From: Sphaerochaeta globosa str. Buddy
GTDB lineage: Bacteria; Spirochaetota; Spirochaetia; Sphaerochaetales; Sphaerochaetaceae
Direction: 5' to 3'
DNA: 64,000 nucleotides
Assembly (NCBI RefSeq): GCF_000190435.1
Contig: NC_015152.1
Location: 1,122,458 to 1,186,457 of the forward strand
Shown here: piece by piece, positions 1 through 64,000 of the stretch
How positions within the stretch are numbered: position 1 is the first letter of the stretch
How the letters are laid out: every line of letters starts with the position of its first letter
Notes under the pieces: generated by a model
Seen by the model: only the letters and a program-made list of their open reading frames with translations
What the model was told of the DNA's origin: nothing
The model's database searches: none
Made by a program: the position numbers and the translations under genes

Positions 1-1
1 C

Positions 2-2500
2 ATCATTACAAACCAGATAGAATCGGTGTTCTCCCAGTATGTCTCCGATCTCTTGGTTGTCTATAATTCGAATGAATTCTCTCGCTATGCCCAAGAACCA
101 AATGAGGCTACTCTCTTGGATTTTGCCAGGCTTTTTGTCCGTATTACGACCCAGAAAGAGTATATTTACCACCAGCGATTCATTGACACCCAAGGAAAAG
201 AACGTATTCAGGTGGATAGGAATCCCGGTAGTTTCATTACACTGGCTAGTGATGAGGAGCTACAGGACCTTGGAAAGAGTGAACTCTTTCTCCGAACTCG
301 CAATCTTGCTCCCAGGGTGCTCTATATATCCAAAGTGTTCGATGAGGATGGTGTGTACGGCACAAGCAATTCCCTTATCACCCTCGCCCTTCCTGCATAC
401 CGGGGATCGGTGTTTTTAGGAATTGTAGCCATCGATTTTGATGCATGTTTCATGCTCTCCTTTTTGAAAGACTATCAGTCAACCTTGGATAAGGATCTTG
501 GTTTTGTCCTCATCGATGCGCAGGGAACCGTGGTTTTGAGCGGCCAGGGTGATTGTACCGAGCTCTATGCCACCGATAGGAATCTCTATGCTGAGGTACC
601 GAATCTGCTTACCGCCTTGTATGCATCAGATCAGGGAACCAGCATTATTGGGAAATCGGTATATACTCATCAGGCGATCTATCCCAGAACCAGCGAGCGT
701 CTCTCCTGGACGCCTGGAAGGGTTCGGCTCTGGACGTTGGTCAGCACGTATGAAATTGCCGAAGTTCCCCACCTGACTCATGAGTTCCTGCTCTCCCATG
801 ACTCCGTGAAATATGCAATCACTGCATTGGTATTCATACTAGGAAGCCTCTTGGTTGTTTTCTATCAGATTCGTGTCGGGGATAAGCAGCAAATGCGAAT
901 AAGTTCCTTGGTTGCCGATTATGCAACCAACGGCATTGTTGTTTGTGATGCAAAGGGAAATATCACCTTTTGCAACGAAGCATTTGAGGAACTTTCAGGA
1001 TACCAGCAGAATGAACTCATCGGAAAGAGTTCTTTTAAGCTGCGACAGGATTTACAGGTAGTCGCTCACACGCGCCAACAGATGGAAGAGCACCCGGCAT
1101 GGGTGTTCCATCGTTCTGGAAACAAATTTTTGACCAGCCTTTCGATAACGCACCTCTATACGCGACAGAATAAACGCGAGCATACCGTTGAGGTGTACAG
1201 CCCTTCGCGATGGACACCTTCGGATATCAATCAGCTCTGTGAGTTGGCCAATCACGATCCTTCGCAATGCTTCTCCACAATTTTTTCCTTGGTCAGCGAA
1301 GGAAAGTCAGTTTCCTGTCTTTGCATCAAAGTGCAGAACAGCAAAGAAATCGGCATGCAGCTCAATCAAAGTGAACGCGTCAAATTTTCTCTTAATTTTG
1401 CTTCCACGCTCTCAAATCTGCTTGGTTCGACACTAGCAGTGCATGCGTTCTCATTTGATTCTTATTTTGTCTTTCTTAAGGATTGTGAACTTAACGAATC
1501 CCTATCCAAGAAAATGCAATTGCTGATAAATGCTTTCCAAGAGCCTTTCAATACCTTGGATATCCGCCTGGACTGTGGAGCTTCCAACTATCCATCCACA
1601 TCCTCCAATGTATTCGACCTTTTGGTGGATGCCTATCTGGCAAGCCAGATGGGAGAGAAACTAAAGTCTGCGCGACCAGTATTCTATACAAGCGAGGTTC
1701 GCAAGCAGTTTCAACGACAGACTGCCATTCGGGAAGCGCTCGTCGGTGTCTTCAATACAGACCAAATCAAACTGTTTTATCAGGCGCAACTCTCCGTGCA
1801 GACAGGACTGATAATTGGCGCCGAAGCTTTGATTCGCTGGGAAAGTCCCACACTGGGTACCATTCGACCAGATGAGTTTTTGCCCATACTCCAGGAACAG
1901 CAACAGCTGGACCAGTTGGGACGGTTTGTCATTACCCAGTCCATCCAATTCATGAGTCAAAATCTTGAGTATCTGCAAACAAATTGCCCCAATTTCTCCT
2001 TGTCCATAAACCTGAGTCCTGAGGAGTTCTCCAATCCTGTAATTATTGACCTATTAGGATCACAGCTCAGGGAGTACCACATTCCAGACAACTTCCTGAC
2101 TGTTGAGTTGACCGAGCATACGGCCATAGAAAATCTCACCTCGGCAAATTTCATTTTGGAAAAGATGCATGCACAAGGAATTGCCATCGCAATCGATGAC
2201 TTTGGCACCGGCTTCTCCTCGCTTTCCTATCTTATGGAACTCTCCATCGACATGATTAAAATTGATCGTTCCTTCATCTCCCGCTATCCCGATTCACAGT
2301 CGATTACCATCTATAAAACAGTGTTGCTCCTGGCCAAGGTAGTAGGGGCGACCGTTCTTGCAGAGGGTGTTGAGAGGAAAGATGAATTAGCGTTCCTCAA
2401 AGAGATAGGGTGTGATCAATATCAGGGATACCTCTTCTCCAAAGCAGTCGATGGGGCCACGTTCCTCAAACAAATTGAACAGGTGAACCAAAAAACATAA
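2..2500 (+). CDS. Membrane sensor EAL phosphodiesterase with PAS and degenerate GGDEF (5' partial)
   Basis: Probable c-di-GMP phosphodiesterase in the inner membrane. The reading frame is open to the left edge; a GTG at 26 is in frame but codons 2-25 also read as protein, so the true start lies outside. Visible order, counting from 26: extracytoplasmic sensor region (about 1-260), a membrane helix (about 262-282), a PAS domain (about 298-400), a GGDEF-like region with no GGDEF motif (about 410-565), and an EAL domain (575-820). The EAL domain keeps the catalytic signature: EALIRW near residue 600, NLSPEEF, ELTE, DDFGTGFSS near 725, and AEGVE. It should therefore hydrolyse c-di-GMP, while the GGDEF part is at most regulatory. 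The downstream lipoprotein gene follows after 16 nt, so the two are probably co-transcribed. The sensed ligand is unknown. Confidence 0.9.
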   Translation: MITNQIESVFSQYVSDLLVVYNSNEFSRYAQEPNEATLLDFARLFVRITTQKEYIYHQRFIDTQGKERIQVDRNPGSFITLASDEELQDLGKSELFLRTRNLAPRVLYISKVFDEDGVYGTSNSLITLALPAYRGSVFLGIVAIDFDACFMLSFLKDYQSTLDKDLGFVLIDAQGTVVLSGQGDCTELYATDRNLYAEVPNLLTALYASDQGTSIIGKSVYTHQAIYPRTSERLSWTPGRVRLWTLVSTYEIAEVPHLTHEFLLSHDSVKYAITALVFILGSLLVVFYQIRVGDKQQMRISSLVADYATNGIVVCDAKGNITFCNEAFEELSGYQQNELIGKSSFKLRQDLQVVAHTRQQMEEHPAWVFHRSGNKFLTSLSITHLYTRQNKREHTVEVYSPSRWTPSDINQLCELANHDPSQCFSTIFSLVSEGKSVSCLCIKVQNSKEIGMQLNQSERVKFSLNFASTLSNLLGSTLAVHAFSFDSYFVFLKDCELNESLSKKMQLLINAFQEPFNTLDIRLDCGASNYPSTSSNVFDLLVDAYLASQMGEKLKSARPVFYTSEVRKQFQRQTAIREALVGVFNTDQIKLFYQAQLSVQTGLIIGAEALIRWESPTLGTIRPDEFLPILQEQQQLDQLGRFVITQSIQFMSQNLEYLQTNCPNFSLSINLSPEEFSNPVIIDLLGSQLREYHIPDNFLTVELTEHTAIENLTSANFILEKMHAQGIAIAIDDFGTGFSSLSYLMELSIDMIKIDRSFISRYPDSQSITIYKTVLLLAKVVGATVLAEGVERKDELAFLKEIGCDQYQGYLFSKAVDGATFLKQIEQVNQKT

Positions 2501-2516
2501 AACCAAGAAGGTGATT

Positions 2517-5219
2517 ATGCGAAAAAGTTTGTTGCTTTGCGCATGTGTGTTGGTTACGGGGTGCTTATGTTCTGCCACGTTGGATTACCGACAGCTTATG
2601 GCTGGGTATGGTATGAGTGAAAGTGAAATAGACATGGCAATGCAGTACATGGACAGCGAGGATGCGGCTATACCTGAACAGGAACAAAATCCTCTTGTCC
2701 CCCCAATACAAGAACCGTTGGGAGAAGACTATCAGATCCCCGAATTTGATGAAGCTTATAAAGAACTATTGCTGCAGCAAGCTAAACAATTCTATTTTCA
2801 GTTGAACAATAGGCTTACAGCACGAGAGAAAATTGTATTACGTTCCCTCTTTCCTCGTGACCCTACCTTCGATGGACAAACTTCGGCTGGTTTTGACATC
2901 CAGAAGACATCGTTGATGACAAGCACGTTGCTAGCTTGTGCTACTTCCGGTCGACTGTCTGCAGCTCTTTGTACTGCGGCTTTTTCCATTTGGCCTGATG
3001 ACAGCCCCATCATTTCCAACTATGCACTTTCCCTTGCCGGTTTGCTGGAAATCGGGGAATCCCTTGCACTGGATGAGGACGAGATTCTCAGCATTGCCTC
3101 CTATGCGCTTTACTGCTCCCTCCAGCATGGACAGTACACTCAATCGAGTATCCGACGGTTGTTGAACTTGGGCCAGTTGTATAATCGCTTTGATCGATAT
3201 GATGAGGCTCTCGTGGTATTGGAAAAAGCCTACAAACTTGATTCTACGGATAGTGAGGTATGTACCGCCCTTGCGAGTGTCTATCAAAAACTGGGCAAAA
3301 CACAAAAGGCGAAATCCTTGCTCGCTCAAAAGCCATTTCTTCCCTCAGCATCGATGCAACAGAATAAGGCTATCAAGGCTGAGACGGAGATCCTTACTGA
3401 ATACATCGGGTTGGGAGCAGGTGTCCCCATTGAAGCTATGGAGCCGGCGTTTCCTCTTCTGGAAAACCAAGAAATCGTGACAGCGGCTGATTTTTACAAG
3501 GATTTGATCCCTCAGGAAGCGGAAAGGGTGAGAAGATTTGTCACCTCGCTTGCCAAGCAACAGACCTACAAAATCCCCAATCCGGTTATTCTCACCCAAT
3601 ACGCCACCGTACAAGCCGTCAACGCTCCGTTGGGAAGCAGCGCCTTGGTTGAATTCACCCAAGCTCTTTCCATATATGCAGTAAGAAGCGTTGCTGTTTC
3701 GGTTGCCTATCAGTCCAAAATGTTCAGGAATTTGGGCATTGAGTTCCGCTTGAAAGTCGACCCTGAGAAAATGCTTGCAAATCCCCAAGCATATGAGGAT
3801 TATACCGAGGATATGGTCATTGAGTTTGATGACAGTGCTCTCCAAGAGAAAATTGCTGAGTTTGAATCAGCTGCAATGGATTTTGAATCACTGCTACAGA
3901 CAAGGAATCTTGATGCCATGATGGGATCTATGACACTGTTCGATCCCAGCTACGGAATCTTGAAACTGAAACCGCACGAATTTGCAGATGCCCAGAATAT
4001 AATCTTTCAGCAGCAGAATTTCCTTGCTATGCAGCAGGTGTACCAATTTTACCTGTCCTATATAGGAAGGCTGACTTTGGAAACGGTCAAGGCAGTCCAA
4101 GAGAGCCTACATGCATACAATGAAGCGTACAAGGCAATTGCTCTCAAGGAAGAAGCAGATCTAAAAAAGGCTGAAGCAATCGAGAATGATGATCAGCGTG
4201 CGATTGCGATTCATCGGGTACATACAAACTATGTGCCGCAGTACAATGGAATAGCGAATCGCTACTTCAACCAAGCTACCAATGCATCCGTTCCCGCCTA
4301 CAAGAAATTGGAGAAAGTAGTTCAGCCCATGTATCAGAAAGTCTTTTCCCATATCCTTCTGATCAGTGATCCTGAGGTAAGGGAAGAGAAGGAATTAATG
4401 CTTCGTTCCCAGATTCTTACGTACGTGACCATAGCTCTTGAAAACATCCTCACCAGCTATGCCGGCTACGAGTACAGGGATGCCTGGGATTGCGGGTGTT
4501 CCATCGATGCCATCCGAGCGGCATCTGAACGGGAACAGAAGGAACGGGAGAAAGTCGACAAGGAACGCGAAGCGCGCGAGCGCATCGCCAAGAAACAGTT
4601 TGAATCAAAAGAGATTCCGCCAGCCTCACCGCTCTATCAGAAATTGGATTCCTATGGAACAGATCTTTCAATCCCGTTTATTCCCACCTTGAAGGGAAGG
4701 ATCAGCTGCGCTCGCACCGAGGCCACGTTCACCGCTGATTTTTCACCGGTTGGAGGGCCTAACCTGGACTATACGTTCAGCCAAAGCGCCAACAGCGGAG
4801 CAACAAACCATAGCGGAGGCATGAGCATGGAGCTTGCCGACGGTAAGGCATCCCTTTCCCTGCGGACCTCCGTTTCCACCGATGGAAAAGGTGTGGTGAC
4901 AGACTATCAATTCAAAGGAAACCTTGATGTATCAGCTTCAGCCGGGCCAGGGAGCATCGGCGCCGGAGCCCAGGCCTCCTATGGATCGCAGACCGGATGG
5001 CAAAGTGATGTACAGGCCAATGCCTCGTTGGCCGCAAAAACCTTTGCAGGTTCTGCTTCAACTGGATATACCACTTCGGTGAATGGCGGTAGTGCTTTGA
5101 CAAGTTCGTTTGAGCGAGATCAGAATCCCATGCAATCTCTGAGTGAAAGTGCCCTTGGGAAGTTATCCGAAATTGATGATGCTCCTAAACCTATATGGTC
5201 AGGGAAATTCACTGAATGA
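2517..5219 (+). CDS. Large TPR-containing lipoprotein of unknown function
   Basis: Exported lipoprotein of about 900 residues. The start is taken at ATG 2517 because AAGAAGG lies 5 nt upstream; an in-frame GTG at 2511 overlaps that site. The signal peptide ends in a lipobox-like LVTGC, with Cys16 as the likely acylated residue. One or two TPR units are clear around residues 215-275 (tyrosine, leucine and alanine spaced as in TPR helices). A highly charged Glu/Arg/Lys coiled coil lies near 680-715. The last 180 residues are rich in Gly, Ser and Thr with alternating beta-strand-like pattern, unlike the helical body. I do not recognise the family. The gene follows an EAL phosphodiesterase, so a surface or envelope role is possible but unproven. 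Confidence 0.75.
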   Translation: MRKSLLLCACVLVTGCLCSATLDYRQLMAGYGMSESEIDMAMQYMDSEDAAIPEQEQNPLVPPIQEPLGEDYQIPEFDEAYKELLLQQAKQFYFQLNNRLTAREKIVLRSLFPRDPTFDGQTSAGFDIQKTSLMTSTLLACATSGRLSAALCTAAFSIWPDDSPIISNYALSLAGLLEIGESLALDEDEILSIASYALYCSLQHGQYTQSSIRRLLNLGQLYNRFDRYDEALVVLEKAYKLDSTDSEVCTALASVYQKLGKTQKAKSLLAQKPFLPSASMQQNKAIKAETEILTEYIGLGAGVPIEAMEPAFPLLENQEIVTAADFYKDLIPQEAERVRRFVTSLAKQQTYKIPNPVILTQYATVQAVNAPLGSSALVEFTQALSIYAVRSVAVSVAYQSKMFRNLGIEFRLKVDPEKMLANPQAYEDYTEDMVIEFDDSALQEKIAEFESAAMDFESLLQTRNLDAMMGSMTLFDPSYGILKLKPHEFADAQNIIFQQQNFLAMQQVYQFYLSYIGRLTLETVKAVQESLHAYNEAYKAIALKEEADLKKAEAIENDDQRAIAIHRVHTNYVPQYNGIANRYFNQATNASVPAYKKLEKVVQPMYQKVFSHILLISDPEVREEKELMLRSQILTYVTIALENILTSYAGYEYRDAWDCGCSIDAIRAASEREQKEREKVDKEREARERIAKKQFESKEIPPASPLYQKLDSYGTDLSIPFIPTLKGRISCARTEATFTADFSPVGGPNLDYTFSQSANSGATNHSGGMSMELADGKASLSLRTSVSTDGKGVVTDYQFKGNLDVSASAGPGSIGAGAQASYGSQTGWQSDVQANASLAAKTFAGSASTGYTTSVNGGSALTSSFERDQNPMQSLSESALGKLSEIDDAPKPIWSGKFTE

Positions 5220-5304
5220 CGGTATACTGTAAACGATAAGGAAAAATATATAAAATACCGAGTAGGGAATAAAAAGATTTTCTCTTGTCTTTGATGAATC
5301 TCTA

Positions 5305-5332
5305 TAAAAAAGGGAATCCCGAAGGATTCCCT
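5305..5332 (-). terminator. Intrinsic terminator of the RRM gene
   Basis: On the minus strand AGGGAATCC, a 4-nt loop and GGATTCCCT form a perfect 9-bp stem followed by six T. It lies 22 nt past the stop codon of the RRM gene. Confidence 0.9.
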
Positions 5333-5353
5333 GATGTGCTCGATCAAACGCTT

Positions 5354-5626
5354 TTAGTAGCGGTTGAAGCTCGGGCGGGGCTTGGCAATAGCTTCGTTGA
5401 CACGAAGATTGCGACCACCGAAGTCCTGGCCGTCAAGCTGGCTGATGGCAGCGATTGCAGCAGAATCGTCTTCCATCTCTACGAAACCAAAGCCCTTGGG
5501 GCGGCGGGTCTCGCGGTCAATGATGATGTTTGCACTCAGTACGGTGCCGTACTGTGCGAACAGGTCGCGAAGTTCCTCTTCGCTGGTGTTGTAACTCATG
5601 TTACCAACATAGATTTTCTTTGCCAT
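5354..5626 (-). CDS. Small RNA-binding protein with one RRM domain
   Basis: A 90-residue protein that is almost entirely one RNA recognition motif. RNP2 reads IYVGNM near residues 5-10 and RNP1 reads KGFGFVEM near 44-51; the aromatic residues that stack on RNA are present. Stand-alone RRM proteins of this size occur in cyanobacteria, spirochaetes and others and bind single-stranded RNA, often in cold or stress responses; the target here cannot be read from sequence. The start ATG at 5626 has GAAGGA 8 nt upstream. The short basic tail (KPRPSFNRY) is typical. The gene is monocistronic, with its own terminator, and diverges from the Nudix gene. Confidence 0.93.
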   Translation of the reverse strand: MAKKIYVGNMSYNTSEEELRDLFAQYGTVLSANIIIDRETRRPKGFGFVEMEDDSAAIAAISQLDGQDFGGRNLRVNEAIAKPRPSFNRY

Positions 5627-5911
5627 TCAAAGCATCCTTCACAGGCCATTGCCTGTACTATAGAGTATTTGCTCTTTTTGGCGCAGTCTCGAACGTTTAA
5701 CCTGTCTGCTAGTGGGATTCAGTGAAGAACGCATACATACAAAGATAGGATAAGGGACTAGCTGCAACACAAAAACCAAAGCAAGTGTACGGTAGCATGC
5801 CCAAATACTCTTGTCAATGAAGCCTCTTTGGTACTTTAAACATTTTATGCAAATATGTAAGAGAAAACTACGGCAATGTAAAAAGAAAGCATTACCGTAA
5901 GGAGAGACAGC

Positions 5912-6346
5912 ATGCAACTGGTAAAGAATTGTGTTAGTTGGTACCATGTTTCTATGAAACACATCGAAGTTGCAGCGGCAGTTTTGATTGAAGACAATGC
6001 AGTCTTTGCAGCACAACGAAGCAATAGGGGCCCACTTGCCAAACGTTGGGAATTCCCCGGCGGAAAACTGGAAATAGGGGAAGATGGACGTTCTGCCATT
6101 GTCCGTGAAATTGAAGAGGAACTGAATACCCGTATCGAAGTCGTCAGGTTCCTGACTACGGTAGAGCACCAGTATCCAACATTTTTCCTTACCATGCATG
6201 CGTATCTTTGCCGAAGACTCGATGGACAGCTTGAGCTATCGGAACACATTGCATCCGCCTGGCTTGGAAAAACCGACCTGTATGGTCTTGATTGGGCGGA
6301 GGCAGACATCCCTATCGTCAGGGCAGTCGAGAAATTACTCACATAG
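5912..6346 (+). CDS. Nudix hydrolase, MutT-like (8-oxo-dGTP diphosphatase type)
   Basis: A 144-residue Nudix hydrolase, likely a (deoxy)nucleoside triphosphate pyrophosphohydrolase that cleans oxidised nucleotides. The Nudix box Gx5Ex7REUxEE is intact from about residue 50 (PGGKLEIGE then REIEEEL); the usual Gly after EEx is Asn. Domain homology begins at Met15 (MKHIEV), but ATG 5912 has a strong AAGGAG site 7 nt upstream, so the longer start is chosen. An imperfect inverted repeat (about 5869-5899) sits just upstream of the ribosome binding site. The alpha/beta hydrolase gene follows after 56 nt, probably in the same transcript. Substrate is inferred from the family. Confidence 0.88.
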   Translation: MQLVKNCVSWYHVSMKHIEVAAAVLIEDNAVFAAQRSNRGPLAKRWEFPGGKLEIGEDGRSAIVREIEEELNTRIEVVRFLTTVEHQYPTFFLTMHAYLCRRLDGQLELSEHIASAWLGKTDLYGLDWAEADIPIVRAVEKLLT

Positions 6347-6402
6347 TTCTTCTTGATTCCCTACAGGATCTGAAGCGATACTTTGTGTATGGAGAGGTTG
6401 GA

Positions 6403-7284
6403 ATGGAAAATGTCCTGATCCCTTCTTTCGACAAGTTCTTTCTTTCCTGTAATCTCTATCGCTCAGACAAGCCCAAGGCAGTCGTGCAGATCATCCATGG
6501 TGCTGCAGAATACAAAGCGCGGTACCAAGAAGTCGCCACCTTTCTGCAAAACGAAGGGTACTGTGTGCTCGTCAGCGACCAGAGGGGGCACGGAGAATCT
6601 ACTGATGCTCATTTTGTGAGAGGCTTCCTTCCTTCTGTTGAAGTCTTGGTACAAGACCAGTGGTACATTACCCAGTTTCTAAAAGAACAGTATCCTGTTT
6701 TGCCTATCCATCTATTGGGCCACTCTTTCGGGTCGAATGTAGCCCGTCTCTATCTGGCTTCGCACGATGAGCAGCTAGCCAGTTTGGTAATGACCGGCTC
6801 GCCCTGCTATGTGCCGGGTATCAGTTTGGGTATGAAACTGGTAAAGCTGTTGATGGTTTTCCTTTCGCCGAACGGCTATGGGTTCATATCAGGAAAGCTT
6901 ACCACCTCTCCTTCCCTCAAATGGGTATGTTCCGATCCTTCTGTCGTTGAGGAACGCCGCATCGACCCCTACCGCAAAAATTTCCGCTATCAATTGGCAT
7001 CTGTGTATACCATTTTCGATTCAGTGAAAAAGTTGCATGCCTGGCCTTTGTATGAAGCAAAGAATCGCTCGCTTCCCATTCTCTGCATTTGTGGGGCCGA
7101 GGACCCTGTTCCCGGTTATAGCAAAGGATTGGCTGACACCCAGGCTTCCTTGAAGCGGATCGGGTATGAAACGTTCTATTCCAAGGTGTATGCAGGTATG
7201 AGACATGAGGTACTGATGGAAAAAGAGAAAGAGTTGGTATTCTCGCTCATAGCGCAGTTCCTGGAAAAAGGAAAGTTGGGGTAG
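6403..7284 (+). CDS. Alpha/beta hydrolase, lysophospholipase / monoacylglycerol lipase type
   Basis: A cytoplasmic serine hydrolase of 293 residues. Start ATG 6403 is preferred because GGAGAGG lies 5 nt upstream. The nucleophile elbow is GHSFGS (Ser108); an oxyanion-forming HGAAEY lies near residue 32, DQRGHGES near 59-66 is the lysophospholipase hallmark, and an acidic residue in GAEDPVPG plus a histidine in MRHEV complete the triad. Members of this group release fatty acids from monoacylglycerols or lysophospholipids. There is no signal peptide. It lies between a Nudix hydrolase and a small ORF; the context does not fix the substrate. Confidence 0.88.
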   Translation: MENVLIPSFDKFFLSCNLYRSDKPKAVVQIIHGAAEYKARYQEVATFLQNEGYCVLVSDQRGHGESTDAHFVRGFLPSVEVLVQDQWYITQFLKEQYPVLPIHLLGHSFGSNVARLYLASHDEQLASLVMTGSPCYVPGISLGMKLVKLLMVFLSPNGYGFISGKLTTSPSLKWVCSDPSVVEERRIDPYRKNFRYQLASVYTIFDSVKKLHAWPLYEAKNRSLPILCICGAEDPVPGYSKGLADTQASLKRIGYETFYSKVYAGMRHEVLMEKEKELVFSLIAQFLEKGKLG

Positions 7285-7311
7285 ATGGCTTGACGTTTGG
7301 CCTTCTTGATA

Positions 7312-7320
7312 CGATGGTAT
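7312..7320 (+). promoter_or_regulatory. Extended -10 promoter of the 55-residue ORF
   Basis: TGG directly followed by TATAAG forms an extended -10 element about 60 nt upstream of the ATG at 7382. No clear -35 box at 17 bp. Confidence 0.4.
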
Positions 7321-7381
7321 AAGAAAGGATTGTTTTCTTTCAGGGCAACGCCCGATTTCATCTTGTAAGGAGTGATGGATT

Positions 7382-7549
7382 ATGAGAAAGAACACACGAG
7401 ACACAATCAGAAGACCCAAGGACTGGGAACGTGACCCTGCGTGGGATGCTGATTCAAAAGAGGTTTTTACAGAGGGAGTCAACAAGCCTAAATCCAAAAC
7501 AATAGAGAAAGAAGAGCTATTTGAGGCAGATTTAGGAGAAGATTCCTAA
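7382..7549 (+). CDS. Small charged protein, 55 residues, unknown
   Basis: Not recognised. The ORF starts with MRKNTRDTIR and ends with LGEDS, with 55 codons, a good AAGGAG site 9 nt upstream of ATG 7382, and an intrinsic terminator 21 nt past the stop. It is hydrophilic, basic at the N-terminus and acidic at the C-terminus, with two tryptophans near residues 15-21 (KDWERDPAWD). An extended -10 promoter and a dedicated terminator support a real, separately expressed gene. No membrane segment or known motif is visible. Confidence 0.65.
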   Translation: MRKNTRDTIRRPKDWERDPAWDADSKEVFTEGVNKPKSKTIEKEELFEADLGEDS

Positions 7550-7570
7550 CTACAGTTGATACGGTATCCT

Positions 7571-7597
7571 CCTCCCAAGAAATTGGGAGGATTTTTT
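7571..7597 (+). terminator. Intrinsic terminator of the small ORF
   Basis: CCTCCCAA, loop GAAA, TTGGGAGG, then six T. Its T run overlaps the stop codon of the convergent lipoprotein gene. Confidence 0.92.
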
Positions 7598-8948
7598 ATA
7601 AAGCATAGTAGGCTTCACTGAGATTCAGTGTGCCCTGTTTCACAGCTTGGTTCGGCAGCACCATGGTATGCAATACGCCGCCGGTTGCATTGAGGAATGA
7701 GAATTCAATGTCATACAGTCCCGGTTCAAGGTCGATGGAGCCAACCCAAGCCTCGGAGGGGAGAAAATGGGTGGATCGTACATCAGCTCGCTCAGAGACA
7801 TCCTGGGCAACGCGGAAAATGAGGCCCAAAAGCTCCTCGGCAGCTGTAAGTTTGTCATCCTGCTGTATCACAGAATCATAAATGGCGATCCCCACGGCTT
7901 TTGACATGGCACGCAGGACGGCTTTTGTTTTGGTCAGTTGGCTTTTTGAACGGAAGGTATCGATGGCTACTGCACTCATGGACTCTATCTTTTGCAAAGT
8001 AGCTTGTGTTTGCCCGTTTGCCTTGACTTGGATGCTTTGCACATTGGAAATTCGTCCGACCAGAACGGGGTAGGCAATTTTGGCCTGGTTGGTCGGGCCT
8101 AGATATACATACTCCCATCGTTCCTGCTTCAGGGGAGCCTGTCCGTTGAAGGAGATGAGATGCAACCGCTCTTTACCCGGTTCGGGTTCCTTTTGCTCCA
8201 AAGAGGAGGGAAGGGCGAATCGATACAACTGCGGCTGTGAGGAAAAAGCGTGCTTTACTTGCTCTTTGGCAAAGTATGAGGAGGACTCCTCACCCAACGA
8301 TTGTGCTACCAGATATGCAAGGTAGTTGATCAACGCACTGGTGGAGAAGGACGAGGCGTACGACTCGGTAGCGATGCTGCCCAAGCCTTGCTGGGAAGCA
8401 TATTCTCGGGCCTGTTTGCTGTATTGCTCGTATTTCTGTTTCAGGAAGGCTTGTTTTTCCATGCTGCGGTTCAATTCAACCAAAGCGGATTCCTGTTCAC
8501 CGAGGGCGATGAAGTTCAAAGCCTTGAATAGGTTCAGGTAGATATCCTCATACTCCTCACCTTGATAGGCCTTGGTATTGTCGTTGAGCACATACGAAGC
8601 GAGGTTCGCCGCAACGCTCTGGGTGTAGGCTTCGCGGATGAGGCGCTCGGACTCGGAGAGCAAGAAGTTCGACTCGGTGTAATTTTTATTGAGGCGGGCA
8701 AGAAGGCCTAAATCATAATTCACTATGATTGGTCCCTGAGCCTTGAGCAGACTGGGTGCTTGCCCCTGGAGATTCTGGTAGGCTTTTTCATAGTTGCCCT
8801 GTATGACATGGTGTTGTGAACTGGAGAGGTCGATATACGAGGAACATCCAAGAAACAAGGTTGGGCAAAGCAGGAGCAAGCAGAGTAAGCGTTGTATAGA
8901 AATCGTGCGGTGTGTAGTTCTCATACCTTGGCTTGTTCCCCTCGACAT
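7596..8948 (-). CDS. COG3014-like lipoprotein, possible partner of LpoB/LPP20 proteins
   Basis: Exported lipoprotein of about 450 residues. Signal peptide: basic n-region, a leucine-rich core, and lipobox LFLGC. The mature part begins with TPR-like helices (YEKAYQNLQ, ALVELNRSMEK) and ends in a beta-rich domain. From memory of the family, such COG3014-type proteins are found next to LpoB-like genes; the divergent neighbour here is LpoB-like, which agrees. The start is placed at ATG 8948 (MSRGTSQG) because a promoter, TTGCGT-N17-TACATT, ends 6 nt before it, predicting a leaderless mRNA. The ATG at 8924, nearer the signal peptide, has only a weak ribosome site. Role in cell-wall synthase control is an inference. 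Confidence 0.75.
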   Translation of the reverse strand: MSRGTSQGMRTTHRTISIQRLLCLLLLCPTLFLGCSSYIDLSSSQHHVIQGNYEKAYQNLQGQAPSLLKAQGPIIVNYDLGLLARLNKNYTESNFLLSESERLIREAYTQSVAANLASYVLNDNTKAYQGEEYEDIYLNLFKALNFIALGEQESALVELNRSMEKQAFLKQKYEQYSKQAREYASQQGLGSIATESYASSFSTSALINYLAYLVAQSLGEESSSYFAKEQVKHAFSSQPQLYRFALPSSLEQKEPEPGKERLHLISFNGQAPLKQERWEYVYLGPTNQAKIAYPVLVGRISNVQSIQVKANGQTQATLQKIESMSAVAIDTFRSKSQLTKTKAVLRAMSKAVGIAIYDSVIQQDDKLTAAEELLGLIFRVAQDVSERADVRSTHFLPSEAWVGSIDLEPGLYDIEFSFLNATGGVLHTMVLPNQAVKQGTLNLSEAYYAL

Positions 8949-8954
8949 GGCCAC

Positions 8955-8983
8955 AATGTAGCATTCTTGTCTCATGCACGCAA
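8955..8983 (-). promoter_or_regulatory. Leaderless-type promoter of the COG3014-like gene
   Basis: On the minus strand TTGCGT (8983-8978), 17-bp spacer, TACATT (8960-8955), then 6 nt to ATG 8948. Transcription is predicted to start at or next to the A of the start codon. Confidence 0.6.
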
Positions 8984-9060
8984 CAATACAATACGGAAAA
9001 CGAGGGGTATTTGTCTGTTTAATTGACCACAATCCTACACAATACAAAACTTATCTGGTA

Positions 9061-9077
9061 CACTTGGTAACCAAGTG
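9061..9077 (+). promoter_or_regulatory. 17-bp palindrome in the lpoB-like leader
   Basis: CACTTGGT, one base, ACCAAGTG: a perfect inverted repeat 38 nt upstream of the lpoB-like start, in the divergent intergenic region. It could be an operator or a short RNA hairpin. A weak promoter candidate (TTGACC at 9023) lies just upstream. Confidence 0.5.
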
Positions 9078-9114
9078 GACCTATTGTGAGTTTTTACAAC
9101 GAGGAGAGCCTGAA

Positions 9115-9726
9115 ATGAAACGAACCTTGTATGGGAGCCTGTTGCTCATTGGCGTGATGCTGTTGCTTCTCTCCTGTCAGTCTGGTGTTTCGGTCAACCG
9201 TCTCAGTTCTGATACTGACATCGATTTAAGCGGCAACTGGAATGATACGGATATCCGCATTGTCTCGGAAGCCTTGGTGGAGTCGAGTTTCTCCACACCT
9301 TGGATTACCCAGTTCCGTATGAAGCATCCGGGTAAAAACCCCGTGGTGATCGTAGGGACCTTTCTTAATCGCAGTAGCGAACATATTGATACCTCCATAA
9401 TTGCCAAACGGTATGAGATGGCTCTCATCAACTCAGGCAAGGTCGATATGGTTGCCGACCAATCCTTCCGTGCTTCTGTACGTGATGAGAGGGAAGAACA
9501 GCAGTATTTTGCCAGTGAGGAGACTGCCAAGGCTTTGGGTAAGGAGATTGGCGCAGATTTCCTTTTACAGGGAGCAGTACGAACCAATCTTGACCAAAGC
9601 GGAAAACAAATGGTCAGGACCTATTATGTCTCTGCCGAGTTGATCGACATTGAGACCAACCGCAAGGTGTGGGTTGGTGAAGAGACCATCAAGAAGCTCA
9701 TCAAACAGAGCAAATACAAGTTCTAG
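9115..9726 (+). CDS. LpoB-like lipoprotein (penicillin-binding-protein activator family)
   Basis: A 203-residue lipoprotein. ATG 9115 has GAGGAG 8 nt upstream; the signal peptide ends with lipobox LLLSC. Shortly after comes LSGNWNDTD, the hallmark of LpoB (E. coli has a near-identical GRWNDTD), and further on NPVVIVGTFLNRSSEHIDT, GADFLLQGAVRT and a tail with ETNRKVWVGEE, all family features. In E. coli LpoB reaches across the periplasm and activates PBP1b; spirochaetes have peptidoglycan in the same compartment, so a related role is plausible. It heads a five-gene run in which the genes are 3-14 nt apart. Confidence 0.88.
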   Translation: MKRTLYGSLLLIGVMLLLLSCQSGVSVNRLSSDTDIDLSGNWNDTDIRIVSEALVESSFSTPWITQFRMKHPGKNPVVIVGTFLNRSSEHIDTSIIAKRYEMALINSGKVDMVADQSFRASVRDEREEQQYFASEETAKALGKEIGADFLLQGAVRTNLDQSGKQMVRTYYVSAELIDIETNRKVWVGEETIKKLIKQSKYKF

Positions 9727-9734
9727 GAGGTCCG

Positions 9735-10760
9735 ATGACCAAGCTTGGCAGATTTTCGGTCCTTCTTTTGCTTCCACTCTTGCTTGTCTCCTGTACCATG
9801 CTGGGTTACTCACGCTCAGGTGAGCCTGCATGGATGCAAAGTACCTATGATGGGAAATTCAATGAGGCGACCTACCTTTGTGCCGTCGGTTCCGGTTCAA
9901 GCAGGGAACGTGCTGTAGAGTCAGCCCTTTCTTCGCTGTCGCAGATATTCAATGCACAGGTCCGTTCGGTTACCGAAGTAACCAGTCTTTCCAGCCGCGA
10001 AACAGATACAGCAGGAAATGTGAGTTTTGCCGAATCCACAGATTTGTTGGATATCGGACGTGTTGCTTCCAATACCGAGCAAATCATCGGTGCTGAGGTT
10101 GTCAGCACGTATACTGATGCAATGGGTCGTGTCCATGTTCGGGTGGCCTTGCATCGCAAGCGCACCGCACAGCTCTATCAGAATAGAATCGCAGAACTCT
10201 CCACTGCATTGGCACAGGCTCGGACGAAGAGCGCTCTTGCTTCCGATTCCATACGTTCCTATGTGTTGTTGTTGCAGGCCAAGAGCCTGGCGAGGGAACA
10301 ACAAGGTCTGTATGACCAATTGCAGGTATTGCTCAGAGAGCCGCAGCGGCAGGTGTTGCTCGGCTATGAAATGGAACTTGCCACTCTTGCCCAGCAGATC
10401 CAGATCAAGGTGGACGTTGTCTCCGATGGTGCAAGTACTCCTGTTTTGCAGGCTGCGTTCGAGAAAGGCTTACAGGACTTCGGCTTTAGGATTTCTGAAC
10501 AACCATCCGGTCCTGTTCTCTTGGTGCATTATGAGGTTCAGCCTCTTAGCATGGCTGACAGCCCGTACCGATATGCCCGCTACAACCTTTCTGTTCAACT
10601 TAAGCATAGTTCCCAAACCTATCTTTCTTATGAAAAAGGCGAACGGGAAGCGGCTCTCTCGGAAGTGGATGCTGTGGCAAAAGCCTTGCGTTCGGCAAGC
10701 AACAGCGGTGTTGAAGAATTCTTTAGCCTCATGCTGACAACGGCAGGGGATGAAACGTAG
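9735..10760 (+). CDS. LPP20-family lipoprotein (long form)
   Basis: A 341-residue lipoprotein with signal peptide ending LLVSC. After the anchor come PAWMQS and a segment reading YLCAVGSGSSRERAVESAL, the typical LPP20 arrangement (W after a proline, then GxGSS followed by an alanine-rich helix). A second copy of a similar beta/alpha fold may lie in the C-terminal half (VDVVSDGASTPVLQAAFEKGLQDFG). LPP20 proteins are outer-membrane-linked lipoproteins of unknown function, first named in Helicobacter. AGGAGG stands 6 nt upstream of the ATG, 8 nt after the lpoB-like stop, so translation is probably coupled. Confidence 0.8.
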   Translation: MTKLGRFSVLLLLPLLLVSCTMLGYSRSGEPAWMQSTYDGKFNEATYLCAVGSGSSRERAVESALSSLSQIFNAQVRSVTEVTSLSSRETDTAGNVSFAESTDLLDIGRVASNTEQIIGAEVVSTYTDAMGRVHVRVALHRKRTAQLYQNRIAELSTALAQARTKSALASDSIRSYVLLLQAKSLAREQQGLYDQLQVLLREPQRQVLLGYEMELATLAQQIQIKVDVVSDGASTPVLQAAFEKGLQDFGFRISEQPSGPVLLVHYEVQPLSMADSPYRYARYNLSVQLKHSSQTYLSYEKGEREAALSEVDAVAKALRSASNSGVEEFFSLMLTTAGDET

Positions 10761-10774
10761 TTGGAGGTTTCACA

Positions 10775-11359
10775 ATGAAAACAAAGTATGCGGTAATCGC
10801 ACTCGTTTTGCTGGCACTCACCTTGAGTGGATGTTCATCGACCAAAGTCAAGGAAGCTCCGGCTCCTGCCCGTCCTGTAATAATCGGCGCTGAAGGCATC
10901 CCCCAGCCGGAGTGGGTCTATAAGACAGTCTCCACCCAGGATGTGCATTTTGAGACTGGGTATGGAAAAATGAGCGACAAGCAGAATTCCATCAAACGAG
11001 CTACCGTGGAAGCCAAGAATAAGATTGCCGCTTGGGTGAGTACGTCGGTCAAGGAAGTAGTTGTCACGTACGTCAATGATGCCGGCAGTGGAGCGGACCG
11101 CCAAGCTCTTGATGCTATGGAAGTGATCAGCCAGCAGGTTGCAGAAGCTACGCTCAGCGGAGTGACCACCGAAGAGGTCTGGGTCGACGCTGAAGGTGGA
11201 GTCTGGGTGCTTTGCTCCATTCCGATGGCCAACATCGAAAAGAATTTTGAACCGGCCGCTGAAGCCGTTGCAGAAGCTTTCGTAGAAAGTGATGCTGCAG
11301 CAGCTGCAAATGCGAAAATGAAAGACGCTTTTGCCAATCTGCTGAAGGGAGCAATGTAA
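10775..11359 (+). CDS. LPP20-family lipoprotein
   Basis: A 194-residue lipoprotein with lipobox LTLSGC and a short Ala/Pro linker. The LPP20 core is visible: PEWVYK, GYGKMSDKQNSIKRATVEAKNKIAAWV, and VWVLCSIP before an alanine-rich C-terminal helix. It is a clear paralogue of the gene at 12136 (same length, same VWVL core and alanine-rich tail). GGAGG lies upstream of the start, 14 nt after the previous gene. No enzyme motif is present; a structural or scaffolding envelope role is inferred. Confidence 0.8.
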   Translation: MKTKYAVIALVLLALTLSGCSSTKVKEAPAPARPVIIGAEGIPQPEWVYKTVSTQDVHFETGYGKMSDKQNSIKRATVEAKNKIAAWVSTSVKEVVVTYVNDAGSGADRQALDAMEVISQQVAEATLSGVTTEEVWVDAEGGVWVLCSIPMANIEKNFEPAAEAVAEAFVESDAAAAANAKMKDAFANLLKGAM

Positions 11360-11362
11360 GCT

Positions 11363-12124
11363 TTGCCCTTCAGAAGAAGCCATCTCCTGCTCTGCCTGTG
11401 TATACTTCTGTTTTTCGGTGGTTGTACAACCATCAAGCAGGAGAGCGGTGGTGATGCGCTTTCGCTTTTGGATGTCAGCAGGTATCCCGGTAATGTCTAT
11501 GTAGGCGTTTCCGGGCCGTATTCCACCAAAAAGAGGATGGTTGAAGAAGCCATCCTCTCTGCTGCCAAAAGCATTCATCTCAATAGGGCACTTGCCTTGG
11601 ATAGTCGTTTGGTCACCAGTTATCACTCGAGCGTGGGGCTCAAATCCTTCGCTACCGAGGAGGGTGCCTATTTTGACGATACGGCAATGGCAAAAACAAT
11701 TGAGAACCTTGAAGTACTCTCGATCCAATTTGATGCGCATGCGGGAGCTGTAGTGTTGGTTGCATTTCCTGAACAGAAAGCACAACCGCGTATCTACCAA
11801 TCGGTCTTTGATGAGATGGGCAAGCCTACTTGGCTGAAAACCTATCCCGAGGTTGATGGGTATCGTTTCGGCATAGGCTCGGCAAAACGCCATTACTTTT
11901 TGAATGACTCGTTGGAAGCTGCTGATTTTGCAGCTGCGCAGAACCTGCTTGACCTGAAAACCGATCATGCATTGTCGGTGGAGAAAGTCAGTACGCACAA
12001 TGAGCAGATGCAACGGGATCTCTATCAGGCCCAACGGGGCCTTTTGACCGGATTCACCGTCCTTGCCAGATATTATGACAAGGAAACTCAGACGTACTGG
12101 AGCTTGGCCTCCTGCTATGAATAA
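11363..12124 (+). CDS. LPP20-like lipoprotein with TTG start
   Basis: A 253-residue lipoprotein. No ATG or GTG fits the signal peptide; TTG 11363, three nt after the previous stop, gives a signal peptide with lipobox FFGGC, and AAGGGAG lies 11 nt upstream. The mature protein has YVGVSGPYSTKKRMVEEAILSAAKSI, the LPP20-like glycine turn plus helix, and a second similar unit (RFGIGSAKRHYFLNDSLEAADFAAAQNLL), suggesting an internal duplication. Family assignment is weaker than for its neighbours. Part of the lpoB-LPP20 run. Confidence 0.7.
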   Translation: MPFRRSHLLLCLCILLFFGGCTTIKQESGGDALSLLDVSRYPGNVYVGVSGPYSTKKRMVEEAILSAAKSIHLNRALALDSRLVTSYHSSVGLKSFATEEGAYFDDTAMAKTIENLEVLSIQFDAHAGAVVLVAFPEQKAQPRIYQSVFDEMGKPTWLKTYPEVDGYRFGIGSAKRHYFLNDSLEAADFAAAQNLLDLKTDHALSVEKVSTHNEQMQRDLYQAQRGLLTGFTVLARYYDKETQTYWSLASCYE

Positions 12125-12135
12125 AGGATGTATCT

Positions 12136-12705
12136 ATGAAACGAACGTTGATTGTATTGCTGATAAGTATGTTGCTGCTTGCAAGCTGCGCCACACCAAA
12201 AACAAATTCCGATGGATCTCCGTATTGGACGACCCATTCACCAAAAAATACAAAGGCTATACACTATGAAGTAGCCTCCGCCAAGCAATCCACCCCGCAA
12301 TTGAGTCAGCTTCGTGCGGAATCATCTGCGAAGGACGCCATAGGCCGATGGGCATCCACCAATGTGGATAACGCACTGGTCACCTTCATCGAAGAAGCAG
12401 GGGAAGTACTTAAGACCAAGCAGATGCTTGAAGTTCTGCAAAATCTGAGTATCCAGACAGTCAATATCGGACTCAGGGGAGTTGTCTTTGAGGAACGTTA
12501 TACGGCCCCCGATGGAACTGTATGGGTGCTTGCTTCGTATCCTGTCAAGAATCTTAAGGATGCTTACAAGAAGCAGGCAGTTGAACTTGAACAACGTATA
12601 GCACTCGCCCAGGCGAATGCCCAGGAAGCGCAGGCAAAGGCTATTCAGGCTGAAGCGATGCTTGCATTCCTTGATGCACAGCTGGATCGGGATATCGAAG
12701 AATAA
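12136..12705 (+). CDS. LPP20-family lipoprotein, paralogue of the gene at 10775
   Basis: A 189-residue lipoprotein with lipobox LLASC. The core resembles the gene two places upstream: a tryptophan motif (PYWTTH), an Ala/Lys helix (SSAKDAIGRWASTNV), and TVWVLASYP. The last 45 residues are an alanine/glutamine/glutamate helix likely to form a coiled coil. It closes the five-gene run and is followed by a terminator 24 nt downstream. Confidence 0.8.
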   Translation: MKRTLIVLLISMLLLASCATPKTNSDGSPYWTTHSPKNTKAIHYEVASAKQSTPQLSQLRAESSAKDAIGRWASTNVDNALVTFIEEAGEVLKTKQMLEVLQNLSIQTVNIGLRGVVFEERYTAPDGTVWVLASYPVKNLKDAYKKQAVELEQRIALAQANAQEAQAKAIQAEAMLAFLDAQLDRDIEE

Positions 12706-12728
12706 GCATTTTGTTTGACCTATCAAGA

Positions 12729-12755
12729 GCCAAGAGATGTTTCTCTTGGCTTTTT
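12729..12755 (+). terminator. Terminator of the lpoB-LPP20 operon
   Basis: GCCAAGAGA, loop TGTT, TCTCTTGGC, then five T. Confidence 0.92.
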
Positions 12756-12818
12756 GTGAGTCCACCAGTTGACGTATTGCTGGGATTTTGCCATCTTGAG
12801 CAGAGGAGAACCCAGTAA

Positions 12819-13226
12819 ATGAGTAAGATATATATCATCCTGCTGCTTATTCTTGTTATTGTCCTGTTTGTTTCGTTTAAGAACCAACAGGTCAAGCCAG
12901 TGCAAGGCAGTGCTGCTTCCTATAAGAAAATTACCGCCCAAGAGGCGATGAATCTGATGCAAAGTGGTCAGAAACTGACCATCGTCGATGTCCGTACTCC
13001 CAGTGAATATGAGAGTGGGCATATTCAAGGGGCGATCAACGTACCCAACGAAAGTATTGCTACCAGCGTTGTATCAGCACTCCCTGATTTGGATGCCACC
13101 ATTCTAGTCTACTGCAGAAGCGGCGCACGCAGTGCCCAGGCTGCCAAGAAGCTTTTGGCGATCGGGTATACGAATGTCACAGATTTCGGCGGAATCATCA
13201 ATTGGCCGTACGAGGTAGTGCGATAG
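12819..13226 (+). CDS. Membrane-anchored rhodanese-like sulfurtransferase
   Basis: A 135-residue protein with one N-terminal membrane helix (about residues 4-22) and a single rhodanese domain. The active-site loop reads VYCRSGARS, so the catalytic cysteine is kept, and DVRTPSEYESGHIQGAINVP is the classical domain start. Small single-domain rhodaneses transfer sulfane sulfur to thiols or cyanide; the anchor places this one at the membrane, probably facing outward. The following cysteine-peptidase-like gene starts at the last base of its stop codon (TAGTG), so the two are translationally coupled. Confidence 0.9.
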   Translation: MSKIYIILLLILVIVLFVSFKNQQVKPVQGSAASYKKITAQEAMNLMQSGQKLTIVDVRTPSEYESGHIQGAINVPNESIATSVVSALPDLDATILVYCRSGARSAQAAKKLLAIGYTNVTDFGGIINWPYEVVR

Positions 13227-13846
13227 TGAATAGTGCGTTGTATCTCAAACACCCCGAGTATCTGACTATTGTCGATGATCAGGGGGCCCTCTTTCACGGT
13301 GCAGACCAAGAGTGGTTTCCCCTGTTGTGGCAACGCAAGGCCGGTTGTGGTCCAACTACTGCAAGCCACCTGGTATTGTACAACAGGCATGATTCGCGGC
13401 CGAGTAATAAACCAGACATGGTACGTCTGATGGATACTATGTGGACTCACATCACGCCCGGCATAATGGGAGTGCATTTAGTCAGTCAGTTCACCAAAGG
13501 CCTGAGCAGATTCCTTGCTGAACATGCATTGCCGTATTCCATTACCAGTATTACCGTGGCAAAAGATCGTGCGAAGCGGGTGGGTTTTGAGCAGATTGTC
13601 GCATTCATAGAAGGTGCATTACTCATCGATCAGCCGGTGGCTTTTCTCAATCTCTCATCGGGAGAAGTCAAAAACCTGGATTCGTGGCACTGGGTGACCA
13701 TTGTAGGCTTGGAACACACCGAAAATGGTGTATTGATCCACGTGTACGACGGGGGAACCCAATGGGTGATAGACTTGAAGCTTTGGTATGAGACTACGGT
13801 GCGTTCCGGTGGTTTTGTCAGCTTACAGCGCACTCAGGATCTGTGA
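13226..13846 (+). CDS. C39-like cysteine peptidase domain protein
   Basis: Probable papain-fold cysteine hydrolase of 206 residues without signal peptide or membrane helix. The cysteine motif is KAGCGPTTAS (Cys near residue 41), followed by SWHWVTIVGL, the expected histidine strand, and then a conserved-looking Asp/Gly stretch (YDGGTQWVIDL). This is the Peptidase C39-like pattern, used by bacteriocin leader peptidases and other thiol hydrolases. The GTG start at 13226 has GAGG 10 nt upstream and shares one base with the rhodanese stop. Its 3' end overlaps the convergent HD-GYP gene by 24 nt. The substrate is unknown. Confidence 0.65.
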   Translation: MNSALYLKHPEYLTIVDDQGALFHGADQEWFPLLWQRKAGCGPTTASHLVLYNRHDSRPSNKPDMVRLMDTMWTHITPGIMGVHLVSQFTKGLSRFLAEHALPYSITSITVAKDRAKRVGFEQIVAFIEGALLIDQPVAFLNLSSGEVKNLDSWHWVTIVGLEHTENGVLIHVYDGGTQWVIDLKLWYETTVRSGGFVSLQRTQDL

Positions 13847-16585
13847 CACCATCGCAGGATCGACTTCATTTCCTGCTAGTTGAGTCAAGATTTCCCTTTT
13901 TTTCTCAGGTGAACAATCCTGCAATCCCTCCCGTTCCCACACCTCTGCAAGGCGCAGCACTCGGGAGATGTACGGGATTTCTTCTGCACAGAGTCCCTTC
14001 AGATAACCCGTTCCATCCCATCGCTCGTGGTGATGCAACACCAAGGGAGCCAAGTCGATGGTTTCCTCAAAGGTATTGAGAATCCTGAATCCAGAACTTA
14101 CATGTTCTTGGTATTCTCGCTGCATTGCCGGATCGCGGCCCTTGGCATTGATCAGTTTCGTGTCCAAAACCACCTTACCGATGTCATGGTAATATCCTGC
14201 ACGGCAAATGAGGCTCAAATCTTCACTGCTGACCTGCAACAGTTTGCCGATAAGCCTAGCATGGTTTTGTACTTTTGCCGCATGGTCTCTTTCCTTGGGT
14301 GCCTTGGTAAAAAGCATATTGGTAAGGACTTCCAGCTGCTGCCGTTGGGTTTCCGTGCGTCTGAGCGTCTTCTGGCGATACATGCGGTCTTCGGCCACAT
14401 CGAACATATCGTGAATCCTCTCATCCCTGCCAGTTTTGGTCGCCCAACCTAAGGCTATGCTCCTTCTCCCTGCCAATACACTCTTCTGATCGAGGTTTGC
14501 TTGAATCCTCTCAACCACCTCCTGGGCGGTAGCATTGCTGGTATTCGGAAGCAGAATTACAAATTCATCCCCACCGATGCGACTGATAATGTCCGTCTTT
14601 CTGCAGGAGGCTGTGAGCACGTTGGCGACATCGATCAGCAAGGCATCCCCGGCGGTGTGTCCGAAAATATCATTGGTGAGTTTCAAGCCATTTACATCAC
14701 CGACGATGATGGAGAAGGGAAGGTCTTTTTCCCGATCGATACTGATGAGTTTTTCATCGAAGAAGGCTCTGTTGTTAAGCCCGGTCAATTGGTCATGAAA
14801 GCTGAGGAATTCAATCTTTTCAAGGTTGGCCTTGCGCTCGGTATTATTGGTGAAGGTGACAACAGCACCGACTACGACTTCTTCCTTGATTTGCGGATAT
14901 GAGTAGCATAATACAGCAAAATACGTTGCATCCTTTCTCCAGAAAACATCGTTCTCCATTTCAACGCCGATTCCGCTGACAAGGGTGTTTCGTATCGGAC
15001 AGTCACGTTCATCTATTGGGTTTCCGTCGGCGGTACTATGGTGGATGAGTGCATGGATATTCTTGCCCAGAAGTTCCTGCTCATTATCATAGCCTAGCAA
15101 GGAGAGGCAACTTGTATTGCAAAACGTGCAAAGCCCTTGTTGGTCGATACCGAAAATTCCTTCAGCAGTGGAATCCAGAATCAAGCGAAGGCTTTGTTGG
15201 CTTGCTTCAAGCTCCAATTCCTTTTGCTGTTTGATCATGGAAGTATGAATGCTACCAAAGAGCAACTTCACTTGGTAGCCTTCCTGCTCTCTATATCCAG
15301 AAGGATTGTTTGCAAGCAGGACTATCCCGGCAAGCCTCTGGTCGACAAAATACGCAATGGTGATCAAGCAAGTAAGCTCTTCGTCGGGTAACTCGAGATA
15401 GTCGCAAAGCGGACACGATAGTGGTGCTTGGTTTTGGATTAACGTACCACTGTCGGAAAGCAGGGTTTTGTAGTGTTGGTTCAGTTCGGCCGGCAAGTGC
15501 GAAGTGGAGGGGGAAATGTTGCCGTACCATGCCTGAACATGCAACGGCTCATCAGCAGAGTCAGCGATCAACAAGAGCCCGAAGGTGCTCTGCGTCAGCT
15601 CGGCTACCCTGTGTAATGCCACTCGCAATCTGTCTTCAGTCTTTTCATAGGATGCGAGTATATCGACCAACAACGCCGATCTCTTGAGGTTTTGCTTCAA
15701 GTCCTTTTCCTGTTGGACCTGTTCGGTGATATCGACCACAAAGGTCCCAAGTCCTGGTTTGCCATCAGGCAGGATGAGGGGGAATGTATTGATCCTATAG
15801 GTGCAATTGTTCCAGGTTGCTGTATGTTCCTGGCGCCTTTGCTCGGCCATCACTACTTCATCATTGTATTGAAGTTGTGAAGCAAAACCAGGGTGAACAA
15901 TGTTCTCAATTGTAGTATCCAGCAGCTGGTCGGCTTGTTTGCCTACAAACTGCTCCAGAGCCGCATTCACAAACTTTAGGTTCCCATTTTCATCCTGGAC
16001 ATAGCTGATACGTCTGTCGGCATCCAAAAAATTCTGCAATAGCTTGATGGAATAGTCTTGCAGCTTCCGTTGTTGTTGCAGGGTATGCATAAGCCTGATC
16101 TGGAGCACCAAAAAGAGTACGATGAAGAGACCTGATACGAGCAGCAGGGTAAACAACGCAATGGAAAGGATGCGGCTTCTGATCAAAAGCAGTTCCTGAT
16201 CGGTCCTGTCCTGCAGGAGAATCAGGTAATAATAGGTACCATCGCTGACGACACTCTGCACACCCACCTGCAGGTAGCCATTTTTTCCATCAGCCCGTTG
16301 ATACGTGACTGATTTTCCCTGCAAATGGTTGATGCTTTGGTCCTTAAGGCTCAGCAGCGAAAGAAAGGAACGTCCGGTGAGTCGCTCGGAGGGGAGGGCG
16401 AAAAAGCTGGAGGAGATGGGATTGGCATAGACAATGATTTTACTCTCTGCTTCCACCAAAAAGACAGGATTGCTCATATGCTCGATGGCAGCATCGAGCG
16501 TTGGAAGATCAGATGACCAGAGCGTCAGCGATGAGCTACAGAGAAGGAGGAAGAAAACCAATCTTTTGGGGCACAGGTTACGCAT
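13823..16585 (-). CDS. PAS-GGDEF-HD-GYP c-di-GMP signalling protein
   Basis: Bifunctional c-di-GMP candidate of about 920 residues. Order: signal peptide or first helix, PAS, a membrane helix (LFTLLLVSGLFIVLFLVLQI), PAS, a GAF-like stretch, a third PAS, GGDEF, HD-GYP. The GGDEF motif is intact (near residue 672) and an RKTD product-inhibition site lies five residues before it, so an active and feedback-controlled cyclase is predicted. The HD pair is present (YYHDIGKVVLD near 798), but the GYP motif reads GTGYL, with Leu for Pro. Start ATG 16585 has GGAGG 6 nt upstream and overlaps the upstream EAL gene by 8 nt. Confidence 0.9.
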   Translation of the reverse strand: MRNLCPKRLVFFLLLCSSSLTLWSSDLPTLDAAIEHMSNPVFLVEAESKIIVYANPISSSFFALPSERLTGRSFLSLLSLKDQSINHLQGKSVTYQRADGKNGYLQVGVQSVVSDGTYYYLILLQDRTDQELLLIRSRILSIALFTLLLVSGLFIVLFLVLQIRLMHTLQQQRKLQDYSIKLLQNFLDADRRISYVQDENGNLKFVNAALEQFVGKQADQLLDTTIENIVHPGFASQLQYNDEVVMAEQRRQEHTATWNNCTYRINTFPLILPDGKPGLGTFVVDITEQVQQEKDLKQNLKRSALLVDILASYEKTEDRLRVALHRVAELTQSTFGLLLIADSADEPLHVQAWYGNISPSTSHLPAELNQHYKTLLSDSGTLIQNQAPLSCPLCDYLELPDEELTCLITIAYFVDQRLAGIVLLANNPSGYREQEGYQVKLLFGSIHTSMIKQQKELELEASQQSLRLILDSTAEGIFGIDQQGLCTFCNTSCLSLLGYDNEQELLGKNIHALIHHSTADGNPIDERDCPIRNTLVSGIGVEMENDVFWRKDATYFAVLCYSYPQIKEEVVVGAVVTFTNNTERKANLEKIEFLSFHDQLTGLNNRAFFDEKLISIDREKDLPFSIIVGDVNGLKLTNDIFGHTAGDALLIDVANVLTASCRKTDIISRIGGDEFVILLPNTSNATAQEVVERIQANLDQKSVLAGRRSIALGWATKTGRDERIHDMFDVAEDRMYRQKTLRRTETQRQQLEVLTNMLFTKAPKERDHAAKVQNHARLIGKLLQVSSEDLSLICRAGYYHDIGKVVLDTKLINAKGRDPAMQREYQEHVSSGFRILNTFEETIDLAPLVLHHHERWDGTGYLKGLCAEEIPYISRVLRLAEVWEREGLQDCSPEKKREILTQLAGNEVDPAMVSQILSAL

Positions 16586-18803
16586 CACCGACCTCCAAGA
16601 GTTGCAATGCCTGCTCCCTGCCAACCGGTCTGCTGTACAAATAGCCCTGGACATAATCACAACCAAGTTTTTGCAATTCACTTTCTTGCTCTTCTGTCTC
16701 AACACCTTCGGCAATAACAAGTTTCTCAATATGGTGTGCCAAGGAGATGATGTCACTGACAAAACCATTCTCGCTGTTTGTCTTCAGTTTCTCCACGAAT
16801 GACTTATCCAATTTCAAGTAATCGATTTCCAAAGTTTCCAAGCGGCTGAGTGAGGAGTACCCGGTACCGAAATCGTCGATGGAAATCAGGATTCCCAGGT
16901 TTCTGAGTTCCCTCAATTGGGAGGAAATGAATTGGATGTCCTTGGCAAAGACTGATTCAGTCAGTTCTATCTCCAGTTGATTGAGCGGGATTTGCTTTTC
17001 CTTAGTCAGATTAAGCAAATAGGTGATAAAAGGTTCCTCCATCAACTGGAGGGCCGATACGTTGACGGCTACCGATACATCGTATATTCCCAGCCCTTGT
17101 AGTTCGTTGATGAAGTCACAGGCGATGGAAAGGATCTTCTTCCCGAGTGGAATAATGAGCTGACGTTTTTCGGCAATGTCTATGAACTCAACAGGACTGA
17201 TTGATCCCAACTTCTTGCTTTTCATCCGGGCAAGGGCTTCAAAACTGACAATTTGGGCAGCGTCACTGTCATAGATCGGCTGATACACAAGACTGAGGAT
17301 TCCTTCATCCCCATGCAGAGCGGCCTTGATTTCCTGCTCGATGGTATCGGCTCTGACAAGTCTCTCCTCCAGTTCGGAGTTGTACACCTGGATTTGGTGG
17401 GTGGGAGAAGTTGCATTCAATGCGATCAGGGCTTCCTTGAGCAACCGTGTTGCATCATGAAAAGGCCCGATACTCTGCACCAAACCGATGGAAACCTCAA
17501 TGGAACCAATCAACCCGGTTTCCTGTTTGATGTTCAGCAGCTGCTGACAGATTGAGAGCAAGTATTCCAAGGATTCCTCGTCCCTGATCACCAAGAGGAA
17601 GCGGTCATCGGAGAGTCGGAATGGTTGCATGGCCTCCCAGGCAATCGAGCGCGCTCTGAGGTGTTGGGCTATGTTGATAAGCACCTTGTCGCCATGGTCA
17701 TATCCATACAGGATGTTCAACAGCCTGAAGTTCAGCGGATTGAGCACCACCAATGCAAGATGCTGACAGCGTATTTCTTCTAGGTAGGCATGATAGTTTC
17801 TCAAGTTGGGCAGACCGGTAAGTTCATCGAGGTATGCGAGGCTGAGAATACGTCGATTCTTACGATAGACGGTAAAGAGGGAGTATGCAAAAAGCAGATA
17901 GAATACCAGCAAGGCCGAAGCTATGATCACCGTAAGCCTCAGTATGAGTTGTTCCATCTTTGACAAATCATAGAATAGGACCAAGGATCCGGCAAACGCC
18001 TCCTTGAGGGTGATGGGAAGATGAAGAGCCAGATAGTTGGTCCCTTCCCAGGAGATTCGACTAAACGAGGTTTCAGAGATAGGCAAGCCGACGTTATCAG
18101 GCTGTATCACCGAGCCGATGAGTGAGATGTCGGAGGCTGCCAGTACTTTGCGCTCAGGATCGAGGTATGCAAGCCGGGTGTGTTTGGCATCTTTGCTCAG
18201 CCGCTCAACAATATATTGTGGTTCGAACTGAGCATACAACGCTTTGATGTTGGAAGCCAGAATACCGACTTGTACCATTCCCCCTTGTGGGAATCGATAA
18301 TACCCATACTTGTAAAGCGTTCCACTTTCGGTATCGGCCCTGATTACTTCAGCTTGGAACAACTGTCCGCTTTCATAGAATATACTGATAGGATGGTCTG
18401 GCGGGGAGACCCATCCAATATAGTTGTTGTCGCTTGAGTGGGTGATGTTCAAATTATTGTCATATACGTAGATGACATCAACATCAAGGTTTGCTGCCAT
18501 CGTGGAAAGCAACTCATTGGAAAAGGGTAATGTGTACTTGCTCACCGTAACCCCTGCCACCTTGAGGGTGCTTTCCATCTGTTGGTCAAGCTGGTACTCG
18601 GCATCGATGACGGTACTCAGGATGCTGGTATAGCTTTTGGCCAACAGGGAGGCTTCCTGGACCCGTTCCTGATAATAGAATGAGGAGAGTGAATTGACAA
18701 CCAGAAGCCCGGCGGCCAAGAAGAGCATGAGAATGAGGATTGCAGGCACAATGACCGACTTCCATGAATTGAGGTTTTTTTTGTTTTTTGGAAAGTCCTG
18801 CAC
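16578..18803 (-). CDS. Membrane EAL phosphodiesterase with degenerate GGDEF
   Basis: About 741 residues: a membrane helix, an extracytoplasmic sensor domain, a second membrane helix (LTVIIASALLVFYLLFAYSLF), a GGDEF-fold domain whose signature is SDDRF (so no cyclase activity expected), and an intact EAL domain (FEALARM near 521, then NVSALQL, ELTESVF, DDFGTGYSS, AEGVE). Predicted to degrade c-di-GMP. The GTG at 18803 is taken as start because AGGGGAG lies 7 nt upstream; an in-frame ATG at 18842 lacks such a site. The downstream cyclase/HD-GYP gene overlaps by 8 nt, so both enzymes are made together. Confidence 0.9.
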   Translation of the reverse strand: MQDFPKNKKNLNSWKSVIVPAILILMLFLAAGLLVVNSLSSFYYQERVQEASLLAKSYTSILSTVIDAEYQLDQQMESTLKVAGVTVSKYTLPFSNELLSTMAANLDVDVIYVYDNNLNITHSSDNNYIGWVSPPDHPISIFYESGQLFQAEVIRADTESGTLYKYGYYRFPQGGMVQVGILASNIKALYAQFEPQYIVERLSKDAKHTRLAYLDPERKVLAASDISLIGSVIQPDNVGLPISETSFSRISWEGTNYLALHLPITLKEAFAGSLVLFYDLSKMEQLILRLTVIIASALLVFYLLFAYSLFTVYRKNRRILSLAYLDELTGLPNLRNYHAYLEEIRCQHLALVVLNPLNFRLLNILYGYDHGDKVLINIAQHLRARSIAWEAMQPFRLSDDRFLLVIRDEESLEYLLSICQQLLNIKQETGLIGSIEVSIGLVQSIGPFHDATRLLKEALIALNATSPTHQIQVYNSELEERLVRADTIEQEIKAALHGDEGILSLVYQPIYDSDAAQIVSFEALARMKSKKLGSISPVEFIDIAEKRQLIIPLGKKILSIACDFINELQGLGIYDVSVAVNVSALQLMEEPFITYLLNLTKEKQIPLNQLEIELTESVFAKDIQFISSQLRELRNLGILISIDDFGTGYSSLSRLETLEIDYLKLDKSFVEKLKTNSENGFVSDIISLAHHIEKLVIAEGVETEEQESELQKLGCDYVQGYLYSRPVGREQALQLLEVGDA

Positions 18804-18871
18804 GTTCACACTCCCCTTGATACGTGATTTGCATCCTACCATCGGCTCAGGTACTCGTCAACAAGACTGCA

Positions 18872-19936
18872 CTATTCTTGCTTGTTCTTTATCTTGGGTT
18901 GAAGATATGACAAAAACGTTGTCTCATAGCGAAGCGTATGTTTCGGACAAGCATCCACGCAGTGGCCGCAACCTACGCAGCGAGATGAATGAACCGCCAA
19001 GGCTTTGCTTGCTTTTTCTTGGATCGGGATGGAGAGAGGGCAGGCACGGTCGCAGGCACCGCAGCCGATGCAGGAGGTGACATCGGTTCGTATGTGCATT
19101 CTCCCAAGTTTTGACAACAAGGACAGAACAGCTCCCAAGGGGCAAAGGTGGCAATAGAACCTACCGCTTAAGGCAACCCAGAAGGCCATTGCTAGAATGA
19201 GGTTGGCTCCCAGGTACCAGATAAGCTCCAGACCTCGGACGATGGAGATGGTAGATTGCAACACTTCGAAGTAGGGAATGAGCATCCAAAAGAGGGTGAA
19301 TGATAGCGCAAGCACCAGATAGAACATGCGGATATGGGTGACTATCATCAGGGATTTCTTACCCAAAGGTTTGTGTTTCTTGCCGAAAAGAGGGATAGCC
19401 GGGTCGAATATCTCGGCTGCAAACCCGTTGAAGAGGCACAGTGAAGAGCATTGCAATCTTCGGCCGAACAGCACTGTCCCGATTGCAATGAACCCGCTGT
19501 AGACCCAGAAAAAGCGGAGGACGAAGCGGATCCCTCCAAGCCCGAGCGTTTGCAGATGACTTTGGTAGAAGGCTGATCCTTCATAGCTGGCTTGCAAGCC
19601 CAGGGTGGTCCAAGGAAGCGGCATAGCAAAGAAGTAGATTTCAGGGTTGTTGGTTGCTATTGGTAGGACGATGTGCAGAACGAGAGCGGCCAGAAAGAAT
19701 CTTCTCAGATTTTTGTAGCGCATCTCATGGTGCCCTTTTGCCTTGGTGATGCGATAGGTAAGCAGGCCGCAGACAAGGATCAACAAGGTCTTTCCTTCGT
19801 TTTCGTAGGCATGCCAATACGGTGCAACAGCTTTTGCAATCACCTCATTCGAGCCTTGGTTGAGGCCGGCAAGAATGAGACAAAACAGAATGTAAAAAAA
19901 AAGAAGGATGCGTAGCGTTGTTACTTCCCGTTTCAT
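18872..19936 (-). CDS. Membrane 4Fe-4S polyferredoxin (NapH/YccM-like)
   Basis: A 354-residue membrane protein with about six helices and a C-terminal double 4Fe-4S ferredoxin domain on the cytoplasmic side. Visible cysteines: a CSSLCLFNG motif in a loop, GRFYCHLCPLGA (NapH/RsxA-like), then CIGCGACDRACP and CVGCGHCVDACP. Such proteins pass electrons between quinones or flavins and ferredoxins. ATG 19936 is inside the end of the TspO-like gene (ATGA overlap), so the two are translated together. The electron partner cannot be named from this window. Confidence 0.85.
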   Translation of the reverse strand: MKREVTTLRILLFFYILFCLILAGLNQGSNEVIAKAVAPYWHAYENEGKTLLILVCGLLTYRITKAKGHHEMRYKNLRRFFLAALVLHIVLPIATNNPEIYFFAMPLPWTTLGLQASYEGSAFYQSHLQTLGLGGIRFVLRFFWVYSGFIAIGTVLFGRRLQCSSLCLFNGFAAEIFDPAIPLFGKKHKPLGKKSLMIVTHIRMFYLVLALSFTLFWMLIPYFEVLQSTISIVRGLELIWYLGANLILAMAFWVALSGRFYCHLCPLGAVLSLLSKLGRMHIRTDVTSCIGCGACDRACPLSIPIQEKASKALAVHSSRCVGCGHCVDACPKHTLRYETTFLSYLQPKIKNKQE

Positions 19937-20688
19937 ATACTCTTTGGATTTCTGAAAAGCAAGCCCAGAGCGATAATGAAGGCTCCCAAAGCCAGGCAGA
20001 CCACCACGATGATCAAAGTGTACCGGGATGCGAATCCTTCTGGTGAAGTATGCTTGATGAGAATACCGGCATACGCCCAAATCAGGGTAATCAGGTATGC
20101 TTTCTCCTTGGTCTTGAAGGCCCAAGCCAGGCCGATTAGGATTCCCACCACCAATACAATGGCTGTCCATACAGGTTCGGAGATCCCGAATCCTGTGAAA
20201 TTTGCTGAAACAAGGAGTGTTGTTATGTTGGCGATGGTGGCCACGGTAATCCAACCAAGGTAGACGGCGAAGGGAATGCGTACCGCCCAGATTGCTGTAC
20301 GGTCGAATTTCATGTTCTGGATCAGGAGATTGATACGGATCAGCAGAACGAGAATGCAAAGCATCAACACTACCGACAACCCGATCTTATGATAGTGCCA
20401 GCTGAATATCCACAGGGTGTTTGCTACCGAGGAGAGGGTGAAAAGGATGCCGATGGTATCCAATTTGCCCTTTCCCTTATTGGTGAACTGATAGATGGTA
20501 TGCAGGGCGAGCAACAGGTAGATGACCCCCCAAATGGAGAAGGTGATGCCTGCTGGAGCGAACAGATTTGGGTAGGAGTCGGAGACAGCTCCTGTATTCA
20601 TGCCTGCAATCGGAAGAATGTTGGCAAGGGCATTTACGGTAACCATGACCAAATAGCTGAGAGCAACAAGAACGGGGACTCGTTTCAT
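19933..20688 (-). CDS. TspO/MBR-related tryptophan-rich membrane protein
   Basis: A 251-residue membrane protein with about seven predicted helices, longer than the five-helix TspO proteins of about 150-160 residues. The N-terminal part (ANILPIAGMNTGAVSD, then APAGITFSIWGVIYLLLA) carries the family pattern of a Pro-rich loop followed by TFSIWGxIYLLL. TspO relatives bind porphyrins and influence oxidative or light stress. GGAGG lies upstream of ATG 20688. The gene is coupled to the polyferredoxin and divergent from an oxidative-stress operon. Confidence 0.75.
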   Translation of the reverse strand: MKRVPVLVALSYLVMVTVNALANILPIAGMNTGAVSDSYPNLFAPAGITFSIWGVIYLLLALHTIYQFTNKGKGKLDTIGILFTLSSVANTLWIFSWHYHKIGLSVVLMLCILVLLIRINLLIQNMKFDRTAIWAVRIPFAVYLGWITVATIANITTLLVSANFTGFGISEPVWTAIVLVVGILIGLAWAFKTKEKAYLITLIWAYAGILIKHTSPEGFASRYTLIIVVVCLALGAFIIALGLLFRNPKSI

Positions 20689-20774
20689 ACAACCTCCAGA
20701 CAGATGGATCTCTTGCTGTCAGTCTATCAGCGAAACGAGAGAAGTCAAAACAAATAGAGCAGAAGCGTATTGTA

Positions 20775-20794
20775 TTGTATACTAGCCTATACAA
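20775..20794 (+). promoter_or_regulatory. OhrR/MarR-type operator with -10-like box
   Basis: TTGTATA, six bases, TATACAA is a perfect 7-bp inverted repeat 10 nt upstream of the aldo/keto reductase start. It contains TATACT, a good -10, and runs into the ribosome binding site, so bound repressor would block transcription. The third gene of the operon encodes an OhrR-type repressor, which makes autoregulation likely. Confidence 0.65.
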
Positions 20795-20804
20795 GGAGTT
20801 GCCA

Positions 20805-21830
20805 ATGTATAAACCAAATCCTCAGCGTTACGATGCCATGTTGTATAATCGGTGTGGCAAAAGCGGCTTGAAGCTGCCTGCCATCTCACTCGGACTGTGG
20901 CAGAACTTCGGAGATCAGACATCTTTGGCGAATGCAAGAAAAATGTTGCATACGGCTTTTGATCTCGGTATCACCCACTTCGACTTGGCCAACAATTATG
21001 GGCCTCCCCCTGGTTCTGCAGAGCTTAACTTTGGAAAGCTTTTGGCTCAGGATTTTGCTTCCTACCGTGATGAATTGGTCATCTCCACCAAGGCCGGGTA
21101 TCTGATGACTCCCGGTCCTTATGGGGAGTGGGGAAGCCGCAAATATCTTTTGAACAGTCTCGATGCAAGCCTGATGCGAATGGGCCTTGAGTATGTGGAT
21201 ATTTTCTACTCACACCGCTTTGATCCCGACACCCCCCTTGAGGAGACCATGGGGGCATTGGCTACTGCATACCATAGCGGAAAGTGCCTCTATGTGGGCA
21301 TTTCCTCCTATTCGGCCGCCAAGACAAAGGAAGCGTATTCCCTTCTCAAGCAGATGGGTATTCCTTTGCTCATTCACCAACCCTCCTATTCCATGCTCAA
21401 TCGTTGGGTTGAGGCAGATCTGTTGGGTACGTTGGATGAACTGGGAGTGGGGACCATCTGCTTCTCTCCCTTGGCCCAGGGCATGTTGACCGATCGCTAC
21501 TTAGAGGATATTCCGCAGGGTAGCCGTGCTTCACGCCAAGGCAGTTCACTTTCCCAGAACATGCTCAGTGAGGAGAATCTGGCCCATATCCGTTCTCTCA
21601 ACGATATTGCCAAAGAGCGTGGGCAAAGCTTACCGCAAATGGCTTTGGCTTGGTGTCTGAGACGAAAGGAGATAACCAGCGTCCTTATCGGTGCAAGTTC
21701 TGCTGAACAGGTTAGCGAAAATGTGGCTGCTTTGCAGAATTTGGTTTTCTCATCGGACGAGCTTGCAAAGATTGATGCGTACGCAAAGGATGGAAATATC
21801 AATCTTTGGGCTCGATCCAGCAAGGATTGA
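20805..21830 (+). CDS. Aldo/keto reductase, YghZ/GAP-reductase type
   Basis: A 341-residue NADPH-dependent aldo/keto reductase. The first 60 residues match the YghZ group closely (NPQRY, then RCGKSGLKLPAISLGLWQNFG and ITHFDLANNYGPPPGSAE). The catalytic Tyr is in NNYGPPPGS and the Lys is in STKAGY. This group reduces L-glyceraldehyde-3-phosphate and toxic aldehydes such as methylglyoxal. ATG 20805 with AAGGAG 6 nt upstream is the start. It leads an operon with glutathione peroxidase, OhrR and lipocalin, pointing to aldehyde and peroxide detoxification. Confidence 0.92.
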   Translation: MYKPNPQRYDAMLYNRCGKSGLKLPAISLGLWQNFGDQTSLANARKMLHTAFDLGITHFDLANNYGPPPGSAELNFGKLLAQDFASYRDELVISTKAGYLMTPGPYGEWGSRKYLLNSLDASLMRMGLEYVDIFYSHRFDPDTPLEETMGALATAYHSGKCLYVGISSYSAAKTKEAYSLLKQMGIPLLIHQPSYSMLNRWVEADLLGTLDELGVGTICFSPLAQGMLTDRYLEDIPQGSRASRQGSSLSQNMLSEENLAHIRSLNDIAKERGQSLPQMALAWCLRRKEITSVLIGASSAEQVSENVAALQNLVFSSDELAKIDAYAKDGNINLWARSSKD

Positions 21831-21887
21831 CAAGAATATTTGCTTCTGTTATATTGTTCGCAACTTAATTGAATAAAAGGAATGCGT

Positions 21888-22364
21888 ATGCAAGCCATAT
21901 ATGATTTCAAGGCAGTTGCGAACAATCAGCGTGAATTCGACTTTTCCACGTTGCAGGGCAAGACCCTGCTGATTGTCAATACTGCCAGCAAATGTGGATT
22001 TTCACCTCAGTACGACGATTTGGAGAAACTGTACCAACAGTTCAAGGACTCCAATTTTTTGGTCATCGGATTCCCCTGTGACCAATTTGCGCATCAGGAA
22101 CCCGGCAGTGATGCTGACATTGCAGAGTACTGCAGGGTGAATCATGGTGTTACTTTTCCGCTTATGAGTAAGATAGAAGTCAACGGAAAGAATACCCACC
22201 CCGTTTTTGCATTCCTGAAACAACAAGCTCCGGGAAAACTTGGTAGTACCATCAAATGGAATTTCACCAAGTTCTTGGTTGAGAAGGACGGGGTGACCGT
22301 ACACCGGTATGCACCCACTGAATCCCCGCTCTCGCTGATCCCGACTCTGAAGGAGATACTCTAA
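21888..22364 (+). CDS. Glutathione peroxidase-family thiol peroxidase
   Basis: A 158-residue peroxidase. The catalytic cysteine is in NTASKCGFSPQYD; Gln and Trp of the tetrad are in PCDQFAHQEPG and KWNFTKFLV. The second cysteine (GFPCDQF) is placed as in thioredoxin-dependent enzymes, so thioredoxin may be the real reductant. ATG 21888 is chosen because AAAAGG lies 7 nt upstream; an ATG two codons earlier is too close to it. The stop TAA overlaps the ATG of ohrR by one base. Confidence 0.93.
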   Translation: MQAIYDFKAVANNQREFDFSTLQGKTLLIVNTASKCGFSPQYDDLEKLYQQFKDSNFLVIGFPCDQFAHQEPGSDADIAEYCRVNHGVTFPLMSKIEVNGKNTHPVFAFLKQQAPGKLGSTIKWNFTKFLVEKDGVTVHRYAPTESPLSLIPTLKEIL

Positions 22365-22852
22365 TGGCCCATGACCAACTCTTGCTTTCCAATCAACTTT
22401 GTTTTCGCTTCTATGCCTTGGAACGGGAGCTCATGGCTGCCTACCGACCTCTTCTCGATCATCTGGGTCTGACCTATGCCCAGTACATCACACTGCTCTA
22501 TCTATGGGAGCATGAGAAAGCGACGGTTGGAGAACTGTGCAGTGCCTTGAGCCTCGATACAGGGACTATGTCACCACTGCTCAAGCGCTTGGAATCGGCC
22601 GGTCTCATCGAACGACACCGCCTTGTCAGCGATGAACGGACTGTTGAGGTCATCCTCACCCAAAAAGGCCGTGAATTGGAGCAGAAGGCTGTTTCCATTC
22701 CCAGTCATATAGCAACCTGCCTGCTCAGCAGCGACCGCGATGAGCAAGGCAAGAAATATGCACAATTGAGGCAGATGCTCGATGAGACGCTCGAGCAACT
22801 CAAGCAAACTCGCAGGCAACGGGATGGAGGAAGGTACTATGAAGCCAAGTAA
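22364..22852 (+). CDS. ohrR: OhrR-type MarR-family peroxide-sensing repressor
   Basis: A 162-residue MarR-fold DNA-binding protein. The N-terminus LLLSNQLCFRFYALERELMAAYRPLL matches OhrR, with the redox-active cysteine at position 13; TYAQYITLLYLWEH follows as in the family. Cys59 and Cys119 are also present, so Cys119 could act as resolving cysteine as in two-cysteine OhrR proteins. The winged helix contains LDTGTMSPLLKRLE. Organic hydroperoxides would oxidise Cys13 and release DNA. It lies in the operon it probably controls. The likely operator is the palindrome at 20775-20794. Confidence 0.87.
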   Translation: MAHDQLLLSNQLCFRFYALERELMAAYRPLLDHLGLTYAQYITLLYLWEHEKATVGELCSALSLDTGTMSPLLKRLESAGLIERHRLVSDERTVEVILTQKGRELEQKAVSIPSHIATCLLSSDRDEQGKKYAQLRQMLDETLEQLKQTRRQRDGGRYYEAK

Positions 22853-23393
22853 GAAGGCGGGGTTGTTTGTCATCGCTCTTGTTGTGATGATAACGTTGGC
22901 CGGATGTGCCACGACGGTGCCGGAGGCTGAGAAATTGAAAACAGTGGATTCCCTTGATTTGAATCGGTATCTTGGTTCTTGGTATGAGGTTGGACGGTAT
23001 CAGCACCCCTTTGAGAAGAATCTGGTAGGGGCGAAAGCTGAGTATACGTTGCGTGACGATGGGCGCATCCAGGTTGTAAATAGTGGATTGAAGAAGACTC
23101 TCGATGGCAAACTTACTTCGGTCAAAGCTGTAGCCTGGAGACCCAATGAATCCGCACAGGGGCGTCTGAAGGTAAAGTTCTTTGGCTTGTTCACTTCCGA
23201 CTACCTTGTTTTCGGTCTTGACCAGGAAACCTATCAGTGGGCAGTGGTCGGCAATGATTCTCGAGAATTTCTCTGGTTCCTTTCCCGTACGCCCACCATC
23301 AGTGATGAGGTGCTGCAAACCATGAAGGCTATTGCCATTGAGCAGGGCTATGCTATGGAAAAACTCTTTCTGGTACCACAAAAGTTGCGATAA
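22839..23393 (+). CDS. Lipocalin lipoprotein (Blc-like)
   Basis: A 184-residue bacterial lipocalin with lipobox TLAGC. The lipocalin signature is plain: YLGSWYEVGRYQHPFEKNL near residues 45-63, and later WAVVGNDSREFLWFLSRTP. Such proteins bind fatty acids or lysophospholipids at the outer membrane under envelope or oxidative stress. ATG 22839 overlaps the end of ohrR by 14 nt, with GGAGGAAGG upstream. Last gene of the stress operon. Confidence 0.9.
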   Translation: MKPSKKAGLFVIALVVMITLAGCATTVPEAEKLKTVDSLDLNRYLGSWYEVGRYQHPFEKNLVGAKAEYTLRDDGRIQVVNSGLKKTLDGKLTSVKAVAWRPNESAQGRLKVKFFGLFTSDYLVFGLDQETYQWAVVGNDSREFLWFLSRTPTISDEVLQTMKAIAIEQGYAMEKLFLVPQKLR

Positions 23394-23422
23394 GCAAAGC
23401 CCCTATTGTTTTCGTTTTCAAG

Positions 23423-23460
23423 CAGGACTTGCCACTATTGGCAAGTCCTGTTTGTATTCA
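23423..23460 (+). terminator. Terminator of the oxidative-stress operon
   Basis: CAGGACTTGCCA, loop CTAT, TGGCAAGTCCTG: a perfect 12-bp stem followed by TTTGTATT. It stands between two convergent genes and may act in both directions, though neither side has a long T run. Confidence 0.75.
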
Positions 23461-24222
23461 ACCGACCTTGTTTTCTTTCTCTTCTCCAAGATTGGTCATC
23501 AGGACCTTCAGGCCCTGCGCTTCAAACACCGAGCGGGCCATGCGAAGCTGCTTGGCTGTAGGCTCGGGAACATCCTTGAAGGAGTAGTGCAGTTTCAACT
23601 GCTCCCACTTGTACTGTCCCATCCGATGGTAGGGAAGCAGTTCGATCTGCTCGATGCAGCTGAAGGCTGTAAGAAAGGCTGCCAGTTCTTCTAGCCGTTG
23701 TTCATCGAGTGTCCATCCGGGAACCAACACATGCCTTAGCCATACCTTCTTGCCGATACTTTGGCAGTAGGCAAGGGTGGAGAGGGTGTTTGCATTTCCC
23801 ATTCCGGTAAGGCTGAAGCACAGTTTGTCATCCAAGCTCTTGATATCCAAAAGGATCAAGTCCGCTGCATCCAGCACCGGTTTTGACAGCTCCAAGGGGA
23901 CGCTGCCAGCCGTATCGAGTGCAGTATGAAGACCTTCCTGTTTCAGGCGCTTGAGCAATGCAAGGGCGAACTGTGGCTGCTTCAGCGGCTCGCCGCCGCT
24001 GATGGTAACACCGCCCTTGGCAATGAAATTCCGGTAGCCCAGAATTTCTTGGACCAAATCCTCGCTGTCCGAAAGATTTCCCCCGTTCAGATTCCAGGTA
24101 TCGGGATTATGGCAATACCGGCATCTGAGTGAGCACCCTTGCAAAAACACAACATACCTGAGACCCGGACCATCCAAGGTTCCAAAACTTTCCACGGAGT
24201 GGACAGATCCAATCACTGACAT
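23458..24222 (-). CDS. pflA: Pyruvate formate-lyase activating enzyme
   Basis: A 254-residue radical SAM enzyme that installs the glycyl radical on pyruvate formate-lyase. The CxxxCxxC cluster motif reads CSLRCRYC near residues 30-37, after ESFGTLDGPGLRYVVFLQG, diagnostic of PflA. SAM-binding ISGGEPL follows near 97. It is 9 nt downstream of pflB on the same strand, the usual order, and would be co-transcribed from the pflB promoter. Confidence 0.96.
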   Translation of the reverse strand: MSVIGSVHSVESFGTLDGPGLRYVVFLQGCSLRCRYCHNPDTWNLNGGNLSDSEDLVQEILGYRNFIAKGGVTISGGEPLKQPQFALALLKRLKQEGLHTALDTAGSVPLELSKPVLDAADLILLDIKSLDDKLCFSLTGMGNANTLSTLAYCQSIGKKVWLRHVLVPGWTLDEQRLEELAAFLTAFSCIEQIELLPYHRMGQYKWEQLKLHYSFKDVPEPTAKQLRMARSVFEAQGLKVLMTNLGEEKENKVG

Positions 24223-24231
24223 GGCTTCTCC

Positions 24232-26442
24232 TTACAGGGATTCGTGGAAGGTGCGGTGAATGACATCAAGCTGCTGTTCTCGCGTTAGCTTGATGAAGTT
24301 GACCGCATACCCGCTGACCCTGATCGTCAGCTGGGGATACTTCTCCGGGTGATCCATGGCGTCCAGCAGCGTGCTCTTCTCCATGACGTTCACATTGATG
24401 TGATGGCCCGTCTGGGCAAAGTACCCGTCCATGAGGGTGGTAAGATTGGCAATCTGCATCCCCGTGTTCTTTCCAAGTGTGGAAGGAACAATGGAGAAGG
24501 TGTAACTGATACCATCTTGGGCGTAGGCATACGGTAGCTTCGCTACACTCTTCATGCTGGCAACACAGCCCTTTTGGTCTCTTCCATGCATCGGGTTCGC
24601 TCCCGGTGCAAACGGTTCGCCTGCTTTTCTCCCATCGGGGGTGGAGCCGGTCTTCTTGCCATAGACTACATTGCTGGTGATGGTCAACACTGAAAGGGTG
24701 GGGATGCTCTTTCGGTAGGTGGTGTGCTTCTTCATTTTCTGCATGAAGGACTTCACCAGGTCCCGTGCGATGGCATCGACGCGGTCATCGTCGTTTCCGT
24801 AGGTGGGGTAGGTTCCTTCGATTTCAAAATCAATGGCCAGTCCACTTGCGTCCCTGATCGGCTTCACCTTGGCATACTTGATGGCGGACAGGCTGTCAGC
24901 CACAACGCTCAGACCTGCAATCCCTCCGGCCATGGTTCTGACAATCGCTTCATCGTGCAACGCCATCTCAAGGCGTTCGTAGCTGTATTTGTCATGCATG
25001 AAATGGATGACGTTCAGCGTATCGATATACAGCTTGGCAAGCCAACCGCTCATCGTCTCAAAACGATCAAGAACCGTGGCATAGTCAAGGTACTCGTCCT
25101 GTATGGGGGCGAACTTCGGACCGATCTGCTCACCGCTTTTCTCATCGCGTCCGCCGTTGATGGCATATAGCAAGGTCTTGGCCAAATTTACACGGGCGCC
25201 GAAGAACTGCATCTGCTTTCCGATGCGCATTGCCGAGACGCAGCATGCAATACCATAATCGTCGCCATAGTCGGCTCTCATCAGATCGTCGTTCTCATAC
25301 TGGATCGAGGAGGTTTCAATCGAAAGCTGTGCACAATAGTGCTTGAAGTCCTGAGGCAGGTTCTGGCTCCAAAGGACGGTGAGATTCGGTTCGGGTGCCG
25401 GCCCGAGGTTGGTCAGGCTGTGCAGGAAGCGGTAGCTCATCTTGGTGACCATGTGCCGTCCGTCAACGCATATGCCACCGATCGATTCGGTGACCCAAGT
25501 AGGGTCTCCGCTGAACAGCTGGTCGTACGAGGGGGTTCTCAGGAATCGGATGATTCTGAGTTTCATGATGAAGTGGTCGACCAACTCCTGAATTTCCGCC
25601 TCGCTGAAGGTTCCTTCCTTCAGGTCCCGTTCAGCATAGATGTCAAGGAACGTGGAAATACGGCCAAGGCTCATCGCAGCACCATTCTGTTCCTTGGTTG
25701 CTCCAAGGAAGGCAAAGTAGAGCCACTGGATTGCTTCTTTGGTATTGATCGCAGGCTTGGCGATATCACAGCCGTAGGAAAGGGCCATTTCCTTGAGCTC
25801 GACCAAGGAGCGGATTTGCTCGCTGAGCTCCTCGCGATCACGAATCACGTCCTCGGTCATTGCATCAAACGTATAGGTGCGCTTCGCTTCCTTCTTTTGC
25901 GCTATCAGGTAATCGATTCCGTAGAGGGGAACACGGCGGTAATCACCAATAATTCTTCCCCGCCCGTAGGCGTCGGGAAGGCCGGTGATGATGCCGCTAT
26001 GGCGGACTTTCTTCATTTCATCGGTATAGACATCGAAAACACCGTCATTATGGGTTTTGCGGTAGGTAAAAACCGTATCCACATCCTCGGGCAGGGTTTT
26101 GCCGTAGGCTTCAAGCTCGGTGTGTACCAACCTGATGCCCCCAAAGGGCATGATTGCACGCTTCAGCGGCTGGTCGGTTTGCAGTCCTACTATCTGTTCC
26201 AATTCCTGGTCGATATACCCGTTTTTGTGACTGGTGATGGTGGAGATGGTCTTTTCATCGATATCGTACATGCCGCCTCGTTGGCGTTCAATTGCAAGCA
26301 AATCCTTGAGCTTGTCCCAAAGCTGCACGGTGCGTTGTGTCGGACCCTGCAGGAAGGAAGCATCGCCATCGTAGGGGGTGTAATGCTCAACGATGAAAGC
26401 TCTCGTGTTGATTTCGTACTTCTGGTCTTCTCTATCGTCCAT
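24232..26442 (-). CDS. pflB: Pyruvate formate-lyase (formate C-acetyltransferase)
   Basis: A 736-residue glycyl-radical enzyme converting pyruvate and CoA to acetyl-CoA and formate in anaerobic fermentation. The catalytic cysteine pair is in GIACCVSAM (near residue 399) and the radical glycine in RVSGYAVNF (near 711). Length fits PflB rather than diol dehydratase relatives. GAGGAAA lies upstream of the ATG. A TGTGAT-N4-ATCACA palindrome sits at -41.5 of a predicted promoter, consistent with control by the adjacent CRP/FNR-family regulator. Confidence 0.97.
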
Positions 26443-26487
26443 GGTGTTTCCTCTTTCACACGTTTCTCGTATACTTTTCTTAGCTTT

Positions 26488-26530
26488 GATATACCATGTT
26501 CAAAAAGTTTATACTGTGATTGAAATCACA
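26488..26530 (-). promoter_or_regulatory. pflB promoter with CRP/FNR-type operator
   Basis: Perfect palindrome TGTGAT-TGAA-ATCACA at 26515-26530. On the minus strand a -10 box TATATC lies at 26493-26488, which puts the operator centre at -41.5, the class II activation position. The same site lies 27 nt upstream of the regulator's own start on the plus strand, so autoregulation is likely. Confidence 0.7.
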
Positions 26531-26556
26531 AATTGAGTATTTCACTAGGAGATAGT

Positions 26557-27276
26557 ATGGAAGCGTCCATTCAATGCCAGAGTTGTGTCAATGACCACTG
26601 CATCCGAAGCGTTCCGCTTTTTGCTTCCCTGCAACCTGAAGCGGTACATGCCCTCACTTCCCAAATGGAGCATACAAGCTTTCAGAAAGGGGAAATACTG
26701 ATTCGTGAAGGGGATAGGGCGACCGGCTTCACTGTCATACGGAAAGGAAGCGCCAAAGCCTACCGGACCAATGCTGATGGCAGGGAGCAGATTCTCTATA
26801 TTTTCCCAGCCAACGACTACTATGGTGCACGGTTCCTTTTTACCGAAGAGAGTGTTCCGTATACGGTCGAAGCATTGGAAGAAACCCACGTCTGCATCCT
26901 CAGTAAAGCACAGTTTGCCTCTCTGATTGAGGCGCACAGCTCAGTGGCACTGCAAATCATTGAGGCGATGGCAAATCGGATGAGCCGCCTTGAGACTGCC
27001 ATGCAGAGCATGGGTGGCAGGAATGCTGACTTGAGGATTGCAAGCTTATTGCTCGAGTTCAAAGAGCCGTACGGACACTATAACGGCCCCTATATAGAAA
27101 TAACCCTTCCTCTCAGTAGGGAAGGGTTGGCGAATTACCTCGGATTGGCTCGAGAGACGCTCAGCCGAAAACTGGCTCAATTCGAGAGTGATGGATTGAT
27201 AGAGCAGATCGGGGCCAAGGTGATACGAATTGTGGACCTGCAGCGGTTGGTCAGCCTCTCTGTTATGGTCGACTAA
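26557..27276 (+). CDS. FNR-like oxygen-responsive CRP-family regulator
   Basis: A 239-residue transcription factor with a cyclic-nucleotide-like sensor fold and a C-terminal helix-turn-helix. Cysteines at 7, 10, 15 and 113 are placed much like the four cluster ligands of E. coli FNR (20, 23, 29, 122), so a 4Fe-4S oxygen sensor is predicted. The recognition helix reads ARETLSRKL: Arg-Glu as in CRP and Ser-Arg as in FNR. That fits the GTGAT half-sites found just upstream. AGGAGA precedes ATG 26557. It is divergent from pflB. Confidence 0.87.
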   Translation: MEASIQCQSCVNDHCIRSVPLFASLQPEAVHALTSQMEHTSFQKGEILIREGDRATGFTVIRKGSAKAYRTNADGREQILYIFPANDYYGARFLFTEESVPYTVEALEETHVCILSKAQFASLIEAHSSVALQIIEAMANRMSRLETAMQSMGGRNADLRIASLLLEFKEPYGHYNGPYIEITLPLSREGLANYLGLARETLSRKLAQFESDGLIEQIGAKVIRIVDLQRLVSLSVMVD

Positions 27277-27809
27277 CCGTTCTGCTGAGTCTTCTCATAG
27301 ATAGCCTCAATCTCTTTTTTCCCCATCAGGGCCTGCAATAGGTAGGCAATGATGATAATGCCGGGAATATCCACCAGAAGGCGGGTCAAGGCAAAGGGAA
27401 TGCCTAATGCCGAGAATTCAAAGAGAATCATCGGGATCTTGGTTGTTGACCAGGCTCCGAGGAAAATCAGGACATTTGAGAACGTTACCCCTTTCTTCAT
27501 GAAGACTGCAGCCACGGGAAACGCTCCATACAAAGGACCTGCGGCCGCCGAACCGATGAAGAGGGCCAAGAGAATCCCCTTGAGGCCGCTTCCTTCTCCC
27601 ATATATTTGACCATGGTCTGCTTGGGCACCCAGATATCCAAAAGGCCCAGGAGCACGAAAATCGGGGGAATTATGAGCAGCATCTCCCGAAGCTGGTAGG
27701 CGGTTGTATTGAGTACCTGTTCGCCGAGTTCCCGATTGAAGAGGCCTGTCACCACCAAGGCTACCAATACTACCAAGAAAGAGCGATATCGCTTGAGAAC
27801 TTGCTTCAT
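27273..27809 (-). CDS. Permease, second half of a two-gene COG0701-like transporter
   Basis: A 178-residue membrane protein with four or five helices. GSAAAGPLYGAFPVAAVFMKKG and FLGAWSTTKIPMILFE are typical of the COG0701 permease group (relatives of ArsP), which usually are single proteins of about 320 residues with two homologous halves. The upstream gene supplies the other half and overlaps by 4 nt (ATGA), so a heteromer is expected. The substrate is unknown. The 3' end overlaps the regulator gene by 4 nt, tail to tail. Confidence 0.7.
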   Translation of the reverse strand: MKQVLKRYRSFLVVLVALVVTGLFNRELGEQVLNTTAYQLREMLLIIPPIFVLLGLLDIWVPKQTMVKYMGEGSGLKGILLALFIGSAAAGPLYGAFPVAAVFMKKGVTFSNVLIFLGAWSTTKIPMILFEFSALGIPFALTRLLVDIPGIIIIAYLLQALMGKKEIEAIYEKTQQNG

Positions 27810-28291
27810 ACCAGAACCTCCATGACTTGTCCGATGACAAAGGCAACCAAGAACGAGAAAATGAAAGCAAGGCCGTTGCGATAGAATGCCATTTTTTTGC
27901 CAAAGTAGCGTATCTCAACCGGAAGGGTGACTATGCCGACCATCATCAACGTTGAGATGAAAGCGCCGATTTGCATGTATCCGGCACCTCCGTTGACCAA
28001 AAGAGCGGCAGTAGGGAAGGCAACGAAACCTGGAATCAGGGTGACGGCCCCGACAATGGCGGCGAGCAGGACTCCGAGCCATCCCGATTCAGAGCCGATG
28101 ATTTTCAGAATCATTGCATGGTCCAACAAACTGAGCAGCAGGCTGACCAACAGAATGACGACCAGAAACTGGGGAAGGATATTTTCAAATGCTTTCCAAG
28201 CTTTCACAAGAGCCTTGTGAGTTTTCTGTTTATCCTTCACGAAGGAAAGGATGAGCAGAATGGCGGTGACACTGTAGAGGATGATGTTCAT
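27806..28291 (-). CDS. Permease, first half of a two-gene COG0701-like transporter
   Basis: A 161-residue membrane protein with four helices. It contains PGFVAFPTAALLVNGGAGYMQIGAFISTLMMVG, matching in layout the FPVAAVFMKKG segment of its partner gene, as expected for two homologous halves of a COG0701-like permease. ATGA overlap with the partner indicates coupled translation. No substrate-specific motif is visible. Confidence 0.7.
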   Translation of the reverse strand: MNIILYSVTAILLILSFVKDKQKTHKALVKAWKAFENILPQFLVVILLVSLLLSLLDHAMILKIIGSESGWLGVLLAAIVGAVTLIPGFVAFPTAALLVNGGAGYMQIGAFISTLMMVGIVTLPVEIRYFGKKMAFYRNGLAFIFSFLVAFVIGQVMEVLV

Positions 28292-28516
28292 CAGGTTTGT
28301 TCCTTATGGTATCTATATAACGAATTTGTTTGCCAATGGCAACTATACAGCAATCCTGCAGGCAATCAAATCTTTCTTTATAGATAGAAAAATACCTATT
28401 CTAGTAATTAAGTAGGAATTTCTATGTTGTTGTACACAATTAGCTTGCGTATTTGAAAACCGTGAGGTACGCTTGAATTAGGAAAAGCGTAAAAATTGAC
28501 ATAGTGGAGGTAATGT

Positions 28517-28960
28517 ATGGCAAATGTACAAACGATTCTGGATCAAAAAGGGAAATTAGTTATTAGTATTGGACCTGACGATGCCCTATCACATGCCCTT
28601 TTGAAACTTACCGAGCATAAAATTGGCGCGCTGTTGGTGCTCAATGAGCAGGGTGACATCAAGGGAATCCTCTCTGAACGAGACATTATCCGGCATTTCT
28701 CCAAGAGGCTCGAACACCTGAATACGGCTTCTATTAAGGTGCGGGAAGTGATGACCACCGGAGTAACCTATGTCAAACCGCATCAGAGTTCTGAAGACTG
28801 CCTCCATCTCATGACTGCAGGACACTTCCGTCACCTTCCGGTAGTCGAGGACGATAAAGTCATTGGTATGATTTCCATCGGGGATGTCGTTAAGGCTGCC
28901 TTGGACGAACGTGATTTCCAAATTGGAGAGCTTGAGCATTACATCACAAATGCTTACTAA
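28517..28960 (+). CDS. Stand-alone CBS-pair protein
   Basis: A 147-residue cytoplasmic protein consisting of two CBS motifs (DDALSHALLKLTEHKIGALLV and SSEDCLHLMTAGHFRHLPVV), with the linker VREVMTTGVTYV. CBS pairs bind adenine nucleotides or related ligands and act as energy sensors. GGAGG precedes the ATG. It is followed by an intrinsic terminator, so it is probably a single-gene unit. The partner protein is unknown. Confidence 0.92.
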   Translation: MANVQTILDQKGKLVISIGPDDALSHALLKLTEHKIGALLVLNEQGDIKGILSERDIIRHFSKRLEHLNTASIKVREVMTTGVTYVKPHQSSEDCLHLMTAGHFRHLPVVEDDKVIGMISIGDVVKAALDERDFQIGELEHYITNAY

Positions 28961-28990
28961 GCTCAAAGATAGTTTGTTCAATTTTTACAG

Positions 28991-29019
28991 AAAAGCGCTT
29001 CCCTTGTGAGGCGCTTTTT
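28991..29019 (+). terminator. Terminator of the CBS-pair gene
   Basis: AAAAGCGC and GCGCTTTT form the stem, with a 12-nt loop that may pair partly, then T run. Its loop carries the -35 box of the next gene. Confidence 0.8.
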
Positions 29020-29032
29020 ATCATACTATAAT
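29004..29032 (+). promoter_or_regulatory. Promoter of the DUF438/hemerythrin gene
   Basis: TTGTGA (29004-29009), 17-bp spacer, perfect TATAAT (29027-29032). The start would be near 29039, leaving a 22-nt leader with an AAGGAG site. Confidence 0.65.
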
Positions 29033-29060
29033 AGTAGGAATTATGGTATAAGGAGAAATC

Positions 29061-30284
29061 ATGGACGATAGAAAAATTGCGAGACTGAAAGAAATCATTG
29101 AGAAACTGCATAGCGGAGTCTCCAGTGATGCGGTGAAGATTGAGTTTGAAGCTGAATTCGGCACCGTAAGTGCAGAAGAATTGGCTGCAGCCGAGCGCAA
29201 GCTAATGGAAAGCGGTGCCATCCAAGTGGAGCAGGTGCAAAAGCTGTGTGATGTCCACGCCTCAGTCTTTGGCTCCAGCATAGAGGAGATTCACCAAGGC
29301 AAGCAGGCTGACAAGACACCGGGCCATCCCGCTTTTGTATTCATCCAGGAAAATGCCGGTTTGACTGAGTTCCTCGATACTGAATTCAGTTCTGCCGTAA
29401 TGGCCTACAAACAGAAGAAAAGTGATGATGCTAAAGCCAATCTTCTTTCTGCATTGAAGAGTTTGAGCAAGCTGGACAAACACTATGCCCGCAAGGAGAA
29501 TCTCTTTTTCCCGTATATGGAGAAGGCCGGCATAACCGCCCCTCCGAAAGTCATGTGGGGAGTGGATGATGAAATTCGGGATCTGTGGAAAGCTGCTATC
29601 CATAGCCTCCAAACTGATGGCAGCGTGCAGGAATCTGTGCTGGATAAGCTACTAGAACAGGTGCACAGCATGATCAACAAGGAGAACAATATCCTTATGC
29701 CGATGCTGCAGGGTGTCATGGATGGTGATGCATGGCTTACTGTCGCCCGTGATAGCGCCGATATCGGTTACTGTTTCAACGGTGGCATTGAGGGGGCAAG
29801 CCCTTCAGATGCTCTTACTTGGTATCGTTGGAATGCAAGCATGAGCGGCAAGCAGGATTTTGCTGTGAAGCAGGAGGACAGCGGTGAAATCGTATTGCCC
29901 AGTGGTCATTTTAACCTCGAGGAATTGACTTGGATGCTCAACACGCTTCCTGGTGATGTTACCTTTGTAGGAGTGGATGACAAAGTCCGGTATTTCAGCG
30001 AGGGCAAGGACAGGGTATTTCCGCGGACTCGCAGCATTGTTGGTCGCGAAGTAGCGTATTGCCATCCTCCCAAGAGCCTTGCAGTTGTACAAAAACTGGT
30101 GGAGGATTTTAAAGCCGGCCTGAAAGACAGTGAATCCTTTTGGATCCAGAAAGGGACCAGCTTCATCCTCATCCGCTATTTTGCCGTACGAAACGAGAAA
30201 CAAGAGTATTTGGGTGTTGTCGAAGTGACCGAAGAAATTTCCTCACTGAGGAGTTTGGAAGGTCAGAAGACACTGCTCAGTTAA
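29061..30284 (+). CDS. DUF438-hemerythrin-PAS protein
   Basis: A 407-residue cytoplasmic protein of the DUF438 family. Order: DUF438 helical domain (1-75), hemerythrin-like four-helix bundle (about 95-230; GHPAFVF, HYARKENLFFPYME and HSMINKENNILMPM supply His/Glu ligands for a di-iron centre), and a PAS-like domain (about 280-400) containing VTFVGVDDKVRYFSEG. Such proteins are thought to sense or bind oxygen or nitric oxide. AAGGAG stands 4-8 nt upstream of the ATG. It is convergent with the polyprenyl synthase/NDH-2 operon. Confidence 0.88.
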   Translation: MDDRKIARLKEIIEKLHSGVSSDAVKIEFEAEFGTVSAEELAAAERKLMESGAIQVEQVQKLCDVHASVFGSSIEEIHQGKQADKTPGHPAFVFIQENAGLTEFLDTEFSSAVMAYKQKKSDDAKANLLSALKSLSKLDKHYARKENLFFPYMEKAGITAPPKVMWGVDDEIRDLWKAAIHSLQTDGSVQESVLDKLLEQVHSMINKENNILMPMLQGVMDGDAWLTVARDSADIGYCFNGGIEGASPSDALTWYRWNASMSGKQDFAVKQEDSGEIVLPSGHFNLEELTWMLNTLPGDVTFVGVDDKVRYFSEGKDRVFPRTRSIVGREVAYCHPPKSLAVVQKLVEDFKAGLKDSESFWIQKGTSFILIRYFAVRNEKQEYLGVVEVTEEISSLRSLEGQKTLLS

Positions 30285-30299
30285 GCAGACGAGTTCTGG

Positions 30300-30322
30300 G
30301 GGAGAGTACTGGCTACTCTCCC
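30300..30322. terminator. Hairpin between convergent genes
   Basis: GGGAGAGTA, loop CTGGC, TACTCTCCC: a perfect 9-bp stem between the DUF438 gene and the 90-residue gene. No long T run on either side, so termination is likely but weak. Confidence 0.5.
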
Positions 30323-30594
30323 TACAGCCCTTTTGGTTGTTTCAGCTGGTTGATGAATGCCAAATAGGCATAGATTTGTCCCTGGATCTCCGCATTCTTC
30401 AAAACGCCCCTGCCGCCCCAATCCTGTCCCTCATAGATGGTGAGGTGGTGAAATTCTCCTTCGAGGTCGATTACATTCAGCGGACTTATTTTCTGCCTAG
30501 TCTCCAAATAAAGCAACGTAGTTTCATATGCTTCACGGAAGGCCTGCTCCTCTCCAGTGAGGTCTGAATCGTAATCATTGTGTGTATTGTTCAT
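30322..30594 (-). CDS. Unknown 90-residue protein downstream of the polyprenyl synthase
   Basis: Not recognised. Soluble and acidic; starts MNNTHNDYDSDLTGEEQ with AGGA 6 nt upstream of ATG 30594. The helix-rich first half (EEQAFREAYETTLLYLETRQ) is followed by HHLTIYEGQDWGGRG and a helical end. It overlaps no other gene, follows the synthase by 7 nt and is the last gene of the NDH-2 operon, so it is likely co-expressed with it. Confidence 0.6.
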   Translation of the reverse strand: MNNTHNDYDSDLTGEEQAFREAYETTLLYLETRQKISPLNVIDLEGEFHHLTIYEGQDWGGRGVLKNAEIQGQIYAYLAFINQLKQPKGL

Positions 30595-30601
30595 GCTGTT
30601 C

Positions 30602-31588
30602 CTATACTGATCGTGTAGATAATTTGGTAAAAAGAGTGCTGAGTTGTCTCTCCACCTGGGGGTGTGCGAGGCGCTTGATATCGGAGAAGGCTCTCTTTTT
30701 GTATGATTCTGCAAGAATTTGAGCTTTTTGTACACCACCCAACGATTCAACCAGAATAAGTGCCTGTTTGACGGTTTTTTCCTTCAGAGGAGTCGAAGCC
30801 TGATACAAAAGATCGTGCAACTGTGTTTGTCCGTTTTCTCGTTCCTGCTTCAGCGCATAGATGAGCGGCAGGGTGGGGATCCCGCACTTGAGGTCATTGC
30901 CTGTATGTTTTCCCAACTTTGAGGAACTGCCTGCATAATCAAGGATGTCGTCCTGGATCTGGAAGGCCATTCCCATGCAGTATCCAATTCGATGGCACAG
31001 CATCTGCCTGGTCGGTTCCGATTCCTGCAGTGCGACACCAGCGTAACAACTTAAGGCAAACAGGCTTGCCGTTTTCCCTGCTATCCGGCGCAGATACGTG
31101 TGATGGGATATAAAAAAGTCGCCTTGGCCTGCATCCTGTTCCAGTTCACTTTCGCAAAGCCGACTCAGTGCACGAGAGACAACCCTGCTGTCCATTCCCC
31201 GTTCCTTGCCGCTGGTTAGCATCAAGGCTTTCGCCAGCAGGAAGTCACCGGCGAGTACTGCCTGTTTGGCTCCCACTTTAGCGAACACCGTCGATTTTCC
31301 CCTGCGTTTTGCAGCGGAGTCAATAATATCGTCGTGGACCAAGGAAGCGAGATGAATCAGCTCAAGAATGGATCCGACTCGTATAGCATCCTCTGTTACT
31401 TCTTGTTCACCCAAGGCACTGGTTATGAGAATCAGGGCGGGACGCAACATTTTCCCCACCGATTGCACATGGTCAAGCAAAATGGGGCGGATAAAGCCGT
31501 GAGCAGTAGCCACCGTGCTCTCGATGGTACTGCTTACGTTCATCAGGTTTTTTTTGAGTTCCTGCTCGTCATCCCAGAAATCGGTCAT
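30602..31588 (-). CDS. Polyprenyl diphosphate synthase (isoprenoid quinone side chain)
   Basis: A 328-residue trans-prenyltransferase. The first aspartate-rich motif is LVHDDIIDSAAKRRGKSTV and the second is QIQDDILDY; GKMLRPAL and AVLAGDFLLAKAL are also conserved. Length fits long-chain (hepta- to nonaprenyl) synthases that make menaquinone tails. It lies 7 nt downstream of the NDH-2 gene on the same strand. In Listeria a similar synthase (DmkB) is part of the extracellular electron transfer locus; the same pairing is seen here. Product length is not readable from sequence. Confidence 0.88.
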   Translation of the reverse strand: MTDFWDDEQELKKNLMNVSSTIESTVATAHGFIRPILLDHVQSVGKMLRPALILITSALGEQEVTEDAIRVGSILELIHLASLVHDDIIDSAAKRRGKSTVFAKVGAKQAVLAGDFLLAKALMLTSGKERGMDSRVVSRALSRLCESELEQDAGQGDFFISHHTYLRRIAGKTASLFALSCYAGVALQESEPTRQMLCHRIGYCMGMAFQIQDDILDYAGSSSKLGKHTGNDLKCGIPTLPLIYALKQERENGQTQLHDLLYQASTPLKEKTVKQALILVESLGGVQKAQILAESYKKRAFSDIKRLAHPQVERQLSTLFTKLSTRSV

Positions 31589-31594
31589 GCCTTC

Positions 31595-33700
31595 CTACTT
31601 TTTCCCGAGTTTCCGTTCCATCTGTCGTTTGGTGAACTCAGGTTCATCGAGATAGAAGTAGGTTTTCTTGGCAAGAGGAGTCTTATTCCACAGCCTCTTC
31701 AGGTAGGGCATCACCCAATAGTCCAGACCGAAGGCCTTACCGGCTCCTCCGAGCATGATAATGGAGACTGCCATGTACCAAAGAATCTCCTTGCCTGCAA
31801 GAGCTCCTATGAGGAACATAATCGACAGGCCGATGGAGACAATGGCTGCAGGGAAGGTAAACAGGCCTGCAAAGAGGGCAAGTCCGATACCGACTTCAGC
31901 GAGTACGATCATCAATTGGAACAGATACGGAGCCTGAGCCACAAAGGTATCGTTGATCCAGGTAAAGATAGCCAACGGCTCGGAAAGCAGGGGAGGTGCA
32001 AATTGCTTGACAGCGCCGGTTTCAGCCAAGGCTTGGCTGACAGAGGCAACGGTATCGACTACCGTTTGGCTGGCGGATGCCGCAGTTTCGACAACCCACT
32101 GGGTGGCTGAGGAGGAAGCTTCAACAGCACTTTGGCTGGCAGATGCAACAGCTTGCACCACTGGCTGACTGGAGTATGCAGCAGTCTGGCTTACGGAGGC
32201 TACGCTATCGGCAACAGCCTGACTTGCTGAGGCAACTGTTTCAGCAACACTTTGGCTTGCTGAAGCCCAGGCATCGGCGATGCCATCGGCTTTTGGGGCA
32301 CCCCAATAGACTTTTGAACCGGTGGTGTCGGTAAGCCAGCCGTCCTTGATCTTGCCGATTCCTTCGATGAACCACATTACACCCAGATACATTCTGAGGA
32401 AGGTCGTCCAGTAGGAGGGAACCTTGTAGGAAGCCAAGCCTCCGATAAGGGAGCGGTTGTGTCTGATTTCCAAAATTTCGTGTTTGATATACGCCCAAGC
32501 ACCGTTGACGCCGCAGACTCCGCTCTGATAGTAAATGTTTACCATATGCTTGAGGGCCATGGCAAAGAACCCTGACAAAGACATTCCTGCGGTATGGCTG
32601 ACTGCATAGGTTCCCCCGATGGAGACCATGAAGCCGTGGAAATTTGACTTGAACGGTTTGGGATGCTCGGTTTTCAGGCCGAGTTCACTCTTTATTGCAT
32701 AGGCAACGCCATCGGCGGCAGTCTTTGCAGTCTGCTCGGCGGCTTCGACAATCTGGGGCACTGCACGATTGTTTTCCAAGAACCACATACCATCACCGAC
32801 TAAGTAGACGTTCTGGTAGTCAGGGCTCTGCATATATTCATTCACAAGCTTTCTGCCGATTTTTCCATCGGTAAGGGGAAGCTTTTCACAAAATTCGGTG
32901 CCGCGAACTCCACAGGTCCAGACCAGTGTCTTGGTCTTGATCACTTCACCGCTCTTGATCGAGAAGCCTTCTGCATCGACTTGGGTGATCAGGGAGTTGA
33001 GCTTAATCTCCACACCCTTCTTCTCAAGGTATTTGACGGCTTTGGCACGAGGCTTTTCCGGCAACATATTCAGGATGCTTCCCAATGCCTCAGCACTGAT
33101 CAGCTTGCCTTCTTTTTTAAAGTCAATACCATTTTCCTTGCAAAGGATGGGCAGCCATTCAATCAATTCACCTACCAGCTCAATGCCGGTGAATCCGCCT
33201 CCGGCTACAACGAAGGTAAGCATCTGCTTGCGCTTCTCAGGGTCCGCTTCGCGGCTTGCATCCTTGACTACCTGCTCAATGTGGCAGCGGATGCGTAGTG
33301 CGTCCTCGAGACTCCACAGGTAGAAGGCATGCTCCTTGACACCGGGAATATTGAAGTCGGCAGTGGTGGCGCCGGTACCGATGATCAGCTGGTCATAGGA
33401 GTAATGGGCCCGTTCGCCTTTGAGGGTTTGATTCTTGAAATCAATGGTGGCAATGGTATCCTGTACTACCTTGACCATTTTGCCGGCGAATATGCGGTCG
33501 AAGGAAATTTTAACTGAATCTTCTTCGACTCGGTTTCCTGCAACTTCATGCAGTTCCGTCATGAGAATGTGGTGGCGGCCCTTATCGATCAAGGTAATCT
33601 CTACCTTGTCTTGGTGTTTCCTGAATGCTTTGTGCAAGGTTTTTGCAGCGTGTACTCCGGCGTATCCCCCGCCTAATACCACAATCTGTTTCTTGTCCAT
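31595..33700 (-). CDS. Type II NADH dehydrogenase fused to a DoxX-like membrane domain
   Basis: A 701-residue protein. Residues 1-405 are an NDH-2 flavoprotein: VVLGGGYAGVHAAKTL binds FAD, VVAGGGFTGIELVGEL binds NADH, and VYLVGDG with a quinone-site PQIVEAAEQ follow. From about 425 there is a DoxX-like membrane part: one helix (FLRMYLGVMWFIEGIGK), a loop holding eight 11-residue repeats (about 478-560), then three helices. Start ATG 33700 has AAGGAAGG upstream. NDH-2 enzymes oxidise NADH and reduce quinone without pumping protons; Listeria Ndh2 also carries an added membrane extension. The operon continues with the polyprenyl synthase. Confidence 0.9.
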   Translation of the reverse strand: MDKKQIVVLGGGYAGVHAAKTLHKAFRKHQDKVEITLIDKGRHHILMTELHEVAGNRVEEDSVKISFDRIFAGKMVKVVQDTIATIDFKNQTLKGERAHYSYDQLIIGTGATTADFNIPGVKEHAFYLWSLEDALRIRCHIEQVVKDASREADPEKRKQMLTFVVAGGGFTGIELVGELIEWLPILCKENGIDFKKEGKLISAEALGSILNMLPEKPRAKAVKYLEKKGVEIKLNSLITQVDAEGFSIKSGEVIKTKTLVWTCGVRGTEFCEKLPLTDGKIGRKLVNEYMQSPDYQNVYLVGDGMWFLENNRAVPQIVEAAEQTAKTAADGVAYAIKSELGLKTEHPKPFKSNFHGFMVSIGGTYAVSHTAGMSLSGFFAMALKHMVNIYYQSGVCGVNGAWAYIKHEILEIRHNRSLIGGLASYKVPSYWTTFLRMYLGVMWFIEGIGKIKDGWLTDTTGSKVYWGAPKADGIADAWASASQSVAETVASASQAVADSVASVSQTAAYSSQPVVQAVASASQSAVEASSSATQWVVETAASASQTVVDTVASVSQALAETGAVKQFAPPLLSEPLAIFTWINDTFVAQAPYLFQLMIVLAEVGIGLALFAGLFTFPAAIVSIGLSIMFLIGALAGKEILWYMAVSIIMLGGAGKAFGLDYWVMPYLKRLWNKTPLAKKTYFYLDEPEFTKRQMERKLGKK
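32018..32266 (-). repeat. Eight 11-residue repeats in the NDH-2/DoxX loop
   Basis: The encoded units follow A-S-x-S-Q-x-x-x-x-x-x (for example ASASQSVAETV, ASASQAVADSV, ASASQTVVDTV). The pattern is 11 residues long, diverged at DNA level, and interrupted once near the middle. Hendecads usually form long amphipathic or coiled helices. Confidence 0.85.
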
Positions 33701-34168
33701 TGTTCCTTCCTTAATGACCCTTGTAGGCAAGGGCTTGCAATATGGTAATTTCGGTATTGCGTTGCAACCAGGCTCATTTTCAGATGTACAGTCACGGAAC
33801 CTTTTTGCTTTGGCAGAAAAACACTCTAGCACAGAAGTAGGATTTTATGCAATTGTGTCCTTTTTTATCGAATATAGTTTTCCACATTTTCTTCATTAGC
33901 GCCATACTCTAGGAGGTAAAAAAACAAAAAATCTCTTTGGGAAACAATTTATTATGAAAGTCCATAAAAAAAATAAATCGATATTTTTATATCAAAGTAA
34001 AGTAATCGGATTACTTGTCAAAAGAACTCTATATATTACAATTACTTAACAAGATATAGTAGTAATTGCGAATGTATATTGATAATTTTAGGACGATATT
34101 GCAAAGGTGTAATAAATCTGTATATGATTATATGTAAGAATGTTGATATTACCTAGGAGTACATGACC
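33701..34168. other. AT-rich divergent intergenic region between NDH-2 and the FMN-binding-like lipoprotein
   Basis: No gene seen. The stretch is much richer in A and T than its surroundings, especially after 33900. It must hold the promoters for both divergent genes. I find no single convincing -35/-10 pair. It contains the ATTACT/AGTAAT inverted repeats listed separately. Confidence 0.6.
34000..34068. promoter_or_regulatory. Cluster of AGTAAT/ATTACT inverted repeats
   Basis: A perfect 17-bp palindrome AAGTAATC-G-GATTACTT at 34000-34016, followed by CAATTACT (34039-34046) and AGTAATTG (34061-34068), which pair with each other. Four copies of the same six-base core within 70 bp suggest operator sites. 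Confidence 0.5.
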
Positions 34169-35479
34169 ATGAGAAAGAACGTGTTTGCTGTTCTTGCAGC
34201 AGTTGTTTTGATCTCTCTGTTCGTCTTCACCGGCTGTTCGAAGTCTGAAGCGAAAACCGCGACCCCGGCTCCCGCTGCCGCCCCGGCTGTGGCCGCACCG
34301 GCTCCCGTTGCACCAGCACCTGCCCCGGCTGTGGCCGCTGCAAAGTATGCTGATGGCATCTATTTTGCCGCCGACGATGCTTTCGCCTCTTCAGGTTGGA
34401 AGGAAACTGTGACCTTGACCGTTTCTGGTGGGAAGATTGTCGAAGCTGATTGGAACGCTGTCAACGTTTCCGGCGGTGCTGACAAGAAGACCTATGATAA
34501 GGCTGGAAAGTATAACATGGTCAAGTTTGGTAAGGCTCAGGCTGAGTGGTACCAACAGGCAGAGAAGGCCGAGGCCCACCTGCTGAAGACCCAGGATCCC
34601 GCACAGATCAGTTACAAGGACAGCGAAGGCCACACCGATGACATCGCTGGCGTTTCTGTACACGTGAATGCTTTCTTTGAACTTGCCGCCAAGGCTTTGG
34701 CTGCCGGTCCTGTCGGTCGCGGATCGTATGCCGATGGTGCATACTTCGCCATCGATGCAAGCTATCCCTCTTCCGGTTGGAAGGAATATGTCTCCTTGAC
34801 CGTTCTCAACGGCCGCATCGCCAGCGTTAACTGGAGTGCTGTGAACCGCAATGGCGACGACAAGAAGGCCTACGACAAGGCTGGAAAGTACAACATGGTC
34901 AAGTTCGGCAAGGCCCAGGATGAGTGGTATGTTCAGGCCCAGAAGACTGAGGAGTACTTGCTCAAGACCCAGGACCTCACTGCCATCACCTACAAGGATG
35001 ATGCCGGCCACACCGATGATATCGCAGGAGTATCGGTTCACGTGAACCCCCTCTTCGACCTCGTCAAGAAGGCTTTGGACAACGGTCCTGTCGGTCTCGG
35101 ACCCTTTGCCAACGGCGGATACTATGCCACCGAGGAAGCCTTCGGCTCATCGGGCTGGAAGGGATTTGCCTCACTGTTCGTAAGCAACGGCAACCTCGTC
35201 AACGTATACTGGAGTGCCGTGGACAAGGACAACCGTGACAAGCAGACAGTTGCTGCTGAAGGCGGCTACGGCATGCTCAAGGCAAGCAAGATCGGCAAGG
35301 AATGGCACGAGCAGGCTGTGGTTGTTCAGAACCATCTCCTCTCCACCCAGGATCCCAAGAAGATCACCTACAAGGACGATGCCGGTCATACCGACGACAT
35401 CGCCGGAGCCAGCGTTCACGTAAATGACTTCTATGCCTTGGTTGAGAAAGCTCTCGCCAATGGAGTAAAGAAGTACTAA
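34169..35479 (+). CDS. Lipoprotein with three FMN-binding-like repeats (PplA-like)
   Basis: A 436-residue lipoprotein. Start ATG 34169 is preferred (AGGAG 9 nt upstream; ATG 34163 would be only 3 nt away). Lipobox FVFTGC is followed by an Ala/Pro tether of about 35 residues and three tandem modules of about 120 residues. Each has SSGWK near its start, a Tyr/Lys-rich middle, and ends with GHTDDIAGVSVHVN (third copy GASVHVN). This resembles the D-x-x-SGA-(S/T) site where ApbE-type enzymes attach FMN, as in Listeria PplA. Predicted role: surface electron carrier. Flavin attachment is inferred, and no ApbE gene lies in this window. Confidence 0.75.
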   Translation: MRKNVFAVLAAVVLISLFVFTGCSKSEAKTATPAPAAAPAVAAPAPVAPAPAPAVAAAKYADGIYFAADDAFASSGWKETVTLTVSGGKIVEADWNAVNVSGGADKKTYDKAGKYNMVKFGKAQAEWYQQAEKAEAHLLKTQDPAQISYKDSEGHTDDIAGVSVHVNAFFELAAKALAAGPVGRGSYADGAYFAIDASYPSSGWKEYVSLTVLNGRIASVNWSAVNRNGDDKKAYDKAGKYNMVKFGKAQDEWYVQAQKTEEYLLKTQDLTAITYKDDAGHTDDIAGVSVHVNPLFDLVKKALDNGPVGLGPFANGGYYATEEAFGSSGWKGFASLFVSNGNLVNVYWSAVDKDNRDKQTVAAEGGYGMLKASKIGKEWHEQAVVVQNHLLSTQDPKKITYKDDAGHTDDIAGASVHVNDFYALVEKALANGVKKY

Positions 35480-35500
35480 GCCCAAACGCTTGAATCCATC

Positions 35501-35539
35501 AGGACCCCGGGAGACAAAATCATCCCGGGGTCCTTTTTT
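35501..35539 (+). terminator. Terminator of the triple-repeat lipoprotein gene
   Basis: AGGACCCCGGGA, 10-nt loop, TCCCGGGGTCCT, then T run: a very strong 12-bp GC-rich stem. Confidence 0.95.
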
Positions 35540-35562
35540 CAATAGTCCAACCAGGTTTTTGC

Positions 35563-35571
35563 TGATACAAT
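35563..35571 (+). promoter_or_regulatory. Extended -10 promoter, near-leaderless, of the LysE-type gene
   Basis: TGA-TACAAT followed by 8 nt and the ATG at 35580. No Shine-Dalgarno sequence is possible in the remaining leader. Confidence 0.5.
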
Positions 35572-35579
35572 CCTTTGAT

Positions 35580-36179
35580 ATGCAGATCGACCTTTTCTCC
35601 ACCTTCATGTTTGCCTTCATCACAACCTTCAGCCCGGGTCCGAATACGATCAGCAGTCATGCGATGGGTCTCAACTATGGTTACCGCAGGTCCTTGCCGT
35701 ATTTCTTCGGCATTGCTACGGGTTTCTTCTCAATCATGCTGATCAGCGCTGCTTTGGCTACATTTTTTCAGCAAGTGATGCCCCGAATGGTGTCCTTCCT
35801 CACGGTGGCGGGCAGCCTGTACATCCTCTATCTGGCCTATCATGTGCTCACGAGCTCCTATGCATTCTCCCAGACGGCTGTCAAACCACTTGGGTATAGC
35901 AACGGCCTGCTCTTGCAGCTGCTCAATCCGAAGGTCATCGTCCTTGGTTTGACGGTATATGCAACCTTCCTGAAGGATATGAGTCGTACACCCATCAATC
36001 TGATACTCAGTGCGCTTTGTTTTACCCTGATGAGTTTTTCAGCTCTTTCCACCTGGGCCCTCTTTGGATTGGGCCTTTCCCGGCTTTTGAAGACTGAAGC
36101 TACACGCCGACTTGTCAATGCAGTTCTGTCGTTGTTGTTGGTGTATACTGCGGCGAGGATGCTGCTGGCTCTGATCTGA
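35580..36179 (+). CDS. LysE/RhtB-family amino acid exporter
   Basis: A 199-residue inner-membrane exporter with six helices. The family signature is present in the first helix: FAFITTFSPGPNTI (SPGP motif), followed by GYRRSLPYFFGIATGFF and LLQLLNPKVIVLG. Such carriers expel amino acids or related metabolites. No ribosome binding site is visible; an extended -10 box ends 8 nt before the ATG, so the mRNA may be leaderless. The terminator of the previous gene shows that it has its own promoter. Confidence 0.88.
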   Translation: MQIDLFSTFMFAFITTFSPGPNTISSHAMGLNYGYRRSLPYFFGIATGFFSIMLISAALATFFQQVMPRMVSFLTVAGSLYILYLAYHVLTSSYAFSQTAVKPLGYSNGLLLQLLNPKVIVLGLTVYATFLKDMSRTPINLILSALCFTLMSFSALSTWALFGLGLSRLLKTEATRRLVNAVLSLLLVYTAARMLLALI

Positions 36180-36185
36180 GTCTGA

Positions 36186-36230
36186 GTATAAAAATAAACC
36201 CTCGCTAAGTTCTATCTTAGCAAGGGTTTA
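36186..36230 (-). terminator. Terminator of tRNA-Leu (and possibly the LysE-type gene)
   Basis: Fifteen-bp stem with one wobble pair (TAAACCCTTGCTAAG on the minus strand), followed on that strand by TTTTTATAC. It lies 7 nt past the tRNA 3' end. Confidence 0.9.
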
Positions 36231-36236
36231 TATGAT

Positions 36237-36321
36237 TGCGGTAGACTGGACTTGAACCAGCACAAGCGTTAGCCCACTAGCACCTCAAGCTAGCGTGTCT
36301 ACCAAATTCCACCACTACCGC
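36237..36321 (-). tRNA. tRNA-Leu(GAG)
   Basis: Cloverleaf on the minus strand: acceptor GCGGTAG pairs with CTACCGC, anticodon stem CTAGC/GCTAG with loop TTGAGGT (anticodon GAG), long variable arm as expected for Leu, T-arm with GGTTCAAGTCC. Discriminator A; CCA is not encoded. Confidence 0.95.
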
Positions 36322-36360
36322 ATTCTGAGGTTTTCCGGTTCTTTCAAACCGAACGTGGCT

Positions 36361-36390
36361 ACAATACAACACCGTTGGGATTTGAGTCAA
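36361..36390 (-). promoter_or_regulatory. Promoter of tRNA-Leu(GAG)
   Basis: Minus strand TTGACT (36390-36385), 18-bp spacer, TATTGT (36366-36361). The tRNA begins 39 nt further on. An AAGCCCTC/GAAGGCTT inverted repeat overlaps the -35 box and the end of the pepF transcript. Confidence 0.5.
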
Positions 36391-36422
36391 GCCCTCTTTT
36401 AAAAAAGAAGGCTTGAATTCTG

Positions 36423-38201
36423 CTAGAGCAGTGCTTCGAATTGATCAAGCAGATTCTCAAACGTTTTCAGTGCATCCTGGACCGGTTTTACGCTGGCCAT
36501 ATCGACACCTGCCTTGCATAGTGAATCGATAGGGTAGGAACTGCCTCCGCTTGAAAGGAAGGAAAGGTAATCATTGCGCTCAGCCTCTCCTCCTTTGAGT
36601 ACCTTCTGGCTCAAGGCGATTGCCGCACTGATGCCGGTAGCATACTTGTAGACATAGAAGGGACTGTAAAAGTGCGGAATCCTCAGGCCTTCCATATCGC
36701 TCTCTTCTTCAAACTCCACCTTCGGACCGAAATAGGCGACCAATAGCTTGCGATACTCCTCTCTGAGCAACTCCAGAGTCAAAGGTGTATTCGATTCAGC
36801 AATCTGGTGGGTGATCATCTCATACTCGGCAAACATGGTCTGCCTGAAGAGCGTAGCTACAATATCATCAATCTGCTTGCCCAGGATGTAGGCCTTGGTC
36901 TTGCTGTCCGAGGAAGTCTCGATCATATACTTGGCAACCAGTTGCTCATTGAATGTCGATGCAACCTCAGCTTCGAAAATGGTGTAATCGTAGTGGAAAT
37001 AGGGGTTGTTCCGTGCACTGTAGTAACTGTGCATGGAGTGCCCGCCTTCATGGGCGACGGTAAAGAGATCGCGAAGTACATCTTCCTTGTAGTTGAGCAG
37101 AATATACGGCTTTGAGGTATAGGTACCGCTGCTGAAGGCTCCACTGCGCTTTCCAGTATTCTCATACCGGTCGACCCAGCGGTCGGTGGTAAGACCCTTT
37201 GTAAGTGTCGTTACATAGTCTTGGCCCAACGGCTTGAGCGCTTCGCCGATAATCTGGACTGCCCTCTCATAGCTTGTATGCGCCTTGATGCCTTTGACCA
37301 AGGGGACATAGACATCATAGTGAGCAAGCTTGTCCAGACCCAACAGGCGGGCTCTGAGTGCATAGTAGCGGTGAAGGGAGGGCAATGCCTCGTGTACTGC
37401 CTGTATGAGGTTGTCATACACGGACAAGGGAACTTTGTCACCGAAGAGGGCCATGCTTCTCGAACTCTCATAGCCGCGTGCCTTGCTGCGGAAAATATCC
37501 TGCTTTACTTGGCCTTCATAGAGCCTGGCGATGGCATGCTTGCTCTTGTCGTACACGGCATAAAACTGCTTGTAAGCCCTTTTCCGCAAGTCCCTGTCAT
37601 CCTGCATCAAGAAACTGCTGAACGAACTCTGCGTGAGTGGTTTTCCCTCAAGCTCGCCGAAATTAAAATCCACGTTCGTCAAATCACCGAAGGTGGTTCG
37701 CATCACCGAGCCTACTTCCCCCTGGAGGGCCATCAGACGCTCTTCACGCTCACTGAGCACATGTTCCTTGAACCTTCTCGCTTTCTGGATAAAGATGGCA
37801 TAGTCGGCGAATGCGTCATCCTGAAGGTAGGCATCGATTACCTTATCCTCAATTCCCAGCAGTTCCGGATCAAAGAAGGCCATGGCGGCACTGAGCTGGC
37901 TGAGGTACTGGGATGCAAGCGAATAGCGTCTGACATTATCGTTGTCCGAGGCGTCCCCTGCGTACAGCAAGAACGCGTAGTTGTACAACCTCTCTGCAAG
38001 GATCGAGGTCTCTTCATACCATCGCATCGTCGAGAGGAAGGAAGTTTTCCCTCCCTGTAGGGTTCCCTTCAGCTTAGAGGCCTCTTGGATTCGCTCTATG
38101 AGCAAGGTGAGACTTTCATCCCAAGCCTGGTGATTCTCAAAGAGGCTTCCAAGGTCCCAGGTGTCTGCACTATTTTGTTCAGCACGGTTGAGTGTCTTCA
38201 T
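36423..38201 (-). CDS. pepF: Oligoendopeptidase F (M3B metallopeptidase)
   Basis: A 592-residue cytoplasmic zinc peptidase that cuts short peptides. The zinc motif HEGGHSMHS lies near residue 388, with the downstream Glu ligand in IFEAEVASTFNE. The N-terminal helical lobe and the total length match PepF. The start overlaps the rdgB stop by 4 nt (ATGA), so it is the last gene of the tig-clp-rdgB direction run. Confidence 0.95.
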   Translation of the reverse strand: MKTLNRAEQNSADTWDLGSLFENHQAWDESLTLLIERIQEASKLKGTLQGGKTSFLSTMRWYEETSILAERLYNYAFLLYAGDASDNDNVRRYSLASQYLSQLSAAMAFFDPELLGIEDKVIDAYLQDDAFADYAIFIQKARRFKEHVLSEREERLMALQGEVGSVMRTTFGDLTNVDFNFGELEGKPLTQSSFSSFLMQDDRDLRKRAYKQFYAVYDKSKHAIARLYEGQVKQDIFRSKARGYESSRSMALFGDKVPLSVYDNLIQAVHEALPSLHRYYALRARLLGLDKLAHYDVYVPLVKGIKAHTSYERAVQIIGEALKPLGQDYVTTLTKGLTTDRWVDRYENTGKRSGAFSSGTYTSKPYILLNYKEDVLRDLFTVAHEGGHSMHSYYSARNNPYFHYDYTIFEAEVASTFNEQLVAKYMIETSSDSKTKAYILGKQIDDIVATLFRQTMFAEYEMITHQIAESNTPLTLELLREEYRKLLVAYFGPKVEFEEESDMEGLRIPHFYSPFYVYKYATGISAAIALSQKVLKGGEAERNDYLSFLSSGGSSYPIDSLCKAGVDMASVKPVQDALKTFENLLDQFEALL

Positions 38202-38803
38202 GCAATTTCTCCTAACAAGGTTATAAGGTGTCGGGTTGCGCAGCCTCGGTGACTGTAGCGGTCCTTCTCTTCTTCACTAAGCTCGGCCATTGTCTTTCCC
38301 GCCTCGGTGACGATGAAAACCGGATCGTACCCAAAACCACCCTTTCCGAAACTGGTGGTGGCAATTGAGCCCTTCACGGATTCACACAACGTAAAAATTC
38401 GATGCGTATCGACCACCAAGGCCAAGGCACACACAAACTGTGCCCCTCGCTCACTTGGTGATTGCAAGTGGTTCAGATTTTCCAAAAGGAACTGATTGCG
38501 TTCAGCGCTTTCCAGCTGTCTGCCGAACGTTTCCATACCATACCGGGCTGTTCTTACACCCGGACCGCCACCCAGTGCGTCGACGCAGAGTCCTGAATCA
38601 TCGGCAAGGACGACAAAGCCCTTTGGTGCTTGCTCAAACAGTGCCAAAGCCTTGCCTAAGGCATTCTCGGTGAACGTCGCCTTATCTTCCTCAAAATCAA
38701 AATGCAGCCCCAATTCAGAGGGTACCACAAGCGTATGGCCCGAAAGCATGCGGGAGAATTCTTCCCGTTTATGGAGATTGTTGGATGCCAAAAGAATATT
38801 CAT
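38198..38803 (-). CDS. rdgB: XTP/dITP pyrophosphatase (RdgB/HAM1)
   Basis: A 201-residue non-canonical purine NTP pyrophosphatase that removes ITP, XTP and dITP. Family motifs: LASNNLHKREEF at the N-terminus, ADDSGLCVDALGGGPGVRTARYG (metal binding) in the middle, and GFGYDPVF with SHRGCA at the end. ATG 38803 is chosen because homology begins there and it lies just after the upstream stop; ATG 38821, six codons earlier with an AGAGG site very close, is possible. Confidence 0.95.
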   Translation of the reverse strand: MNILLASNNLHKREEFSRMLSGHTLVVPSELGLHFDFEEDKATFTENALGKALALFEQAPKGFVVLADDSGLCVDALGGGPGVRTARYGMETFGRQLESAERNQFLLENLNHLQSPSERGAQFVCALALVVDTHRIFTLCESVKGSIATTSFGKGGFGYDPVFIVTEAGKTMAELSEEEKDRYSHRGCATRHLITLLGEIA

Positions 38804-38807
38804 GGGT

Positions 38808-39806
38808 CTAAAGATACTCATTGTCCTCTTTTTCGTCCATATACTTGGAAAGCAGACGTTTCATATAGTGCACCGAACTATCGATGGTCCCTTTGGGAAT
38901 TCCGAGAAGAGCTCCTAGCTCGCTATGGCTTAAATTGAGTTCCATGGTCCGGATTTGGTGGATTTTGATCTTGTATACACGTCGTGTCCAGCTAAGCAGT
39001 TCCTCAAGCTTACGTCGCTTACCCTCATCGTCCTCACGAAGGAGCTCCGATTCAATCTCCAGCAACCTTCTGAAATGTCGATGGCTTATGGTTTCAAATT
39101 CCTCTTTGCATGCTTGTTTGTGGGCAAGCACCGAGTTGGCCGTATTCAGATATTGTGAAAGCAGGGGAGCCTCTACTTCCAAAAGCGAAGCCAAGTCTTC
39201 CAGCAGGTACTCGCCAGCCAAATGAGGGGAGAGGGTGAGCATGATCAGGAATCGTTTTCGGTTCACCGGCAACTGGAGAACCGCCTGCAATTTTCTCAGC
39301 TTTGCATTGGTGGGGTTTATTGGATTGCTGCAACGTTGCATGAGTTGGCTGAAGAGATCCGGCAAAGCTTGGATTTCCTGTTGGGGAACGGAAGAGAAAC
39401 TGCAGTATGTTGCATGCTCGGCAGTTTGGAGAGGCATCTGGGATACTTGTTGCTGATAGTAATCGCTTTCGGCGACCAAGAGTTCTTTCTTTCGTTGTAT
39501 CTGTTGTTGGGCCATGAAGTACCGGCTACGCTTACGAACCACCTGGCTCAGATAGCCGATATAGGAGAGTCTTCCCTCACGATAGGTATTCAGGTAATAG
39601 GGAATTGCGTCGTAGCAGAAAAACAGGAACTCACAGCAATCCTCTTCTTCAATGAGGTGTAAAAAAGAGGGGAGTTCATACAATAGTTGCTGGGTTTGTT
39701 CATGCAATGAATGGAAGAGACTTTGGTCTGTAGGCAGCGTCTGATATCGTACAACAGATTTAGTCAGGAACGTTGATGCGCTTTCGGATAGGGGTAAGAG
39801 GTGCAT
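38808..39806 (-). CDS. Sigma-factor-like protein, divergent
   Basis: Not a known named family to me. The C-terminus (LSHSELGALLGIPKGTIDSSVHYMKRLLSKY) has the layout of a sigma-70 region 4 helix-turn-helix. Residues about 55-100 (FLFFCYDAIPYYLNTYREGRLSYIGYLSQVVRKRSRYF) resemble region 2, with a helix ending in aromatic and basic residues. The 332-residue length exceeds an ECF sigma factor because of a long, charged middle part. I infer a divergent sigma factor or sigma-like regulator. AAGGAG is 6 nt upstream of the ATG, and a hairpin buries the start codon. Neighbours are clpXP, nrnA-like and rdgB. Confidence 0.5.
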   Translation of the reverse strand: MHLLPLSESASTFLTKSVVRYQTLPTDQSLFHSLHEQTQQLLYELPSFLHLIEEEDCCEFLFFCYDAIPYYLNTYREGRLSYIGYLSQVVRKRSRYFMAQQQIQRKKELLVAESDYYQQQVSQMPLQTAEHATYCSFSSVPQQEIQALPDLFSQLMQRCSNPINPTNAKLRKLQAVLQLPVNRKRFLIMLTLSPHLAGEYLLEDLASLLEVEAPLLSQYLNTANSVLAHKQACKEEFETISHRHFRRLLEIESELLREDDEGKRRKLEELLSWTRRVYKIKIHQIRTMELNLSHSELGALLGIPKGTIDSSVHYMKRLLSKYMDEKEDNEYL

Positions 39807-39846
39807 TGCATACTCCTTCGGTGATTTCTCACATCTGTATGCAATG
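39804..39846 (-). promoter_or_regulatory. Start-codon hairpin of the sigma-like gene
   Basis: On the minus strand CATTGCATAC and GTATGCAATG form a perfect 10-bp stem with a 23-nt loop. The 3' arm ends in the ATG start codon and the loop holds the AAGGAG ribosome site. Folding would limit initiation. Confidence 0.6.
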
Positions 39847-39857
39847 TGTATGCCAAC

Positions 39858-40844
39858 TTAGCCGTGCAGTAGTTCCCCGACAGCATCGATCAATTTTTTC
39901 CGTACTATGTCGATCTCTTCATTCACCGTCGCCCCTGCAGCTTTCTTGTGTCCGCCGCCGCCGAAACGTTCAGCCAATGCACCTACATCGACACTGCTCT
40001 GATGGGAAGACCGAAAGCCCACCTCGGTGCTGCCTCCCTCAAGTTCCTTGAAGAAGAGCACAACCTCGACATTCTTGACTGAGAGCAACATGGCATAGAG
40101 CGAATCACTGGGTTTATCGGTAGTGATGTAGGTGTCCCTATCCTTGAGGCAGGAGGAGGAGTACATCAATTTTCCGTCAAAAAGACTTTCACTGCGGTCG
40201 ATGAGTTTGCCCAAATATTTGACATATCCAAGACTCTTGCCACCGGTCATTCGGTCGGCCATGGTATTGGGAGAGACTCCCAGATCTACAAGTTCCGCTG
40301 CAAGACGCAGGGTTTCTCCCCGATATGCATTGATGAATCGGAAAAAGCCTGAGTCAGTTGCAAACCCGAAAAACAGGTGTTCGGCAATTTCTTGAGAGAT
40401 TTCCACCTCGAGAGCTTTGTACAACTGCATAATGATCAGGGTGGTGGAAACTGAACGGGGTACAATGTAGCGATGATTTCCAAACTGCTCCCCGCTGCTG
40501 TGATGATCCAACACGATGGTGGTCAGCCCTTCGATTTCCTTGGCAAGATGGCCAAGTCTTTCAGGGGAAGAGCAGTCAACCACAACCACGATCGGATTGC
40601 GGTTGTACAGCTCCTCATCAATGTGTGCAAGAAAATCCGCTCGCAGGTGAGAGATTTCTGAACGGTCGAATGGACCAGCGTTGGCCATATGGACGGTCTT
40701 GCCCATTTTAAGCAAGAGCGATCCTGCAGCCATCTGGCTCGATAGGCAATCCCCATCAGGGCTTATGTGTCCCAGAACGATGAACTCGTCCCGACTTCTC
40801 AACAGATCCAGAATCTGCTCGTCAAATGGGGGGTAGCTAAACAT
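39858..40844 (-). CDS. DHH/DHHA1 phosphoesterase, NrnA-like
   Basis: A 328-residue DHH-family phosphoesterase. Motifs: GHISPDGDCLSS near residue 25, VVDCSSPERLG, LDHHSSGEQFG (the DHH motif), and the DHHA1 GGGGHKKAAGA at the C-terminus. NrnA relatives degrade nano-RNA and pAp, and some cleave the pGpG left by EAL enzymes, which would fit the c-di-GMP genes elsewhere in this window. Start ATG 40844 is one nt after the clpX stop, with GGAG upstream. Confidence 0.88.
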   Translation of the reverse strand: MFSYPPFDEQILDLLRSRDEFIVLGHISPDGDCLSSQMAAGSLLLKMGKTVHMANAGPFDRSEISHLRADFLAHIDEELYNRNPIVVVVDCSSPERLGHLAKEIEGLTTIVLDHHSSGEQFGNHRYIVPRSVSTTLIIMQLYKALEVEISQEIAEHLFFGFATDSGFFRFINAYRGETLRLAAELVDLGVSPNTMADRMTGGKSLGYVKYLGKLIDRSESLFDGKLMYSSSCLKDRDTYITTDKPSDSLYAMLLSVKNVEVVLFFKELEGGSTEVGFRSSHQSSVDVGALAERFGGGGHKKAAGATVNEEIDIVRKKLIDAVGELLHG

Positions 40845-40845
40845 T

Positions 40846-42075
40846 TCACGCTCCACGAATAACCTCGGGTTGTTTGCCTTCAAGCACACACTCCCGTCCT
40901 ACAATCACCTGTTTCACCTGTTGAATGGAAGGAATATCGTACATGATTCCCATCATGATGTTCTCCACAATGGACCGCAAGCCTCGGGCACCGGTCTTTT
41001 GCTCGAACGCTTTCTCCGCCACAGCTTCGACAGCTTCACTTTTGAAGATGAACTCAATGCCGTCAAGACGGAATGCAGCTTCATATTGCCTGAGAATTGA
41101 ATTCTTCGGCTCTACGATGATTCTCATCAAATCCTTCTTGGACAGGTTGTCCAAGGCAACGTGAATGGGAAGTCTGCCGATGAATTCGGGGATCAGACCG
41201 AATTTGATCAGATCATCCGGCATCATCTTGCTGTACAAGGCATGCAGGTCCTTGTCCTGGGCATTGATAATGCTGGCGCCAAAACCCATGGCATGGCTGG
41301 AAACCCGCTTCTCAATGACCTTGTCCAAGCCCACAAAGGCTCCACCACAGATAAAGAGGATGTTGCGTGTATTGATCTTCAGCATCTCCTGGTTGGGATG
41401 CTTTCTGCCGCCCTGGGGAGGCACGGATGCATCGGTTCCCTCGATGATTTTCAAGAGGGCTTGCTGTACGCCTTCACCGCTTACATCGCGGGTGATGGAC
41501 GGATTTTCACCTTTCTTGGCAATCTTGTCGATCTCATCGATGAAGATAATCCCGTACTCAGCCGCCTTGATATTGTCGTTGGCATTCTGAATGAGCTTAA
41601 GCAGAATGTTCTCAACGTCCTCACCGACATATCCAGCCTCGGTGAGGGTGGTAGCATCGGCGATGGCGAAGGGAACCTGCAGCTTTTTGGCTAGCGTGGA
41701 AGCTAGCAAAGTCTTACCGGTACCGGTAGGCCCGACCATGAGGATGTTCGACTTGTCCAGCTCGACGCCTTGTTCAGCGATTTGCTTCTGGAACTTGACT
41801 CGTTTGTAGTGGTTGTACACTGCAACGGCCAGTACACGTTTTGCATCATCCTGGCCGATGACATACTCATCCATGTAGTCCTTGAGTTCCTTCGGGGTGG
41901 GGATGCGTTCGGGAAGTCCCAATGCATCCTCCTGGAACGTAGGATCACCGGCGAGCATATCGTTGCACACTTTGATGCACTCATCACAAATGGCCACACC
42001 GGGACCGTTGATGAGCCTTTTTACTTCTTCCTGGCCTTTGCCGCAGAAAGAACAGACTTTCGCGTTTCGTGCCAT
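40846..42075 (-). CDS. clpX: ATP-dependent Clp protease ATP-binding subunit ClpX
   Basis: A 409-residue AAA+ unfoldase. N-terminal zinc-binding domain ([11 protein letters not shown] and CDECIKVC), Walker A GPTGTGKT near 120, Walker [11 protein letters not shown] near 180, sensor regions and the RGLRSIVE motif near the C-terminus. It feeds substrates to ClpP. The start overlaps the clpP stop by one base. Confidence 0.98.
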
Positions 42076-42683
42076 CAGTTACTCCTTCTCATGACGCTGT
42101 CGACAATACCATAGCTGACAGCATCATCGCTTGAAAGGAAGAAATCCCGCTCGACATCCTTGGACACCTGCTCAAAGCTCTTATGCGTATGTTGGGCGAT
42201 GATGTCGATGGTCAGTTTCTTCAATCGGCTGATCTCCTTTGCATGGATGGAGATGTCGGTGGATTGACCCTCGACACCACCCCAAGGCTGGTGGATCATG
42301 ACTCTTGCAGAAGGCAGCATGAATCGCTTTCCCTCCGAACCGCTGGCGAGCAGCAGGGCTGCCATGCTGGCGGCTTGTCCCATGCAGATGGTCTGCACTT
42401 TGCAGTGCAGGTACTGAATGGTATCATAAATCGCAAGACCGGCGGTAACAGAGCCGCCGGGGCTGTTGATATAGAGGCTGATGTCCTTGGTGGAATCCTC
42501 GGAATCGAGAAAGAGCATTTGTGCTACCACAAGATCAGCATTGGCGTCATGGATCTCGCCATCAAGAAAAATGATGCGATCCTTGAGCAGACGGCTGAAG
42601 ATGTCGTAGGCACGTTCGCCGACTCCAGACTGCTCGACGACCATCGGTATGGTGGATTGCATCCTCAAAGGATGGTTATTCAT
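42075..42683 (-). CDS. clpP: ATP-dependent Clp protease proteolytic subunit ClpP
   Basis: A 202-residue serine peptidase. Catalytic Ser in [14 protein letters not shown], His in MIHQPWGG and Asp in DVERDFFLS. It forms the barrel partner of ClpX. GGGGG sits upstream of the ATG. It is immediately upstream of clpX and downstream of tig, the common order. Confidence 0.98.
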
Positions 42684-42710
42684 GGCAAAAGCCCCCTTTT
42701 AAAGCTGAGA

Positions 42711-42742
42711 TTGAAAAGGCGGAACCAGTGTGGACCCGCCTT
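42711..42742 (-). terminator. Hairpin between tig and clpP
   Basis: Minus strand AAGGCGG, 13-nt loop with a small inner pair, CCGCCTT then TTTTCAA. It could end part of the tig transcripts before clpP. Confidence 0.6.
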
Positions 42743-42773
42743 CTCACAACGTAAAACACTGTCGGATGCGCTC

Positions 42774-44123
42774 TTACGCACCGTAGGTCTGACTCATGAA
42801 GACCTCGTAGGCAACCTCATCACCTTCAACAAAGGTGTTGTTTTCCTGCAAGAACGGTGCAATCTTCTGGAATCGCATGTCGTCCTCGATCATGGCCTTG
42901 TAGTACTCCCGCTGACTTTCGTCGGTAACGTCCTTCAGCTGTTCTTCCAAAGCCTTGTTCAGTTCTTCCTCGTCAACAGTGAACTTTTCAGTATCCTTGA
43001 TTTTGTCCATGATCAGCTGGACGCGAAGATTCTTTTCGGCAGCTTCTCTCCAAGGTGCGGTGACGTCTTCCTTGGTTTTCTGCTGGAACTGCAGGAACTG
43101 CAGAATCTGCTCTTCGCTGAGGCCGGTCTGCTTCACATAGCGGTTCCAACTCTGGTCGATCTCAAGATCAATCATGCTGGCGGGAACTGCGATGGTGGTG
43201 CCTTTCAGCAGTTCTTCGCTGAGGGCGTTGAGCTTCTCCTGCTCAAGCTTGGCATCCAATGCCTTCTGAAGCTTCTCGCGGGTAGCCTTAACCAAGTCTT
43301 CGACAGTCTTGTATTCTTCCTTTACGTCCTGGGCAAAATCGTTGTCCAGAACGGGAACGTCACGGAACTTCACAGCAGAGACTGCAACCTTGAGGGTGAT
43401 GGTCTTACCTGCATACCCTTCAATGGTGGAATCCTCGGCATAGGTTTTGGAGAAAGTCTTCTCTTCACCGGCCTTCATGCCGACCAAGTCGCTGTCAATC
43501 TGGTAGAAATTGTAGGTGCTGCCGAGGGTGAAGACGAACTCCTTGCGCTCGGTTCCTGCAACTTCATTGTTCTGATCGTCAAGCTCGACATAGTCAACGG
43601 TGACAATGTCGCCCATGGCGGCAGCATCCTGCTTGTCGATGACCATGGCGTTCTGCTCGCGCAACTTGTCGATCTCAGCATTCACCGCCTCATCGGAAAC
43701 AGCTACTTTTGGATAGGTGACACTCAAGCCCTTGTAGGCGGGAAGCTCAAAGGTGGGCATTACATCATACGTAACGGTAAAGGTGATGTCTTTATCTGCC
43801 TGAAAGGGGAGCAGGGTCTCTTCGTCCTGCAACTCGGGAGTGCTGAAAGAGAGGGGCTTGTACTTGTCCTCAACTCCTTGCAGAGCTTCCTTGAGGGCTT
43901 CCTCGATGGTGTTGAAAGTGCTTTCCTCGCGAATGGCCTTGCCGAACTTGCCTTCCAAAACAGAAACAGGGGCCTTTCCTTTGCGGAAGCCCTTGAGTTG
44001 GATGGTAGCGGCGTACTTTTGCAGTGCAGCCTTGTAATCATTCTCGATGGTGGGGGCGGTCACGGTGACCGTCAGTGCGACGGAGGAATTCTCCAATTCT
44101 TTGATACTCTTATCAGCGATCAT
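42774..44123 (-). CDS. tig: Trigger factor (ribosome-associated chaperone, peptidyl-prolyl isomerase)
   Basis: A 449-residue folding factor. The ribosome-binding signature reads KGFRKGKAP near residue 43, followed by an FKBP-like PPIase domain (GDIVTVDYVELDDQ, about 150-245) and the long helical C-terminal domain. ATG 44123 is the start favoured by family alignment, with AAAGGA about 10 nt upstream. It leads the tig-clpP-clpX run and diverges from the ArsC/Spx-like gene. Confidence 0.96.
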   Translation of the reverse strand: MIADKSIKELENSSVALTVTVTAPTIENDYKAALQKYAATIQLKGFRKGKAPVSVLEGKFGKAIREESTFNTIEEALKEALQGVEDKYKPLSFSTPELQDEETLLPFQADKDITFTVTYDVMPTFELPAYKGLSVTYPKVAVSDEAVNAEIDKLREQNAMVIDKQDAAAMGDIVTVDYVELDDQNNEVAGTERKEFVFTLGSTYNFYQIDSDLVGMKAGEEKTFSKTYAEDSTIEGYAGKTITLKVAVSAVKFRDVPVLDNDFAQDVKEEYKTVEDLVKATREKLQKALDAKLEQEKLNALSEELLKGTTIAVPASMIDLEIDQSWNRYVKQTGLSEEQILQFLQFQQKTKEDVTAPWREAAEKNLRVQLIMDKIKDTEKFTVDEEELNKALEEQLKDVTDESQREYYKAMIEDDMRFQKIAPFLQENNTFVEGDEVAYEVFMSQTYGA

Positions 44124-44193
44124 CCTATGTTCATCCTTTCGGTCCGACTCTGGACCATGTATATCCTCAGGCAAAGCCCTTATGTTGCTTCCT

Positions 44194-44320
44194 TCTTTGG
44201 TCTAGCTACCATGGAGTATACTACAACCAGAAAAGCTCGACCACCCTGTAGAGGGTAGATTGGGAAAACCCTTTTACCGGAAACATATTGTATATAGCAA
44301 CTTTTTCCTCTTTGGTCTAG
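44194..44320. repeat. Two direct copies of a 12-bp element upstream of tig
   Basis: TCTTTGGTCTAG occurs at 44194-44205 and 44309-44320, both in the tig / ArsC-like intergenic region. Meaning unknown; perhaps paired regulator sites. Confidence 0.4.
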
Positions 44321-44390
44321 GGGAATGCTCCATTTTGTCCGATTGCCGGTCGGCCTTTCATCTGCTACCATGCAAGGGCGGAGGCCGTAA

Positions 44391-44759
44391 GTGACCATCT
44401 TTTGTTATCCCAACTGTTCAACCTGCAAGCGTGCCATTGCGTATTTGGAAAGCAACGGCATTTCCTATAGCTATAGGAACATACAGACTCAGAGACCCGA
44501 CAAACGAGAACTTGAAGCCATCATCAGACAAAGTGGTAAGGACAGTAAGAAATTTTTCAATACCAGCGGCCAAGTATACCGAAGCTTGGCCCTCAAGGAA
44601 AAGCTGTCGCACCTGAAGGATGACCAGATCCTGGAGCTGCTCAGTTCCGACGGCATGCTGGTAAAAAGGCCCTTGCTCGTCTGTGAACAAGGGGTGCTCG
44701 TTGGATTCAAGGAATCGGAATGGGACGCCTTTTTTATCAGACGAGGCGATGCATCATGA
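44391..44759 (+). CDS. ArsC/Spx-family thioredoxin-fold protein
   Basis: A 122-residue protein of the arsenate reductase/Spx family. The N-terminus MTIFCYPNCSTCKRAIAYLE has the CxxC-like redox site (CSTC), and the C-terminal part KRPLLV with a preceding LVKRP loop is shared by ArsC, Spx and YffB. It is closer in length to YffB/MgsR than to classical ArsC. GTG 44391 with GGAGG 6 nt upstream. Whether it reduces arsenate or regulates RNA polymerase cannot be told. Its 3' end overlaps the convergent GNAT gene by 23 nt. Confidence 0.85.
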   Translation: MTIFCYPNCSTCKRAIAYLESNGISYSYRNIQTQRPDKRELEAIIRQSGKDSKKFFNTSGQVYRSLALKEKLSHLKDDQILELLSSDGMLVKRPLLVCEQGVLVGFKESEWDAFFIRRGDAS

Positions 44760-45288
44760 TGTCAAGATCGCCGTACGTACCGTCCTTGTACTTCATGCCG
44801 TACTCGATGGTACCGCACTTGGAGAAATTGAGCTTTTTATAGAGATCGATGGCTTTGTGGTTAAGGGAAACTACTTCCAGTTCCATCTGTTCATAGCCTG
44901 CTTGCCTTGCAGTTTGCAGCAACGTTTGCATGAGCAAGGTCCCGATGCCCTTGTGCTGGAATTCAGGGGCGACCGAGAGACCGCATTGGGCTCGATGGGC
45001 CATGCGCTTCATCGATGCAACTGGTGCAAAATCACACAAGCCGATGAGCTGTCCGCCGGACATGGCGCCAATGATGACGCGCTTGTCATCAGAGTTGGCC
45101 TTCTCAATCCATGCCGTTTCTTCGTCAACGGTTATAACCCACTCTTCAATTTCGCGTGCCAGAAAGCGAGAGGAGGAATACATAGTGGCCACATAGGCTA
45201 TCGCCAGCGGGGCATCCGTGTTTTCCAGCGAACGCAGCTGTACGATTGTTCCATCCTGAAGTTTGTGCTCAATTGCTTCAATTTTCAT
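44737..45288 (-). CDS. GNAT-family N-acetyltransferase
   Basis: A 183-residue acetyltransferase. The acetyl-CoA site is in VAPEFQHKGIGTLLMQTLLQ (Q/RxxGxG/A) and is followed by LEVVSLNHKAIDLYKKLNF, typical of RimI-like GNATs. The substrate is unknown. The start is taken at ATG 45288, which lacks a ribosome site but lies 6 nt after a TTGCAC-N17-TATGCT promoter, so a leaderless mRNA is predicted. Confidence 0.88.
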   Translation of the reverse strand: MKIEAIEHKLQDGTIVQLRSLENTDAPLAIAYVATMYSSSRFLAREIEEWVITVDEETAWIEKANSDDKRVIIGAMSGGQLIGLCDFAPVASMKRMAHRAQCGLSVAPEFQHKGIGTLLMQTLLQTARQAGYEQMELEVVSLNHKAIDLYKKLNFSKCGTIEYGMKYKDGTYGDLDIMMHRLV

Positions 45289-45294
45289 GGCAGA

Positions 45295-45323
45295 AGCATA
45301 CCAACTCTTTATTTTTCGTGCAA
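45295..45323 (-). promoter_or_regulatory. Leaderless-type promoter of the GNAT gene
   Basis: Minus strand TTGCAC (45323-45318), 17-bp spacer, TATGCT (45300-45295), 6 nt, ATG. Confidence 0.6.
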
Positions 45324-45378
45324 GAAGCAGACAATGGGAGAAAATTTCCATCCTCTAGGCTGTCGGGATTTTCATTCT

Positions 45379-45387
45379 TGGTATAGT
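45379..45387 (+). promoter_or_regulatory. Extended -10 promoter of the pectinesterase gene
   Basis: TGG-TATAGT followed by 8 nt and ATG 45396. A GAGG within these 8 nt is too close to the ATG to serve as a normal ribosome site. Confidence 0.5.
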
Positions 45388-45395
45388 ATCGAGGT

Positions 45396-46349
45396 ATGAA
45401 CACACTGACTGTCGACCAATCAGGCAAGGGGCATTACTGCAGCATCCAGGAAGCATTGGATGCCGTTCCCTATGCTGAACAGGCCATGATCATCATCGAA
45501 CAAGGCGTATACCACGAAAAGCTTTTCTGCGATAAACGCAACGTGCATCTGGTGGGAAGGGGAGAGGTGGTCATCAGCAATTCCGACGGCGCAAAAGAGA
45601 AAATTGATGTACTTCCCAAGCGGGGTACGTTTCGCTCCTATACTGCTTTTTTCAGTGGTGAATTCCTGAGAATGGAACATGTTACCATACAGAACAACGC
45701 CGGGGCGGGAAGTGAGGCGGGGCAGGGGGTAGCCCTGTATCTCGATGTCGACTGTTCCTACCTCACCGATGTCCGTCTTTTAGGCTGCCAGGATACCCTT
45801 TTTGTCGCTCCGCTTCCAGAGAGGGAGCGCGAAGCGAATGGGTTTTATGGACCGCGATGCTTTGCCAAACGCAAGCTGAATACGCTTTTTTTCGACCAGG
45901 GGTATATCCAAGGCGACGTCGATTTCATTTTCGGGGGTGCTGATGCACTCTTTCGGCATACGGAGATTTGCAGTAGTGCAACAGGCTTTGTGACGGCCCC
46001 CTCGACATGCAAAAAAGATATTGGTTTGGTGTTCGATCATTGTACCTTCACAGCTAAAGAGTCTGTCCCGCCCGAATCGGTGTACTTGATGCGTCCTTGG
46101 AGGGAAGAAGGCAAGGCAGCCTTCTTGTCGTGTACCCTCGGTGACCATATCAACAAGAAACTACGCATCGATTGGCCCGGCCATGAAGGCCTTGGTGAGG
46201 GGACCCTCAGCTGTCATCAATGTCATTATACAGACCAAGGCCGTACCGATAAGGCTTTCGAGCTTTCCAGCATCCAGGCGATCTCGCTTTTGGATGCCAT
46301 CGAGCAACGCTGCAAAGTATTCCACCAAAGCCTCTACGGGGATGTGTGA
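45396..46349 (+). CDS. Pectinesterase-family protein (CE8), no signal peptide
   Basis: A 317-residue right-handed beta-helix esterase. Catalytic features: GCQDTLF (Gln, Asp), GDVDFIFGGADALF (nucleophile Asp region) and LMRPWRE (Arg, Trp), all of the carbohydrate esterase family 8 pattern. It would remove methyl esters from pectin fragments. No signal peptide is visible, so it probably acts on imported oligogalacturonides in the cytoplasm. Divergent from the GNAT gene; both appear leaderless. Confidence 0.92.
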   Translation: MNTLTVDQSGKGHYCSIQEALDAVPYAEQAMIIIEQGVYHEKLFCDKRNVHLVGRGEVVISNSDGAKEKIDVLPKRGTFRSYTAFFSGEFLRMEHVTIQNNAGAGSEAGQGVALYLDVDCSYLTDVRLLGCQDTLFVAPLPEREREANGFYGPRCFAKRKLNTLFFDQGYIQGDVDFIFGGADALFRHTEICSSATGFVTAPSTCKKDIGLVFDHCTFTAKESVPPESVYLMRPWREEGKAAFLSCTLGDHINKKLRIDWPGHEGLGEGTLSCHQCHYTDQGRTDKAFELSSIQAISLLDAIEQRCKVFHQSLYGDV

Positions 46350-46387
46350 CATCCCATGTCTGAGCAGGTGCCGAACTTTCCTCTCTG

Positions 46388-47404
46388 TCATGCCTGCTGC
46401 ATCTGGATGGCAACGTATGCCACCAATACAACCAAGAGAGATATGATGAAGCCGTGAAGCATCGGGCCTGCCCCTCCTTTTCTCATATCCCGCAAACTGG
46501 TATTCAGCCCGATCGCCGCAAGAGCGGTAACCATGCAGAACTTGCTGAGATGTTTCATGCCCGAGGCGATGGCCTCAGGTATGAAGCCAAGGCTGTTGAG
46601 GCCTGCCATACACAAAAAGAGAAGGATGAAGTAGGGGATAATTGCGGTAATCTTACCGTTCTTCAAATCTGTATCGGCGGCTTTATGAGCACTATGGAAT
46701 TGGATGGCACTGAAGATCAACACCGTAGGGATGATCGCCAACGTGCGGGTGAGTTTTACCATTACGGCAAAATCGCCGGCCCGTTCACTGAACGTATAGC
46801 CGGCGGCTACCACCGATGAGGTATCGTTGACTGCAGTACCGGCCCACAGCCCATATGCTGTGTCGCTCATCCCCAGCCAGGTCCCGAGCAAGGGGAATAC
46901 AACAATCATCACCATGTCGAAAATGAACGTTGCACTCATGGCAAATGCGATATCCCGGTCCTCTGCCTCAATGACGGGTGCAATTGCTGCAATGGCCGAT
47001 CCCCCGCAGATGCCGGTTCCCGCTGAGATGAGATTGGACATTTTCCAATTGAGATGGAACGCTTTTCCCACAAAATATCCAACGCCGAAACACGTGGTCA
47101 GGGTAAAGACCATGATAAACAGCGACATTCTTCCAACCTGCATGATGGTGGAGATGTTCAAGCTCGCCCCTAACAGGATAATGGCAAATTTAAGCAGTTT
47201 CTTTGAGGAGAATGCTATTCCCTTTTGGTATTCAGGGTCGGGCTTTCTGATGGTGTGAAGGAGCATCCCGATGAATAGTGCAAGTACTGAAGCGCTGATA
47301 ATTCCCTCGGGCAACAGTCCCTCAATCCATTTTGCCGAACAGGCAATCATGGTGGCGAGGAAAAGACCCGGTGCATATGCCTGTATTGTTTCGTTTGTAG
47401 TCAT
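46388..47404 (-). CDS. YeiH-family (UPF0324) membrane protein
   Basis: A 338-residue protein with about ten helices. Family signatures: LLKFAIILLGASLNIS, GTGICGGSAIAAIAPVI, and GTAVNDTSSVVAAGY. Members are called putative sulfate exporters, but the substrate is not firmly established. AAGGAAG precedes the ATG. It diverges from a LysR regulator, the same pairing as yeiH/yeiE in E. coli, so that regulator probably controls it. Confidence 0.92.
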   Translation of the reverse strand: MTTNETIQAYAPGLFLATMIACSAKWIEGLLPEGIISASVLALFIGMLLHTIRKPDPEYQKGIAFSSKKLLKFAIILLGASLNISTIMQVGRMSLFIMVFTLTTCFGVGYFVGKAFHLNWKMSNLISAGTGICGGSAIAAIAPVIEAEDRDIAFAMSATFIFDMVMIVVFPLLGTWLGMSDTAYGLWAGTAVNDTSSVVAAGYTFSERAGDFAVMVKLTRTLAIIPTVLIFSAIQFHSAHKAADTDLKNGKITAIIPYFILLFLCMAGLNSLGFIPEAIASGMKHLSKFCMVTALAAIGLNTSLRDMRKGGAGPMLHGFIISLLVVLVAYVAIQMQQA

Positions 47405-47515
47405 GTTGACTTCCTTGGTAGTGGTGTTGGAGTTGATGATAGTTACAATCGATGATAAAATCTAATGAAATATTACAATACTTCAATTCCAAAAAGTTAT
47501 CAAAAGGATACATGT

Positions 47516-48382
47516 ATGGAAACTCGGTTACGAACATTTCTATCGCTGTGCAAAACCATGAATTACCGTGAGACTGCTTCTCTTGTGAACCTGACACAGC
47601 CGGCGGTAACCAAGCAGATACAGTCGCTCCAAGAGGAATACAACGTCAAGCTATTCAACTATACCGGGCGTACGCTTACGCTTACCGAGCAAGGATTGCT
47701 TCTCAAGCACTATGCAGAATCGCACTATTATAATGAAACTGAGTTGCTTCGGCTTCTTTGCCGAACGGAGAAGCGGGTGTTACGTCTTGGTGCCACAAAA
47801 AGCATCGGCGATAGTGTATTGGATGCGTATCTGAAAAGGTATTTACAGGACGAATCCCAAAACCTGTCGCTGATCGTGGAAAACACCACCAATCTTTTTA
47901 GTCTTCTGGAAGCTTCAGCTTTGGATTTTATTGTGGTAGAGGGCCTTTTTCAGAAAGAAAACTATGATTTTCGCCTTTTACGGCGTGAACGCTTCGTCGG
48001 TCTTTGTTCCAGCAGCCACCCTTTTGCTGGAAAGAGTATTCGGTTTGAAGAGCTGCGCGATCACAACCTCCTGCTGAGGGAACAGGGTTCGGGAACAAGA
48101 AACATCTTTGAGCAGGAGTTGCAATCTCACGGGTATAATCTGTCCATATTCAGCCGGGTGACAGAAATATCGAGTTTCCAACCTTTGAAAAAGTTGGTTT
48201 CCCAAGGTCTTGGTATCAGCTTTGTCTACCAATCAATCGCACAAGTCGATGAGAATCTCGCCCAATTCACCGTTGAGGGTATGGTCGAAGAGCACGAATT
48301 CACCATAGTCTGGCTGAAAAATACAACCGCCTTGCACTATGTAGATGCATTTTTCCAGAAGCAGGAAAACGACAACCAGTGA
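47516..48382 (+). CDS. LysR-family regulator, YeiE-like by context
   Basis: A 288-residue LysR-type transcription factor. The winged helix-turn-helix reads FLSLCKTMNYRETASLVNLTQPAVTKQIQSLQEEY, followed by a periplasmic-binding-protein-like effector domain. ATG 47516 has AAAAGG about 8 nt upstream. A GATGATA direct repeat (47434 and 47450) in the divergent region could be part of its site. The likely target is the divergent yeiH-like gene. The effector is unknown. Confidence 0.92.
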   Translation: METRLRTFLSLCKTMNYRETASLVNLTQPAVTKQIQSLQEEYNVKLFNYTGRTLTLTEQGLLLKHYAESHYYNETELLRLLCRTEKRVLRLGATKSIGDSVLDAYLKRYLQDESQNLSLIVENTTNLFSLLEASALDFIVVEGLFQKENYDFRLLRRERFVGLCSSSHPFAGKSIRFEELRDHNLLLREQGSGTRNIFEQELQSHGYNLSIFSRVTEISSFQPLKKLVSQGLGISFVYQSIAQVDENLAQFTVEGMVEEHEFTIVWLKNTTALHYVDAFFQKQENDNQ

Positions 48383-48450
48383 ATCTCCTGCCTGCACACC
48401 ATACAAGTAACCATGCAAGTGAGGATACAAGTCAGAGTGCAAGGTACATC

Positions 48451-49431
48451 TTAGTTGGATCGAACTCGATACTGCTGTAATCGGCTGTTCGGCTTATCAG
48501 GAATGGTCATTTCTACCAGTCCCAACTCCAGGGCAGGATGCAGGTACACCCGCATGAATGATTGACGGTTTGCAAGATGCAGTGCCTGCATGATTTCCTT
48601 TGCGGTTAGCGTTCGGTTGCCTATCGATGCAAGCAGCTTTTCCAGAAAGGGGGAAAGAAGATCAGTTGAAGGGCCCAGTTCGTCCAGTGCCTGATCAATG
48701 GCGCTTAGCATGAATGTGACAAACGGGGCACAGTTGTTCATCGCAGTCGAGGCATTGATGGCGTCATAGTATTGTTGTTGTCGATTCTTCACTATTTCCT
48801 CTACTGCCAGGTACGAGAAAAGTGGATTCCAGGTTGAGAGCAGCAGAGTCTGCCACATGCGACCCATGCGGCCATTTCCATCGGAAAAGGGATGAATGTA
48901 TTCAAACTCATAGTGGAAGATTGCACTTTTTATAAGCATTGGATATGCAGATGCCTTCACCCATGCAAGCAGATCGGCAATGAGATGCGGCACCAACGAT
49001 GCAGGAGGTGCGATGTGGATTACTTGTTGTTCCTTCATAACGCCGACTGAGCCTGTCCGGAAGATTCCTGATTCAGCAACCAATCCTTTGGTCAGCATGC
49101 CGTGAAGGCCGAGCATGTCATCCATGCTGTACGGGTTCTTGGAATAGAGCACCTGATACGAGGCAATCGCATTTTGCACCTCCAGCACATCCTTGTTCGG
49201 TCCTGCAATGTGTTTCCCGTTCACCAAGGCTGTTACCTGCTCCAACGTAAGAGTATTTGCCTCGATTGCCAAAGAGCCCTGAATGGTTTTTGCAAGATTA
49301 TCGCGTCTGAGTTTGGGAGAGGCAACATTGAAATTCAGCTGGTGGGAAAATGCATGCAGTTTCTCAAGGATTGCGGCCGTCAACGTAAGAATGGTATTGT
49401 CCGAGATAAAGACTGGCTGATATTTCTGCAT
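48451..49431 (-). CDS. Fic-domain protein (likely AMP-transferase)
   Basis: A 326-residue Fic protein. The active-site motif HPFSDGNGRMGR is complete (near residue 186), so transfer of AMP or another nucleotide moiety to a protein hydroxyl is expected. Near residue 53 the self-inhibitory helix reads SLAIEAN, compared with the usual S-x-x-x-E-G/N: the glutamate that blocks ATP is there, but Gly is Ala. A winged-helix-like C-terminal domain follows. A GGAGGGAG ribosome site precedes the ATG. Target proteins are unknown. Confidence 0.92.
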   Translation of the reverse strand: MQKYQPVFISDNTILTLTAAILEKLHAFSHQLNFNVASPKLRRDNLAKTIQGSLAIEANTLTLEQVTALVNGKHIAGPNKDVLEVQNAIASYQVLYSKNPYSMDDMLGLHGMLTKGLVAESGIFRTGSVGVMKEQQVIHIAPPASLVPHLIADLLAWVKASAYPMLIKSAIFHYEFEYIHPFSDGNGRMGRMWQTLLLSTWNPLFSYLAVEEIVKNRQQQYYDAINASTAMNNCAPFVTFMLSAIDQALDELGPSTDLLSPFLEKLLASIGNRTLTAKEIMQALHLANRQSFMRVYLHPALELGLVEMTIPDKPNSRLQQYRVRSN

Positions 49432-49485
49432 TTTCTCCCTCCTACGTCAGACTACTACATGACTGAGAGACCAGCAACTGCCGAG

Positions 49486-49520
49486 TAAAAAAAGAAGCAG
49501 CCAGATTTCTCTGACTGCTT
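49486..49520 (-). terminator. Terminator of the five-tRNA operon
   Basis: Minus strand AAGCAGTCAG / CTGGCTGCTT, 10-bp stem with one wobble, then CTTTTTTT; it lies 3 nt past tRNA-Gly. Confidence 0.9.
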
Positions 49521-49523
49521 AAG

Positions 49524-49595
49524 AGCGAAAGACGGGACTTGAACCCGCGACATCCACCTTGGCAAGGTGGAGCTCTACCACTGAGCTACTTTCGC
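49524..49595 (-). tRNA. tRNA-Gly(GCC)
   Basis: Acceptor GCGAAAG/CTTTCGC; anticodon stem CCACC/GGTGG with loop TTGCCAA; T-arm GCGGG-TTCAAGT-CCCGT. Discriminator U; CCA not encoded. Confidence 0.96.
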
Positions 49596-49638
49596 AAAAA
49601 ACCTACCATTCGTCAGACAGCCCTTCCGGATTGTCCTT

Positions 49639-49720
49639 TGCGAGAGAGGGGACTTGAACCCCTACACCGTAAGGTACCAGATCCTAAGTCTGGCGTGTCT
49701 GCCAATTTCACCACTCTCGC
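49639..49720 (-). tRNA. tRNA-Leu(UAG)
   Basis: Acceptor GCGAGAG/CTCTCGC; anticodon stem CCAGA/TCTGG with loop CTTAGGA; long variable arm typical of Leu. Discriminator A. Confidence 0.96.
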
Positions 49721-49757
49721 GGTGCATGCCTTGCCCCATTCGAGGTTCGCCATGTTT

Positions 49758-49830
49758 TGAGCCGCAAAGGGATCGAACCTTTGACCCGCAGATTAAGAGT
49801 CTGCTGCTCTACCAGCTGAGCTAGCGGCCC
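49758..49830 (-). tRNA. tRNA-Lys(CUU)
   Basis: Acceptor GGGCCGC/GCGGCTC (one G-U pair); anticodon stem GCAGA/TCTGC with loop CTCTTAA; T-loop TTCGATC. Discriminator A. Confidence 0.95.
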
Positions 49831-49869
49831 ATGACAAAATACAATTTCAAAAACCAAAACCAAAACCAA

Positions 49870-49943
<74 letters not shown>

Positions 49944-49961
49944 GTTCACGACCCGATCAAG

Positions 49962-50034
49962 GGTGAGAGACGGGGCTCGAACCCGCAACAGCCAGATCCA
50001 CAATCTGGTGCTCTACCATTGAACTACTCCCACC
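49962..50034 (-). tRNA. tRNA-His(GUG)
   Basis: Acceptor GTGGGAG/CTCTCAC with the extra 5' G (-1) encoded opposite discriminator C, a histidine identity mark; anticodon stem CCAGA/TCTGG with loop TTGTGGA. First tRNA of the operon. Confidence 0.96.
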
Positions 50035-50082
50035 ATGGTAGCTGAAGCAGTGGTTACTCACCAGTGCGTTTCAACGTTGCAT

Positions 50083-50111
50083 ACTATGCCCTAAAGACTT
50101 TTGTTTGTCAA
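50083..50111 (-). promoter_or_regulatory. Promoter of the tRNA operon
   Basis: Minus strand consensus TTGACA (50111-50106), 17-bp spacer, CATAGT (50088-50083). An A/T-rich tract just upstream may be an UP element. The transcript would start about 40 nt before tRNA-His. Confidence 0.7.
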
Positions 50112-50216
50112 CAACCCTTGTTGAAATTTTGCAAAATTTTGAGGTATGCAAGGCAACTGTTTTTCCCGCAATCAATTGCCTATTTGCCCTTTTTGCGCTC
50201 TTGCTCTTTCCAGGGC

Positions 50217-52400
50217 TTATTTGAAATCGGCATGGACAAAGGCCAGGTGATGGTTCCATGCCAAAGAACGGTTGGCCAGAAGTTCATTGAGCTTAGCCTC
50301 AAGTGCTTGTGATTCGACAGCAATACCCAGTTTCTCAAAAGCGGGGGTGTAAGAGACCGTCATATAGCGCTGTATGTCCTCAGGGCTCATCATCCTCTGC
50401 TCAGCCAAATCGAGAGAGGTACTTACCACTTTCAGCCCCTCTTCTTCAAACATTTCCTGCAAGTAGTGCTCATCCCAGTTGGTCAGTGCGTTGTCAGGCT
50501 CGCTGTACAGCACTTTTTCAGCCTGTCTGAACAAGTCCTGCAAATCAGGGGGGAGGAAGTCTGAAAGTCGTGATCCTTTGCACGGAACACTTTCACAGAT
50601 ATGCAACGAGCCTTGTTTGCTAAGACGTGAGACCAAGGCAGTACACAGTTCTCTCTCCTGTCTTGCACGAGAGAATACATTACGGCCGAGAATGACCTCA
50701 AAACGTAGATCTTTCTGAAGTGTGTTCAATAGCTTCTTCAGCTCGATGGCATGGACATGCGGTTTTTCCAAATCAGGAAGGGAATCAGCATAGTGGTTTA
50801 TATGGTCAAGCTGGTCCTTTGTTCGCACTTGGGCGACAACCAACCCCTCAGCAGTCTTACGGTATGCTTCCCAAACCAACAGCCCATGCCCGGCATTGCA
50901 GACCAACACCCGGTCGCTTCGACGGAATTTCACCGGTTCATACAAGGTGGAACGAATGGTAGCCAACAGCTTTCCCCGTTCACTTACCGTGCGATTCACC
51001 CATTGCTGGCGTTGCTTGTCACCCGGGGAGAAGGTAAGGTTTTCTACGAATGCATCCACTTCAACACTCTCAAGCTGTTGCTCACGGTGACGTTGTACCT
51101 TTTCTTGGATGGTGCTCTCATAGCCTTGATTGCTCGGTTGATAATACACCTTGCCTTGCAGGCCTGAAGGAAGATATTGCTGGGCAACCCAGTGGTCTTG
51201 ATAGGAGTGGGGATATAGGTATCCCTGGCCATGACCGAAGCCCTTGGCATCGCGGCTTGCATCACGCAGATGATTGGGCACCTCATCCTGAGCCTGCTGC
51301 TCGACGCCCTTGAGGGCATCGAAGAATGCAAGGGTAGAGTTGCTTTTCTCCGCAGTTGCCAGATACAGGGCTGCATGGGTGAGGTGGAACCTCCCCTCCG
51401 GCAGGCCGATGCGTTCAAAAGCCTGCGCGTCCGCTTCCACTACGACGATTGCATTGGGGTCGGCAAGCCCGACATCCTCGCAAGAACTGATAAGCATGCG
51501 ACGGAAGATGAATTTTGGGTCTTCTCCTGCACTGATCATACGTGCCAGCCAGTAAAGGGTTGCATCGGGATCGCTTCCCCGAATGCTTTTGATGAAAGCG
51601 CTGATCACATCGAAGTGATAGTCTCCTTCCTTGTCGTACAATACTGCCTTTCGCTGGATGGATTGCTCAGCAGCATCCTTGGAAATATGGATGGCATTCC
51701 CATTTTTTGGGGGAAACGAATCACCTGAGGTCTCGACCGCCAACTGCAGGGCATTGAGCAGGCTTCGTGCATCACCGTTGGCAACTTCACAAAGGTGCTC
51801 CAGCGCCCCGGTTTCGAATGTCACCTGATAATTGCCGTAACCTCGTTCTTTGTCAGCGAGTGCTTGCTTTGCGATGGCCAGCAGGTCATCAGTATCCAGA
51901 CTCTTGAGCTGAAAAATCCTGGATCTGCTGACCAAGGCAGCATTTACCTCAAAGTATGGATTCTCAGTCGTTGCCCCGATAAGAATGACGGTGCCATTCT
52001 CAACCCAAGGCAGCAGGGCATCCTGCTGACTCTTGTTCCATCGGTGCACTTCATCGATGAAGAGAATGGTTCCGCGGTTGTATAGTTCCAGGCGCTGACG
52101 CGCTTCCTCTATCTCATAGCGCAATTCCTTAACCCCGGACAACACGGCATTGAGCGTTGAGAAGTGACGTTTTGTGGTATTGGCAATGACACGGGCGAGG
52201 GTGGTCTTGCCTGTTCCCGGAGGTCCATAAAAAATGACCGAGGAGAGCTGGTCGGCCTGGATGGCACGCCTTAGCAGCCGTCCCGCACCGATAATGGCGT
52301 CCTGTCCGATGTATTCGTCCAGTGTACGGGGACGCATCCGATAGGCAAGGGGCTGGTTCGCCAGTTGGTCTTTCTCGCTGGCCTCGGTAAAGAGGTTCAT
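50217..52400 (-). CDS. rarA: RarA/MgsA-type AAA+ ATPase fused to a methyltransferase-like domain
   Basis: A 727-residue protein. Residues 1-430 are a replication-recombination factor [16 protein letters not shown], Walker A GPPGTGKT at 59-66, Walker [17 protein letters not shown], arginine-finger region and the MgsA C-terminal domain ([18 protein letters not shown]). Residues from about 455 are extra: a Rossmann-like unit with [15 protein letters not shown] (like SAM motif I) and [12 protein letters not shown]. RarA acts at stalled replication forks; the extra domain's activity is unknown. The start codon overlaps the upstream lipoprotein stop (ATGA). Confidence 0.88.
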
Positions 52401-53095
52401 TGCTGACCGTCCTGTTGGAAGATTTCCAGGAAGGAACCGCTCCCTTTGGGCACCGGCGTGGTTCTCAACCGTTCTTCCTCAAGTCCCAGCTGAGCAAGAT
52501 AGGTTGTTGCAAAGTAGGAATATAAGTGTTCAAAAGGATCGGCTGTGACGGAGGGGAGTGCTTCACGGCCCCAAAGAGTGGTACCTTTCTGCCAGATATC
52601 GTAGCGATCGAGTATTAAATCCCACGTGATGCTGCTGTTGGTCAAAGCATCCTGGAGCATTGTTTTCACTTCTTGTGCCAACATGCTTCCCTGTTCAGTG
52701 ATCAAGCGATTGGTAGCACTGGTGTTGCTTTCCTTCAAAAGAGCTTCGCTGTCGTCCCAGACTACGGAAGAAACCGATGTTTCCACCAAGGAGGGAAGCA
52801 TCACCACCACCTGACGGAAGGCCCCAAGGACTTGGTTGCTCCAGGTAGTAAGGTGGTCGTGAAACAGCGGGATTTCCTGCATCTGCAAAAAGTGTGCTGT
52901 TTGCAGTGGGAGCAGTGTTGCGAGCGGGGTGTTTGCATACAGGTTTACATCGATGGATTGACTGGCAAGTTTCACCACTTCGGTAAGGGCATACGTTGCA
53001 TCAGGGGCAAGCAACGCTTGGTCATTCTTGGTCGTGGAGCATCCAATCAGGAGCACCAGCGCAAGTAAAAGGTATACACATGACGTCCGTTTCAT
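52397..53095 (-). CDS. Lipoprotein of unknown function upstream of rarA
   Basis: A 232-residue lipoprotein with lipobox LLIGC. The mature part is mostly helical (TEVVKLASQSIDVNLYANTP, then QVLGAFRQVVVMLPSLVETSV) and has no motif I recognise. ATG 53095 has no ribosome site; a TATAGT box ends 7 nt before it, so the mRNA is probably leaderless. It is translationally coupled to rarA and diverges from the MATE gene across 64 bp. Confidence 0.7.
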   Translation of the reverse strand: MKRTSCVYLLLALVLLIGCSTTKNDQALLAPDATYALTEVVKLASQSIDVNLYANTPLATLLPLQTAHFLQMQEIPLFHDHLTTWSNQVLGAFRQVVVMLPSLVETSVSSVVWDDSEALLKESNTSATNRLITEQGSMLAQEVKTMLQDALTNSSITWDLILDRYDIWQKGTTLWGREALPSVTADPFEHLYSYFATTYLAQLGLEEERLRTTPVPKGSGSFLEIFQQDGQQ

Positions 53096-53102
53096 GGTTG
53101 TT

Positions 53103-53153
53103 ACTATAGCATCCGACTTGTCTCTTGCATAGCTGAATGGAGATTTGTACAAT
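53103..53153. promoter_or_regulatory. Overlapping divergent leaderless promoters (lipoprotein / MATE)
   Basis: Plus strand: TTGCAT (53125-53130), 17-bp spacer, TACAAT (53148-53153), 6 nt, ATG 53160. Minus strand: TATGCA (53131-53126), 17-bp spacer, TATAGT (53108-53103), 7 nt, ATG 53095. The two -35 boxes occupy almost the same six base pairs. Confidence 0.65.
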
Positions 53154-53159
53154 CGCAGC

Positions 53160-54512
53160 ATGCTTACCCAATACAAAACCATGAACAGGCAGATTCGTGC
53201 CATGAGTCTGCCCACTATGTACGGAATGTTGTTTACCGCTCTGTACGACATGGTGGACATGTTCTGGATAGGTATGTTGGACAAGGAGGCCGTTGCCGCC
53301 ATCACCATCTACCTGACCCTTTTTTTGGCATTGGAAATCCTCAATGAAGTGGTAGGGACGAGCAGCGTCTCCTTGCTCAGTAGAAGTTGGGGCTCCGGTG
53401 ATATCGAGCTCACCAGAAGGATCGGGGAGCAGACCTTTGTATTCAAAGCTCTGCTGGGCAGTCTTGGTGCCTTGGTGTTGATTCTCATTCTTCCCTTCTT
53501 CTATCGACTGTACACCGATGATGCAAAGGTAATTTTTCATGGCATGCAATATGGATACCTACGCTCCATTTTTGTCCCGATTTTCTTTTCTTCCTATACG
53601 GTCAATACCATCCTCAGAAGTACCGGGGATGCAAAAACTCCCATGCTACTTCTTTTGGCAAGTGCGGTTCTCAATATGGTGCTTGACCCGATTTTCATGT
53701 TTAGTACCATCCCCGGTACTTCGATCGCGGGTTTGGGATGGGGTATGTTCGGTGCAGCCTTTGCGACCTGCATCTCCTATGCATTTGCTTTTGTTGTTGG
53801 ATTCTGGTATTTGCAGAGCGGGAAAGCTCCACTGACCATCAGGGTAAAGGGTCTCTTGCACCTCGATTGGGCCATTGATAAGAAGTTGCTCATCATAGGC
53901 CTCCCCAGTGGAATAAACATGTTGCTCAGGTCCCTGATAACCATCATTTTCCTCAAGCTCGTCGCCCTGTACGGAACAACAGCCATTGCAGCACTGGGCA
54001 TCGCAAACCGAATCTATCAGTTTTGCGGTATGCCCTCCAACGGTTTGAGCATGGGTTCGGGGATTTTGGTCGGACAGCGTCTGGGAGCGAAACAATACAA
54101 GCAGGCGAAGGAAGTCACCCTGTTGTCCTGCTTCAACGGGCTGCTTTTCTCCCTTCCCTTCATTTTGTTGCTCCTCCTAGCACCCGGTCCTCTGATCAGT
54201 TTGTTTCTCGGGGGAGGGGTCATATCCAGTGAGGCCAGCGCGCTGCTTCGCGTGTACGCCCTGTGTTTGGTCTTTCTTGCAATCTCCGGAGGGTTGGGCT
54301 CTGCCTTCTTTGGCTCTGGACACACCCGTCCCATTCTCTATACTTCGCTGATCAGCGGCTGGATGGTACAGCTTCCCTATGCCTTGCTGGTCGTTCTGGT
54401 CTTCAAACTCCCGCTTCCTTGGCTATGGTCGGCCTATCTGATCGGTGATTCTCTGGATTGTCTTCTACGGTATCGGTATTTCCGTTTGGGTGATTGGAAG
54501 GAAGAGCGTTGA
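53160..54512 (+). CDS. MATE-family efflux transporter
   Basis: A 450-residue, twelve-helix exporter of the MATE/NorM group. The repeat layout is clear: PTMYGMLFTALYDMVDMFWIG in helix 1 and an equivalent LPSGINMLLRSLITIIFLKLVALYG at the start of the second half, plus G-x-x-x-G-Q-x-x-G at LVGQRLGAKQYKQAKE. Substrates are probably drugs or cationic metabolites. ATG 53160 has no ribosome site and lies 6 nt after TACAAT, suggesting a leaderless mRNA. Alternative start: ATG 53181. Confidence 0.9.
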   Translation: MLTQYKTMNRQIRAMSLPTMYGMLFTALYDMVDMFWIGMLDKEAVAAITIYLTLFLALEILNEVVGTSSVSLLSRSWGSGDIELTRRIGEQTFVFKALLGSLGALVLILILPFFYRLYTDDAKVIFHGMQYGYLRSIFVPIFFSSYTVNTILRSTGDAKTPMLLLLASAVLNMVLDPIFMFSTIPGTSIAGLGWGMFGAAFATCISYAFAFVVGFWYLQSGKAPLTIRVKGLLHLDWAIDKKLLIIGLPSGINMLLRSLITIIFLKLVALYGTTAIAALGIANRIYQFCGMPSNGLSMGSGILVGQRLGAKQYKQAKEVTLLSCFNGLLFSLPFILLLLLAPGPLISLFLGGGVISSEASALLRVYALCLVFLAISGGLGSAFFGSGHTRPILYTSLISGWMVQLPYALLVVLVFKLPLPWLWSAYLIGDSLDCLLRYRYFRLGDWKEER

Positions 54513-54565
54513 CGTTTGTCTGATTTATTGCGACATTATACGTGATAGCACAGGAGGCTAGCACT

Positions 54566-55276
54566 ATGTCAGAACGAAACTCTTCAATACTCCAGAATGT
54601 AACGGCGCGTGAGCGAACCATCCTGAAGAATGTATACCTTTGGATGACCGCAGGGTTGGGCCTAACTGCCTTGGTCGCCTTTTTTGTGGCCAGCAATCCT
54701 TCTCTTTTGAGGGCGTTGGTTGGAAACACCCTGGGCTTTCTCTTGATAGTCGTAGGTCAATTCGCCCTTGTATTCTATCTTTCGGCACGGCTTGACAGAA
54801 TGAGCCAGAGTAGTGCAATTGGAGCATTCCTTGCCTATTCAGCTTTGAACGGCATCATGCTCAGTACCCTATTCGCTGTGTATGCCGGGGTGGTCATCTA
54901 TAAGACCTTCTTTACCACCGCCCTTATGTTCGGTGGCATGAGTCTGTATGCCATGACTACCAAACGCGATTTGAACAAAATTGGTTCGTATCTGGTCATG
55001 GGCTTGTGGGGCTTGATCATCGCCTCTCTGATCAACATGTTTTTCCGTTCATCCGGTTTGGACTACTTAATCAGTTTCATCGGCGTTGGCATTTTCCTTG
55101 GGCTTACTGCATGGGATACGCAAAAAATCATCAGGATGAACGAGCAGTATGGGTCTGCCATCGATGAGGAGACCTTTACCAAGCTCAGCATCATCGGAGC
55201 CCTTTCGCTCTATCTCGATTTCTTGAACCTCTTTCTTTTCCTTCTGAGAATCTTTGGTCGTTCAAACAATCGATAG
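54566..55276 (+). CDS. Bax inhibitor-1/YccA-family membrane protein
   Basis: A 236-residue protein with seven helices of the BI-1 family (TMBIM). Typical segments: ILKNVYLWMTAGLGLTALVAF, LNGIMLSTLFAVYAG, and the C-terminal LSLYLDFLNLFLFLLRIFG. Bacterial relatives are proton-sensitive calcium leak channels (BsYetJ) or modulators of FtsH (YccA). ATG 54566 has AGGAGG 8 nt upstream; the in-frame ATG at 54542 lacks one. Confidence 0.93.
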   Translation: MSERNSSILQNVTARERTILKNVYLWMTAGLGLTALVAFFVASNPSLLRALVGNTLGFLLIVVGQFALVFYLSARLDRMSQSSAIGAFLAYSALNGIMLSTLFAVYAGVVIYKTFFTTALMFGGMSLYAMTTKRDLNKIGSYLVMGLWGLIIASLINMFFRSSGLDYLISFIGVGIFLGLTAWDTQKIIRMNEQYGSAIDEETFTKLSIIGALSLYLDFLNLFLFLLRIFGRSNNR

Positions 55277-55297
55277 GCTGATCGACTACATACACCG

Positions 55298-55325
55298 GGC
55301 TGCCGCAAGGCAGCCTGCTTTGTTA
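55298..55325 (+). terminator. Terminator of the BI-1 gene
   Basis: GGCTGCC, loop GCAA, GGCAGCC, then TGCTTTGTT. Short T tract; lies just before the convergent PHP gene. Confidence 0.7.
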
Positions 55326-56033
55326 TTGGCGGTAGCTGATGTTTTTCGCTTCAGAGAGACTTTTTTTCAAGGCTTCGTAGCTGATCTCTTCCATTTCGAT
55401 AAAACAGCTTCTTCTTCCCACCTGTTCCAGGCAATGGGCGTCCGAACCGGTGAGGATGGCCAGATGATGGGTGTCCGCTTGGACGGGGAGATGAATCGCC
55501 TCCAATGCGGTATAAGGGAGGTCGGGAAGGAAACCCAGGTTGGCAAGCACGCTGTTGGCAAACCGGTCGATATGGGCGGGGATGACCAAGGCATCGCGAC
55601 TGAGTGCTTCCTCCACCACATCGCTGAAGGCGAGGGACGTGGAACCGACCAAAAGCTTGTCCACCGTTTCAATCACTTCACCATCAATGTCGACCACCAG
55701 CTGATTGCCGAAGAGGTCGGTGCGGTTCTTCTGCTCGGGGAGCAGGAACTCGATGAAGGACCCAAACTGCTGTGCATCCTTTAGATGGGAAAAGAGGGTG
55801 AGTACATGCACTTCCTCAACGGTGGAGACTTCCAGACCGAACAGCGGGAGAATACCGCACAGCTGACAAGCTTCTTGGAACGGGGCAAGATTTCGAGCAC
55901 TGTTGTGGTCGGTCAGGGCAAGGATTTGAATGCCTTGTTCCATCGCTTCCACAGCCAGAAGGGCAGGGCTGAAGTCATCGTTTGCGCAAGGTGAGAGACA
56001 GCTGTGATTATGAAGGTCAAGCTTTACCTGCAT
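55323..56033 (-). CDS. PHP-domain metal-dependent phosphoesterase
   Basis: A 236-residue PHP-domain protein. Metal ligands: DLHNHSCLSPC at the N-terminus, LTDHNS near residue 40, and VIPAHID near 150, with SDAHCLEQ at the end. Family members hydrolyse phosphate esters; the substrate is unknown. The ATG overlaps the DRTGG gene by 17 nt. In clostridial and related genomes PHP, DRTGG and ATPase genes of this type often sit beside NAD(P)-linked [FeFe]-hydrogenase genes, which are not in this window. Confidence 0.85.
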   Translation of the reverse strand: MQVKLDLHNHSCLSPCANDDFSPALLAVEAMEQGIQILALTDHNSARNLAPFQEACQLCGILPLFGLEVSTVEEVHVLTLFSHLKDAQQFGSFIEFLLPEQKNRTDLFGNQLVVDIDGEVIETVDKLLVGSTSLAFSDVVEEALSRDALVIPAHIDRFANSVLANLGFLPDLPYTALEAIHLPVQADTHHLAILTGSDAHCLEQVGRRSCFIEMEEISYEALKKSLSEAKNISYRQ

Positions 56034-56367
56034 TGATCCTTCCCAAGGCTGCTGCAATGCGGCAGCTTGCCTCGAATTGTGTCTCCGTTGTAGCAAAAAT
56101 GGCGATTCCCTCATCCTTTGCAGCTTGCAGCATATCAGAAGGGATGCTGCGGTTATTGCAAATTACCAAGGCTAGGATACCTGCAAGTGAAGCTACCGCG
56201 ACGGTATTCTTATGTGCCTGGATGGTTATCAATACACTCTCGGAAGGGGCATTGCCCATCACATCGCTGAGCAAGTCACCGGTGTAGGCATCCTGTATTT
56301 CCAATGTTCCATCTCCCATGCAGTGGGTGGTAAACCCTTCCAATTGCGCTAAATCCTGAACGACCAT
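56017..56367 (-). CDS. DRTGG-domain protein
   Basis: A 116-residue single-domain protein. The pattern GDLLSDVMGNAP, ITIQAHKNTVAVASLAGILALVICNNRSIP, and IAIFATTETQFEASCRI agrees with the DRTGG domain, a probable ligand-binding fold found between CBS domains and in phosphotransacetylase-like proteins. It is sandwiched in the PHP/DRTGG/CBS-ATPase operon with 1-nt spacing on one side and overlap on the other, so a joint complex is likely. Confidence 0.8.
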   Translation of the reverse strand: MVVQDLAQLEGFTTHCMGDGTLEIQDAYTGDLLSDVMGNAPSESVLITIQAHKNTVAVASLAGILALVICNNRSIPSDMLQAAKDEGIAIFATTETQFEASCRIAAALGRINAGKA

Positions 56368-56368
56368 C

Positions 56369-57295
56369 CTATTTCTCCTCTTGTTTGGGGTGTAATTCTA
56401 TGCTGCACACCACGGTAGTCCCGCTTCTCGTGCTTTCAATGGTAAATTCATCGGCGACTGATTTGACATTGGGCAGTCCCATTCCCGCTCCGAAGCCGAG
56501 AGAGCGTATCCATTCACTTGCAGTGGACCACCCCGGCGTCATTGCTGCTTCTACATCGCTGATGCCCGGCCCGCTGTCCCTGGCTGTGATCTGCATTGTC
56601 TGCGGTGAGTACTCGGCGATCAGTTCTCCCCCGTCGGAATGCACCACCAGGTTCATTTCCAACTCGTAACTGGCAATCGCAGCCCTTCGGATGATGTGTG
56701 GGGCAATCCCGGCGCTCTTGAGCCGTTTCTTGATTTCGGTACTGGCATAGCCGGCATTCTCGAAATCATTTTTCATAATCGAGTACGTATGGATTTCCCC
56801 GCTCATCTCCTCGCTCAGGCTGGTGGTGCGGGTTCTCTTTTCCAGTTCCTCGATCTCCCGGTTGATTTCCACCAACAACGTGCTGGTGATGTCGCGGCTG
56901 GTGATCATGCCCACCAATTCCTTGTGCTTGTTGAGCACCGGGAACCGATGGTAGCTGAATCGGTCGAAATAGCTGATCGCAAAAGAAATCGGCATGTCGT
57001 CCTCGAGAACGATGAGGTTGCGGGTCATATGGTCCTGCGCCTTCTCCTCGATGTATCCCTTGTCGAGTGCCTGGATAATGTCGTCCATGCTCACAATGCC
57101 TATCAGTCGCTTGCCCACAACGATGGGTAGGCCTGTAACCTGTTTTTCTCGCATGATGTACTGAATCTGCCTCAGCGTCGTATCTTTGGAGGCAGTAACC
57201 AGATCAGTGGTCATGACATCCTTCACCTTCAATCGGTAAATCAATTCAAGGATGACATTCGGTGAGGTAATGGTATTGATGGGTATCTCTTGCAT
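56369..57295 (-). CDS. CBS-pair plus anti-sigma-factor-like ATPase (HATPase)
   Basis: A 308-residue cytoplasmic protein. Two CBS motifs (VKDVMTTDLVTAS and DHMTRNLIVLEDD; residues 20-145) precede a GHKL ATPase domain (180-300) with N-box ELEMNLVVHS, G1 box DSGPGI and G2 box GFGAGMGLPN, as in SpoIIAB/RsbW-type kinases. It may pass an adenine nucleotide signal to a partner. The ATG at 57295 has no ribosome site and lies 6 nt after TATACT, so a leaderless mRNA is predicted. Followed by DRTGG and PHP genes. Confidence 0.87.
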   Translation of the reverse strand: MQEIPINTITSPNVILELIYRLKVKDVMTTDLVTASKDTTLRQIQYIMREKQVTGLPIVVGKRLIGIVSMDDIIQALDKGYIEEKAQDHMTRNLIVLEDDMPISFAISYFDRFSYHRFPVLNKHKELVGMITSRDITSTLLVEINREIEELEKRTRTTSLSEEMSGEIHTYSIMKNDFENAGYASTEIKKRLKSAGIAPHIIRRAAIASYELEMNLVVHSDGGELIAEYSPQTMQITARDSGPGISDVEAAMTPGWSTASEWIRSLGFGAGMGLPNVKSVADEFTIESTRSGTTVVCSIELHPKQEEK

Positions 57296-57301
57296 AGGGT
57301 G

Positions 57302-57329
57302 AGTATACAACAGCTTTGCAGGCGTGCAA
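57302..57329 (-). promoter_or_regulatory. Leaderless-type promoter of the CBS/ATPase operon
   Basis: Minus strand TTGCAC (57329-57324), 16-bp spacer, TATACT (57307-57302), then CACCCT and ATG. Confidence 0.65.
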
Positions 57330-57382
57330 AGAAAGGTTGATTCCCTGATTTGTGTTTTCTTACTGCCTAAAGTGGATTTCTT

Positions 57383-57391
57383 TGGTATATT
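57383..57391 (+). promoter_or_regulatory. Extended -10 promoter of the pseudouridine synthase
   Basis: TGG-TATATT followed by 8 nt and ATG 57400. Confidence 0.5.
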
Positions 57392-57399
57392 GATTGGGT

Positions 57400-58137
57400 A
57401 TGGATATTGTTTCAACGCCGACGCTCGTCTATGAAGACCCCTATATTCTGGTCGTGGATAAACCTGGGCTGCTGCCCACGGTTCCCCTCAAGGATGATCC
57501 GCCCGATAAGCCTACCTTGCTGGGGATGGTTGCCCGCTCCTTTCCGGAGGTCCTTTGTGTCGAGGGAAAGAATGCTTGGGAGGGTGGTGTGCTTCACCGC
57601 CTCGATACACCGACCAGTGGTTTGGTGGTCATAGCCAGAACCAAAGAGGCGTATGCTTCCTTGCAGGCGATCGGGAAAGCTGAACTCTTTGTGAAAGAAT
57701 ACCAATGCCAAAGTTCAGCACCACAGTCAATTTCACTTCCTGCCTTCCCTCCCTTTCCGTACGAGGATCCAGTTGCCTGCGGTGGACGGGAAGTTACCAT
57801 TGGAAGTCTTTTCAGACATTATGGGGATAATCGCAGACAAGTGAGACCGGTGCTTGCAGACAGTCCCAAACAGTTGCTCGATAAATCCACCGGTGCTTGG
57901 TATATGACCAGGGTGTGGTATGCAGGAGAAGGAAAGGGAGCGAAGCTTTTCACCTGTAGGCTTACCTCGGGGTTTCGCCACCAGGTCAGGGTGCATATGG
58001 CATGGAGCGGCCATCCGATCGACGGCGATGCCATCTATCTCGGCAAGCAGCAGCCAAATCTGGCACTGCGGGCCGTTGCCGTTGAGTTTCCCCATCCGGT
58101 GACATCACAAAAAATGGAAATTCGAATAGATACGTAA
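57400..58137 (+). CDS. RluA-family pseudouridine synthase
   Basis: A 245-residue RNA-modifying enzyme. The catalytic aspartate is in HRLDTPTSGLVV near residue 70; YEDPYILVVDKPGLL at the start and TGFRHQVRVHMAWSGHPIDGDAIY-type end (SGFRHQVRVH) are standard. The HRLD-TPTSG sequence and the absence of an S4 domain place it with the RluA/RluC/TruC branch, but the target base is unknown. ATG 57400 is used because an extended -10 box ends 8 nt upstream; no ribosome site is present. Confidence 0.92.
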   Translation: MDIVSTPTLVYEDPYILVVDKPGLLPTVPLKDDPPDKPTLLGMVARSFPEVLCVEGKNAWEGGVLHRLDTPTSGLVVIARTKEAYASLQAIGKAELFVKEYQCQSSAPQSISLPAFPPFPYEDPVACGGREVTIGSLFRHYGDNRRQVRPVLADSPKQLLDKSTGAWYMTRVWYAGEGKGAKLFTCRLTSGFRHQVRVHMAWSGHPIDGDAIYLGKQQPNLALRAVAVEFPHPVTSQKMEIRIDT

Positions 58138-58152
58138 GAGAGGAGTATATTC

Positions 58153-59262
58153 ATGGCAGATCCAAGAGAACAGAAGTTGGCAGAACTACTTGTCCAATAT
58201 TCGGTACACCTTCAGAAGGGTGAATCGTGTCTTATCAACGCAGTCGATATTCCAACCAGCATGACTGAGGCCTTGATCAAGGCTGTCTATGCTGTAGGGG
58301 GGTATCCGGTGGTCAACCTGTGGAACCAGCGAATCGAGCGTGCGATGTGTGAGAATGCAACGCAGGCTTCCTTGGAGAAGTGGGCTGATGTCGATGTGTA
58401 CCGCATGAAGCAAATGGATGCCTTCATCGGTATTCGCGGTATTGCAAACGTGAGAGAGCTGGCGACCATTCCTGAGAAATCAAATTTGGCAAGCACGTAT
58501 TACAACACCCCGGTGCATATGAAAACACGGTTGCCGCACACCAAATGGGTGGTTCTGCGCTATCCGACCGAGATCATGGCAATGCAGGCAGGTCTGGGAA
58601 CCGTGGAATTCGAAGAGTTTTTCTACAAGGTTTGCACCCAGGTCGATTATGCTGCCATGGCCTCTGCAATGGAAGAAGCCAAAACCTTTTTGGATACCGT
58701 CGACCAGGTGCACATCAAGGCAAAGAATACTGATTTGACTTTTTCGGTCAAAGGTATGCCCTGGATTCCCTGTGCAGGCCGGATGAATATTCCCGATGGC
58801 GAAATCTATTCCTGCCCGGTCAAGGATTCAGTACAGGGAACGATTACCTACAATACCGAAAGCACCTATCACGGTCACTGCTTCAAGGAGGTGAGTTTCA
58901 CCTTCAAGGATGGGAAAATCGTACAAGCCCATGCCGATGACGATGCACTGTTGAACGATATCCTCGATATTGATGAGGGAGCCCGTTACATCGGTGAATT
59001 TGCCTTGGGTTGCAATCCCGGTATTCTCAAACCTATGGACAACACGCTCTTCGATGAGAAGATTTTCGGGTCGATTCACTTCACCCCGGGCAACGCCTAT
59101 GACGATTGCGACAATACCAACCGTAGCTCAGTGCACTGGGATCTGGTGCAGATCCAAAGGCCCGAATATGGCGGTGGTGAGATGTATTTTGACGGAGTTC
59201 TGGTTCGTAAGGATGGTGTATTCGTACATCCGAAGCTTACCTGTTTGAATCTTTCGCTGTAA
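58153..59262 (+). CDS. M29-family aminopeptidase (AmpS-like)
   Basis: A 369-residue metallo-aminopeptidase of the thermophilic M29 family. Metal-ligand segments: NIPDGEIYSCPVKDSVQG, STYHGH, EFALGCNPG, and HFTPGNAYDD with SSVHWDLVQ at the end. It releases N-terminal residues from peptides in the cytoplasm. GAGAGGAG precedes the ATG, 15 nt after the pseudouridine synthase stop, so the two are one transcript. Confidence 0.93.
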   Translation: MADPREQKLAELLVQYSVHLQKGESCLINAVDIPTSMTEALIKAVYAVGGYPVVNLWNQRIERAMCENATQASLEKWADVDVYRMKQMDAFIGIRGIANVRELATIPEKSNLASTYYNTPVHMKTRLPHTKWVVLRYPTEIMAMQAGLGTVEFEEFFYKVCTQVDYAAMASAMEEAKTFLDTVDQVHIKAKNTDLTFSVKGMPWIPCAGRMNIPDGEIYSCPVKDSVQGTITYNTESTYHGHCFKEVSFTFKDGKIVQAHADDDALLNDILDIDEGARYIGEFALGCNPGILKPMDNTLFDEKIFGSIHFTPGNAYDDCDNTNRSSVHWDLVQIQRPEYGGGEMYFDGVLVRKDGVFVHPKLTCLNLSL

Positions 59263-59268
59263 AGCCGA

Positions 59269-59298
59269 TTGACACAGAGTGCAAAGCTCTGGTACAAC
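59269..59298 (+). promoter_or_regulatory. Promoter of the Amt-PII gene
   Basis: Perfect TTGACA (59269-59274), 18-bp spacer ending TGG, TACAAC (59293-59298), an extended -10. It starts 7 nt after the previous stop codon. Confidence 0.75.
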
Positions 59299-59304
59299 AA
59301 GGCA

Positions 59305-59426
59305 AACGTCAAGGGCGATGTGGAGCAATCCGCATCGCCCTTAGTCATTTCAAGCCCGTTGGGCTTCGTACAAAGGTGTGCGGTGATTTTCACTGCACGC
59401 CTCTTTTTTTGTTTTGGAGGGGATGT
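59305..59426 (+). promoter_or_regulatory. Structured leader of the Amt-PII gene (possible attenuator or riboswitch)
   Basis: About 122 nt with three hairpins: AAGGGCGATG/CATCGCCCTT (59311-59342), AAGCCC/GGGCTT (59352-59366), and a terminator (59374-59410). Only 16 nt separate the terminator from the ATG, with GGAGGGG between. CCGCA in the first hairpin can pair with TGCGG of the terminator, a possible antiterminator. I do not recognise a known riboswitch class. Confidence 0.55.
59374..59410 (+). terminator. Intrinsic terminator inside the Amt-PII leader
   Basis: AGGTGTGCGGTGA, 3-nt loop, TCACTGCACGCCT, then C and seven T: a 13-bp stem with two G-U pairs. Confidence 0.85.
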
Positions 59427-61115
59427 ATGTACACTTCGGTAGACACGCTCTGGGTCCTGTTGGGTACGGCGCTCGTGTTTTTCATGCAAGCAGGTTTTGC
59501 CATGGTGGAGACCGGTTTCACCCGGGCGAAGAACGCCGGCAACATCATCATGAAAAACTTGATGGATTTCTGTTTGGGCAGTGTGGCCTTCTGGGTTGTA
59601 GGATTTGGCCTCATGTTCGGCCTCGGCAAGGACGGTCAGACACATCCGCTGTTCGGTATGCTGGATTTTTTCATTCTCCGAGAATACGGTTCCGCCATCC
59701 CTTCCTATGCGTTCATCATGTTTCAGACAGTCTTCTGTGCTACGGCTGCGACCATCGTCAGCGGTGCAATGGCTGAGCGTACCAAGTTTGTTTCGTATTG
59801 TGTCTATTCGCTGATCATCAGTGCCTTGATCTATCCGGTCAGCGGCCACTGGATATGGGGCGGCGGTTGGCTCGCCCAATTGGGTTTCCATGATTTTGCC
59901 GGTTCCACCGCGGTGCATATGGTTGGCGGGGTGGCGGCTTTCTGGGGGGCCAAACGCATCGGAGCGAGAATAGGCAAGTATGATAGTGAAAAACGAGCCC
60001 AGGCAATTCCCGGCCATAGTCTGACCCTCGGTGCCTTGGGTGTGTTCATCCTTTGGTTCTGTTGGTTTGGCTTCAACGGTGGTTCCACCCTTGGTATGAG
60101 CTCGGATGCCAGTCAAGTCAGTGCATCTGCAATATTCTTCAACACAAACCTGGCTGCGGCCATGGCAGCATGTGCAACCATGCTCCTTACGTGGTGGCGG
60201 TACAAGAAACCCGATGTTTCCATGACGCTCAACGGCGCTCTGGCGGGTCTGGTTGGTATTACCGCCGGCTGTGACGCTGTTTCTCCCTTAGGTGCTGCCG
60301 CCATCGGCCTTATCAGCGGGGTTGTTGTTGTCTTCGCCGTTGAATTCTTTGAGAAAGTGGCTCATATAGACGATCCTGTGGGAGCCATTTCCGTACATGG
60401 CATCTGCGGGGCGCTTGGAACACTCCTTGTAGGCTTGTTCGCCGTTGATGGTGGCTTGTTCTATGGCGGTGGGTTCACCCTTTTGGGAATCCAGGCGTTG
60501 GGAGTAGGTTCGGTAGTGCTCTGGGTCTCTGTTACCATGGTATGTTTGTTCATCCTGCTGGAGAAGACCGTCGGCTTGAGAGTGTCCCACTCCGAAGAAA
60601 TTGCAGGTCTGGATCTGAAGGAACATGGGCTATGTTCAAGCTATGCCGATTTCATGCCTGCCGTCCCATCGGTGCTTGGATCTGGTGTTCCTGAGGATGT
60701 GGCAATTCCTGTTGTCGAGGTTCCTCCGATGCAAAAGAGCAGCCGTGAGGCTCCTCTGACCAAGGTGGTCATAGTCAGCCGGCAGAGCAAGTTCAACGAG
60801 CTCAAGGAGGCTTTGAATGGAATCGGGGTCATGGGTATGACGGTTACCCAAGTCATGGGTTGCGGCATGCAGAAGGGGCAGAAGGAGTATTACCGAGGGG
60901 TAGCCGTCTCTCCCACACTGCTTCCGAAGATGCAGCTGGAGACGGTGGTAAGCAAAGTTCCCGTGCGTTCAGTCATTGAGGCTGCCAAGAAAGCTTTGTA
61001 TACCGGACATATCGGGGATGGCAAGATTTTCGTCTATACCGTAGACAATGTAATCAAAGTCCGCACCGGTGAGGAAGGATATGATGCACTGCAGGATGAG
61101 ATACTTCCTGACTGA
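59427..61115 (+). CDS. Ammonium transporter fused to a PII signalling domain
   Basis: A 562-residue fusion. Residues 1-405 are an Amt channel with eleven helices (ETGFTRAKNAGN, VSGHWIWGGGWLAQLG, DDPVGAISVHGICGALGTLLVG). After a linker of about 40 residues, residues 444-562 form a PII domain (TKVVIVSRQSKFNELKEAL, AAKKALYTGHIGDGKIFVY). The T-loop reads YYRGVAVSPTLLPK where GlnK has YRGAEY: the uridylylated Tyr51 is replaced by Val. ATG 59427 has GGAGGGG 6 nt upstream. The fused PII probably gates the channel in response to ATP/ADP and 2-oxoglutarate, not uridylylation. Confidence 0.93.
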   Translation: MYTSVDTLWVLLGTALVFFMQAGFAMVETGFTRAKNAGNIIMKNLMDFCLGSVAFWVVGFGLMFGLGKDGQTHPLFGMLDFFILREYGSAIPSYAFIMFQTVFCATAATIVSGAMAERTKFVSYCVYSLIISALIYPVSGHWIWGGGWLAQLGFHDFAGSTAVHMVGGVAAFWGAKRIGARIGKYDSEKRAQAIPGHSLTLGALGVFILWFCWFGFNGGSTLGMSSDASQVSASAIFFNTNLAAAMAACATMLLTWWRYKKPDVSMTLNGALAGLVGITAGCDAVSPLGAAAIGLISGVVVVFAVEFFEKVAHIDDPVGAISVHGICGALGTLLVGLFAVDGGLFYGGGFTLLGIQALGVGSVVLWVSVTMVCLFILLEKTVGLRVSHSEEIAGLDLKEHGLCSSYADFMPAVPSVLGSGVPEDVAIPVVEVPPMQKSSREAPLTKVVIVSRQSKFNELKEALNGIGVMGMTVTQVMGCGMQKGQKEYYRGVAVSPTLLPKMQLETVVSKVPVRSVIEAAKKALYTGHIGDGKIFVYTVDNVIKVRTGEEGYDALQDEILPD

Positions 61116-61128
61116 ACCTAGCATGAGG

Positions 61129-61150
61129 AAGGGGGCCGATCGGCCCCCTT
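61129..61150. terminator. Bidirectional terminator between the Amt-PII gene and purU
   Basis: Perfect palindrome AAGGGGGCCGAT/CGGCCCCCTT, followed on the plus strand by TCTTACTC. The two genes converge here. Confidence 0.8.
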
Positions 61151-61157
61151 TCTTACT

Positions 61158-62030
61158 CTATCGCTCTACATCGAAGACAACGGTACGGTTCTTGAACATG
61201 ATGATTCTGCTCTCGAGGTGAGCCTGCACTGCTTTGGCCAGCACCCTGCGCTCGACATCCTTTCCCACATCCCTGAGGCCGTTGGGGCTGAGCTCGTGGT
61301 TTACCCGCACTACATCCTGGTCGATGATCGGCCCCTGGTCGAGCTCCTCGCTGGCATAATGGGCTGTGGCGCCAATCATTTTTACCCCACGCTCATATGC
61401 CTGCCGGTAGGGATTCGCCCCTTGGAACGCGGGAAGGAAGCCATGGTGGATGTTGATGATTTTTCCCTGCCATTGATGGGTGAACGCAGGGCTCAAAATT
61501 TGCATGTAGCGGGCCAGGACGACCAAGTCGATATCAAAACGCTTAAGCAAAGTCATTACCTTTGCTTCCTGCTCAGCCTTGCTCTCATTGGTGACGGGCA
61601 GGTAGTAGAAGGGGATACGGAACTGGTTTGCAATCACTTCCAAATCGGGGTGGTTGCTGATGATCAAGGAAATATCACACTTAAGGTCGCCTTCGTTCTT
61701 GCGAGCTATCAAATCATACAGGCAGTGGCTGGTTTTGCTGACCATGATGGCCACCCGCGCATTGTAGTCACTGTAATGGCACTCCCATGTCAGGTTGTAC
61801 TGGTTTGCAAACGCACCAAAATCCTCTTCGAGTTCCTTGCGGGTGGTCTTCAGGTCGTGCATGTCCAGCTCGATGCGCATGAAATAGCGGCCTTCTATGT
61901 TGTCGGTATGCTGCTGGCAGTGCACAATGTTGTAGCTGCGCTGGAAAAACCAGGTCGAGGTCGCACTGAGTATGCCCTTGCGATCCTCACACTGGATGAG
62001 GAAGATGATTTTCTTCTGGTTGTCTGTCAT
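61158..62030 (-). CDS. purU: Formyltetrahydrofolate deformylase
   Basis: A 290-residue enzyme that hydrolyses 10-formyl-THF to THF and formate. N-terminal ACT domain (IIFLIQCEDRKGILSATSTWFF) followed by a formyltransferase fold with NIHHGFLPAFQGANPYRQAYERGVKMIGATAHY. In a PFL-based fermenter this links formate and one-carbon pools. GAGGCACC precedes the ATG; xseB lies 11 nt upstream. Confidence 0.96.
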   Translation of the reverse strand: MTDNQKKIIFLIQCEDRKGILSATSTWFFQRSYNIVHCQQHTDNIEGRYFMRIELDMHDLKTTRKELEEDFGAFANQYNLTWECHYSDYNARVAIMVSKTSHCLYDLIARKNEGDLKCDISLIISNHPDLEVIANQFRIPFYYLPVTNESKAEQEAKVMTLLKRFDIDLVVLARYMQILSPAFTHQWQGKIINIHHGFLPAFQGANPYRQAYERGVKMIGATAHYASEELDQGPIIDQDVVRVNHELSPNGLRDVGKDVERRVLAKAVQAHLESRIIMFKNRTVVFDVER

Positions 62031-62041
62031 GAATGGTGCCT

Positions 62042-62251
62042 CTATGCTAGGGATGTAATTTCAGCTTCCTGGGGATTTTCGCCCAAAACAATCTCAACAC
62101 TTCGCTTTGCCTCTGCCAATGCCTTTTCCAAGGCTTTGGCTAGGCGCATTCCCTCTTCGAACAAAGCAATGCTCTCTTCAAGAGAGGTGTCGGAGGCATT
62201 GAGCTTTTGGGCGATCTCCTCAATTCTGGAAATATCAGTTTCAAAACTCAT
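62042..62251 (-). CDS. xseB: Exodeoxyribonuclease VII small subunit
   Basis: A 69-residue helical protein with the family pattern ISRIEEIAQKLNASDTSLEESIALFEEGMRLAK. It binds the XseA subunit. ATG 62251 has GGAG 6 nt upstream and starts 3 nt past the xseA stop. Confidence 0.95.
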   Translation of the reverse strand: MSFETDISRIEEIAQKLNASDTSLEESIALFEEGMRLAKALEKALAEAKRSVEIVLGENPQEAEITSLA

Positions 62252-62253
62252 TG

Positions 62254-63450
62254 TCACTCCTTTACCAGCGCCTTGCGTTTTCCGTCGGCGAATGTCAGCG
62301 TAAGCATGGATCCCGGTTCGGCTTGCTCCTTGGATGCAACGAGCTTGCCTTCCTGGTTTTGTACGACCGTATAGCCTCGGGCAAGTATAGCAAGGGGGCT
62401 GAGGGCTTGCAACTCTCTGATGGCAAGTTCCACCCGGGCGTCATGGCTTTTAAGGAGTTGTTTTTGTGCAATGACCAAATTGTTGCCTGCGTTGGCAAGC
62501 AAGTACTCCTTGGTGCTGATAATATTGCTGATTCTCACCTGCATTGCCTTGGTGTCAAAACGCTTGACCTTGCTCTCAGCTAGAAGAAGCCGACTTTGCA
62601 TGCTTTTTTGCAGTTGCTCATACAGGTTTTGTACCTGATTTCGGTAATCCATGTACCCTTGGCTGACCAATTCCGCAGCAGCGGAAGGGGTGGGAGCCCT
62701 TAAATCGGCTACGAAATCCGAGAGGGCCCAGTCGATTTCATGCCCTACAGCGCTGATGATGGGAATCTGTGAGCAATGGATTGCCTCGATTACGCACTCT
62801 TCGCTGAAGGGCAACAGGTCTTCGATCGAGCCGCCGCCGCGTCCGACGATCAACACGTCGCAGAGCAGCAAATCATTGGCTTGGAGGATGCGGTTTGCGA
62901 TCGATGGTGCAGCACTCTCTCCCTGTACAGTGGCAGGAAGAACCAGAATGTCGAGCGAGGGAGCCCTTCGCCCAAGGATGTTCAATATATCCTGCAGCGC
63001 TGCTCCGGTTGGGCTGGTCACCACGCCGACCCGAAGAGGCCGCTTGGGGATGGGTTTCTTTGTTTTCTCGTCGAAGTACCCCAGCGCTGCATACTGGCGC
63101 TTACGCATCTCCAGCATTGCCAAGAGTTGTCCGAACCCGGACTTCTCCATGCTTTCACATTTAAGCTGATAGGTTCCCCGTGCCCCGTATACATCCAGGC
63201 TTCCGGTCACCGTTACCTTGTCACCCTCCTGGGGGGTGAAATCCACCTTCCAGGTTGAGCCTTTGAACATGACGGCGCTGATGGAACAGGTTTCATCCTT
63301 GAGGGTGAAAAACCAATGGCCGGTGGAGGAGGGGCGGAAATTGGAAATCTCACCGGTAACCTTGAGTCCGTAAAAGCCTTGCTCCAAGGTCTGCTTAATC
63401 AGACTGGTAAGGTCGGAGACCGAGAGTTCGGTTTGTAGTAAGCTATCCAT
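62254..63450 (-). CDS. xseA: Exodeoxyribonuclease VII large subunit
   Basis: A 398-residue nuclease that degrades single-stranded DNA from both ends. N-terminal OB fold (LKVTGEISNFRPSSTGHWFFTLKDE), catalytic GVVTSPTGAALQDIL and GRGGGSIEDLLPFSEECV, and a C-terminal coiled coil. ATG 63450 has AAGGAG 7 nt upstream and overlaps the upstream gene by 8 nt. Coupled to xseB. Confidence 0.97.
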   Translation of the reverse strand: MDSLLQTELSVSDLTSLIKQTLEQGFYGLKVTGEISNFRPSSTGHWFFTLKDETCSISAVMFKGSTWKVDFTPQEGDKVTVTGSLDVYGARGTYQLKCESMEKSGFGQLLAMLEMRKRQYAALGYFDEKTKKPIPKRPLRVGVVTSPTGAALQDILNILGRRAPSLDILVLPATVQGESAAPSIANRILQANDLLLCDVLIVGRGGGSIEDLLPFSEECVIEAIHCSQIPIISAVGHEIDWALSDFVADLRAPTPSAAAELVSQGYMDYRNQVQNLYEQLQKSMQSRLLLAESKVKRFDTKAMQVRISNIISTKEYLLANAGNNLVIAQKQLLKSHDARVELAIRELQALSPLAILARGYTVVQNQEGKLVASKEQAEPGSMLTLTFADGKRKALVKE

Positions 63451-64000
63451 TCGCCTGCTCCTTGCTCTGCTTCCGGTGTCCAAGTCTGTGCATTTGATTC
63501 AGAATTCCCAGAAAAGCAAGGATGGCCCACAAGGCGAAAAAGAGCCAGAATCCGAGATACCAGAATTGGGAGAGCAGGTAGGCAACGATCAGGGAGCCTG
63601 CAATGGCGCTTTCCAGGGCCATGTAGGAGGTGAACCTGATCAGGCAGTAGGCGAGTATGATGACCTGCAGAATCAGAAAGATGACGAAACTGGTTTGCAG
63701 AGGCAAAAAGCCCAGGATAAGCAGGAAAATGACCAAACCCATGCTCACACCGGTAAAGGAGGCGACCACCAACTGCAGGGAATTCGATTTTGTTCGTGAG
63801 AGGTAAAACAGCAATAAGCCGCCGACGCTGAAGGAAAGCAGATTGATCAGCACACCCGTATAGTCCTGGGTATTGAAAATAACATTCCAAAGTTCGGTAA
63901 GGGGGGTGGGGGAAGCGAGGCTTTGCAGGAGGGATTGCTGTTGGGAAAGCAGGAGGGCAATGGCAAGAAAAACCAGGCTGCCCGCAAAGATGCTGCGGAT
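63443..64000 (-). CDS. Membrane protein upstream of xseA (5' partial)
   Basis: The frame is open to the right edge, so the start is outside. About 185 residues are visible with four to six helices, including FLAIALLLSQQQSLL, LINLLSFSVGGLLLFYL, VIFLLILGFLPLQTSF and LGFWLFFALWAILAFLGIL, ending in a basic cytoplasmic tail. I do not recognise the family. It overlaps xseA by 8 nt and so is co-transcribed with it. Confidence 0.65.
   Translation of the reverse strand: MRSIFAGSLVFLAIALLLSQQQSLLQSLASPTPLTELWNVIFNTQDYTGVLINLLSFSVGGLLLFYLSRTKSNSLQLVVASFTGVSMGLVIFLLILGFLPLQTSFVIFLILQVIILAYCLIRFTSYMALESAIAGSLIVAYLLSQFWYLGFWLFFALWAILAFLGILNQMHRLGHRKQSKEQANG

Follow-up and report, generated by a model that had tools for sequence, protein, structure and literature searches.

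A probable core of Listeria-type flavin-based electron export in Sphaerochaeta globosa, with an altered flavinylation motif in its lipoprotein

The window analysed here (a stretch of 64,000 nucleotides from the chromosome of Sphaerochaeta globosa str. Buddy) quite probably contains the central part of a spirochaete version of the Listeria-type system for flavin-based electron export, the remaining parts being located elsewhere on the chromosome. The FLEET/EET locus of Listeria monocytogenes was reportedly described by Light et al. in 2018; the record used for comparison is from a plasmid collection. The locus occupies genome positions ~1152779-1157936, and the window lies inside one 3.32 Mb contig. 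The three genes which a sequence-only reading of this DNA had likened to DmkB, Ndh2 and PplA of Listeria were all found in place, and are listed in Table 1 together with the related genes found elsewhere in the genome. The assignment is supported directly by gene identities, synteny, co-occurrence and acceptor conservation. It draws on homology to the Listeria parts, observed by BLAST for Ndh2, DmkB, FmnB and EetB, via PF07009 for EetA, and via MenA models and the Enterococcus MenA genes for DmkA, as well as on the contiguous gene set of sister genera, the tracking of the lipoprotein by UbiA, the acceptors present in 99 of 99 modules and the pairing of Ndh2 with DmkB. What counts against it is that the consensus DxxSGA[ST] is not kept, that the PplA and FMN_bind cut-offs are missed, and that MenD and MqnA/D were not found.

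The flavinylation, quinone import, electron flow and acceptor that we infer from these parts can be outlined as follows. Ndh2 would oxidise cytosolic NADH and reduce a membrane quinone, whose isoprenoid tail would be made by DmkB and joined by the single MenA/DmkA-like enzyme to a naphthoate head group, the latter probably obtained from the surroundings. From the quinol, electrons would move to the FMN carried by the three lipoprotein modules, and the tethered lipoprotein would hand them to an acceptor outside the cytoplasmic membrane. FAD would be exported by EetB/FmnA, and the covalent attachment of FMN to Ser165, Ser291 and Ser417 would be the task of the FmnB-like ApbE.

Table 1. Features of the candidate locus and of related genes in the genome (window positions unless marked genome).
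Feature	Position	Strand	Basis or remark
s90, conserved 90-residue protein	30322..30594	-	predicted three-helix fold
DmkB-like polyprenyl diphosphate synthase	30602..31588	-	PF00348 4e-59; 35% to Listeria DmkB
Ndh2, NDH-2 core and C-terminal membrane tail	31595..33700	-	PF07992, PDB, Listeria alignment
Divergent intergenic region, ndh2 / lipoprotein gene	33701..34162		conserved stretches in relatives
PplA-like lipoprotein, 438 aa	34163..35479	+	NF041941 2e-25; PDB 2kzx 1.5e-39
Module 1, predicted acceptor Ser165 in DDIAGVS	34655..34657	+	motif alignment
Module 2, predicted acceptor Ser291 in DDIAGVS	35033..35035	+	motif alignment
Module 3, predicted acceptor Ser417 in DDIAGAS	35411..35413	+	motif alignment
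EetB/FmnA-like fusion, 369 residues	genome 1038075-1039181		PF07456 2e-33
EetA (NusG_II)	genome 1039171-1039545		PF07009 6e-19
ApbE1, FmnB-like ApbE lipoprotein	genome 1062240-1063283		PF02424 3e-93; 41% to Listeria FmnB
UbiA, MenA/DmkA-like prenyltransferase	genome 1752891-1753802		single UbiA in genome
ApbE2	genome 2760147-2761124		

The ndh2, DmkB and s90 genes form a tight operon (gaps of 6-7 bp, with 6 bp between ndh2 and DmkB) from which the lipoprotein gene diverges, as the sequence-only reading had proposed. This layout is kept in at least 17 further genomes, which indicates that the arrangement is not due to chance. The start of Ndh2 was reassigned from GTG 33832 to ATG 33700 (701 instead of 745 residues), since relatives share the latter and a Shine-Dalgarno sequence precedes it. 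The NDH-2 core (approximately residues 1-410) matches PF07992 (2e-36), and the best PDB relative is the NDH-2 from Caldalkalibacillus (3e-59). The C-terminal membrane tail, into which an Ala/Ser-rich linker of varying length is inserted, gives weak matches to DoxX and DoxD, and its AlphaFold model has a confidence too low to interpret (pLDDT <50). A fusion to DoxX had been taken as the mark of a distinct version of the system, but this tail is also present in Listeria Ndh2, which by itself exceeds the DoxX cut-off. Indeed, the two proteins are 38.5% identical over residues 1-669 of 701 (BLAST, 4e-140), and the motif GAG[R/K]xFGLDYW closes the tail in both. The tail is homologous to that of Listeria Ndh2 and was rejected as a distinguishing feature. 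In the Ndh2 tree, the Sphaerochaetaceae form one clade (100/99) among the Spirochaetia and Listeria/Enterococcus are separate; a recent transfer from Firmicutes is unsupported by this tree, in which Firmicutes are represented by three rows only. The Ndh2 of another spirochaete (G434, locus L124) clusters with that of Acetoanaerobium, which may reflect a transfer between phyla, and is encoded in a compact operon ApbE-Ndh2-DmkB-UbiA. In two further loci (L121 and L126, in G407 and G391), the open frames around Ndh2 run to 1016 and 887 residues, which suggests missed starts or longer fusions.

The 90-residue gene noticed at the end of the operon is real, considering its conservation: 20 of its residues are invariant among 18 orthologues. 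Its core, GQDWxGRG, is invariant and the three-helix prediction has a pLDDT of 86, while searches of Pfam, NCBIfam and the PDB for a family or fold gave no match. In most Sphaerochaetaceae loci its gene comes after DmkB, and a role as partner of DmkB or Ndh2 is a guess. Its neighbour in the window (29061-30284), conserved within the genus, is a DUF438-hemerythrin-PAS protein, a possible redox or oxygen sensor. A CRP/FNR-type regulator (26533-27276) lies beside a pyruvate formate-lyase-like glycyl-radical enzyme and its activase (23458-26442), and this block adjoins the electron-export locus in most Sphaerochaeta genomes. An FNR-type box was sought in the divergent promoter: none was found in this genome, and few matches in relatives.

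Within the genus Sphaerochaeta, the lipoprotein gene lies beside Ndh2-DmkB-s90 and is read in the opposite direction, away from it. Sister genera have EetA, EetB, FmnA-like and ApbE genes in the space between these two units, giving the contiguous set lipoprotein - EetA - EetB - FmnA - ApbE - Ndh2 - DmkB, and in one genus (g13) a UbiA gene adjoins the lipoprotein gene. Since these four genes sit between the lipoprotein and Ndh2 in the sister genera, the gene order is most simply read as the break-up, in the genus Sphaerochaeta, of a once complete locus, which would have left a dispersed FLEET locus. Among the 124 genomes of the order, UbiA is found in 33 of the 35 with the lipoprotein and in 3 of the 89 without it (Fisher 3e-24, shared ancestry ignored). 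One of these three exceptions, G085, has Ndh2, and is therefore likely due to an assembly gap. Across the phylum, a strong Ndh2 match was obtained in 62 of 393 sampled Spirochaetota genomes (42 of 161 genera); Ndh2 adjoins DmkB in all 20 loci sampled from across the phylum, often together with UbiA, ApbE or Eet genes. The gene set is widespread in spirochaetes.

That no ApbE or DmkA gene lies in the window was borne out, and a search of the whole genome for ApbE/FmnB, DmkA/MenA and EetA/B, which the sequence-only reading had suggested, located homologues of all of them outside it. The genome contains two ApbE genes, and the ApbE proteins within sister-genus loci are 53-61% identical to ApbE1 and 36-40% to ApbE2. 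The EetB/FmnA gene, encoding the sole PF07456 protein in the genome, is found directly after the EetA-like NusG_II gene; its product consists of an EetB part (28% identical to Listeria EetB by BLAST) and then a part matching the FmnA-like protein of relatives. The UbiA protein matches DHNA polyprenyltransferase models (9e-53), yet stays under the curated cut-offs. It is 34% identical to an Enterococcus MenA from a FLEET locus, and BLAST against Listeria DmkA, whose frame is interrupted in the record used, gave an E value of 0.3. Other redox genes include an Nqr-like set (B to F type) that is not preceded by an obvious NqrA (L044 7959-11812; G000 2235958-2239811), and a separate Rnf set (L046). 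A NapH-like membrane protein with a C-terminal 4Fe-4S pair and a Fer4_5 segment is encoded in the window (18872-19930, minus strand); NapH-like proteins can hand quinol electrons to FMN_bind domains.

Concerning the lack of a flavin transferase and of a quinone pathway, which had been named as evidence that would speak against the locus, ApbE, a MenA-like enzyme and DmkB are present, whereas MenD and MqnA/D were not found; the quinone half of this objection holds in part. MenD had no match above the curated cut-off in any genome of the order (matches below it are probably other TPP enzymes), and MqnA/D had none in this genome. With MenA-like and DmkB-like enzymes present and MenD and MqnA/D not found, the head group is probably scavenged or imported, by analogy with Lactiplantibacillus plantarum, whose FLEET pathway uses exogenous DHNA and which cannot make its own quinone (PMC8837199, PMC10746273).

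The prediction of a tethered lipoprotein with repeated FMN-binding-like modules was confirmed by a lipobox (FVFTGC), an Ala/Pro tether and three FMN_bind-type modules of approximately 125 residues each. In profile searches it scored 89.5 bits with the NCBIfam PplA model, below the curated cut-off of 325, and 17.5 bits with Pfam FMN_bind (PF04205), for which the cut-off of 22 is passed by related lipoproteins with the canonical motif (59.8, 46.2 and 26.6 bits). Its modules match a solved domain in the PDB (2kzx). Identity to Listeria PplA is 27% over part of the protein (6e-6), far more diverged than for Ndh2, and in same-genus genomes the lipoprotein is alignable in most, at 58-96%.

The published ApbE target, as given in PMC12052999, is D-x-x-[S/T]-G-A-[S/T], which is matched by none of the three modules, although the Asp, the Gly and the acceptor hydroxyl are retained. 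In 40 lipoprotein ORFs, 105 pattern matches were obtained, of which 6 were spurious by context, leaving 99 real modules. The acceptor position is Ser in 81 and Thr in 18 of them, hence a hydroxyl residue in 99 of 99, encoded by TCN, AGY and ACN codons; in most modules the first motif Ser is replaced by Ala, and the Ala preceding the acceptor by Val. Related lipoproteins from other spirochaetes have SGVS, SGVT or SGAT at the motif. Five proteins in this genome are above the FMN_bind cut-off, and the other FMN_bind proteins have a normal or near-normal motif, except for RnfG (L046 6832-7386), where the region reads AVGGSS, a further departure from SGAT. A lipoprotein of the same family in genome G075 (L060 8901-10217) carries three canonical SGAT motifs and has no Ndh2 nearby, possibly reflecting the ancestral state or a different partner. 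The altered flavinylation motif is a real departure of this locus, which the earlier reading overlooked. In model substrates, an Ala-to-Val change left approximately 50% of flavinylation and a Thr-to-Ser change cost just 10-55% of it (PMC12052999); these mutants carry single changes, and the loss of the first Ser is additional here. Since the acceptor hydroxyl is invariant and single changes lower flavinylation rather than abolish it, the alignments suggest serine flavinylation by a matched, co-adapted ApbE as the favoured reading of the changed motif.

Each of these gene classes is common alone, and family matches alone are no proof of a pathway, so that isoprenoid synthesis, a lone NDH-2 and a lipoprotein could be imagined as unrelated housekeeping genes in a chance neighbourhood. 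The synteny across many genera, the complete clusters in relatives and the full-length match to Listeria Ndh2 make this hardly credible, and the conserved synteny already refutes it. It is also improbable that the modules have lost their covalent flavin, the lipoprotein then having a binding or structural role and Ndh2, DmkB and UbiA alone forming a quinone-dependent NADH-oxidising route. Such a loss would fit the degenerate motif in all three modules, the Pfam FMN_bind score under the cut-off and the canonical motif retained in the solved homologue 2kzx, but not the acceptor hydroxyl, invariant in 99 modules despite drifting neighbours, nor the dedicated ApbE which sister genera keep beside such lipoproteins; moreover, model substrates tolerate the Ala-to-Val and Thr-to-Ser changes in part (PMC12052999).

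Where the electrons would go is a separate matter, as a lipoprotein in a diderm may face the periplasm, in which case the acceptor would not be extracellular. An inner-membrane lipoprotein could feed a soluble periplasmic reductase or free flavin instead of minerals or electrodes outside, an alternative we consider unlikely. In its favour, an outer membrane is part of the spirochaete envelope, neither the locus nor its relatives revealed a conduit across it, and periplasmic reductases are often served by FMN_bind proteins (PMC8238504). Nevertheless, the gene set corresponds to that of Listeria EET and not to those of NapH, Rnf or Nqr systems, a long tether bearing three modules is better suited to reaching out than to docking on one enzyme, and the locus has no conserved reductase gene next to it. 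The more specific proposal of a diderm electron export with a dedicated ApbE, serine acceptors in a relaxed AG[V/A]S motif, a three-flavin lipoprotein and a scavenged quinone head group is tentative, and in our view falls just short of an even chance. If it is true, fermenting spirochaetes of sediments and digesters could dump electrons outside the cell while relying on other microbes for naphthoate, and a pathway described in Gram-positives would reach cells with an outer membrane. If the relaxed motif is functional, motif-based surveys of flavinylated proteins would miss substrates.

As in the present locus, PplA of Listeria is divergent from ndh2 and DmkB ends the ndh2 operon; the Ndh2 tail and homologues of ApbE/FmnB, EetA, EetB, FmnA and DmkA are likewise common to both. 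The locus described here differs in having three modules where Listeria has two, a DDIAG[V/A]S motif in place of DxxSGA[T/S] (DxxSGAT in Listeria), dispersed ApbE, Eet and DmkA genes, EetB fused to an FmnA-like part, the extra s90 and a diderm envelope, and head-group synthesis (MenD, MqnA/D) was not found. The FLEET system of L. plantarum is similar in belonging to a fermenter with Ndh2, a PplA-type protein and prenyl-transfer genes but no quinone synthesis of its own, although that organism is a monoderm with a canonical PplA, and its use of DHNA, shown there, is inferred here. The 2kzx structure corresponds to the same module over its full length, as a single domain, but keeps the canonical DAISGAT. 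According to the available part of PMC10339131, SaFMN3 and CbFMN4 also combine several covalent-FMN modules (predicted in our case) with flexible linkers and a membrane anchor, but their motifs are DxxxGAT and their FMN load is proven, and they are flanked by their own flavin transferase genes with no tie to Ndh2. Genes for Ndh2, DmkA/B, EetA/B, FmnB and PplA were listed in 2022 for a Sphaerochaetaceae MAG, OKU10, the accessible portion of that paper being a gene list without locus anatomy, motif or distribution (PMC8921683), and the distribution of EET systems over the phyla was charted in the figures of a 2021 survey (PMC8238504). Our literature search found no paper linking spirochaetes, extracellular electron transfer and flavinylated proteins. 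The locus thus appears to be a variant of a known system, in which the relaxed motif, the dispersal of the genes and the scope among spirochaetes seem to be new here.
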